A model generated the notes under the pieces. That model was not told where the DNA came from, searched no databases, and was given only the letters and a program-made list of their open reading frames with translations. Shown here in pieces: positions 1 to 42,083 of a stretch of DNA of 42,083 nucleotides. Made by a program: the position numbers and the translations under genes. Positions within the stretch are counted from its first letter, which is position 1. Each line of letters opens with the position of its first letter. The DNA is from an uncultured Bacilli bacterium (GTDB lineage: Bacteria > Bacillota_I > Bacilli_A > RF39 > UBA660). The stretch covers positions 1 to 42,083 of the forward strand of contig CANQXW010000006.1 of NCBI GenBank assembly GCA_947627925.1, read 5' to 3'.

Positions 1-107
1 AAAATAATTTATGTTGACAACTACATAAATACTTCTATTCTTCTTATCTTATATGTTTATTATATAACACCCCCCCCGGTGTCAAGTTTTGAATTTTATT
101 TTGTTGT
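1..107 (-). repeat. Dispersed repeat copy A: cassette promoter/leader with G8 spacer, near-identical to 17388-17494; cropped by the window edge
   Basis: Direct comparison of bp 1-107 with 17388-17494 shows about two mismatches. Minus strand reads TTGACA (80-85), 15-nt spacer containing G8 (C70-77 on plus), TATAAT (59-64). Confidence 0.9.
59..85 (-). promoter_or_regulatory. SigA-like promoter with poly-G spacer, copy A
   Basis: Minus strand: TTGACA-CCGGGGGGGGTGTTA-TATAAT. Confidence 0.75.
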
Positions 108-170
108 AAACTTAAAAAACGGGGACTCCCATTCCCTTTTATTTTTAATTTTTTTGCGCTATAATTTTTT

Positions 171-305
171 TGGAAAACATAGATTAAAACGTTGTCCAAA
201 TTTTATATTATTTTATATGACCTGAGAAATAATTGAAAATTACTACAATCTATGTTTTCCCCCTTTTAAAAACAAGTGGATAGTTTTGATGCTATCCACT
301 TTTAT
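171..305 (+). ncRNA. Candidate structured RNA: 14-bp closing stem followed by a terminator hairpin
   Basis: TATAAT at 160-165; GGAAAACATAGATT (172-185) is the perfect reverse complement of AATCTATGTTTTCC (247-260); internal TAATT-GAA-AATTA hairpin; AAGTGGATAG/CTATCCACTT hairpin (274-301) plus T-run. The -35 is weak. Confidence 0.35.
274..301. terminator. Bidirectional intrinsic terminator
   Basis: 10-bp stem AAGTGGATAG / CTATCCACTT with T-rich flanks on both strands, just after the stop of the minus-strand gene at 302. Confidence 0.7.
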
Positions 306-907
306 ATTAAATTTATATTAATTATTTTTTGATTTTCTATTTCTATTTCATAGATATCATAAGGTGTATCACTATCATCATAGATAATATTATTATTAAA
401 TTCTAATATTAGATTTTCATCTAAATTATAACCAATTTTTGCATATTTAAGTAAAAAACCTAAAATAGTTCTTTTATGTGTATACAAAGCTATAATTTGA
501 TTCTCTTTACTTACTTTTTTAATAAATGAATCTAATCTATATCCAACATCTTTTAAAGATTCACCTCCAGGTAGTTTATAAGTAAATTCTCTTTCTTGTA
601 TTCCCTTTAACATTTGCATATTTTTACTTCCTAAGCTACCCACTTTACAATCATTTAATTCTTCAGCCATATTTATTTCTAAATCTAATTTATTAGCTAA
701 ATATTTAGCACTTGCTAAAGAACTACTTTGAAAAGAAGCATAAATTTTCTCTACTTCTTGTAAGTCTTTTACTAAACTTATTTTAGAAGCATTATCTTCT
801 CCTTCTAAAGAAAGAGGCCTAGTCATTCTAATCATATCTAAATTAGCATCATAATTATAATTTAAACCATCAAGCAAGGCATTATTACTAATTAAATATA
901 GTTTCAT
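302..907 (-). CDS. Histidine-phosphatase-superfamily-like protein, degenerate N-terminal motif
   Basis: Start placed at the internal Met (MKLYLI...) at 907. Fold-like pattern MKLYLIsnn...IALYTHKRTILGFLLK, but the RHG motif is absent. Confidence 0.55.
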   Translation of the reverse strand: MKLYLISNNALLDGLNYNYDANLDMIRMTRPLSLEGEDNASKISLVKDLQEVEKIYASFQSSSLASAKYLANKLDLEINMAEELNDCKVGSLGSKNMQMLKGIQEREFTYKLPGGESLKDVGYRLDSFIKKVSKENQIIALYTHKRTILGFLLKYAKIGYNLDENLILEFNNNIIYDDSDTPYDIYEIEIENQKIININLI

Positions 908-2006
908 CTTCTTCACTTTCCTCATATTCAATTTCTTTAGGACTATCTTTTAACTTATCAAGTTCAACATTCCGAATACTTTGAAATCTTTTCGTAATTT
1001 TTTCGGTAGTAATATGTAAATCATCTAAACTTTGATTAACACTCTTAACACTTTTAGATAACTTATCCCATCTTTCTTTATAACGATTAAATTCTACTCC
1101 TAATTTATCTAATTCTTCATGAATAACTTTCGCATATTTATCTCTTTCCATATTCTTTAAAATCATACTAATAATTGATAAAGTACTAATTAAAGTTGTA
1201 GGTCCTGTTATCCATACTTTTCTCTCATAAGCATAATTAATAAGTTCGGGATGATAAGCATTAATCTCCGCAAAGATGGCCTCCGCTGGTAAGAACATAA
1301 TTGCTTCATCACTAGTCTCTCCAGGAATTATATATTTATCTTTAATCGCATTAATATGTTTTTTAACATCACTTTCAAATTCTTTTTCATAAGAATTACG
1401 TTCATCACGACTTCGATTTTTATCGACCATTCTTTGATAATTTTCTAAAGGAAATTTACTATCAATGGCAATTGTTCCTAAAGGAGCTGGAGCATATAAA
1501 AGGCAATCCGCAATAGCCCCATTGCTCATTTTATGTTGAATGCTATATATACCACTTGAGGATGGGCCAAAAGCATTATTTAAAATATATTCTAAATTAA
1601 CTTCACCAAAGGTCCCTCTTGTTTTCTTATCTGTTAAGACACTTTGCAAAGAAACAATTTCGGTATTTAAACCATCTATTTTCTTTTGGGCTTCATCAAT
1701 CTTATTCAATCTTTCTAAAACATTCATAAAAGTTTTATTACTTTTTTCAAAGTTTTCGGAAAGTTGATTATTAACCCGATCATTGATTAAATTAAGTTTA
1801 TATTCAATTTTATTATCTAATACTTCAAAATCACTGCGTAAATCTTTACTAAAATTTAATTTAAAATCCCCAATTTCTTTAGTAAAAGAAGTTTCTAATT
1901 TTCCCATTCTTTCAATTAAATCTTTGCTACCATTATTTTTTAATATTAAGATAATTAATAAAATGATAACTAAAGCTAAAATTCCTATAATTATATAATC
2001 AAGCAT
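888..2006 (-). CDS. rmuC: RmuC family DNA recombination protein
   Basis: N-terminal TM, coiled coil, then TRGTFGEVNLEYIL...IDSKFPLENYQR...FLPAEAIFAEI...ITGPTTLISTL. Confidence 0.9.
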   Translation of the reverse strand: MLDYIIIGILALVIILLIILILKNNGSKDLIERMGKLETSFTKEIGDFKLNFSKDLRSDFEVLDNKIEYKLNLINDRVNNQLSENFEKSNKTFMNVLERLNKIDEAQKKIDGLNTEIVSLQSVLTDKKTRGTFGEVNLEYILNNAFGPSSSGIYSIQHKMSNGAIADCLLYAPAPLGTIAIDSKFPLENYQRMVDKNRSRDERNSYEKEFESDVKKHINAIKDKYIIPGETSDEAIMFLPAEAIFAEINAYHPELINYAYERKVWITGPTTLISTLSIISMILKNMERDKYAKVIHEELDKLGVEFNRYKERWDKLSKSVKSVNQSLDDLHITTEKITKRFQSIRNVELDKLKDSPKEIEYEESEEDETIFN

Positions 2007-2054
2007 ATTAAACCTCCATATGTTCTATATCTAAATTATAACATTTATTAATTG

Positions 2055-2074
2055 AAAAAAGAAGATTACTCTTC
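2055..2074 (-). terminator. Intrinsic terminator overlapping a stop codon
   Basis: Minus: AAGAAGA-GTAA-TCTTCTTTTTT. Confidence 0.6.
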
Positions 2075-2722
2075 TTTATCGCTAGCATTAATTTTAAATT
2101 TAGGATAAGATTCGGCAATGTGCCGATAAAAAACTGAATTTTTCTTTAACCAATTGGTAACCTTTTTTCTAATTAATTCTGTATTATCAACATGATGTTT
2201 ACTAATTTCTTTTTTAATTTTATTCATAACATTGAAGGAAATTATATTATCTACTAGATAAATTACTAATAATATAATAGCGACAATATTTCTAACTATT
2301 ACGGGAATAGAAGTTAAAATATTAAGAAGAAATGGATTTAAAATATAAAAGATAAAGGTTCCTAAAATGCCAAATGGTAACATTGTCTCTAAACAAATAC
2401 GACCATTAATATTAAATTTCTTTTTCGAATAATCCCACCATCTAGCTTTAAATAATTTTTCCATAATATAAGATGTAAAATATTCTAAAACTGAACAAAT
2501 TAAAATAGATTTTAAGAAAACTTCTAAAATATCAGCCTTTTCATTGCCCATTAAAAATAAGATTCCTAAAACACCATAACCATAAATTGGACAAATGGGC
2601 CCGATTAAAAAGCCGCGATTAACAAATCTTTTTAATTCAAATAATTTACAAGTTACTTCTAGTAACCAACCTAAAAATGAATAAATAATAAATAAAAGAA
2701 AAAATGTTGTAAACTTCTCCAT
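2066..2722 (-). CDS. Putative ABC-transporter type IV / CmpB-like integral membrane protein
   Basis: SFLGWLLEV...NRGFLIGPICPIYGYG...YFTSYIMEKLFKARWWDYS pattern; SD AGAGGTG before ATG at 2722. Confidence 0.7.
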   Translation of the reverse strand: MEKFTTFFLLFIIYSFLGWLLEVTCKLFELKRFVNRGFLIGPICPIYGYGVLGILFLMGNEKADILEVFLKSILICSVLEYFTSYIMEKLFKARWWDYSKKKFNINGRICLETMLPFGILGTFIFYILNPFLLNILTSIPVIVRNIVAIILLVIYLVDNIISFNVMNKIKKEISKHHVDNTELIRKKVTNWLKKNSVFYRHIAESYPKFKINASDKEE

Positions 2723-2775
2723 ATGCACCTCTAACTAATCTAATTATAACTTAACCAAGGCAAAATAACAATTAA

Positions 2776-2803
2776 AAAGAAGCAAGTTACCTCACTTCTT
2801 AAT
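2776..2803 (-). terminator. Intrinsic terminator after the large surface protein
   Basis: Minus: AAGAAGTGAGGTAACTTGCTTCTTTTT, hairpin plus U-run. Confidence 0.6.
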
Positions 2804-5800
2804 TATGATATTTATATTTCTTTTTGATTATTTTTCCATTACTAGTACAAATTAGCACAATAGATACTCCTAATATTAAAGATCCTATTATATATAGAGC
2901 AATCATTTTTGGCGATAACCAAATATTAGATGTTTCATCTGCTACACTAGGATTAGGATCTCGATTAAGAGATTTTTCTAATTCTTTCGCTCTCGTAGTT
3001 CCTTTATTAATAATACCATCTTCTCTATTTTCGGTATTTGGATATGTATGGCCATTTACCTCATTATTAGAAGAGTTATTTTCATTACTATTAGGAATAC
3101 TTACTTCATCATCATCTGAATAATTATTATTGCTACTACTATTGTTATTATTACTATTATTTGAATTACTATTATTACTATTAGCAGAATTATTATTATT
3201 TGAAGATGGAGTATTTATACTACCATTATTAGTATTAGAATTATTGTTAACATGATTATCATTATTCACATTATTATTGTTTTGATTACTACTATTGTTG
3301 TTATTAACGTTATTATCATTAGTATTAGTATCGCTATTATTATTGTCATTACTACTATCATGATTATTATCGTTATTGTTAGTGTTGTTATTATCTGGAG
3401 TAGTTGGTTCGTCCATTCCCGGTTCATCAAATCCTGGTCCATCAAATCCAGGACTACTAGGATTATTTGGTGTACCACTAGGCTTTTCTTCTTTAATCCA
3501 AGTAACTGTTGCGGTTACCCTACCTTCATTACCATAATCATCAACAAATGTGAAAGTGAAACTACCATTTTTGTCAAAAACATGAGTATCACTACCACCA
3601 TTATTCGTAATTTTAATATGCTTACTAGCTTTTACTAATTTAGCTGTTACTGGACCAGTTGTTTCTTCTACAATATCATATTCTACTTCCGCCGTTGGGG
3701 TAGTTTTAGATATAGCATTTTCAAAAAGACTTATGGATGCCGCACTCATAAAGCTTCGACCATCGCCATCACATTCTACACCCACTAACTTAACATACTT
3801 AGTTTCAACTGGACTTGCAAAAACGGCATATTTCGCATTTTTATTTGAAACCCAATTTAGACTATTTGAAGTTTTAACTAAAGTCCAATCATCATCATTA
3901 CCTGTCTCGCTAACATAGATTTCCGCCTTAGTAACAATACCATTAACACCTGATTGACGAGGAACATATTCTAAAGCTGAAATGACTGTAGGTTCCTTAA
4001 GTTCTATAATAAAGTAACGATCTTTATCTGAGCCATCCCAATTAGTATGCCAAACGGTATTTAAATCATCATCCAAAGCATTTTTGGCATCTTGATTTTC
4101 ACTTCGACCTTTTTCTTCAGAAGATACTTTATAAACGTCCAAGTTTTGGGCATCAACATATAAGTATTCATCACTTTCCCCAATGGCAGTAAATTCTAAA
4201 GTCATTGGCTCACTAGCTAAATAATTATCATGGCGTCCTACTCTAATGTCAATATTTTTATTACCCGTTAAATCCGGAGCAACTTCACTTAATTTTTGCC
4301 ATGCGCTATCATCTTCACTCGTAAGTTTCCATTCTACAGCTTCTTTTTTATAGCCGCCCTTTTTATTATTGCCATTTTCAACATCGACATTTATTGTATT
4401 TTCTTTATCACTATAAGCGATTTCCGGAGCTAATATGGCTCTTTCAATCGGAATATCATAAACAGTTTCATTATCGCCAATAATTTTAATTAAAATTTCG
4501 GTTTCTTCATGAATAGTATCTACTTCACTATCCGTAAGTTCATGGGCAAGCCCTTCGACATTAGCACTCCAGTTAAGGCTGTCAAGACTATATTGCCAAA
4601 CCGCACCCTCACTAATAATTTTTTCATTTAACTTAATTTTACCAGCATCATCACCATCAAAGGAGAAGGAAGCCATTTCTTCATGACTATCTAATAGATA
4701 CGTAGCTACTTGCCGAGCCGCCCTTGCTTGGATATAGGCATCATCTGGAAGATTTTTTACTTCTTCTAGAACTTTTTCGGTTAAATTAGCAAGCATTACT
4801 TTATAAGTATCGGTATGCATTTTATTCATAATTTGGTTTAATAAATCATCCATTGGTAAAGGATAATTCTTTAAAGTTTCCGTTATTCTTTTAGCTAAAT
4901 CATAATAATCAGTATCTTTAGATCCTTCCATTGCTTCAATTAAACCAAGCCAAGCATCAAAATTAATTTCTTGAACTTTTAACGCCCCTTCATAAATAGC
5001 TTTTTTAATTTCTTTATCGCTATAAACATCAGCAAGCATTAAAATTTTCTCCGCTTTATTATAATTATCTAAATCATCCCAAGCTGCTTGAGAAAGCAAA
5101 ACATAACTAGCTGGGTAAGATCCGACATAAGAGCCATCACCCCAACCATTAGGCATTCTTACCGAAAGCTTTTCGGTTTTACCTGATTGACCCCAGCCAG
5201 AAACATCATTACCAAGTTCCCAATATTTTTGACCATTTTTAAGAGTCATAAAGATATAAGCGGCATGACCAGGTTGCGAAATAACACTAGATGGTACACC
5301 ATATGAACCATGAATGTTAGAACCGGTTTTGGATAAACCTCCACAAACAGAACCTTCTTCAAACACAATCCATAATTTTGGATAACCTTTTTGATAAGTT
5401 ATTTGATAATCACTTTCGGTGAATATATTTTTATCTTCAAAATATTCTCCATCATTAAAGTGATAAGCGTATTTTAAATTACCATGGGTTTTATTATTCC
5501 ATTCACTTTCTCTCGCTGGATCATAATATTTATCTAAAGTATAATCATAACCAAATTGATAATTGATATAAGAATAAGGGTTTTTACTATTATTTAATCT
5601 GGTAAAATCATTAAGCCATATAATCTCTTCATCATCGATAATATTATTCATGATATAACGCATTTCTTCAATGCTTAAATTCGTAAAGATATCATTCTCT
5701 AATTTACCGGCTTTATATAGCTTTTTATAAATTAAATAACGATCAATGGCATCAGAACCATTAGGATCATGAGGATCTTCTGGAGCTCCACTAATCCAAG

Positions 5801-6905
5801 TACCAACACTAGCGGAATGAGTTAAAGATAAAGTAATAGCCATCTTTTTATATAAAAGGCCATCTTTTTCATCTTCAAAGTCACTACCATAAGTATTGAA
5901 TAAATTTTTTAATAATTCTAAAGAAGTAACATAATTACCATCAGGTTTACCACCAAGTAAATACATCTCTAAAGTTTCTTCATCATCAAAAAGAACATTA
6001 ACAACATCTTGATATTCATTACTATAATTAAATAATGATTGTAAAGTATCATAACCTATTCTCTTAACAAATTCTCTTTTTAATAAAGTTAGATTATAAG
6101 AATCTAAATTAGAAAAATCGCCTTCTTCAATACTGGTTTTATAATCATTAATTTGATTATTATATTCTTCGACTTTACTAATGATTGGATATTCTTGATA
6201 TTCTTTACTATAACCTTCTTTAATAAATTTAGCATCAGCATAAACCGCATCATCATGCCAATGGCTATACCAAGAATTACCATTTTCATCGGCAGCTAAT
6301 CTTAAATAGTTAACTTTAGTTTTTTCTCCAGTTTCGGATTCATTATATAGGCTAATATGAACATAATCAGCTTTATCCCAACCTTTTTTTAATTCTGAGT
6401 TATAAACAGCTTGCCAATCTTCCCCATCCATAGAGGTATAAATGGTAAAACGAACTCCACTGTTATAATAAGTGGAAGTTTGCGCCGCATCAACCCCAAC
6501 ATAAGATTCAAAATAATCATATGGTAAGTTAGAAACATCATAAACTAAATTAGATGTTGCCCATGCGGAAAGCCCTTTAATGAAGGTTCTCGCTTCATTT
6601 TGCCCATCTTCATCAAGGTCTAGATTAACCGTAATAAGACCACTAGAGCTATTTTTATCTTTTCTTAAATAATAACCACTTTTAACAAAAGATTTACTTT
6701 CCACATAATCAATATCGGAAAGATATAAGATATTTTCTGTATCATATGGCAAATTATCAACTCTAGCTAAATATTGGCTATGATCATCGGCCTCAACTGC
6801 TCTATAATAGGCTTTAGTTGATAAAAACATTGTGCAAATAAGCATGCAAGACATAAAACCAAAAATTATATTTTTAAAAATTTTACTTTTAAATAATTTT
6901 TTCAT
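2799..6905 (-). CDS. Large cell-surface protein: signal peptide, NPCBM-like and discoidin (F5/8 C)-like domains, Asn/Ser stalk, C-terminal TM with basic tail
   Basis: N-terminal hydrophobic signal; VRFTIYTSMDGEDWQAVYNSEL; NALDDDLNTVWHTNWDGSDKDRYFIIELKEPTVISALEYVPRQ...KAEIYVS; long N/S/D tract; ALYIIGSLILGVSIVLICTSNGKIIKKK. Confidence 0.75.
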   Translation of the reverse strand: MKKLFKSKIFKNIIFGFMSCMLICTMFLSTKAYYRAVEADDHSQYLARVDNLPYDTENILYLSDIDYVESKSFVKSGYYLRKDKNSSSGLITVNLDLDEDGQNEARTFIKGLSAWATSNLVYDVSNLPYDYFESYVGVDAAQTSTYYNSGVRFTIYTSMDGEDWQAVYNSELKKGWDKADYVHISLYNESETGEKTKVNYLRLAADENGNSWYSHWHDDAVYADAKFIKEGYSKEYQEYPIISKVEEYNNQINDYKTSIEEGDFSNLDSYNLTLLKREFVKRIGYDTLQSLFNYSNEYQDVVNVLFDDEETLEMYLLGGKPDGNYVTSLELLKNLFNTYGSDFEDEKDGLLYKKMAITLSLTHSASVGTWISGAPEDPHDPNGSDAIDRYLIYKKLYKAGKLENDIFTNLSIEEMRYIMNNIIDDEEIIWLNDFTRLNNSKNPYSYINYQFGYDYTLDKYYDPARESEWNNKTHGNLKYAYHFNDGEYFEDKNIFTESDYQITYQKGYPKLWIVFEEGSVCGGLSKTGSNIHGSYGVPSSVISQPGHAAYIFMTLKNGQKYWELGNDVSGWGQSGKTEKLSVRMPNGWGDGSYVGSYPASYVLLSQAAWDDLDNYNKAEKILMLADVYSDKEIKKAIYEGALKVQEINFDAWLGLIEAMEGSKDTDYYDLAKRITETLKNYPLPMDDLLNQIMNKMHTDTYKVMLANLTEKVLEEVKNLPDDAYIQARAARQVATYLLDSHEEMASFSFDGDDAGKIKLNEKIISEGAVWQYSLDSLNWSANVEGLAHELTDSEVDTIHEETEILIKIIGDNETVYDIPIERAILAPEIAYSDKENTINVDVENGNNKKGGYKKEAVEWKLTSEDDSAWQKLSEVAPDLTGNKNIDIRVGRHDNYLASEPMTLEFTAIGESDEYLYVDAQNLDVYKVSSEEKGRSENQDAKNALDDDLNTVWHTNWDGSDKDRYFIIELKEPTVISALEYVPRQSGVNGIVTKAEIYVSETGNDDDWTLVKTSNSLNWVSNKNAKYAVFASPVETKYVKLVGVECDGDGRSFMSAASISLFENAISKTTPTAEVEYDIVEETTGPVTAKLVKASKHIKITNNGGSDTHVFDKNGSFTFTFVDDYGNEGRVTATVTWIKEEKPSGTPNNPSSPGFDGPGFDEPGMDEPTTPDNNNTNNNDNNHDSSNDNNNSDTNTNDNNVNNNNSSNQNNNNVNNDNHVNNNSNTNNGSINTPSSNNNNSANSNNSNSNNSNNNNSSSNNNYSDDDEVSIPNSNENNSSNNEVNGHTYPNTENREDGIINKGTTRAKELEKSLNRDPNPSVADETSNIWLSPKMIALYIIGSLILGVSIVLICTSNGKIIKKKYKYHN
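3120..3410 (-). repeat. Low-complexity trinucleotide-rich tract coding for an Asn/Ser/Asp stalk
   Basis: Runs of AAT/AAC/AGT-type codons (NNNSNNNNVNNDN...). Confidence 0.85.
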
Positions 6906-7075
6906 CTTAAACCCACCTCTTCTTTGTGAATTATATTATATATTATCATATGCCATTTGGCAATGAAATTTAAAAAGATTAAGGCAAATAATGTAAAGGT
7001 AAAACTAGTATATTTTATGGTCTTAAATCTAGTCGTATTAATAATTATCAGTTATAATATTTTTGGTGATTATTT

Positions 7076-7762
7076 ATGGATATCAATTCTCTTCTAAATC
7101 CTTATATTGATTTAAAATATAAAGATTTTCAAAGTAAAATATGTAAAACTAAATATCCAATTTTGGGAGTCAAAATTCCCCTTTTAAGAAAAATAGCTAA
7201 AGATTTGTTAAAACAATATAATTACCAAACTATTTTAGAAAACTTAAATGATGATTCTTTTGAAAGCATCATGCTTGAAGGTTTAATTATAGGTATGGCT
7301 CCCCTTTCTTATGAAGATACTCTATCCTTAATTCAAGAATATCTTCCTAAAATTGATAATTGGGCTTTAAATGATTTATTTTGTAGTAGTCTTAAAATTG
7401 TGAAAGATCACAAAAAAGAATTTTGGCATTTTTTAAAACCTTATTTTAAAAGTAGTAAAGAATATGAATTAAGATTTGCTTTTGTTATCTTGCTTAATTA
7501 TTATTTAGATGATGCCTATTTAGATCAAGTTTTCGAAAAATGTTTAGAAATAAAAAGTGATTACTATTATGTTAAAATGGCTATTTCGTGGTGCCTAGCT
7601 GAATCTTTAAGCCAAAATTTTACCAAAACTACTCTTTTTATGCAACAAAATAAGGCTTATTTTGATTCTTGGACTTACAATAAGGCTTTACAAAAAGGAA
7701 GAGAGTCTTTAAAAATTTCCGAGAAAGAAAAAGCAATATTACAAAAAATGAAAATAAAATAA
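7076..7762 (+). CDS. DNA alkylation repair protein (AlkD-like HEAT-repeat family)
   Basis: GVKIPLLRKIAKDL...IDNWALNDLFCSSLK...AISWCLAESL pattern. Confidence 0.8.
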   Translation: MDINSLLNPYIDLKYKDFQSKICKTKYPILGVKIPLLRKIAKDLLKQYNYQTILENLNDDSFESIMLEGLIIGMAPLSYEDTLSLIQEYLPKIDNWALNDLFCSSLKIVKDHKKEFWHFLKPYFKSSKEYELRFAFVILLNYYLDDAYLDQVFEKCLEIKSDYYYVKMAISWCLAESLSQNFTKTTLFMQQNKAYFDSWTYNKALQKGRESLKISEKEKAILQKMKIK

Positions 7763-7862
7763 ATCTTAAGAAATACTTAATTTGAAAGTAAAAAGTGTTA
7801 AATCAAAGTTCTTTAATTTACTTCTTTAGATAAACTATGATAAAATTAAATTGGTGATTAAG

Positions 7863-8222
7863 ATGGAATGTTTATTTTGCAAAATAATTAAGGGCGAAGT
7901 TCCTAGTTATAAATTATATGAAGATGAGGATGTTATTGTCATTTTAGATGCTTATCCTGATGTTGATGGTCATACTTTAGTAATTCCGAAAAAACATTAT
8001 GATACTTTTAGGGATATTCCGGATGATTTAGTTTTACATATTAATGAGATAGCCAAAAAATATGCTAATCATATTATGGAGAGATTAAATGCTAAAGAAT
8101 TAACCTTAGCGGTTAATTATGGTAATTCCCAAAAGATAAAACACTATCATTTACATTTATTACCTAATCATGGCTTAAGAGCCGAAAAAACTCCTCAAGA
8201 AGTTTATGAGGTTTTAAAATAA
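7863..8222 (+). CDS. HIT family protein
   Basis: CLFCKIIKGEVPSYKLYED...HYHLHLLPNHG; GGTGATT SD before ATG 7863. Confidence 0.92.
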   Translation: MECLFCKIIKGEVPSYKLYEDEDVIVILDAYPDVDGHTLVIPKKHYDTFRDIPDDLVLHINEIAKKYANHIMERLNAKELTLAVNYGNSQKIKHYHLHLLPNHGLRAEKTPQEVYEVLK

Positions 8223-9442
8223 TGGCAAGACTAAAAAAAAGAGTTAAGAAAAAATTAATCTTATTTACTTTTATTTTAGCCGTTATTCTTTTAGGACTAT
8301 TTACTTTTAAATTGGCTTTTAAAGGAAATGACGGAAATGATCATAATCCGATTAAAAACATTTTAGAAAAAGAAGATCCGATTAAAACTTATACCGCTAA
8401 ATTAATTGCCACTGGGGATGGACTTGTCCATTCGCCCCTTTACAATGCGGCTTATAATAGTAGTACCAATACTTATGATTTTAGTAATATGTTAACTTAT
8501 ACCAAAGAAAAACTTCAAGGTTATGATATTAAATATTACAATCAAGAAACAGTTTTTGATACTTCTTCTAAACCTAGTAGTTACCCTATTTTTAATACGC
8601 CAAGTGCTTTTGGTCAAAATATGATTGATGCGGGCTTTAATTTAGTTAGTCTTTCTTCTAATCATTCCATGGACATGGGAGCAAATGGAGCTCGGTTAAG
8701 TGCGGAATGGTGGGAAGGTCAAAATGATATTTTAGCTACGGGTATGGCTTCATCAGAGGAAAAAAGAAATGAACATAAAATAATGAATGCCAATGGAATT
8801 ACTTATACTATGCTTTCTTATACCTATGGCACTAATGGTCTAGGGGGAAGTGCCATTGCAAATGAACCTTATTTAGTTAATCTTTTCTCAGAAGAAGCAG
8901 CCTTAGAAGATATTGCAGCTGTAAGAGATAAAGTCGATATTTTAATTGTTTCCATGCATTGGGGCGATGAATACAAGCAAACGGCGACTGAAAAACAAAG
9001 AGCTCAAGCCAAATTTTTAGCCGATAATGGCGTGGATATTATTTTAGGAACCCACTCTCATTGTATTGAACCTTGGGAATGGATTGATGATACAGTTGTT
9101 TTCTACTCTTTTGGTAATTTTATCTCTAACCAAATGGGCGCAGAACAAGCTTTGGTGCGAAAAGTTGGGGTTGTCGGGATGTTTGCCACATTAGATATTA
9201 CCAAAACTGTGGATACCGAAAATGATACCACGACGATTAAAATTGATAATATTGGGGCTGATTTAAACTATAGCTATCGTTATTACAATAATAACATTCA
9301 TAAAAATGATTATTTAGTAATTCCTTTTAGTAAAATGGAAAGTAAATATTTAAATAATTATGAATCTGTCTATAATGAATTTAGTGAAGTTTTAAAAACT
9401 TATGACAGCAATATTAATATTGAACCCCTTCCAAGCATTTAA
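8222..9442 (+). CDS. CapA family protein (poly-gamma-glutamate/capsule metallophosphatase-like)
   Basis: N-terminal TM; ATGDGLVHSPLY...LSSNHSMDMGANG...VSMHWGDEY...IILGTHSHCIEPWEW...FYSFGNF. Confidence 0.88.
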   Translation: MARLKKRVKKKLILFTFILAVILLGLFTFKLAFKGNDGNDHNPIKNILEKEDPIKTYTAKLIATGDGLVHSPLYNAAYNSSTNTYDFSNMLTYTKEKLQGYDIKYYNQETVFDTSSKPSSYPIFNTPSAFGQNMIDAGFNLVSLSSNHSMDMGANGARLSAEWWEGQNDILATGMASSEEKRNEHKIMNANGITYTMLSYTYGTNGLGGSAIANEPYLVNLFSEEAALEDIAAVRDKVDILIVSMHWGDEYKQTATEKQRAQAKFLADNGVDIILGTHSHCIEPWEWIDDTVVFYSFGNFISNQMGAEQALVRKVGVVGMFATLDITKTVDTENDTTTIKIDNIGADLNYSYRYYNNNIHKNDYLVIPFSKMESKYLNNYESVYNEFSEVLKTYDSNINIEPLPSI

Positions 9443-9465
9443 AAAGGACTCCAACGTCCTTTTTT
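9441..9465 (+). terminator. Intrinsic terminator
   Basis: AAAAAGGAC-TCCAAC-GTCCTTTTT. Confidence 0.75.
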
Positions 9466-9493
9466 AATTTACCTTTTTTCCAATAGGCCACAT

Positions 9494-10462
9494 TTAGCCT
9501 TTAGTTATTCCAATAATTAATTGTGGAATATTTTTATCTTGACTAACTAAATCATTTAATTCTTGTAAACGATTTTTAAGGTCTTGATAAAAAGGATTGC
9601 TCTCATCAATAGTATAGTCCTCCATAATCTCTTCAAAAGATTTTCCTAAAAATAAAGCAGAAGTCCGGAAGACAATTTGAGCCATAAAATAATATAATGG
9701 TTGGGTTAGAAAATTATAAGGATAATTATTAATTATATATTCTAAATTGGCTTCTAATTCATAACAAGCAATTCTTTCTTTTAAAGAAGTAGCCACGTTT
9801 TCATCTAAACCATAATAACCTGTCACTGCTTTGTATTGCCAATATAATTCTGGATTAATTCGCATATGTTGATCTTTTACTTCCCTTTCAATTTGCGGAT
9901 TCATAAAGAAAAAATTATATGCAACTTGCCATAAATCTCCTTTTATATTTTTAAATCTCTCATCATTAAGATATTCATTTAAAATAGTTAATAACGTATT
10001 TAAATAATCTGTAGTACAACTTTCACTACAATCGATATAAGATTTAAGAGAAATAGAATCTCCCCCATTAATTTGAACGGTATAAAGAGAAGATTCTTTC
10101 TCACTTAATAAACTAGCAAATTCTTGAATTAATTTACTATGGATTCTTCTTTTTACTAAAGATTCTTTATTACTTTTTAACGCATCTTCTAAAAAGGCCT
10201 TTGTTGTCACATCCAAACTTCCTTTAGATTCCTTAAAATAAAGATATAGCTTACTAATCGTTTGAATATCTTTAGGAAATCTACTATAAATATCTTTTTC
10301 CAATTCTAAAGACGATTCCAAAGCATTTTGGACACTTTCATATTGGGGACTTTCCGCATTTCCTTCTTTTTCTAAAGCACAAAGTTCCCCATATGTATCA
10401 TAAATAGACTCCGTAATAATCCATAAAGTATTAAAATCTTCTTCCGTTATTTTATTTAACAT
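9494..10462 (-). CDS. Uncharacterised helical family protein (unit C of a 4-unit paralogous set)
   Basis: Shares KRRIHSKL / YWQYKAVTGYYGL / RTSALFLGKS motifs with its neighbours. Confidence 0.75.
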   Translation of the reverse strand: MLNKITEEDFNTLWIITESIYDTYGELCALEKEGNAESPQYESVQNALESSLELEKDIYSRFPKDIQTISKLYLYFKESKGSLDVTTKAFLEDALKSNKESLVKRRIHSKLIQEFASLLSEKESSLYTVQINGGDSISLKSYIDCSESCTTDYLNTLLTILNEYLNDERFKNIKGDLWQVAYNFFFMNPQIEREVKDQHMRINPELYWQYKAVTGYYGLDENVATSLKERIACYELEANLEYIINNYPYNFLTQPLYYFMAQIVFRTSALFLGKSFEEIMEDYTIDESNPFYQDLKNRLQELNDLVSQDKNIPQLIIGITKG

Positions 10463-10474
10463 AATTATTCTCCT

Positions 10475-11359
10475 TTATTTAATTCTTCCCAGAACTACTC
10501 TATTAGGTATGGTATTATCATGATAATAAGAATTTAAACAATCTTTAAAAGAATCATTAAATTCTTCACTATCCTGATAGTTTTCTAATAATTCATCAAA
10601 TTTATTCATATCTTTAACACCATAAAATAAAAGACAAGTACGAATGGTTATTTTTATTGCTTCAAGCATTTCTTCATTGGTATCTTTATCTTCATAATAA
10701 CAATATAAATTATAAAGAGCAAAAGATAAAATAGGGCCCACAATATCCGCAACAAGTTTAGTATATGTTTCCTCACTTAAACCATAAAATTCACTTAAAG
10801 ATTTAGACTTCCAAATTAAAGGATGAGATTCCGTAAATTCAAAAGACATTCTACTTTCTTCGATACCATCATACAAAAAAGCTAAATTATTTCTTACTGA
10901 TTTCAAATAATCTTCTAATTTGGCATCATGGACTTTAATGGGAAAATGATAAAGAAAATAGGTAATAGTTCTAATAAAATCTAATTTTATTTCTCTTTGA
11001 ACCATCAAAATTTTATTATCTTCTAAAGAATCAATTAACATTTCATATAAATGAATAATAACCCGGTTCTTAATTAAACTATATTGTTTGTTTTCTAAAG
11101 CACTAATAAAACTATCTTGAAAAAGATTTTCTAAATCATCTTTCGTAATTAATGAAGAAATAACAGTTAAAATTTGCTCATAATTTCCTCTATAATGATT
11201 ATAAACTTCTCTTTCCCTACCTTCATAAACACTGATTTCTCCATTTATTTCGCTTTTTAAAATTGGCCGTGGTTTTAAAGGAATAGAACTATAACTATTC
11301 AAAATAAAACCACTTTGGGTAAATAAAATAGTTAAATCTTTTTGCATTTCTTCTGACAT
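10475..11359 (-). CDS. Uncharacterised helical family protein (unit D)
   Basis: IKNRVIIHLYEML / LIWKSKSLSEFYGLSEE / RTCLLFYGVK motifs aligned with neighbours. Confidence 0.75.
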   Translation of the reverse strand: MSEEMQKDLTILFTQSGFILNSYSSIPLKPRPILKSEINGEISVYEGREREVYNHYRGNYEQILTVISSLITKDDLENLFQDSFISALENKQYSLIKNRVIIHLYEMLIDSLEDNKILMVQREIKLDFIRTITYFLYHFPIKVHDAKLEDYLKSVRNNLAFLYDGIEESRMSFEFTESHPLIWKSKSLSEFYGLSEETYTKLVADIVGPILSFALYNLYCYYEDKDTNEEMLEAIKITIRTCLLFYGVKDMNKFDELLENYQDSEEFNDSFKDCLNSYYHDNTIPNRVVLGRIK

Positions 11360-11430
11360 TTAAAATCGCCCCTTTTTTTGACTCAAATAGGTATTATACT
11401 CTATTTAGATGTTTTTGACAAGGGGTTACT

Positions 11431-13470
11431 CTAAATAATTCCGTAGTGCACAGTAATAGGTATTTTCCTATCTTCACTTTTATAATCAAAGCTTTCTTCC
11501 ATAATATCTTTTAAGCCTTCATCAACCGGAGACGCCACCAGTTCTCTTTGTAAAGTTTGATAAAAACAACCCTCTAAATAATCACTAGCTAAAACTAAAG
11601 ATGCCCGAATGAGAATTTGAATAAACATTGCTTCTCCATAAGCCTCCTTATCTAAATAAGCAATATCTTTAATGGAAGGAAGTAAGGAAAATAAAACATC
11701 GCCAACTAAATGATCTTGTACTCTTTCAAATTCATCTACATCCCCACCAGACAAGCTATTAAGTAATTTGGCTTCTAAAAATATTTCGGAATTAATATTA
11801 AAATCATTCTCTAAAAATTCTTCTTCAGCATTACTAAAAGAAAAGCCAAAATCATTTTTAATGCGAATTAAAATATCTTTAATAGATTTTAAATCAACTC
11901 TATTTAAGTATTCATCCAAAATTCTTAAGATTAAACCAACCATATCTTTAACAATTGAAAATTCTAAGTTTCTGTCTAAAAATAATTTTCTCTCATCAAT
12001 TAAACCATCATCTAAATTACTATAAGTAGTATTTTCTTCATCATCAAAAGAAGAATCCTCTATTTTTGCAATTTCAAGATCTTCTTCCTCTTCTTCATCA
12101 GTCAAAGATTCCCTAACTTCCTCCTCTAGGCTATCTAATAAATTTTCTTTACTATTTAAAAGAATCGATAATTTATAAATAATCCGACTTTTAATCATTT
12201 CATCATCATTGGCATCTTTAATAGCTAAAATGGCTTCACTTAAACTATAAGTAGTAGCCCCAATCATATAATAAAGATAATCTGATATCATTTGATAATC
12301 ATGGGCAATCTTATCATAGAATTCTTGTTCTTGAGCTTTTAGGCTTTTAAGTTTTAGAATCAAATTAATATCCTTTTGACCACTAATTTCTCCTTTAGTA
12401 ATTAAATCCGTTACCTTTTTAATTTCTTTAGTTATTTCTAATAATTTTTCTAAATCTTCATAATTTTCTTTAGTTAAATTTACTTGATAGTCATCAGCCA
12501 CAAATTCAAAATTAGTAGGAACTGGCAAATGTTCATCTTTATCATAATAATCTAAAAGATTATGGACTCTTTTTATAGCTCTTTTCGCTATTTCTTGTAA
12601 ACTTTCTCCTTCAACATTGGCATCTTTTTGATAGTTTAAAGTGACAGCGGCTTTTACATCTTCTACTCTATCTTTACCCATAAAAAGCATGCCAGCTCTG
12701 CTAATAATTTCTGATAAAACAAAAGTAAAAAAGACCTTTTTATCTTTGATATCTTCATCATCAATACTAACTATATTTGAAAATACTTCATCAAAAATAT
12801 TATTACCCGTAATTTGTCTCTGATTAATCATTCTTTCTTCTTCTAAATTGTAAATCTTAATCGCCGTATGTGTATCCCAATATAATTTATCAGGTGATGC
12901 ATATGCTAAAAAGACAGCGCTATCTTCAGGTATTTTAAACATAAAAATCAAATTAAAATAAGCTTCATATAATTTATCTTTAATATTTTGATATTCAGAG
13001 TTTTCTAAATAATCCATCATTAACTTAATAATTGTATTAACCAAATCATCATCTAAATATTTTTGAACTCGTAATTCAAAATCTTCATAAACACCTTTTG
13101 ATGCTAGAGGAATTATTTCGCTTCGAAAAAGAAGGTCAGTTAACCGGTTATTAACTCTTCTTTTTAAAAGTTCGTCTTCAGTAGGATCAAAAAGCAAATT
13201 TAAAGCATTTTTTAAATCCACATTTATAGCCTTATTAGAAGCAATAAAATTTAATATTTCTATAATTAAATTAGCATCACTTTTAATTTCATCATAAAGA
13301 CTATCTTCCATTTCTTTTAAATCTTTAAGATGCTTTATAGAAATACCTAAAGTTTCCCCTTCATTTTCCCCCTTTTTAACTAAATCTTGAATAGATAAAG
13401 ATACCTCTCTTATTTCTTTAGCTACTTCTAATAATTTTTCGGATATTTCTTTTACTTTAATATTTGCCAT
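11431..13470 (-). CDS. Uncharacterised helical family protein with two tandem units (A and B)
   Basis: Internal duplication: LEVAKEIREVSLSIQDLVKKGENEG...LLKRRVNNRLTDLL and LEITKEIKKVTDLITKGEISG...MIKSRIIYKLSILL. Confidence 0.8.
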   Translation of the reverse strand: MANIKVKEISEKLLEVAKEIREVSLSIQDLVKKGENEGETLGISIKHLKDLKEMEDSLYDEIKSDANLIIEILNFIASNKAINVDLKNALNLLFDPTEDELLKRRVNNRLTDLLFRSEIIPLASKGVYEDFELRVQKYLDDDLVNTIIKLMMDYLENSEYQNIKDKLYEAYFNLIFMFKIPEDSAVFLAYASPDKLYWDTHTAIKIYNLEEERMINQRQITGNNIFDEVFSNIVSIDDEDIKDKKVFFTFVLSEIISRAGMLFMGKDRVEDVKAAVTLNYQKDANVEGESLQEIAKRAIKRVHNLLDYYDKDEHLPVPTNFEFVADDYQVNLTKENYEDLEKLLEITKEIKKVTDLITKGEISGQKDINLILKLKSLKAQEQEFYDKIAHDYQMISDYLYYMIGATTYSLSEAILAIKDANDDEMIKSRIIYKLSILLNSKENLLDSLEEEVRESLTDEEEEEDLEIAKIEDSSFDDEENTTYSNLDDGLIDERKLFLDRNLEFSIVKDMVGLILRILDEYLNRVDLKSIKDILIRIKNDFGFSFSNAEEEFLENDFNINSEIFLEAKLLNSLSGGDVDEFERVQDHLVGDVLFSLLPSIKDIAYLDKEAYGEAMFIQILIRASLVLASDYLEGCFYQTLQRELVASPVDEGLKDIMEESFDYKSEDRKIPITVHYGII

Positions 13471-13525
13471 AACTACTCCCCTAAATTTAGGTTTTATTTT
13501 AATTTAATCACGAGATTGTGTCAAG

Positions 13526-13550
13526 AAAAAAAGAAGCTTTTTGCTCCTTT
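13526..13550 (-). terminator. Intrinsic terminator for micro-ORF A
   Basis: Minus: AAGGAGC-AAAAA-GCTTCTTTTTTT. Confidence 0.6.
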
Positions 13551-13681
13551 TAAAAAACAAAACTTCCACCAATTATTATAGCAAGTAATATATATAATAC
13601 TATTACTATAAAAAAGTAGTTGTAAGCATTATTTGTATTGTTGTTATTTTGGTTACATGAACCATTATTTGAACAAGCCAT
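13550..13681 (-). CDS. YjcZ-like small hydrophobic protein (43 aa), absent from the ORF track
   Basis: Translation MACSNNGSCNQNNNNTNNAYNYFFIVIVLYILLAIIIGGSFVF*; SD AAGGAGGTAATTTTATG. Confidence 0.75.
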   Translation of the reverse strand: MACSNNGSCNQNNNNTNNAYNYFFIVIVLYILLAIIIGGSFVF

Positions 13682-13699
13682 AAAATTACCTCCTTAAAC

Positions 13700-13786
13700 T
13701 TAAATATATGCTCCTACGATTATGATAAGTAAAATAAATAACACTAAAATAATAGCAGCGCCGATTCCGTTATTTCCACAGTTCAT
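13700..13786 (-). CDS. YjcZ-like small hydrophobic protein (28 aa), absent from the ORF track
   Basis: Translation MNCGNNGIGAAIILVLFILLIIIVGAYI*; SD AAAGGAGGAGTGAATTATG. Confidence 0.78.
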   Translation of the reverse strand: MNCGNNGIGAAIILVLFILLIIIVGAYI

Positions 13787-13859
13787 AATTCACTCCTCCT
13801 TTATGTCTTTTCATTTATAATTTATGGTTTATATTCTTAAAGTGTGAGTGCTTAATTTA

Positions 13860-13888
13860 TTGTAATTATGAAACTTCCTTGGTATAAT
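13860..13888 (+). promoter_or_regulatory. SigA-like promoter of the prsA-like gene
   Basis: TTGTAA (13860-13865), 17 nt, TATAAT (13883-13888). Confidence 0.65.
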
Positions 13889-13908
13889 AGTAAGAGAGAA
13901 AGGAAGAT

Positions 13909-14940
13909 ATGGTCAAAATGAAAAAATTTTTAATATTAAGTTTAGTGTGCCTTCTTACTCTATGTGGTTGTGGAAAAATCCCAACTTTAAAAAATGGTGA
14001 AGAAGCTGTTGTTACATTTGCTAAAGGTGACGAAGAATATCAAATAAGTGCAGAAGATTTATTTGAAGAATTAAAAACTAATTTTGGTTTAGAAGCTACT
14101 TTAAAATTAATCGATACTTATATTCTAGAAAAAGAATATGATGATTATGTTGAAGAAGCTAAAGAAAATGCCAAAAATTATATTGAAGCTTATGTTAATG
14201 CTTATGGAAGTGAAGAAAATTTCTTAAATATGTTAAGACAAAGTACTAACTATTCTAGCATTGATGCCTATGAAGAATATCTATATTTAAGCTTTATGCA
14301 ATCTCACGCTTTAGAAGATTATGCGAAAAGTCTTGTAACTGATAAAGAAGTTGAAGATTACTATAATGATAAAGAAAAAGAAGATATTGAAGTTTATCAT
14401 ATTTTAATTACTTCTAAAGCTACTGATAGTATGACTTCTGATGAAAAGAAACAAGCTGAAACAGATGCCCAAAATAAAGTTAAAGATTTAATCAAACAAC
14501 TTGATGAAGCAGAAGATAAATTAGAAACATTTAAAACTTTAGCTAAAGAAAATTCTGAAGATGAAGCAACTAAAGAAGATAATGGTAATTTAGGTTATAT
14601 TAATTATCATGATTTAGAAGATGAATATGATGAATTACTTGATGCCGCTTATAAATTAAAAGATGGCGAATATAGTAAATCCGTTATTACTACTGAACTT
14701 GGTTATCACGTAATTTATCGTAATGCTTCAAGAGATAAAGCTAGCCTTGAAGATTTAAAAGATGAAATAATTGAAGATTTAGCAAATGAAAAAATGACAA
14801 ACAACAAAACTATATCAGTTGACTCTATGAAAAATTATCGTGGCAAATATAATATGAAAATTATAGATGATAATTTAAATAGACAATATGGTATATATTT
14901 AAATAACTTGGCAAATAGTGCAGCTAACCAAGATAATTAA
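13909..14940 (+). CDS. prsA: PrsA-like foldase lipoprotein (parvulin PPIase)
   Basis: Lipobox LLTLCGCG; VYHILITSKA...AKENSEDEATKEDNGNLGYI...SKSVITTELGYHVIYR. Confidence 0.85.
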   Translation: MVKMKKFLILSLVCLLTLCGCGKIPTLKNGEEAVVTFAKGDEEYQISAEDLFEELKTNFGLEATLKLIDTYILEKEYDDYVEEAKENAKNYIEAYVNAYGSEENFLNMLRQSTNYSSIDAYEEYLYLSFMQSHALEDYAKSLVTDKEVEDYYNDKEKEDIEVYHILITSKATDSMTSDEKKQAETDAQNKVKDLIKQLDEAEDKLETFKTLAKENSEDEATKEDNGNLGYINYHDLEDEYDELLDAAYKLKDGEYSKSVITTELGYHVIYRNASRDKASLEDLKDEIIEDLANEKMTNNKTISVDSMKNYRGKYNMKIIDDNLNRQYGIYLNNLANSAANQDN

Positions 14941-14944
14941 AGAT

Positions 14945-14973
14945 AAAACTTCAGAGTAATTTCTGAAGTTTTT
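14945..14973. terminator. Intrinsic terminator, likely bidirectional
   Basis: AAAACTTCAGA-GTAATT-TCTGAAGTTTTT. Confidence 0.75.
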
Positions 14974-14987
14974 ATATGCCTTAATTA

Positions 14988-15016
14988 TTGTCAATTTCTT
15001 TATCCTGTTGTATAAT
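14988..15016 (+). promoter_or_regulatory. SigA promoter of small RNA, module 1
   Basis: TTGTCA (14988-14993), 17 nt, TATAAT (15011-15016). Confidence 0.8.
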
Positions 15017-15022
15017 CGTATT

Positions 15023-15100
15023 AGGAGACGAGAAATCGTTGCCCATGGTTAATTGACTATCTTATTTGGATTTTAACCCAAATAGAGATAGCCTTTTTTT
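15023..15100 (+). ncRNA. Candidate antisense small RNA (about 78 nt), module 1
   Basis: Starts about 7 nt after TATAAT; ACGA-GAAA-TCGT hairpin; terminator CTATCT.TATTTGG...CCAAATA.AGATAG + T7; antisense to the 3' end of the 31-aa ORF. Confidence 0.65.
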
Positions 15101-15157
15101 ATGCTTTCGCAAGAAAAAAAGTATTACTTTTAAAAAGTCTAAGACTCTTAATTTCAT
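15062..15157 (-). CDS. Candidate small hydrophobic/basic toxin-like peptide (31 aa), module 1
   Basis: MKLRVLDFLKVILFFLRKHKKRLSLFGLKSK*; SD-like AAGGGGGTGG upstream; N-terminus matches module 2 (MKL...FLKVxxFL). Confidence 0.55.
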   Translation of the reverse strand: MKLRVLDFLKVILFFLRKHKKRLSLFGLKSK

Positions 15158-15319
15158 TCAACCACCCCCTTCAATTGATTTTGGACTTTCCAAAACCCCC
15201 TGAAAGCGGGCAAGACCTCTCGTCTCGACTTACTATTAAAACACAAGTATTACCTAAAAGTCCATAGAAGATTTTGACAACATTTGTCGATATTTCTTTT
15301 ATTTTGTCGAAAACCATCT

Positions 15320-15342
15320 AAAAAGGAAGCATTTGCTTCCTA
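15320..15342 (-). terminator. Intrinsic terminator after the 411-aa gene
   Basis: Minus: AGGAAGC-AAAT-GCTTCCTTTTT. Confidence 0.75.
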
Positions 15343-15371
15343 ATTCAATATATTTAAATATTATATGTTAT

Positions 15372-16607
15372 TCAAGTGAGTAAATATGGACTATGAATTG
15401 TTCCTTTACCTTCAATTTTTATCTCAGAGTCTAAATAAAATACCGGTCGGACAATCCAAGACATACCACAGTCATACCAAGTGTACAACTGGCTGCCAGT
15501 ATTGATAATCGACCACGGGTAGGTGCAAGAAGTGTATTGATACCTGCTCATTGTCCACTCTTGATTTTTGATTGTACCTGATACTCCAGGCCCTGTATTT
15601 TCTCTACCATTTAATCCATTTGCTATACTAAGCCAGTTATCAGTACTCATTTGTCCATTATTCGCATATAAATAGTCACTTACATACATTAAACTTATCA
15701 TACCATTTTCAAAGTTTTTGCTTCTTTCTTCTTGAAATGATGTTGGGTTACTACTTGATGGTGAATCTCCAATGTAATATGTTGTTGGTGATATCCATTT
15801 TGTCCACTTTTCTTCCTGCATATAACTATATTTGCTATTTCCTATGAATATATTAGGATACTTCGATGTATTTGTACTTGTTCCGTTTAATCTCTTATAT
15901 AAATCTGAATTTGGCCAGGTTATATTTGAACAGGTATTGTGCCACGCAAAGGTACTTGTGCTTCCATTGACTAATGCTGTTGCTTTGATAATTTTTAATC
16001 TTCCATTTATATCTATTCCCATTATTCGATACATGTATAAATCCATATTGTCTTCACATGTATCTTCATTATCTGTTCCAAAACATATGAAGTTATCTAT
16101 TACTTCATCTTTTGTTCCGATAAATCTTCGCAAATCATCTTTAACATTGCCGGTTATTGTTTTGTTTCTTTCTGCTAAATCATTTGCTGTTTCTAATGTA
16201 CCTCCTGAGGAGTTTTTATCTATTATACTTGCTGCATTACCTGTTGAGCCACCCGAAGTACCTGGCGTCTTTCCAAAGTATAATGAACAATATATGGTTT
16301 TATTTGATGTTATGGTTGCGGTATGACTAGCATTATCAAATTCTAATACTTCTTCTGCGGGTACTTCTACATGATTACCATAATAACATTCTGCTTTTTC
16401 ATATTCTTTGTCCGTTGGCCATGACGTCATTCCTTCTTGTAATTCGCCATCTATATAATAGGCTAAGGTACTTTTGTTTTTTATATTTTCTTTATAACTT
16501 ACTTTATTTATTTCTTTATTATTAAATGTTTTAAATGTTAAACACATTATAGGTATTTCTATTATTAATAATGTTATTAATACTATTTTATATATTTTCT
16601 TCTTCAT
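15372..16607 (-). CDS. Secreted/surface protein, DUF6273-like C-terminal module
   Basis: N-terminal hydrophobic segment; FICFGTDNEDTCEDNMDLYMYRIMGI...MSWIVRPVFYLDSEIKIEGKGTIHSPY. Confidence 0.6.
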   Translation of the reverse strand: MKKKIYKIVLITLLIIEIPIMCLTFKTFNNKEINKVSYKENIKNKSTLAYYIDGELQEGMTSWPTDKEYEKAECYYGNHVEVPAEEVLEFDNASHTATITSNKTIYCSLYFGKTPGTSGGSTGNAASIIDKNSSGGTLETANDLAERNKTITGNVKDDLRRFIGTKDEVIDNFICFGTDNEDTCEDNMDLYMYRIMGIDINGRLKIIKATALVNGSTSTFAWHNTCSNITWPNSDLYKRLNGTSTNTSKYPNIFIGNSKYSYMQEEKWTKWISPTTYYIGDSPSSSNPTSFQEERSKNFENGMISLMYVSDYLYANNGQMSTDNWLSIANGLNGRENTGPGVSGTIKNQEWTMSRYQYTSCTYPWSIINTGSQLYTWYDCGMSWIVRPVFYLDSEIKIEGKGTIHSPYLLT

Positions 16608-16612
16608 TACCT

Positions 16613-17341
16613 TTATCCCTCCACTTTATTAAAATAGGCATAACATAAATCTGGCACTTTATATTTTGCTTTTAATTTATTATTTTTATATGTTATCTCT
16701 GTTTGGGTGGATGTGTCTTTATTATTACATTCATAACTATCTAATTTATATCCACTCTCTGGTATCTCTTGGATTGTATATTTCTTTCCTTCTTTTTCTT
16801 TGACTATTGTTCCTTCATTTGATTCTACTAATGCTATAACATTTATATCTCCATTTAATTGATCATATTTACTAAAGTCAATTTTATAATATAACCTACA
16901 TACTATTTGATGAGGTTTATCTTCACTTACGGTTATTTTTAAATTTCCTTTTTCATCAAATCCATAATTACTATACTTTACTTTATCATTATCTAGTTCA
17001 CTTTCTTTGGGTATACAATTACTCTTACTTTTTACTAAGGTATATTCTTTTATATCTATGGGTGCTGTTTCTAATACGACATATTCTTTGGGATTAAATA
17101 TATCTTGAATATAATATAGTAAGTTTATATCAGTATTAGTATCTAATGGTGTTGTATCTCCTTTAGCAAATTCTCCTATCTTAGTACTTAATATAGGTAG
17201 TTCATTATTACTACTGTAATAAGCATAAGAATTATGTGATGAAATAAGCCAAATAACTTGGACTATAATTACTAATGAAATTATTATTAAACTTTTATAT
17301 TCTTTAATAACATTTAAGATTTTGTTTTCCTTTATTTTCAT
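16613..17341 (-). CDS. Secreted/surface protein with TasA/pilin-like N-terminus
   Basis: Hydrophobic N-terminus then HNSYAYYSSNNELPILSTKIGEFAKGD; 5 nt from the 411-aa gene (operon). Confidence 0.55.
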   Translation of the reverse strand: MKIKENKILNVIKEYKSLIIISLVIIVQVIWLISSHNSYAYYSSNNELPILSTKIGEFAKGDTTPLDTNTDINLLYYIQDIFNPKEYVVLETAPIDIKEYTLVKSKSNCIPKESELDNDKVKYSNYGFDEKGNLKITVSEDKPHQIVCRLYYKIDFSKYDQLNGDINVIALVESNEGTIVKEKEGKKYTIQEIPESGYKLDSYECNNKDTSTQTEITYKNNKLKAKYKVPDLCYAYFNKVEG

Positions 17342-17387
17342 TTAACCATCCCTTTGTGTTTATAATACCGAATACAGATAACAACTA

Positions 17388-17494
17388 AAAATAATTTATG
17401 TTGACAACTACATAAATACTTCTATTCTTCTTATCTTATATGTTTATTATATAACACCCCCCCCGATGTCAAGTTTTGGATTTTATTTTGTTGA
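17388..17494 (-). repeat. Dispersed repeat copy B: cassette promoter/leader with G8 spacer
   Basis: Near-identical to bp 1-107. Confidence 0.92.
17446..17472 (-). promoter_or_regulatory. SigA-like promoter with poly-G spacer driving the 242/411-aa cassette
   Basis: Minus: TTGACA (17467-17472), TCGGGGGGGGTGTTA (15 nt), TATAAT (17446-17451). Confidence 0.8.
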
Positions 17495-17530
17495 TAAGTT
17501 GTACAAGATTTAATGCTAATTAAATCCAAT

Positions 17531-17559
17531 TTGTCATCTATATCAAAATATGTTATAAT
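17531..17559 (+). promoter_or_regulatory. SigA promoter of small RNA, module 2
   Basis: TTGTCA (17531-17536), 17 nt, TATAAT (17554-17559). Confidence 0.8.
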
Positions 17560-17565
17560 CTTATT

Positions 17566-17643
17566 AGGAAACGAGAAATCGTTGCCCAAGGTTATTTTGC
17601 TATCCTACTCGGAACTCAATCCGAATAAGGATAGTCTTTTTTT
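17566..17643 (+). ncRNA. Candidate antisense small RNA (about 78 nt), module 2
   Basis: ACGA-GAAA-TCGT hairpin; terminator CTATCCT..TCGGA-ACTCAA-TCCGA..AGGATAG + T7; stem covaries with copy 1. Confidence 0.65.
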
Positions 17644-17707
17644 GTTTTGTCATTTGACTCGACAGAAAAATTACTACTTTTAAAAATCCGAAGATATTTA
17701 ATTTCAT
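17600..17707 (-). CDS. Candidate small hydrophobic/basic toxin-like peptide (35 aa), module 2
   Basis: MKLNIFGFLKVVIFLSSQMTKQKKTILIRIEFRVG*; SD-like AAAGGGGTGG. Internal start used in place of the 65-aa track ORF. Confidence 0.55.
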   Translation of the reverse strand: MKLNIFGFLKVVIFLSSQMTKQKKTILIRIEFRVG

Positions 17708-17870
17708 CAAAACCACCCCTTTCAATTGATCTTGGTCTTTCCAAAACCCCCTGAAAGTGGGCAAGACTCCTCGTCTCGACTTACTATTAAAACACAAGTA
17801 TTACCTAAAAGTCCATAGGAGATTTTGACAACATTTGTCGATATTTCTTTTATTTTGTCGAAAGTCACAT

Positions 17871-17893
17871 AAAAAGGAAGCAAATTGCTTCCT
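17871..17893 (-). terminator. Intrinsic terminator after recX
   Basis: Minus: AGGAAGCAATTTGCTTCCTTTTT, overlapping the recX stop. Confidence 0.7.
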
Positions 17894-18626
17894 AAGTACG
17901 AAATCCTTTTTGCCATAAGGCTTTTTTTAAACGATATTCAAGTTCATCGCCTTGATATTTTTTAGATAGTTTATTTTTTAACTTTTGATATTCTTTTTCA
18001 TAAATATCTTGATTATCGAAAAAGGTAAATTCATTCATAATTAAATCAATATCTTCTTTATAAAAACCTAAATTATATAAATCGTTAGTAATTTTTTGAT
18101 TTAATAATAGACCCGATAAATTATGATTAGCTTGAATTTTTTTCGTAATATATTTTCTTATCTTACTTTGCCATACTTCACTTTCAAAAGTATTTAAATA
18201 GTTATTTATATCTTTATCTTTAAAACTCATTTTTTTAAGTTCATAACCTATTTTATTAGGCCCTACTAATTTTAAATTAACTGAATCATTAATATAAGCT
18301 TTAATATAAACTAGATCATTAAGATAACCTTCTCTTTTTAATCTATCAATAGTATAACTAATAGCTTTTGCATCATAATCTTTTAATTTCTTTCTGATCT
18401 CTTTTTCGGTTCTTAATTTAACATTTAAATACTTTAAAGCACTATAATAACTTTCTAAAAAGCTATTATCTTTGATGATTTCTTTTAAAGTTTTTTCATC
18501 TATTTCTTTTTTTAATAATAGTTCATATTTTAAAATAATATCATCATATAAATTTAATTTGGAATTATTAGAAAAAGTAATTTCATATAAATTACTTTTT
18601 TTCTTTTTATAACTTTTTATCTCCAT
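17892..18626 (-). CDS. recX: Regulatory protein RecX
   Basis: ALKYLNVKLRTEKEIRKKLKDYD...IDRLKREGYLNDLVYIKAYI...ALWQKGF. Confidence 0.88.
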   Translation of the reverse strand: MEIKSYKKKKSNLYEITFSNNSKLNLYDDIILKYELLLKKEIDEKTLKEIIKDNSFLESYYSALKYLNVKLRTEKEIRKKLKDYDAKAISYTIDRLKREGYLNDLVYIKAYINDSVNLKLVGPNKIGYELKKMSFKDKDINNYLNTFESEVWQSKIRKYITKKIQANHNLSGLLLNQKITNDLYNLGFYKEDIDLIMNEFTFFDNQDIYEKEYQKLKNKLSKKYQGDELEYRLKKALWQKGFRT

Positions 18627-19584
18627 ATTCTTGACACGCTTTACTTAAATCTTTAATAAGATTATCGACTTCTTCCATGGTATCGACCTTGGCCCCACTG
18701 GCAAATTTATGACCTCCGCCATGATAATGACTCGCAATTTCATTAATTACTGGTCCTCTACTACGGATACTAATCTTATATTGATTATTTTTAACATCTT
18801 CTGTAATAAAAATCCAAACTAAAAGTTCATCAATAAAATTATAGCCATTAATTAAATTGGAAGGGGTGGCAATATCGACATTATATTCTTTTAATACTTC
18901 ATCGCTTATTTTAATATAGCCAAGACCATTTTCATCAATAGTTAAATTATTAGTTATATAAGCAATAAATTTATGCTCAGAAAAAGGTCTTGTGTATAAA
19001 ATATCATAAAGACTAGGAAAATCAATACCACTTTCTTTAATTAATTCCTTTACTGTATCAAAAGTTTCATAAGTTGTATTCTTTAAGGAAAATCTTTCAC
19101 TATCGGAAACAATTCCTAAAAATAAATTTTCAGCCACTTTTTTTGTTAATTTTAATTTAGTGTATAAAATGAGTTCCGTAACCATTTGACAGGTACTAGA
19201 TTTTTCCGTATCTGTCCAATCTACCTTACCAATAATATCTTCTTTAGGATGATGATCGATTTTAACAATACTTTGGTAATGTAAATTTTCAATTCCATCA
19301 ACTCGGTACATATTGGGAACATCTAAAACAATTAATAAAGGATTTTCTAAATTTTCTAAAGCAACTTTATTTAAAGTGCCAAATTTTTTAAATTTAGCTA
19401 CTCCTACTCCGACAGCATAAACCTTTTTATCAGGAAATGTTTCTAAAATAGAATCTCTTAAGGCAATTTGCGAACAAATGGCGTCAGGATCTGGCCCCAC
19501 ATGCCTAGCAATAACTATTTCTTTGTATTTCTTTATTTCCCGAAATATTTGATTTAAAAGTTTTTTGTTTATTATAATACCCAC
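18607..19584 (-). CDS. nrnA: DHH/DHHA1 phosphoesterase (NrnA-like oligoribonuclease/pAp phosphatase)
   Basis: GPDPDAICSQ, DHHPKED, GGGHKFASGAKV. Confidence 0.85.
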   Translation of the reverse strand: MGIIINKKLLNQIFREIKKYKEIVIARHVGPDPDAICSQIALRDSILETFPDKKVYAVGVGVAKFKKFGTLNKVALENLENPLLIVLDVPNMYRVDGIENLHYQSIVKIDHHPKEDIIGKVDWTDTEKSSTCQMVTELILYTKLKLTKKVAENLFLGIVSDSERFSLKNTTYETFDTVKELIKESGIDFPSLYDILYTRPFSEHKFIAYITNNLTIDENGLGYIKISDEVLKEYNVDIATPSNLINGYNFIDELLVWIFITEDVKNNQYKISIRSRGPVINEIASHYHGGGHKFASGAKVDTMEEVDNLIKDLSKACQEYGDKKL

Positions 19585-19591
19585 CTCTAGT

Positions 19592-20785
19592 CTATATTAA
19601 TTCCATTGTATCAAGAGCAATCATTAATTCTTCGTTAGTTGGGATAACATAAACTGGAACGCTAGAATCATCCCTAGAAATTTTACCTTCAGACTTTTCT
19701 AAATAAGAAGCAATCTTATTATTTTCTTCGGCATCTATTTTAATATTTAAAGAAGCTAATTTATTAATGATATTTTCTCTAAATTCCCGAGCATTTTCTC
19801 CTAAACCAGCAGTAAAGACTAAAGCATCTACTTTGCCATCTAATAATACGTAATATTTAGCAATATAACCTACAATGCGGTCAATATACATATCGTTGGC
19901 TAAAGTACATAAATGATCTCCCTTGGCCATACCTTCTTCAATATCCCGATGATCAGAATATTGTTCACTAACCGCTAGTAAACCACTTTGTTTATTTAAA
20001 GCATTATCTACTTCTTTAATACTCATGCCAGTTTTTTCCATAATGTAAGGAATCATTGAATAATCGATATCCCCACATCTAGTTCCCATCATAATTCCGG
20101 CATTAGGACTAAAGCCCATCGTTGTATCAATACTCTTGCTATCTTTAATGCAACATAAAGATCCGCCACTTCCAATGTGACAACTAATAACATTAACGGA
20201 ATCTTTACCTAACATTTCTTCCACTTTTTTTGTAATATAGCGATGACTAGTGCCATGAAAACCATATTTTCTTACACTATATTTTTGATACCATTCTTTC
20301 GGAACCGGATATAAAAATTCTTTTTCGGCCATAGTTTGATGGAAAGCCGTATCAAAAACTCCTACCATTGGCGTATTTGGCATCGCCTCTTTAAATGCTT
20401 TAACCCCAATTATATTGGCGGGATTATGTAATGGCGCTAGGCTTGATAAATCACTAACTGTCTTAATGACATCATCATCAATTAAAACTGATTTATTGTA
20501 TTTATCACCACCATGAACTAAACGATGGCCTACTCCATCAATATCTTCTAAACTATTAATAACTTTATTTTCTAAAAGTTCTTTAATTAAATATTGGATA
20601 GCTTCTGAATGGTTCTCGATTTTTACTTCTTTCTTAATCTTTTCACCATTCATTTTAATAGTATAGAAACTATCATTTAAACCAATCTTTTCAAAATAAC
20701 CACTTATTAAGACCTTTTCTTCAGGTAATTCAAAACATGTAAATTTTAATGATGAACTTCCTGCATTTACTGATAAAATTTTCAT
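19592..20785 (-). CDS. ackA: Acetate kinase
   Basis: MKILSVNAGSSSLKF; GVFDTAFHQTM; RKYGFHGTSHRYI; start moved to 20785 (SD GAGAGGTG). Confidence 0.96.
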   Translation of the reverse strand: MKILSVNAGSSSLKFTCFELPEEKVLISGYFEKIGLNDSFYTIKMNGEKIKKEVKIENHSEAIQYLIKELLENKVINSLEDIDGVGHRLVHGGDKYNKSVLIDDDVIKTVSDLSSLAPLHNPANIIGVKAFKEAMPNTPMVGVFDTAFHQTMAEKEFLYPVPKEWYQKYSVRKYGFHGTSHRYITKKVEEMLGKDSVNVISCHIGSGGSLCCIKDSKSIDTTMGFSPNAGIMMGTRCGDIDYSMIPYIMEKTGMSIKEVDNALNKQSGLLAVSEQYSDHRDIEEGMAKGDHLCTLANDMYIDRIVGYIAKYYVLLDGKVDALVFTAGLGENAREFRENIINKLASLNIKIDAEENNKIASYLEKSEGKISRDDSSVPVYVIPTNEELMIALDTMELI

Positions 20786-20848
20786 AAATAAAACACCTCT
20801 CATATACCATTATATAAGTTTTATAATGTTTTGTAAACAAAGAAAAAA

Positions 20849-20865
20849 CAAGCGTTTAACACTTA
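20849..20865 (-). terminator. Weak intrinsic terminator after prs
   Basis: Minus: AAGTG-TTAAA-CGCTTGTTTTTT. Confidence 0.4.
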
Positions 20866-20870
20866 TTTTC

Positions 20871-21920
20871 TTATTTTCTCATTTTATTAACTAATTCCCC
20901 AACGGGAACAAATTTTGTTCCCAACTCTTCTGATATATCTTCTTTATTATTATGTAAAGCATGAATACATTCCAGTAATTGTTGTGTTCCATCAATAACT
21001 TCAATGCCATCCATTGGTTGTTCTTGTAAATAAGTAAGATTCGTAATATAAGTTTTAGCAATTAAGCCTTCTTTATAAGCTTTGATAAATGAGTCTGTTC
21101 CTTTCGTAAAAAGGCCAAAGGTAGCACAAACATAAACTTTGTCAGCACCCCTTTCTTTTACCTCTTTAGCAGTTTCAATAATAGTATCACCGGAAGAAAT
21201 CATATCATCTACTATTACTACTTTCTTATGTTCCGGACTAAATCCAACATATTGTTTAGATTCAAGTGGATTTTTCCCATCAACAACTTTAGTAACATCT
21301 CTTCTTTTCGAAAAAAAAGCATGATTACAACCAAAACAATCCGCAAAGTGTCTAGCTCTAAGTTGCGCACCTTCATCAGGAGCCACGATTAAAATATCTT
21401 CTGGCTTTGTATAATCTATTTTTTCTCTTTTCACTAATTCAATTAAAATTTGATTAGTTGGATACATATTATCAAAATTGTGTTTAGAAATCGCGGCCGC
21501 AATATCAGGGTGATGGGAATCAACCGTTAAAATATTATGGAATCCTAAATAATGGCATTCCCTTAAAAAATCCGCAGCTTCAATGGATTCGCCTAAAACC
21601 CTTCTGTGTTGTCTTCCATAAGGTTCAAAAGGAATAATTAAATTAATTCTCGCAGGATTTTCTTTTAAAGCTCCAATTACTCGCGTGATATCTCTAATAT
21701 GTTCATCAGGATATACTGGTCTATTGGAATAAGGATTTAACTGACGATCATTAATGTCACAAACAATAAACACATCTTGGCCCCGACATACTGTTGGCAG
21801 TACTACTTTTCCCGTTCCGTCTTGAAACCGAATAAAATCAGCATCTACTACCGATTCACTAGGTAATTTCTTCCTAAGTTCTGGAAGACAATTGTTAATA
21901 AATATTACTTTTTCTTTCAT
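20871..21920 (-). CDS. prs: Ribose-phosphate pyrophosphokinase (divergent class)
   Basis: PFEPYGRQHRR...TVDSHHPDIAAAI...VVIVDDMISSGDTIIETAKEVKERGA. Confidence 0.88.
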   Translation of the reverse strand: MKEKVIFINNCLPELRKKLPSESVVDADFIRFQDGTGKVVLPTVCRGQDVFIVCDINDRQLNPYSNRPVYPDEHIRDITRVIGALKENPARINLIIPFEPYGRQHRRVLGESIEAADFLRECHYLGFHNILTVDSHHPDIAAAISKHNFDNMYPTNQILIELVKREKIDYTKPEDILIVAPDEGAQLRARHFADCFGCNHAFFSKRRDVTKVVDGKNPLESKQYVGFSPEHKKVVIVDDMISSGDTIIETAKEVKERGADKVYVCATFGLFTKGTDSFIKAYKEGLIAKTYITNLTYLQEQPMDGIEVIDGTQQLLECIHALHNNKEDISEELGTKFVPVGELVNKMRK

Positions 21921-22067
21921 CTACAACCTATAACTTTCCAATCACATTTTGTAACCAATTTACTCTCTAAACTTATTATAAAATAAATGAGTCAAAAAGA
22001 AAACTACCAAAATCTAAATTGTCAGTAATTTTGTCATATGCTATAATGATTTAAGGATGTGATAAAA

Positions 22068-22493
22068 ATGAAGCCAGGTGTAGGAGTTGGCGTAATGATT
22101 TTAAAAAATAATCATATTTTACTAGGACTTCGGAATAGTAATAAAGAAAAAGCTTCAAGTGAACTTAATGGCGAAGGAACATGGACTATGCCAGGAGGCA
22201 AAGTCGAATTTCACGAAACTTTAGAAGAAGCAGCCAAAAGAGAATTAGAAGAAGAAACATCTTTAAAAACCCAAAGTTTAAAAGTAATATCTATAACAGA
22301 TGATTTTACCTCCGAAAAACATTATGTTACAATTGGCTTTTTAACTACCGATTTTCTTGGAGAACCAAAGACTATGGAGAAAGAAGAAATTTTAAAATGG
22401 GAATGGTTTGATATTCATGATTTACCGAACAATATGTATTTACCAAGTAAAAAAATAGTAGAAAAATATCTAAATAACGAAGAAATTTATTAG
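22068..22493 (+). CDS. NUDIX hydrolase
   Basis: Nudix box GGKVEFHETLEEAAKRELEEET. Confidence 0.93.
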   Translation: MKPGVGVGVMILKNNHILLGLRNSNKEKASSELNGEGTWTMPGGKVEFHETLEEAAKRELEEETSLKTQSLKVISITDDFTSEKHYVTIGFLTTDFLGEPKTMEKEEILKWEWFDIHDLPNNMYLPSKKIVEKYLNNEEIY

Positions 22494-22494
22494 C

Positions 22495-22535
22495 AAAAAA
22501 ATGTTAGAACAGTTACTCACTTTCTAACATTTTTT
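22495..22535. terminator. Intrinsic terminator
   Basis: AAAAAATGTTAGA...TCTAACATTTTTT. Confidence 0.75.
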
Positions 22536-22558
22536 GAGCATTTTTAAAGGTAATTTTA

Positions 22559-23887
22559 TTATTCTTCCTCTTCTAACATATAATAATCTGGTATTTCTTT
22601 TATATTATGACTAATTAATTCTTTACTATTTTTTTCAAAACGATATTGAATAACGGTATTATTAGAAGTATCTTGAATTGAGAAATAGATATAAGAACCA
22701 TTCTCATCTTCTTCAGTATCATAATATTCTTCCTCTATCCAATAATTTTCTTGATAATATTTATTATTTATACTCCATGGACATACTTCTTTTAAAACTT
22801 CCCCTTCATAGTTAACAATACTAAGCATATCATTTATAACTGTTACATATATTTTATCCTCTATTTCTTTTAGATCACCTTTGATTACATAACTATCCCT
22901 TAAATTTCCTTTTAAATCATATACCTCCAAATTATTATTCCTTTTTATAGTGATAAAATTAGCATAATCATAATAATAATTTTCTTCGGTCATTTTTGGC
23001 GTTATTTCTGCAAAATCTTTATTAAAAAATTGATGAGTATTACTATCTTCTAATATCCAAATACGGCCATATTCATCTTCTTCAAGAGTCATATTGGCAT
23101 ATTTTTCACTATCCACACTAAAATATACTTTTTCTTCCTTTTTACTTAAAACAAATAATTTGGCTTTTTTACCATCATTTTTATCATATTTATACGCTAT
23201 TAGATATTCATCTTCAAATGGTAATAATGGCTCTATAAAATCATACTCATCTTTATACATTTCTCTTTCATTTAACATATCATAATAAACACAATCATAT
23301 TTATTACCATTTTCTTTATAAAATATCATTCCATCTATACTATGAGCATCATCATTATAATAATCGGCATTAAAAACCATATCAAAATAATCATAATTGC
23401 CTTTTAATTGAAGCGGGGTAATCTCTTTAGTTTTATTATTATAAAATTTTAAACCATTATCTTCATAAACAATATAATTGCTTAAATCAAAATCAATTTC
23501 TAAGTATTCAGAACTATAGCCTGATACAACATTACTATCTTCACCGGCATCGATAGAATCGTAAATTTCATTACAATCTTCTGTTTCTTCATAAGAAAGG
23601 GTTCCATCTTGACATACATATCTGGTAATATTTGATGGTACATTTAAAAATTTAGCATCTTTAGTTTCAGTAGGAATTTTGTATAATTCTTCTTTACAAT
23701 TATCACTCTTAACAGGAGATACCGAATCGTCATCACATTTATACATTGATAAAAAATATTTTTTATCTACAACATTTTGAACTACACTACTCTTACTTGT
23801 AAAGAAAAATATAGCAAATGCCGCTAAAGTTACAATTAAAATTAATAATATTATTAATACATTAGAATTTTTTATTTTTTCCATCAT
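22559..23887 (-). CDS. Membrane-anchored extracytoplasmic protein of unknown function
   Basis: N-terminal TM (NVLIILLILIVTLAAFAIFFF); beta-rich body. Confidence 0.65.
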   Translation of the reverse strand: MMEKIKNSNVLIILLILIVTLAAFAIFFFTSKSSVVQNVVDKKYFLSMYKCDDDSVSPVKSDNCKEELYKIPTETKDAKFLNVPSNITRYVCQDGTLSYEETEDCNEIYDSIDAGEDSNVVSGYSSEYLEIDFDLSNYIVYEDNGLKFYNNKTKEITPLQLKGNYDYFDMVFNADYYNDDAHSIDGMIFYKENGNKYDCVYYDMLNEREMYKDEYDFIEPLLPFEDEYLIAYKYDKNDGKKAKLFVLSKKEEKVYFSVDSEKYANMTLEEDEYGRIWILEDSNTHQFFNKDFAEITPKMTEENYYYDYANFITIKRNNNLEVYDLKGNLRDSYVIKGDLKEIEDKIYVTVINDMLSIVNYEGEVLKEVCPWSINNKYYQENYWIEEEYYDTEEDENGSYIYFSIQDTSNNTVIQYRFEKNSKELISHNIKEIPDYYMLEEEE

Positions 23888-23996
23888 TTTGCATTCCTCT
23901 TTTCTAAATTTATTATATAATTTAAAAAAAAGTATTAAAACAATTATTTTTAATACTCTATAAGTTTCTGTCTAAAAATGTAAAATGTATTTTTGA

Positions 23997-24185
23997 TTAA
24001 CTCTTCTTAGTTTTTCCTCTTTCATAATGATATTTCGTTTTCATGGCTTGTAAATCGGGATTACCTCGATCTTTTAAATCACTTTCTAAGTTATATTCAT
24101 AAGGATTAAAAAAATTATGCATTCTCTCTTTAAAACTATCATCTAAAATATTTTGCCCTTTACAAAAACGATTATTTTTAAGCAT
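23997..24185 (-). CDS. Small hypothetical protein (62 aa)
   Basis: Open frame in a gap between minus-strand genes; no recognised motif. Confidence 0.4.
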   Translation of the reverse strand: MLKNNRFCKGQNILDDSFKERMHNFFNPYEYNLESDLKDRGNPDLQAMKTKYHYERGKTKKS

Positions 24186-24234
24186 ATATCTTCACCATTA
24201 TTATTATGGCTAGATATATTTTTTTTAATACATT

Positions 24235-25428
24235 TTATAATAAATCGGCAAATTCATCATTTTCCTGATTTTTGTTTTTAACTACTATTACTTGTTCATT
24301 TTTAATAGCTCTATAAATCATTTCATCAAAGTCTATCCGATTCTCATACTCTCTGGCCTTTTCTTTTTCGGGATTAATAACTGGATGATCCGGAACAAAG
24401 ATAGTACAACAATCTTCATATGGTAAAATACTTGTTTCATAAGTATCTATTTTTTTGGCAATATCAATAATTTCTAATTTATCAAAGCAACATAATGGTC
24501 TTATAACTGGAATATTAACGACTTCATTAACGACACTCATACTCGTTAAAGTTTGACTTGCAACTTGGCCAATAGATTCTCCATTAATTAAAACTTTGGC
24601 TCCTCTTCTACTCGCTATAATAGCTCCGATGCGATACATCATCCGGCGCATAATCGTAATTAAATATTCATGCGGCATATTTTTATAGATTTCTTCTTGG
24701 ATTTCCGTAAAATTAATAATATGCAATTTAATATCTTGATTATAAATAGCTAATTTTTGAGCTAATTTTTTCACTTTATTTAAAGCTTCTTCACTAGTAT
24801 GAGGTGGGCTTTCAAAATATAAGGCTTCTAATTTAATCCCTCTTTTAGTGGCAAGATAACCAGCCACCGGTGAATCAATTCCGCCGCTAAGCATTAAGAT
24901 ACCTTTGCCTTGGGTTCCAACAGGATAACCTCCAAGACCTTTGATACTTTCAAAATAATATAAAACTTCCGTTAGTCTAATTTCTACATTAACAGTTATT
25001 TCGGGATTGTTAACATCTACTTTTAAATAAGGAATATTTTTTAAAATAAAGGCTCCTAAATCTTTTCTTAACATCATCCCATCATAAGGATACTTTTTAT
25101 CACTTCTTTTAACTTCTACTTTAAAAGTTTGAAAAGTTTTTTCTTGTAATAAACTTTTTAAATTATTTTTGATTGTTTCTAATTCTTTATCTTCATCTTT
25201 ATAAGCTACCACAATTTCATGAATACCAAAAATATTTTGTAAATGTTTTATAACATCTTCAAAATTATCATCATGAGGTTTAATAAACATTCTGCCATAA
25301 TCATAGCTAACGTCTACTTTCCCTTCTAAACTATTAATTATATTTTCATTTAATTTTTTAATAAAAAAATTGCGATTATCTTTTTTAGTCGATAATTCTC
25401 CATACTTTAAAAAGATAATTTTTTCCAT
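24235..25428 (-). CDS. thiI: tRNA 4-thiouridine synthase ThiI
   Basis: KYGELSTKKDNR...GKGILMLSGGIDSPVAGY...ESPPHTSEEA; start at MEKII (SD GGTGATG). Confidence 0.95.
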   Translation of the reverse strand: MEKIIFLKYGELSTKKDNRNFFIKKLNENIINSLEGKVDVSYDYGRMFIKPHDDNFEDVIKHLQNIFGIHEIVVAYKDEDKELETIKNNLKSLLQEKTFQTFKVEVKRSDKKYPYDGMMLRKDLGAFILKNIPYLKVDVNNPEITVNVEIRLTEVLYYFESIKGLGGYPVGTQGKGILMLSGGIDSPVAGYLATKRGIKLEALYFESPPHTSEEALNKVKKLAQKLAIYNQDIKLHIINFTEIQEEIYKNMPHEYLITIMRRMMYRIGAIIASRRGAKVLINGESIGQVASQTLTSMSVVNEVVNIPVIRPLCCFDKLEIIDIAKKIDTYETSILPYEDCCTIFVPDHPVINPEKEKAREYENRIDFDEMIYRAIKNEQVIVVKNKNQENDEFADLL

Positions 25429-25440
25429 AAACATCACCAC

Positions 25441-26550
25441 TTAAATTTTTAAACGATTATATTCTACTTCAAAAACTTCTAAAAATCTATTAATTTCTAA
25501 CACTGTTGTTAAATGCGATAAACTAATTCTAACACATGACTTACTTCTTTCTAAATCATTATAGATAGCCATGACACTACTGCAAATTTCATTGGGATTA
25601 TTAACACTTACATATATTTCATGATTTGATAAGGCATTACTTAAAGATAAAGCTGATACCCCAAATAAACTAATATTAATAATATGGGGAATAGAATACT
25701 TAGTCGTATTAATTTTAATTCCCTCTAATTTAGATAATTTGCTTATTACTCTTTCATTTAAAAGAGTAATATATTTTTCTCTTTTTTCTAAATCTCTAAT
25801 CGCTACTTTTAAAGCTTCTTTCATACTCACAATCAAAGGAAGAGGAGCTGTCCAAGGTTTATCGCTACTTTTTTTCGCCCCATACATTAAAGGCTTTAAG
25901 GTAACCCCACTATTTTTATATAAAAAGCCGATTCCTTTAGGACCATAAAATTTATGAGCACTCACACTCCCTAAATCAATATCTCGAAAACTAACGCTCA
26001 TTTTCCCGATGGCTTGGGATAAATCGGAATGAAATAAAGTCTGATCATTTTCTTTTTTAATTATTTGGCGAAGCATTTTTAAGGGTTGTCTTACGCCAGT
26101 TTCATAATTAACCGCACTAATGCTTACTAAAATTGTGTCAGGTCTAATTAAATTTTTTAAATCATCAAATAAAATTAAACCATCTTCATCATTAGAGACA
26201 TAACTTATTTCAAAACCAATACTTTCTAAATAATTACAAATTTGATATATAGATGGATGTTCTAATTTAGATACAATAATATGCTTACCCTTTTTATGAT
26301 TTTGCATCGCTACCCCAATTAAAGCCATATTATTGGCTTCACTTGCCCCACTGGTATAAATAATTTCACTATCCATAATGTGAAACATATTGCTTATTTC
26401 ATGTGTTGTATTATCCAGTAATTTCTTGGCTTCTTCTCCAAAAGTATTACTAGCGTAAATACTCCCAAAATATTCTTTAGAAATTTTGTTATAAGCATCT
26501 AGAGCATCAAGAGATATGGGGGTTGTCGCACTATAATCAAGATAAGTCAT
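25441..26550 (-). CDS. iscS: Cysteine desulfurase
   Basis: MTYLDYSATTPIS...YTSGASEANNMAL...HSDLSQAIGK...SVSAHKFYGPKGIGFLY. Confidence 0.92.
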   Translation of the reverse strand: MTYLDYSATTPISLDALDAYNKISKEYFGSIYASNTFGEEAKKLLDNTTHEISNMFHIMDSEIIYTSGASEANNMALIGVAMQNHKKGKHIIVSKLEHPSIYQICNYLESIGFEISYVSNDEDGLILFDDLKNLIRPDTILVSISAVNYETGVRQPLKMLRQIIKKENDQTLFHSDLSQAIGKMSVSFRDIDLGSVSAHKFYGPKGIGFLYKNSGVTLKPLMYGAKKSSDKPWTAPLPLIVSMKEALKVAIRDLEKREKYITLLNERVISKLSKLEGIKINTTKYSIPHIINISLFGVSALSLSNALSNHEIYVSVNNPNEICSSVMAIYNDLERSKSCVRISLSHLTTVLEINRFLEVFEVEYNRLKI

Positions 26551-26599
26551 ATTGAACACTCCTTCTACTTTAAAATTATACCAAAAAAGAGATAAATAG

Positions 26600-26620
26600 A
26601 AAAGATGAGATTAACTCATC
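26600..26620 (-). terminator. Intrinsic terminator
   Basis: Minus: GATGAG-TTAAT-CTCATCTTTT. Confidence 0.65.
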
Positions 26621-26624
26621 CACC

Positions 26625-27164
26625 TTATTTTAAAATATATTCATATAATGTAGTATTTTGGGGACTAAAAGATAAGAAATCAGTTTGAGCATCATAACCC
26701 ACTAAATTAAAATGTAAAGCCTTAATAAAACTACCATGGGAAACAATTAAAATAGTTTTATTAGGATATTCCTTCTTTATTTTTTCTAAAAATTTATGGG
26801 CTCTATTTAAACAATCTCTCGCTGATTCAATATGATAAGTTTGATCATTTAATTCATAATCCCATTGTCTTTTAATCATCTCAAGAGTTACTTTTTCTCC
26901 TTCTAAATCGCCAAAATGTCTTTCTAATAATAAGTCATCACTAATGATGGGTACTTTTCCTTGGACTAATATTTCCGCTGTTTTCATAGCTCTTTTTAAA
27001 GGAGAAGAAAAACAAATATCAATTTCTTTTAAATTAATTTTTTGCGCTAAATCTTTGGCCTCTTTGATTCCTTCTTCATTAATGTCAATATCCATAGTGC
27101 CTTGCAAAAGTCCTAATTTATTCCAATCAGTTTGGCCATGTCTAACAATAAATAACTTATTCAT
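26625..27164 (-). CDS. Histidine phosphatase (phosphoglycerate mutase-like)
   Basis: LFIVRHGQTDWN...FSSPLKRAMKTAE...LLERHFGDLEG...VSHGSFIKAL. Confidence 0.93.
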   Translation of the reverse strand: MNKLFIVRHGQTDWNKLGLLQGTMDIDINEEGIKEAKDLAQKINLKEIDICFSSPLKRAMKTAEILVQGKVPIISDDLLLERHFGDLEGEKVTLEMIKRQWDYELNDQTYHIESARDCLNRAHKFLEKIKKEYPNKTILIVSHGSFIKALHFNLVGYDAQTDFLSFSPQNTTLYEYILK

Positions 27165-27197
27165 CTATTTACCACCTTTTATATTATTATAAATAAA

Positions 27198-27222
27198 GGC
27201 TTAGTTTTAAAAACTAAACCCG
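27198..27222 (-). terminator. Intrinsic terminator
   Basis: Minus: GGTTTAGTTTTTAAAACTAAGCC. Confidence 0.5.
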
Positions 27223-27225
27223 TAA

Positions 27226-27888
27226 TTAACCTACTTTTTGCGCCTTATTATGATTAAATCTCGTAATTAAAGCATTAATTTTCTTAAGTCTTCGCCGACT
27301 GAATTGTTGATTAGGATAGGTATCATCCCCTAAAACTTTATTAAGAGGTAATTTATCATTACTATCATAAACTTTAAATTGATCTTTTAAATTATGAAAA
27401 TCCGTTAAAACTTCTAAAATGAAATCTCTTGCTTGTTCACTCATTTCAATTGAACTTTCAAAAAATACTTCCGCTTCTTCACTTAAAATGCTAATTGTGC
27501 CTTCTAACGTAGCTTGGGGCGTCATATATTCATCAATGGTTCTATATATTTCCCTAATTTCATCATGGCCAAGACACCTAATGCCAATTAATTTATCAAT
27601 AACATATGGTGTTACGATGCCAATTCTACTTAAAGCTTTATAATAGAAATAGACTGTTAATAAATCTTTAGGATCTTGAATAGTTAATAATTTTCCTAAA
27701 ACATTAGGATCAATATTATATTCTTTAGCAAAAGATAATAAATGAATAGTTAATAAATCTTCTTCCTGATAAAACTTACAAAGATCAAAAACTTCTTCCC
27801 CACTAATATTATATAAATTTTCCAATTCTTCAATCGTAATTGTTTCTCTATTAATATACATTAATTTTGTTAATTCTTCTTCTGTCAT
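27226..27888 (-). CDS. Hypothetical helical protein
   Basis: 220-aa open frame with good coding character; no family recognised. Confidence 0.6.
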   Translation of the reverse strand: MTEEELTKLMYINRETITIEELENLYNISGEEVFDLCKFYQEEDLLTIHLLSFAKEYNIDPNVLGKLLTIQDPKDLLTVYFYYKALSRIGIVTPYVIDKLIGIRCLGHDEIREIYRTIDEYMTPQATLEGTISILSEEAEVFFESSIEMSEQARDFILEVLTDFHNLKDQFKVYDSNDKLPLNKVLGDDTYPNQQFSRRRLKKINALITRFNHNKAQKVG

Positions 27889-27916
27889 TATTACACCTCA
27901 AAACTTTTTTAAAATT

Positions 27917-28636
27917 TTATTGTCTTTTTCCTCTTAAATCTTTTTTGGCTTTGCCTTTAACTTTTCTTGCTACTCTACTTCTATTGGGCTTTCTAGTTAG
28001 TGCTTCATCTTCAAAAAGATTAGTTTCTAAATTAGTATCACGTAAAGTGTTTTGTAAATCTATATATATTGGCAATAAAGCCGCTATAAAAATCTCTTGA
28101 TTATCTTTCGAAAGGCTTAAAGATAAATCAAATAATTTTTCAATATCTCTATAAGCATCATTTACAAATTCAGGGTAACTTAAATCTATGTCGCTCCATT
28201 CTAAAACAAAAAAATAAACAAAAGCTATATAAGGATATGGTTTTTCTTTTAAATAATCCGAATTTGGCCAACCCATAGAATCTATTAATTCTCTATCATA
28301 TTGCAGCATAGACACCATTGAACCATTTACTGGAGCAAAACGCGAAATTAATTTAAGATAAATATAAATTTGGATAATCTTCTTATAACGTTCCTCTAAA
28401 TCAGGATTTTCATTTCGTAGGATTGGACTATTAAGTCCCGCTACTACTTCATAAGGAAAATTACTTAAACTCATAAGGATAACTATATTAGCCATTGTAG
28501 AATCATTTCCAAATTCTTTTGTCATTTTTTCTTTTTCTTCATCAGATAAATTTAGAGATTTAGCAACATCATCCATAGTTAAATCTAAAAGACCATGGCC
28601 AAAATTTTTCAAACAATTAATTAATTCATCATTCAT
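27917..28636 (-). CDS. Hypothetical protein with basic C-terminal tail
   Basis: Tail RKPNRSRVARKVKGKAKKDLRGKRQ; start at MNDEL (SD GGGGGAAAG). Confidence 0.6.
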   Translation of the reverse strand: MNDELINCLKNFGHGLLDLTMDDVAKSLNLSDEEKEKMTKEFGNDSTMANIVILMSLSNFPYEVVAGLNSPILRNENPDLEERYKKIIQIYIYLKLISRFAPVNGSMVSMLQYDRELIDSMGWPNSDYLKEKPYPYIAFVYFFVLEWSDIDLSYPEFVNDAYRDIEKLFDLSLSLSKDNQEIFIAALLPIYIDLQNTLRDTNLETNLFEDEALTRKPNRSRVARKVKGKAKKDLRGKRQ

Positions 28637-28722
28637 TTTCAATCTTTCCCCCAAAAAAACATATTCATTATACTATTTTTATTATCTTTTATCAAGACCT
28701 TCTAATGAATTTAAAATCCCCA

Positions 28723-30447
28723 TTACTGAGGATTATTATATTCTTCTAAGAGCCTTTTATGAATACCAGGTTCAATTATATTAATAGCATTAATCGCATT
28801 TTCTAAACTATTTTTAAAATTTCCTTTATAAAAAGCTACTTCCGCTTTGGAAAGCCCAAAGTCAACTTCCCGATTACTCATACGATAGCGATTACCATAG
28901 ACAATTGCCATCTCGGCCATTTTGGCTGTTTTTACGGTTTCATTAATTGTATTATAAACTTTTAAAACTAAATCTCTCGCCGTATCTACTCTTAAATTTA
29001 AAGTTTTAATCGAGATTGGCCTTTTATCTAATTCTTTAATCATTTCATTAATAGCCAAGGTGGCTTCACTTAATTCCACATAATAGTTTTTCGGAATGAT
29101 TGGCAGTTTATAACTTCTTACTTTTTCTTTAGCTTGGAGTAAGATATCTTTTATTTGGTCAAGTTCATCACGGGCCCTTAATTCATCTTCTTTTAAGCTA
29201 CCCAAAGTTCTTAAAGCCACATTTAGTTTTTCTTCTTCATGAACAAGTTTATTATTTAAAATTTCCATTTCTTTAGCAAGACGTGAATAAGCTAAAGTCT
29301 TACTACGTTCCATTTCCACAACATGATCGTAAGATTCTCTAATATTACTAAATTCATCTTTAATTTCTTTAATGACTAAAACATCATCATCGGATAAATC
29401 ATAACTATATTTAATATCATCAATCTTTCGATATAGTTCATTATTAATTTTTTCTAATTTACTAACCTTGATTAAAATACTTCTTTTATAATCTTCATAT
29501 AAAGTTTTGGTTAGTTTTTCTTTATCAAAATCATTATATAAAGAATCAAAATAATCAAGCATGGTTTTAAGTTCAAATACTGAATCAACAACATTTAAAA
29601 CATTTAAACGACTAAAGATATCTTGAATTTTCTTATTAACTTCTTCAATATTATATTCAATATTTAAATATTCGAGATTATAACCTTCTAAAACCATTTT
29701 ATGATAGATATCTTCAATATCCGAAATTCTTTTAGGAATTAATACACTACCTAAATTAACAATAGATTTCGTTTCTTTAATAACTACTTTTAAATTTCCA
29801 ATCACATCATCAATCGCTTTAACAATTCTCCCTACTTCTAAATATTCATTTTTTTCCATCGCCACTTCAAAAGCTTTGAATAATTTATCCACATTTTCAA
29901 ATTGCAACTCAATAGGTTTTTTAATTATCTTATAATCATTAGTATTATTGTTATATAAGTTTCTAATTTCCCGATAATCGGCCTTTAATTTAATAATTGT
30001 TTCCCGATTCTTTTCTTCGGATAAAGTAAGATCTCGAATTTCATTAAGTAAAAAATCAGCTTTCGTTTTTAAATAACTAATATCGAGTTCCACATCAATT
30101 AAACCTTTTTTTAATTTAGAATAATTTTTTTCATTAAAATCATTTTGAAGTTCAATAATTTCATCCGTTATTTTGGGAATTTCTTTATCTCTAATACTTT
30201 CAAATCTTTTTTGCCAGTTTTTATATTTCTTTTTTAATTCTTGATTATTAACTAAAGCTTCCACTTTATTAAGTTCGGATAATATACTACTCGAAATAAT
30301 TAAATTTTTATCTCTTTCTAAGGAATTAATTTCATTATTTAAAGTTTTCTTATATCTTTTATCCATGAACAATAAAACAATTACAACGACAATCATTGTA
30401 AATAAATAATAAGCAACCGCAATTAGTAAAAAAGTTTCTCTTGTCAT
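28723..30447 (-). CDS. ezrA: Septation ring formation regulator EzrA
   Basis: N-terminal TM plus about 550 aa of spectrin-like coiled coil; ...YGNRYRMSNREVDFGLSKAEVAFYKGNFKNSLENAINAINIIEPG. Confidence 0.88.
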   Translation of the reverse strand: MTRETFLLIAVAYYLFTMIVVVIVLLFMDKRYKKTLNNEINSLERDKNLIISSSILSELNKVEALVNNQELKKKYKNWQKRFESIRDKEIPKITDEIIELQNDFNEKNYSKLKKGLIDVELDISYLKTKADFLLNEIRDLTLSEEKNRETIIKLKADYREIRNLYNNNTNDYKIIKKPIELQFENVDKLFKAFEVAMEKNEYLEVGRIVKAIDDVIGNLKVVIKETKSIVNLGSVLIPKRISDIEDIYHKMVLEGYNLEYLNIEYNIEEVNKKIQDIFSRLNVLNVVDSVFELKTMLDYFDSLYNDFDKEKLTKTLYEDYKRSILIKVSKLEKINNELYRKIDDIKYSYDLSDDDVLVIKEIKDEFSNIRESYDHVVEMERSKTLAYSRLAKEMEILNNKLVHEEEKLNVALRTLGSLKEDELRARDELDQIKDILLQAKEKVRSYKLPIIPKNYYVELSEATLAINEMIKELDKRPISIKTLNLRVDTARDLVLKVYNTINETVKTAKMAEMAIVYGNRYRMSNREVDFGLSKAEVAFYKGNFKNSLENAINAINIIEPGIHKRLLEEYNNPQ

Positions 30448-30555
30448 AAAGAACCACCTTTACTATAAACATTTTATCATAATATTCCGACTTTTAGAAT
30501 ACACGAAAAGACATTTTTTGCGTTTTGTTAAAATTTGTCATTTTTTAGTTTTAAA

Positions 30556-30578
30556 AAAACAACTTTTAAAAGCTGTTT
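30556..30578 (-). terminator. Intrinsic terminator after rpe
   Basis: Minus: AAACAGCTTTTAAAAGTTGTTTTTTT. Confidence 0.55.
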
Positions 30579-31204
30579 TAAGAAAAATATTTTTTTAACT
30601 CATCAATAGGTTTATTAAAATCATAATTTTGACAGACAAAAGAACCACTGACTAAATTTGCTATCTTTAACCCATTTAAGTAAGTCATCATTTTTAAATT
30701 TACGCCCCCATCAAGGCCAATTAAAACATTTTTATCTTGAAGATATTTTATTTTTTCAATAACTTCGGGATTAAATTCTTGACCACCAGCTCCTGGATTT
30801 ACGCCCATCACTAAAACGTAATCTATTTGAGGTAAATATTTATCTAATAAATGGATGTCTTCATCAGGATTAATGGCGATACCCATTAAAATATGATTTT
30901 TTTTAACTAAAGAAATAACCTCTTCTAAGTTATCTTTAATATCATAATGAACTGTCATAATTTTAACTTTTAAACTAGTAAATAAAGGAATGTATTTTAA
31001 AGGATTAGCAACCATAAAATGCATATCCAAATACTTAGAGGTATTTTTTAAATTATTTAATAATTCTTCTATTTTAAAATTAGTATAAGGAACATAAGTG
31101 CTATCCATTAAATCAACATGAATAAAATCGGCATGGCTAGCATCGATTTTTTGAATGGTTTCTTCCTTTGGATAAATACTTTTTAAATAACTTACCGATA
31201 TCAT
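30578..31204 (-). CDS. rpe: Ribulose-phosphate 3-epimerase
   Basis: HVDLMDSTYVP...LDMHFMVANP...VLVMGVNPGAGGQEF...GLDGGVN. Confidence 0.92.
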   Translation of the reverse strand: MISVSYLKSIYPKEETIQKIDASHADFIHVDLMDSTYVPYTNFKIEELLNNLKNTSKYLDMHFMVANPLKYIPLFTSLKVKIMTVHYDIKDNLEEVISLVKKNHILMGIAINPDEDIHLLDKYLPQIDYVLVMGVNPGAGGQEFNPEVIEKIKYLQDKNVLIGLDGGVNLKMMTYLNGLKIANLVSGSFVCQNYDFNKPIDELKKYFS

Positions 31205-32037
31205 TTGACCTCCTTTAAAAACCTTTGATAATTTTCATAACGGCTTTCTAAAATTAAGCCTTTATTTAATTTAGTGATAACTTCACAATCTTTGGTCTTA
31301 ATATGATTGCAATCTTTAAATTTACAATGAGCATTAACGAGTTCATTAAAACTATTTCTAATTTCTTCTTCGGAATAATTTTCTAAAGAAATTGCCGAAA
31401 ATCCTGGCGTATCTACAATATAAAAATCATCTAAAGGAAAAAGTTCTACAATTCTCGTTGTATGTTTACCCCGATTTAAACTTAAAGATATTTCATCAGT
31501 TTTTAAATTTAAGGTCGGATCAAAATAATTAATTAAAGTGCTTTTACCGGCGCCAGTTTGGCCACAGACAGTCACGATTTTCCCTTTTAAATATTTTTTT
31601 AATTTCTTCCATTTTTGATTGGTAAAAACCGGTATTCCAATTTTTTCATAATAATTAAATACTTTACTTAGTTCTTTTAACTTTTTACTATCTACTAAAT
31701 CTAGTTTAGTAAGAACAATAACTGGTTTAATTTTTTTAATAGTTATAATACTAATTAATTTATCTAATAAAGTTAAGTTTAAATCTGGTCTTTTTAAACT
31801 CGTTACAATAAGAGCAATATCGATATTAGCAACTAAAGGCCGATCTAAAGCATTCTTCCTAGGGCCTATCTCTTCAATGACTTTTTCTTCTTCATTTACT
31901 TTAACATGATCTCCCACTAGAGGTTTTATCTTTTGCTCACGAAATTTACCTCGACTTTTAGTATCGAGGTAATTATCACCAATTTTGACGGTAAAAGTAT
32001 CGCTGTTAATTTTAACAATTAATCCTTCTTTTAACAT
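31201..32037 (-). CDS. rsgA: Ribosome small subunit-dependent GTPase A
   Basis: VCGQTGAGKSTLINYF, permuted GTPase order; CKFKDCNHIKTKDC Zn site. Confidence 0.95.
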   Translation of the reverse strand: MLKEGLIVKINSDTFTVKIGDNYLDTKSRGKFREQKIKPLVGDHVKVNEEEKVIEEIGPRKNALDRPLVANIDIALIVTSLKRPDLNLTLLDKLISIITIKKIKPVIVLTKLDLVDSKKLKELSKVFNYYEKIGIPVFTNQKWKKLKKYLKGKIVTVCGQTGAGKSTLINYFDPTLNLKTDEISLSLNRGKHTTRIVELFPLDDFYIVDTPGFSAISLENYSEEEIRNSFNELVNAHCKFKDCNHIKTKDCEVITKLNKGLILESRYENYQRFLKEVK

Positions 32038-33803
32038 AAACCATCACAATTATCACTAGGAGTAGTATTTTCGCTTTTGCTTACATAAACCCAAATTCTA
32101 AAGGATGCTCCTCCTTGGACAGGGGTTCCAGCACTTCTACTTTGACGATAGATAGTACCATCTAAATTATTTTCCGAAACAGTTTCGGTAATTTCTAATT
32201 TAAGATTATTTTCCGAACAGAAATCTTCGACATCTGAAACAGTATAAGTACCATCCGTAAAATCAGGATATGGCTTACCTACTTTAGCCACATAAAGACT
32301 AATACTGGCTCCCTTAGTTAAACTTTCGCCAGGCTCTACGGATTGTCTTACTATTTCATCAGTTTGGAATTCTTCATCATTATCGACTACTTCATCTTCA
32401 ATATTAACAACTAATCCTCTAGCTTCTAGAGCGCCTTTGACTTCTAAATAATTTTTATGGGTATAGTCTTCAATATGAATAGTTTCATCTCCGGTAGAAA
32501 CATAAAGTTTGATTTCCGAACCTTTTTTCCGTTTAGTTCCCGCCAGAGGAGAAGTTTTAACAACATCGCCTACTTCAATTTCTTTGGAAGATACTCCCTC
32601 TTGTTCATCCGAAATGGTAAATCCTTTCTTTTGTAAAATATCAATCGCCTCTTCGGCTTTTTTATTAGTTACATCAGGAACTTCAATAGTTTTGGTATTA
32701 TGCATCGTCATAATTAAGACAAAGACTAAGGTAACTACAATGATGAGTCCCGTAAATATAGAGGCCAATTTAATTAAAATTTTATTTTGCTTTTTCAAAT
32801 CATCACCTGTTATTTTCTTTACCACCACATCTTCTGTTTCAGTACTTTTTATTCTTTCTTTATTATTTCCACTTTTGCCTTCACTATTCTTTTTAGCTTC
32901 TGTTTTAACTTGTTTTATCATTTTAGTATCATCGGATACTTCTTGATATTTTAATTTTATCTTTGGTTCATTAATTCTTTCCGGTTCCAAACAAGTTTTT
33001 AAATCTTCGTGCATTTCTCTCGCATCGCTATAACGATTTTTGGGATTTTTCGCCGTCGCTTTAATAATAATATTTTCCACACTTTGAGGTATATCTGGGT
33101 CTTCTTCCCTAACACTTGGAAGAGGTTCTTTTAAATGTTTAAGGGCTATTTCCACGGCATTATCGCCTTTAAAAGGAAGTTTGCCCGTTAATAATTCATA
33201 AAATAAAATACCAATGGAATAGATATCACTTTGTAAAGTTGCCCCTTTACCACTTGCTTGTTCTGGTGGCAAATAATGAACACTTCCCATAACCGAATTA
33301 GTTTGGGTAAGTTGGGTCGAATTCATCGCCATGGCAATACCAAAATCGGTAATTTTGACTAAGCCATTTTCCAAAATCATGATATTTTGGGGTTTGATAT
33401 CCCGGTGAATGATATAAGAATCATGGGCAACGGAAAGACCATCTGTTATTTGCATGACAATATCTACCGCTTCTCGTACGGTTAATTTGCCTCGCTTTTT
33501 CAGAAGTTGCTTTAAATGGCGTCCTTCAATATATTCCATAACAATATAATATTCCCCATTATCTTCCCCAACATCATAGACTTCCACAATATTAGGATTA
33601 GATAAACTACTCGCCGCTAAAGCTTCTCTTTGAAATCTTCTCACAAATTTCTCATCATTAGCTAAATCGCCTCTTAAAACTTTAACCGCCACATTGCGAT
33701 CAAGAATTGTATCGTAGGCTAAATAAACATTAGCCATTCCCCCTTCACCAATACTTTTTATTACTTGGTAACGGTCACTAATCTTTTGCCCTTTCATTAT
33801 CAT
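32031..33803 (-). CDS. prkC: Ser/Thr protein kinase with three PASTA repeats
   Basis: GEGGMANVYLAYD...HRDIKPQNIM...TDFGIA; TM; three PASTA-like repeats. Confidence 0.95.
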   Translation of the reverse strand: MIMKGQKISDRYQVIKSIGEGGMANVYLAYDTILDRNVAVKVLRGDLANDEKFVRRFQREALAASSLSNPNIVEVYDVGEDNGEYYIVMEYIEGRHLKQLLKKRGKLTVREAVDIVMQITDGLSVAHDSYIIHRDIKPQNIMILENGLVKITDFGIAMAMNSTQLTQTNSVMGSVHYLPPEQASGKGATLQSDIYSIGILFYELLTGKLPFKGDNAVEIALKHLKEPLPSVREEDPDIPQSVENIIIKATAKNPKNRYSDAREMHEDLKTCLEPERINEPKIKLKYQEVSDDTKMIKQVKTEAKKNSEGKSGNNKERIKSTETEDVVVKKITGDDLKKQNKILIKLASIFTGLIIVVTLVFVLIMTMHNTKTIEVPDVTNKKAEEAIDILQKKGFTISDEQEGVSSKEIEVGDVVKTSPLAGTKRKKGSEIKLYVSTGDETIHIEDYTHKNYLEVKGALEARGLVVNIEDEVVDNDEEFQTDEIVRQSVEPGESLTKGASISLYVAKVGKPYPDFTDGTYTVSDVEDFCSENNLKLEITETVSENNLDGTIYRQSRSAGTPVQGGASFRIWVYVSKSENTTPSDNCDGLC

Positions 33804-33805
33804 AA

Positions 33806-34546
33806 TTATTCACCATTCCTTGAAAGATATGCGATAGAGATGTTATCATTGCCACCTCGAGCATTACATTTTCTAATTAATTTTTCTACTTTTTCATAAG
33901 CGTCTAATTCTTCATCATTTAAAACTTTTTCAATTTGTTCTTCCGTTAACATATTGGTTAACCCGTCGCTACAAAGCATAATAGAATCAAATTCAATATC
34001 AATGACATCAAAAATATCCATATCAACTTTTTCAGCCGCTCCTAAAGCTTTCATTAAAACGTTTTTCTTGGGATGAATCTTGGCTTCTTCTTCGGTTAAA
34101 TTACCAGCATCCACAAGTAAATTAACTAAAGTATGATCATGGGTTACTTTATGAAGTTTATGGTTTTTCATAACAAATCCTGAAGAATCACCAATATTAC
34201 CAAAAATTAAATAATTCTTCGTTAAAAGAGCCACAACTAAAGTTGTTCCTAACCCTTTAGAATCGATATTTTCTTCCCCATATTCTAAAATTTCACCATT
34301 TATTTCATTAATATTATCATTAAGCCAATTGACGGCATCTAATTTTGACCCTATGGAAGGTGTTTCATTAAAACGCTTTCCTAAATGGGATACCGCAATA
34401 CTAGAGGCAACTTCTCCCTTACGATGTCCACCCATGCCATCAGCAACAACAAGTAAGTATTCATTACTATCATTTTTTAAAATTGTAACGCTATCTTCAT
34501 TATGACTTCTAACTCGTCCTGAGTCAGTCATGTAACATGATTCCAT
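33806..34546 (-). CDS. prpC: PP2C-type Ser/Thr phosphatase
   Basis: TDSGRVRSHNEDS...VVADGMGGHRKGEVAS...NIGDSSGF...LCSDGLTNML...GGNDNIS. Confidence 0.95.
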   Translation of the reverse strand: MESCYMTDSGRVRSHNEDSVTILKNDSNEYLLVVADGMGGHRKGEVASSIAVSHLGKRFNETPSIGSKLDAVNWLNDNINEINGEILEYGEENIDSKGLGTTLVVALLTKNYLIFGNIGDSSGFVMKNHKLHKVTHDHTLVNLLVDAGNLTEEEAKIHPKKNVLMKALGAAEKVDMDIFDVIDIEFDSIMLCSDGLTNMLTEEQIEKVLNDEELDAYEKVEKLIRKCNARGGNDNISIAYLSRNGE

Positions 34547-34548
34547 TT

Positions 34549-35559
34549 TTACACCTCTTTACTTCTTAGTTGACCACACGCTGCACTAATCGAATCCCCA
34601 AATTCTTTTCGGACAGTAACATTAATTCCTTGACTAGTTAATGCATCCTTAAATTCTTTTATTCTTGTACTTTTTTTAAATTCTAAATTATTGGTTTCAT
34701 TATATGGTATTAGATTAACATAGACGTTCATTCCTTTTAAAAGATGAGCAAGTTCATATGCACAATCTAAGCTATCATTTACCATATTAAGCATAACATA
34801 TTCTATAGTTATTCGTCTATTAGTTTTTAAAAGATATTTTCTTAAAGACGCCATTAGTTTACTAATATTATACACTTTATTAATCGGCATAATTTTATCT
34901 CTAATGGCATCATTCGGCGCATGCAAACTAACGGCTAAATTAACTTGCAAAGGAAAATTACTAAACTCTTCAATTTTGGGAACTAGCCCACAAGTCGAAA
35001 TAGTTATATGCCTAGAACCAATGGCAAGTCCTTTCGGATAATTAATAATTTTTACAAAGTTAAGCACATTATCATAATTATCAAAAGGTTCGCCAATGCC
35101 CATAACGACTACGCTATTTATTTTATCTTTAATGTCATTTTCAATTAATAAAATTTGTTCCACCATTTCATAGGTTTCTAGACCTCTTACTTTTTTAAGC
35201 CGACCACTTTCACAGAATTTACATCCCATATTGCAACCAACTTCAGAAGAAACGCAGACACTTTTCCCATAATCATGTTCCATTAAAACGGCTTCTATAA
35301 AATTGCCATCTAAAAGTTCAAAAAGATATTTTTTAACTAATGATCCTTCTTCTTTTCTTTTTATCTTAATAAAATCAGTATTAAAATCTTTTTTTAAAGT
35401 CTCTCTTAACTCTTTTTTTAAATTCGTAAAATTAGCAATATCCCATTCTTTATGAATATAAAGCCATTCTAAAACTTGCTCGGCTTTATATTTTTTTTCG
35501 CCGATACTTAAAAAATAGTCTTCCAATGCTTCTTTAGTTAAACTCATTAAATTTCTCAT
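34549..35559 (-). CDS. rlmN: 23S rRNA (adenine2503-C2)-methyltransferase RlmN
   Basis: SSEVGCNMGCKFCESG radical-SAM motif; MGIGEPFDNYDNV; SLHAPND. Confidence 0.95.
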   Translation of the reverse strand: MRNLMSLTKEALEDYFLSIGEKKYKAEQVLEWLYIHKEWDIANFTNLKKELRETLKKDFNTDFIKIKRKEEGSLVKKYLFELLDGNFIEAVLMEHDYGKSVCVSSEVGCNMGCKFCESGRLKKVRGLETYEMVEQILLIENDIKDKINSVVVMGIGEPFDNYDNVLNFVKIINYPKGLAIGSRHITISTCGLVPKIEEFSNFPLQVNLAVSLHAPNDAIRDKIMPINKVYNISKLMASLRKYLLKTNRRITIEYVMLNMVNDSLDCAYELAHLLKGMNVYVNLIPYNETNNLEFKKSTRIKEFKDALTSQGINVTVRKEFGDSISAACGQLRSKEV

Positions 35560-35649
35560 AATTTAATTTTACTATAAATTGGCCAAAATGTATCTAAAAA
35601 AATGCAATTTCAAAAGAAAAAGAGCCGCTGCTCCTTTTCCCCAAAATTA

Positions 35650-35675
35650 TCAGACATGCGACAAATTATGTCTGA
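35650..35675. promoter_or_regulatory. Inverted-repeat operator candidate upstream of the HTH gene
   Basis: TCAGACAT-N10-ATGTCTGA; further ATGTCT/CTGACATG half-sites to 35710. Confidence 0.5.
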
Positions 35676-35857
35676 GTGGCCATGTTTTCATGTCTTTAAC
35701 ATCTGACATGATTATAATGGTTAAGAAATTTTTTCTTAACAACGAAAGTATAACACACCCCACATTTTTAATCAAGAGTTTTGTCCGAATATATACACAA
35801 TTTATTTTTTCGGTACTTGCAACATTTATAATACGCATAAGTAAAAGGAGTGCAAAA

Positions 35858-36292
35858 ATGGAAAGATTAAGAAATTTAAGAGAAGAGGCAAATTTAACGC
35901 AAGCAGATTTAGCTAAGATAATTGGGATAAAAAGAGCTACTTATACTTCTTATGAGATTGAAAGAGATACTATTCCTATTATTCATTTAAATAGTCTATG
36001 TAATTATTTTGCGGTTTCAATCGATTACGTTTTAGGATTAACTGATAAGAAAAGTTATGATAATTTAAATCCTGAAATTAATAAAGAACTTCTCCATCAA
36101 AGATTAAAAGAACTACGAAAAGAAAACAAAATTACCCAAATCAAGATGGCCCAAATATTAAATATTTCCAGAAGCACATGGACAGGATATGAAAGTTGTA
36201 AATATCAAATACCGACCTTAATACTAGAAGAACTTGGAAGAAGATATCACACTTCAATCGATTATCTTTTAGGAAAAATTGATAAAAATTAA
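35858..36292 (+). CDS. XRE-family regulator with two tandem HTH domains
   Basis: MERLRNLREEANLTQADLAKIIGIKRATYTSYE... and RLKELRKENKITQIKMAQILNISRSTWTGYE...; SD AAAGGAG before ATG 35858, in place of the longer track ORF. Confidence 0.88.
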   Translation: MERLRNLREEANLTQADLAKIIGIKRATYTSYEIERDTIPIIHLNSLCNYFAVSIDYVLGLTDKKSYDNLNPEINKELLHQRLKELRKENKITQIKMAQILNISRSTWTGYESCKYQIPTLILEELGRRYHTSIDYLLGKIDKN

Positions 36293-36356
36293 TAACCCTT
36301 TTAACCATAATTTAAGCCTTATCATAAAATATTATGAAGTATGAAAGGAAGGTTTA

Positions 36357-36563
36357 ATGACTAAAGGGATTTTAACAGCTAGAGAAAAAGAAGTCTTTGA
36401 ACTACTAGTATTAAATAAAACTACTAAAGAAATTGCGGTATTTTTGGGAATTAGTGAAAAGACAGTACGCAATCATATTTCTAATACCATGCAAAAACTA
36501 GGAGTTAAAAGTCGAGCTCAAGCTGTTGTGGAATTATTAAAACTAGGAGAACTATCAATCTAA
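36357..36563 (+). CDS. Stand-alone LuxR/GerE-type HTH regulator (68 aa)
   Basis: LTAREKEVFELLVLNKTTKEIAVFLGISEKTVRNHISNTMQKLGVKSRAQAVVELLK. Confidence 0.88.
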   Translation: MTKGILTAREKEVFELLVLNKTTKEIAVFLGISEKTVRNHISNTMQKLGVKSRAQAVVELLKLGELSI

Positions 36564-36649
36564 GTTCCTGATACTTTAAAGAATGATAAATTTCATTCTT
36601 TTTAAGTTATAAAAAATAAGGAAATAAGTATAATTAATTAGGTGGTTTT

Positions 36650-37582
36650 ATGCTCAAAAGATTAGCCTTAAAAAAGACAATTATTATATCTTTATCTTTT
36701 CTAATTTTACTGATCATCTATTTTTTCCCGAGTAATGAAGCTTATAATATTCACACTACTCTAACCTATACTAATCCTGTTACTATTCCGATTTACCTAG
36801 TGGATGATAATAACTTAGTATCGCGTTTTGAAGTTATTAAAAAAAGTGAGGATATTAATACTTTAATCGAAGAAGTTATCCAAAATTTAACTATTGGAAG
36901 TAACGATACTTCTCATATTCCCAGTAATTTTAAACAAGTAATTCCGGAAGATACCAAAATAATTAATAAAGATTTAACGGATGGTTTATTAAAAATTAAT
37001 TTCTCCAAAGAATTATTAAATGTTGAAGAAGAAAATGAAGAAAAAATGCTCGAAGCTTTAATCTATTCGTTAACGGAAATTAAAGATGTGAAAAAAATTA
37101 TGATTTTTGTCGAAGGAGAGCTTTTAAAAAGTCTTCCCCATAGTGGCAAAACCTTGCCAAATACTTTAGATAGATCTTATGGCATAAATAAAGTCTATGA
37201 ACTAGATAGTATGAAAGATATAACCAAAATAACCACTTATTATGTAAGTAAAATTGATGGGCTATCTTACTTTACGCCACTTACAACCGTGACTAATACC
37301 CAAAATGAAAAAGTCGAAATAATTATTGAAAAGTTAAAAACATCTCCAACTTATGAAACAAATCTGATTAGTTATCTTGCCTCTTCCGCTGAACTATTAA
37401 ATTATGAAATACTAGAAAACTCCATTAATTTAAGTTTTAATAATCAAGTTTTAAATTTAGAAGAAAATAAAATTATCGAAGAAGTAAAATATGCCATTGC
37501 TCTTTCCATCCGAGATACCTATAATATAAATGAAACCATTTTTTATGTTGATGATCAATTAATCGATGCCTTTTTTATCTAG
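36650..37582 (+). CDS. gerM: GerMN-domain protein (GerM-like)
   Basis: N-terminal TM; two GerMN-like repeats (PIYLVDDNN...VIQNLTIGS...VIPEDTKI...LLKINFSKEL; second copy from about YYVSKIDGLSYFTPL). Confidence 0.75.
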   Translation: MLKRLALKKTIIISLSFLILLIIYFFPSNEAYNIHTTLTYTNPVTIPIYLVDDNNLVSRFEVIKKSEDINTLIEEVIQNLTIGSNDTSHIPSNFKQVIPEDTKIINKDLTDGLLKINFSKELLNVEEENEEKMLEALIYSLTEIKDVKKIMIFVEGELLKSLPHSGKTLPNTLDRSYGINKVYELDSMKDITKITTYYVSKIDGLSYFTPLTTVTNTQNEKVEIIIEKLKTSPTYETNLISYLASSAELLNYEILENSINLSFNNQVLNLEENKIIEEVKYAIALSIRDTYNINETIFYVDDQLIDAFFI

Positions 37583-37656
37583 CCTAGGTAAAAAGGTATT
37601 TTTTTCCTTGAAATATTAATAATAATAGTATATAATTTTAATTGTTCCAGAAATCT

Positions 37657-37733
37657 GTTTCCGTAGCTCAGCTGGATAGAGCAATCGCCTTCTAAGCGAT
37701 CGGTCAGGCGTTCGAATCGCCTCGGAAACACCA
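37657..37733 (+). tRNA. tRNA-Arg (anticodon TCT), CCA encoded
   Basis: Acceptor GTTTCCG/CGGAAAC; D-arm GCTC-AGCTGGATA-GAGC; anticodon stem ATCGC-CTTCTAA-GCGAT; T-arm AGGCG-TTCGAAT-CGCCT; CCA. Confidence 0.97.
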
Positions 37734-37744
37734 TCTTAAAAATG

Positions 37745-37771
37745 ACACACTTGATAAAAGTGTGTTTTTTT
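37745..37771 (+). terminator. Intrinsic terminator after the tRNA
   Basis: ACACACTT-GATAA-AAGTGTGTTTTTT. Confidence 0.8.
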
Positions 37772-37837
37772 ATGAAAAATCGTGCATAAGATAGATATTT
37801 ATGATACAATTTAATTAATATACGAGGTGGCGGAAAA

Positions 37838-38794
37838 ATGAAATTAAAAAAAGGTGTTTTAAGTAAAATTTTGATTGCTCTAGGAATTATTATTTTACTA
37901 GGGGTAGGTATTTATTCCTATGTTAAAATTAAAGCGAAACTCGATTATGAGAAAACTTATGAATACAAACTAATTACTAAAGGATATGAAAAAGATGAGG
38001 CTGTAAAAATAGCCAAAACTTTTAAAGATAAAGAAATTGAATATATTTTAAATCAAGATGTTAATGATATTTATTTAAAAATAGCTAATGATAAATACTT
38101 TATTTATGATAAATTATATGATTATTTAGCTTATCAAGCGGAAAATGAAGATAAAGAAATAAGAGAAATTGTCGAAAGAGTTAATACGAATACTAACAAA
38201 GCATATTATGAAGATGCCACTCCGACTGATATTTCGAAAAAAGAATTGATGCTGGTTAATAAATATACTTATTTAGATGAAACTTATGAACCAGAAGAAT
38301 TAGTTACAATTTCTCAAACTTATTCTTATGGAGATTTAGGTAGCCAAAAAGCGACGCAAAGTACTTATGATGCTTTTCTCAATATGTGGAATGCTTCCCA
38401 TGAGCAAGGATATTATTTAATGGTTAATTCTTCATATCGAACTCATGAAAAACAACAAAGTGTTTATGATGATTATAAAAAATCTTATGGTACAGCCTAT
38501 GCTGATTCTATCGCCGCTCGCCCAGGATACTCTGAACATCAAACCGGTTATACTTTAGATATATTTGAAATGAATACCAGTCAAAAGACATTTCCGGAAA
38601 CTGAATCATATAAGTGGTTAAAAGAAAATGCCCATAAATATGGCTTTATTCAAAGATATCCCGAAGATAAAGTTGATATTACGGGTTATAATTTTGAATC
38701 ATGGCATTATCGCTATGTGGGAGTTGAAGCTGCCACTTATATCTATGAAAATAATATAACTTTTGATGAATATTATGCTTACTTTGTCAAGTAG
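37838..38794 (+). CDS. D-alanyl-D-alanine carboxypeptidase, VanY/M15B family
   Basis: N-terminal TM; SSYRTHEKQQSVYD...RPGYSEHQTGYTLDIFE...ESWHYRYVG. Confidence 0.92.
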   Translation: MKLKKGVLSKILIALGIIILLGVGIYSYVKIKAKLDYEKTYEYKLITKGYEKDEAVKIAKTFKDKEIEYILNQDVNDIYLKIANDKYFIYDKLYDYLAYQAENEDKEIREIVERVNTNTNKAYYEDATPTDISKKELMLVNKYTYLDETYEPEELVTISQTYSYGDLGSQKATQSTYDAFLNMWNASHEQGYYLMVNSSYRTHEKQQSVYDDYKKSYGTAYADSIAARPGYSEHQTGYTLDIFEMNTSQKTFPETESYKWLKENAHKYGFIQRYPEDKVDITGYNFESWHYRYVGVEAATYIYENNITFDEYYAYFVK

Positions 38795-38853
38795 GCATTT
38801 TTCATAGGTAAAATATTTAAAAAAAGAAGAATATTTGGTATAATATCTACTAG

Positions 38854-39432
38854 GTGAAATGTGTGAATTATCCCAATCAAATTAAAAAAGAATATCATAA
38901 AAATATCAGCTATGCTAACCGTGGAATGGATTTAGAGCAAATGATTAATGAAGCCAATGAATATTATTTAGAAAAAGATATGGCTTTAATTTATAAAAAA
39001 CCCACTCCCATTGGGATTGTCAAAGTTAGTTATGAAAATAACCAACAAAAAATAAAAGATGCATATTTTGCTACCCAATCAACATTAGATTATAATGGAT
39101 TATATAAAGGAAAATATGTGGAATTTGATGCCAAAAATACTGAATCTAAAACATCGTTTCCCATCATGAATGTTCATAGTCATCAAATTTTACACATTAG
39201 AAGAGTAATAAGACACGGAGGAATCGTTTTCTTAATTATTCGTATTAATGGGTTAATCTATTTGTTAAATGGACCAGATTTTATTGAATTTATTGATCAT
39301 ACGGAAAGAAAAAGCATTCCTTATGCATTTATAAAAGAAAAAGGTTATCTATTAGAATATAATTATAATAAAGGTCTGGATTACTTAAAAATTGTTGATT
39401 TAATTGGAGGATTTACAAATGAAGAAAATTAA
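38854..39432 (+). CDS. recU: Holliday junction resolvase RecU (GTG start, exact start ambiguous)
   Basis: NRGMDLEQMINEANEYY...KKPTPIGIVKV...YFATQSTLDYNGLYKGKYVEFDAKNTESKTSFP; precedes a class A PBP. Confidence 0.93.
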   Translation: MKCVNYPNQIKKEYHKNISYANRGMDLEQMINEANEYYLEKDMALIYKKPTPIGIVKVSYENNQQKIKDAYFATQSTLDYNGLYKGKYVEFDAKNTESKTSFPIMNVHSHQILHIRRVIRHGGIVFLIIRINGLIYLLNGPDFIEFIDHTERKSIPYAFIKEKGYLLEYNYNKGLDYLKIVDLIGGFTNEEN

Positions 39433-41998
39433 ATTAAAAATTCATAAAAGCAAAGATAAAGTAAAAGCACCAACTGAGAAAAAAGTGGTATGGAAAAGCG
39501 TTTTAAGTTTTTTACTTCTTTGTGCAATTGGAGTTATTAGTTTAGGTTTAATATTTGCTCTTTATATTGTTATTACATCACCGAATTTTGATAAATCGGA
39601 ATTATATCAAAAAGAACCCACGATTCTTTATGATAAATATGGGGCGGAACTAGCAAGAGTTGGAGCGATGGATAGTGTCGTTATTACTTATGATGAAATA
39701 CCTGATGTTTTAATTGATGCTTTAATTGCTACCGAAGACTCAAGATTTTTCCAACACAATGGTTTAGACTTATTTAGATTTTTAAAAGCCTCATTTTGGC
39801 AATTACTCGGTAGTGATAGTGCGGGTGGAGCTTCTACTCTATCCATGCAAGTTATTAAAAGAACTTATACCAATAGCCAAGATAAAGGTCTTGCAGGAAT
39901 TATCCGGAAATTTACCGATATCTATATGGCGGTCTTCAAATTAGAGGCTAATTATACTAAAGAAGAAATTATTGAATTTTATCTTAATAGTCAATGGTTT
40001 GCTAATGCTGGAGATATCAATATTGAAAAAGGAATATATGGTATTGAACAAGCGAGTTTATATTTCTTTGGTAAATCTAGTAAAGATTTAAACTTAGCGG
40101 AAGCTTCCCTTCTTGTTGGAATGTTCCAAAATACTTATTATTTAAATCCTTATAGTTATCCCGATAAGGCTAAAGATAGACAAAAAACCGTTTTAAAATT
40201 AATGGTTAGACATGGTTATATTACCCAAGAAGAAGCCGATAATGCTCTAGCTATTCCTCTAGATAATCTTTTACTTAAACAAGAGAAAGGCGAAATTTTA
40301 CAAGCAGAAAGTAAGCAAGCCTTCATTGATTACTGTTTAGATGAAGTAGAAAATAATTTAGGGGTAGATCCAAGAGAAGTTTCTCTAAAGATTTACACTA
40401 CTTTTGATCCTAAAATTCAAGACATCCTAGAAAAAGTTGAAGATGGCGATGTTTATAAATTCCCAAATAGTTATGAAGAAACTGACGAGTATGTTGATGA
40501 AGGAATCGCGGTTACCAGCATTGCTGATGGTTCAATTGTAGCTTTATCAGGTGGAAGAAATTATAAAGGTAATGGTCAAAATTTAGCTACTGATATTAAA
40601 AAACAACCAGGTTCAACTGCTAAGCCAATATTTGACTATGCTATGTATATTGAACATATTTCACAAAGTTCTTACGCTATGTTCTTAGATGAACCAACAA
40701 CTTATTCTACTGGTAAAAGAATAACAAACTATGATAATGGTTATAAACATTTAATAACGATGCGTGATGCCTTAAGAGATTCAAGAAATATTCCGGCATA
40801 TTTAGCGTTTAAAGATGTAGCTAATTTAGATCAAAAAATCATTGAAGACTTTGTTCATAGTGTGGGTATTGATTATGGTGATACTTTATATGAATCAGCT
40901 TCAATCGGTGGTTTTGATGGTGTTTCTCCTCTTCAAATGGCTGCGGCTTATGCCACATTCGCGAGAGGGGGCTACTATATAAAACCTTATACTTATACCA
41001 GAATAATTAATAACGAAACGGAAAAAGAAATTAATTATAGTTATAGTAAAGAAAAAGTTATGGAAGAATCAACAGCTTATATGATTAATAGTATCCTAGA
41101 TAATTATGGAGCTGGTGGTAAAAATGTCGCTAGTAAAACTGGTACTACTAACCTACCTAAAGATGTTAAAGATAACAATCATTTACCAAGTGGCGCTATT
41201 TTGGAAGTTTGGTATAATAGTTATTCTACCGAATATTCCGTATCATTATGGTATGGTTATAAACAATTATATCCTAATGCTTCGGAAACAAAACACTACA
41301 TGACTAGTTCTAGTGGTGGTACAGCGAGAAGTACGATAATGAGTTATCTAGCGAAAAACATTCACAAAAATAAAAAGGAATTCCCTATGCCTAAAGGAGT
41401 TACGGCAGTTAATATTGAAAAAGAATCATTCCCGCCAAAATTATGTAGTGCATATACTCCAAAGAACTTATGTGTAACGGAATACTTTGTATCTGGTACT
41501 GAACCAACTGATGCCTCCCCTCGTTTCGATACTTTGCCAGATCCTACCAATGGTAGTTTTACTTTTAGTGGTAATACCATTACCTTAAAATGGACTCCCA
41601 TAAGTACACCAGAAGCTATAGATCCTACAGCTTTAGCTAATCACTTTAATGAATATTATGGTAGTTATGCTAATCAATATTATAATTCTCGTTTACAATA
41701 TAATAATTCGTATATCGGTAATTTAATCTATCGCATTTATTCGAAAAATAGTGATGGTACTTTAACCGAAATTGGTACAACCACTGGTAATACATTTAAT
41801 TATTCTGCTTCAGTTGGTGGTAATTACACCTTTGTTGTTAAAGCCTCTTATTCGATATTTAAAGACAATATGTCTAATGGCTTAACAATTAGTACCAGAA
41901 CCATTGATAATAATGTTAATAATATGGTTGATGGTAACCAAAATAATTCAAATAATAATAACAATAATAATGATGATGATGACACAGGATTAAATTAA
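39419..41998 (+). CDS. ponA: Class A penicillin-binding protein (PBP1A-like)
   Basis: EDSRFFQHNGLD transglycosylase motif; QPGSTAKP, SRNIPA, SKTGTTN transpeptidase motifs; start at MKKIK (SD GGAGG). Confidence 0.95.
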   Translation: MKKIKLKIHKSKDKVKAPTEKKVVWKSVLSFLLLCAIGVISLGLIFALYIVITSPNFDKSELYQKEPTILYDKYGAELARVGAMDSVVITYDEIPDVLIDALIATEDSRFFQHNGLDLFRFLKASFWQLLGSDSAGGASTLSMQVIKRTYTNSQDKGLAGIIRKFTDIYMAVFKLEANYTKEEIIEFYLNSQWFANAGDINIEKGIYGIEQASLYFFGKSSKDLNLAEASLLVGMFQNTYYLNPYSYPDKAKDRQKTVLKLMVRHGYITQEEADNALAIPLDNLLLKQEKGEILQAESKQAFIDYCLDEVENNLGVDPREVSLKIYTTFDPKIQDILEKVEDGDVYKFPNSYEETDEYVDEGIAVTSIADGSIVALSGGRNYKGNGQNLATDIKKQPGSTAKPIFDYAMYIEHISQSSYAMFLDEPTTYSTGKRITNYDNGYKHLITMRDALRDSRNIPAYLAFKDVANLDQKIIEDFVHSVGIDYGDTLYESASIGGFDGVSPLQMAAAYATFARGGYYIKPYTYTRIINNETEKEINYSYSKEKVMEESTAYMINSILDNYGAGGKNVASKTGTTNLPKDVKDNNHLPSGAILEVWYNSYSTEYSVSLWYGYKQLYPNASETKHYMTSSSGGTARSTIMSYLAKNIHKNKKEFPMPKGVTAVNIEKESFPPKLCSAYTPKNLCVTEYFVSGTEPTDASPRFDTLPDPTNGSFTFSGNTITLKWTPISTPEAIDPTALANHFNEYYGSYANQYYNSRLQYNNSYIGNLIYRIYSKNSDGTLTEIGTTTGNTFNYSASVGGNYTFVVKASYSIFKDNMSNGLTISTRTIDNNVNNMVDGNQNNSNNNNNNNDDDDTGLN

Positions 41999-42083
41999 AA
42001 AATTGAGGCTCTAGAATTTCTGGTGTGAAGTAAAAGCATTAAAAATTGAAAGCGAAAAAAAGAAAAGCAAGAATTTGTAGTGT

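Follow-up and report, generated by a model that had tools for sequence, protein, structure and literature searches.

A poly-G tract spacing the hexamers of a cassette promoter in an uncultured gut Bacilli bacterium, a probable member of a multi-copy set of phase-variable promoters

On the minus strand of a contig from an uncultured Bacilli bacterium, a run of eight Gs separates two consensus promoter hexamers ahead of a two-gene cassette, and the question raised by this locus is whether the tract is incidental, a constant element of a fixed promoter or the adjustable part of a phase-variable one. The window, i.e. the whole stretch of 42,083 nucleotides that was analysed (contig C6, G+C content of 28.5%), belongs to an assembly of 1,155,885 bases in 56 contigs, in which all genome-wide work was done by pattern searches. 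Between 17472 and 17446 the minus strand reads TTGACA-TCGGGGGGGGTGTTA-TATAAT with a spacer of 15 nt, exactly as the initial annotation had described it, and the accompanying arithmetic (15 nt for G8, 17 nt for G10) is correct. The ATG of the 242-aa gene lies at 17341, approximately 105 nt downstream of this promoter. The best explanation is that the site belongs to a genome-wide set of sigma-A-type promoters spaced by poly-G. We hold it highly probable that these form a phase-variable set in which the tract sets the distance between the -35 and -10 hexamers, with one dial per paralogous surface gene. The features of the locus are given in Table 1.

Table 1. Position and basis of the features identified in the window.
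Feature	Position	Strand	Basis
-35 hexamer TTGACA	17467..17472	-	sequence
Spacer G8 run, where slippage is proposed	17457..17464	-	sequence
-10 hexamer TATAAT, after a 15-nt spacer	17446..17451	-	sequence
Conserved module of promoter and 5'-leader	17340..17502	-	94-98% identical repeats elsewhere in the genome
5'-leader dyad ATTTATGT...ACATAAAT	17394..17417	-	sequence, and folding against shuffled sequences
Gene A (242 aa) with a membrane anchor at the N terminus and a SYAYYS...LSTKIG motif	16613..17341	-	four paralogs behind the same promoter
Gene B (411 aa) with a membrane anchor at the N terminus and a variable region followed by a VRPVFYL motif	15372..16607	-	sequence, paralogy
Intrinsic terminator after gene B	15324..15341	-	sequence
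Repeat element upstream of the promoter	17554..17896		sequence repeats
Second copy of the same repeat, downstream of the cassette	15011..15343		sequence repeats
Second promoter copy, TTGACACC-G8-TGTTA-TATAAT, at the contig end	59..85	-	sequence; continues into contig C10

The pattern search of the whole assembly detected eight sites of this first promoter family with both hexamers perfect, two with G8 and six with G9, which correspond to seven loci if the starts of contigs C6 and C10 are a single locus. Among most of these copies the surrounding module, up to 163 bp in length, is 94-98% identical. The initial annotation had missed the copy at 85-59 as well as the multi-copy and genus-wide nature of the promoter. 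A second design, TTGACA-10 nt-G9-TATAAT with a spacer of 19 nt, was found at four sites, preceding secreted proteins of 477-498 aa. The genome contains 12 runs of at least eight Gs, every one in a promoter spacer between TTGACA and TATAAT (8 of the first family and 4 of the second design), when approximately 0.55 runs of at least eight G/C are expected at this genome size under an independent-base model using the composition of the window. The proposal that the G8 run between the hexamers is not incidental is thus upheld. The broader pattern applied to the genus recovers the same 12 sites, the reversed-pattern control gave no match in this assembly, and two G7 runs fall outside promoters. At G000:C49:2024-2053, the sequence TTGACA-...GGGGAGGGG-TATAAT (spacer of 18 nt) is perhaps a tract locked by the interrupting A. 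A pattern scan of IMG/VR gave 17 scattered matches, which formed no coherent family and included no additional copy of the window locus.

The same two-gene cassette is headed by a first-family promoter at five loci (C5, C6, C8, C10 and C26); in C10, the continuation of the site at the end of the window carries G9 and heads one of these cassettes. The gene A family comprises proteins of 226-242 aa that share a membrane anchor at the N terminus and the SYAYYS...LSTKIG motif, the four paralogs behind the same promoter being 41-91% identical, and the gene B family comprises proteins of 411-448 aa where complete, with an N-terminal anchor, a sequence that is variable toward the end and a terminal VRPVFYL. 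We infer from the anchors, the paralogy and the families found in sister species that both genes encode surface proteins. No Pfam or NCBIfam model was above its cut-off on genes A and B or on the surface proteins of the sister species, a profile search of solved structures gave no match, and the predicted structure of gene B was poor (mean pLDDT of 52.6), its comparison with the PDB yielding only matches at chance level. The copy in contig C4, with G9, heads a type VII secretion operon (G000:C4:35650-42500; L043, L299), in which EssC was identified by NCBIfam TIGR03928 above cut-off, together with an FHA domain; a phase-variable type VII secretion system would be a separate finding in itself. 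No open frame was found downstream of the copy in contig C7, which counts against the phase-variable reading.

Another A/B cassette (L306, G000:C9:6000-22000) is adjoined, at 3544-9413, by a diversity-generating retroelement, with an Avd-like protein (bAvd and DivGenRetAVD, both below cut-off), a reverse transcriptase (RVT_1) carrying an IGNMTSQ motif and a 129-aa protein with a MutS domain I. Two template-like repeats, at 5681-5773 and 6901-6989, resemble the 3'-terminal part of the adjacent gene B; a third is present at L038 5129-5236. For the gene B paralog adjacent to the retroelement, 10 of the 14 differences are at template adenines, and adenines likewise account for most differences in the paralogs L040 and L047. 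The window's gene B, although paralogous to this apparent target, does not itself show the adenine-biased pattern of a target: against the three templates found, its differences are at 7/19 A and 13/21 G and are not confined to adenines.

To what extent the tract could act on transcription depends on the spacing preferred in this genome. Among the 28 tract-less pairs of perfect TTGACA and TATAAT hexamers, the spacer is 17 nt in 13 cases, 18 in 8, 16 in 3 and 15 in 2, spacers of 14 and 21 nt being also found, and two paralogous A/B cassettes devoid of a tract have spacers of exactly 17 nt. Since tract-less promoters peak at 17 nt, G8 is 2 nt short, G9 is 1 nt short and G10 would be optimal, in line with the initial annotation. 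The spacings observed with a tract are 15 and 16 nt in the first family and 19 nt in the second design, and they extend from 13 to 20 nt in the sister species. Slipped-strand mispairing during replication would add or remove Gs, and the spacing would thereby shift (G8 = 15, G9 = 16 and G10 = 17 nt) toward or from the optimum of approximately 17 nt, which would raise or lower transcription of the gene downstream. This arithmetic predicts that expression would be graded and not switched strictly on or off. With an own copy of the promoter on many paralogs and on the type VII operon, the subset of them expressed would be random from cell to cell, heritable and reversible. The evidence includes neither reads, transcripts nor start sites. 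The occurrence of replication slippage, its effect on transcription and the resulting diversification of the cell surface are all inferred.

In four sister species, 99 tract promoters were located and the downstream genes were read as far as the contigs permitted. These genes belong mostly to large paralogous families of N-anchored proteins, and the distance from promoter to start codon is near-constant per family, at 30 nt in G034, 65-66 or 31 nt in G017 and 56 nt in G035; the distances are more varied in G023 (22, 31 or 174-181 nt). In G034, the 33 promoters have tracts of 6 (one promoter), 7 (seven), 8 (nineteen), 9 (four) and 10 Gs (two), with the -10 side identical in 33/33 and the -35 side in 31/33. 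As the two hexamer sides are near-invariant and the lengths range from 6 to 10, it is the tract that varies in a promoter that is fixed elsewhere. Across the genus, the search for TTGAC-(1-12)-G6+-(0-12)-TATAAT yielded 413 sites (the sum over the per-genome table) in 28 of the 38 genomes, with none in the reversed-pattern control; the tracts are mostly G6-G10 and the hexamers are constant. Runs of at least eight Gs occur in 35/38 genomes, and in several of them the counts of tract promoters and of G runs are nearly equal (32/32, 32/33 and 38/40). The related public genomes are rabbit-gut 'uncultured Bacilli' MAGs, and a position of the lineage within an RF39-like group is inferred. At the family level, 42 of 193 genomes match, spread over 41 of 148 genera; spacer sequences differ greatly in the other genera, whose tracts reach G16. 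A stricter pattern was nearly absent from a broader sampling of the class (4/395 genomes).

These counts bear on the hypothesis that a dispersed repeat merely happens to hold a G run. The promoter module is indeed a dispersed repeat and the adjacent element is repeated too, but the hexamers and the tract are kept in species with diverged flanks, the genes downstream nearly always encode N-anchored or secreted proteins, and 413 matches stand against 0 in the control. Chance and hitch-hiking are contradicted by these controls, and we give them practically no weight.

Similar promoters were noticed elsewhere. In G284, tract promoters (L295-L298) precede proteins of 650-687 aa ending in W.RGG...SFRLVLAP-like segments, which resemble by eye a C-type-lectin variable region; a reverse transcriptase was not found in the G284 assembly. 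Three Faecalibacterium species have several promoters of the form TTGACAC(C)-G7 to G10-TATG[CT]-TATAAT (L075, L083, L088, L096, L108, L110, L120, L132, L134, L137 and L165), in which this design seems to have arisen independently, and the readable genes (L096, L108, L120 and L134) are lipoprotein-like frames starting approximately 80 nt downstream. Multi-copy TTGACA-Gn-TATAAT promoters were also seen in Candidatus Ancillula (L077, L080, L091 and L127) and in a goat-gut Clostridia MAG (L152 and L156), in the latter ahead of proteins resembling by eye surface proteins of the camelysin/TasA type; in both, the tracts have about 9-13 Gs.

The leader downstream of the window promoter contains a dyad that is present in copies of this genome and, with a different sequence, in a sister species. 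Its folding exceeds that of shuffled sequences only weakly (z of -1.5 in the window and -2.3 in another copy), and it is a possible leader hairpin or operator. A search of Rfam with the window and the region matched neither a riboswitch nor a known leader. This dyad and the conserved A-rich block upstream of the promoter are as expected of a regulated promoter, and they favor a fixed design, in which a G tract of about 8 would be kept for DNA shape or for the binding of a regulator and the length changes would be incidental; the modal length of 8 in most species points in the same direction. Against such a design, lengths of 6-10 are found among otherwise identical copies, the same kind of tract occurs in a second promoter family with another spacer sequence and tract position, and the quite different spacers and the tracts up to G16 of the other genera show more freedom of flanking sequence and length than a common binding site would allow. 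We therefore regard the fixed design as improbable. It remains that the majority of the copies in the genus, at G8 with a spacer of 15-16 nt, could represent a selected low-level promoter instead of active switching.

Tract length thus varies between copies and between species, and within one locus of one sample its variation could be traced only indirectly, via contig overlaps. When reversed, the first 146 bases of the window contig C6 match the initial 147 bases of C10, the sole difference being one G (G8 versus G9), and the sequence upstream of this site has no other occurrence in the genome. Overlaps of 146 and 147 are exactly 2k-8 and 2k-7 at k=77, as predicted for G8 and G9 alleles in an assembly graph, the value of k being itself inferred and not documented. 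We infer an unresolved G8/G9 bubble, which would mean that the reads of a single locus contained both lengths, although no reads were seen and stutter is possible. In such a case a contig is predicted to end at a distance of 77 bases, measured from the far side of the short tract, or of 78 for the longer allele; in four species 7 of the 45 contig ends near a tract are at 77/78 bp, versus 0.35 expected. Three of these seven are left-hand ends (C10 in G000, C18 and C63 in G017), for which a paralog is an unlikely cause because their upstream sequence is unique among the promoters compared; the other four lie on the right, where the contig could break likewise at a paralog that differs in tract length but shares the downstream sequence.

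The same data could also be read as errors of sequencing, PCR or assembly in a difficult homopolymer whose real length is uniform. Nearly all of the genomes are fragmented metagenome assemblies, Illumina data are error-prone in G tracts (PMC9187656) and PCR or Illumina stutter can also produce a G8/G9 bubble, so that the C6/C10 bubble by itself could be stutter. However, the lengths differ between paralogs within long contigs and between species, and the existence and position of the tract do not depend on its exact length. An artefact appears very improbable to us, even more so than the fixed design. Taken together, the copies, the tract variation, the spacer norm of 17 nt and the contig overlaps are in agreement with the phase-variable promoter proposed in the initial annotation.

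The repeat element that flanks the window cassette on both sides, in direct orientation, has at least six copies in the genome and more in the sister species. It reads as a short peptide, hydrophobic then basic (MKLNIFGFLKVVIFLSSQMTKQKKTILIRIEFRVG), behind a strong ribosome-binding site, and a putative convergent RNA whose extended -10 promoter lies at 17531-17559 and whose end is a hairpin followed by T7 (z of -2.7). No Rfam match was obtained for it. The element is a candidate type I toxin-antitoxin system and not part of the switch. An invertible-promoter switch of the Mycoplasma type, in which one promoter between recombinase inversion sites serves several cassettes, was rejected, since each cassette has its own sense-oriented promoter and the window cassette lies between direct and not inverted repeats.

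If the spacer-tract reading is extended to the whole family of small-genome gut Bacilli, the promoters may constitute a combinatorial surface generator, in which up to dozens of tracts per cell would slip independently, controlling paralogous surface proteins as well as type VII secretion, in genomes that also have a retroelement rewriting the variable end of proteins of this family. We offer this extension only tentatively, as a possibility that we would not yet favor. If true, the choice of expression and the binding specificity would be diversified separately in the same type of cassette. At up to 40 copies per genome, and with their occurrence in many genera, the tract promoters look like a main regulatory layer in uncultured gut commensals, and the surface phenotype (phage receptors, immune targets, adhesion and perhaps type VII effectors) could differ among clonal cells in the healthy gut. 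Tract lengths can be counted directly from existing metagenomic reads and, with constant hexamers and many copies, the curve relating length to expression could be read from one metatranscriptome.

Phase variation by promoter spacers is known mostly from single genes in host-adapted pathogens. The literature searched, which left out most subscription papers and preprints, yielded no description of promoters of this kind for RF39-like lineages or Faecalibacterium. The principle is a known one, of the porA kind; the scale, the lineage, the control of a secretion operon and the family-wide recurrence appear undescribed in the searchable literature. Spacer tracts are mentioned merely in passing in the work on Bifidobacterium (PMC9187656). 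In Bifidobacterium breve, slippage of a G tract controls a surface structure of a gut commensal, the sortase-dependent pili, but the tract is in the coding sequence and acts via the reading frame (PMC9187656). The vpma and mba families of Mycoplasma and Ureaplasma are likewise surface gene families switched randomly in small AT-rich genomes, by DNA recombination or inversion (PMC2268961, PMC3047005) and without a spacer tract. The tpr genes of Treponema pallidum have poly-G tracts of varying length upstream of a paralogous surface-protein family, whereas in tprL at least the tract overlaps the -10 region and leaves the spacing unaltered (PMC7864442). Of the two Neisseria genes to which the initial annotation had compared the locus, opc is the looser match: a homopolymer tract also tunes the transcription of a surface protein, but it is a poly-C tract that encompasses the -35 region and not the spacer (PMC7864442), so it is not the same design. 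The comparison with porA of Neisseria meningitidis is apt. There, as in the window, a poly-G tract lies between the -35 and -10 hexamers ahead of a surface antigen (PMC3639595), and a spacing cut below 17 nt abolishes transcription (reviewed in PMC7864442; porA in PMC3639595). porA is a single gene, whereas in the gut Bacilli, for which there is no functional test, 8-40 copies per genome head paralogous families, plus a type VII operon.
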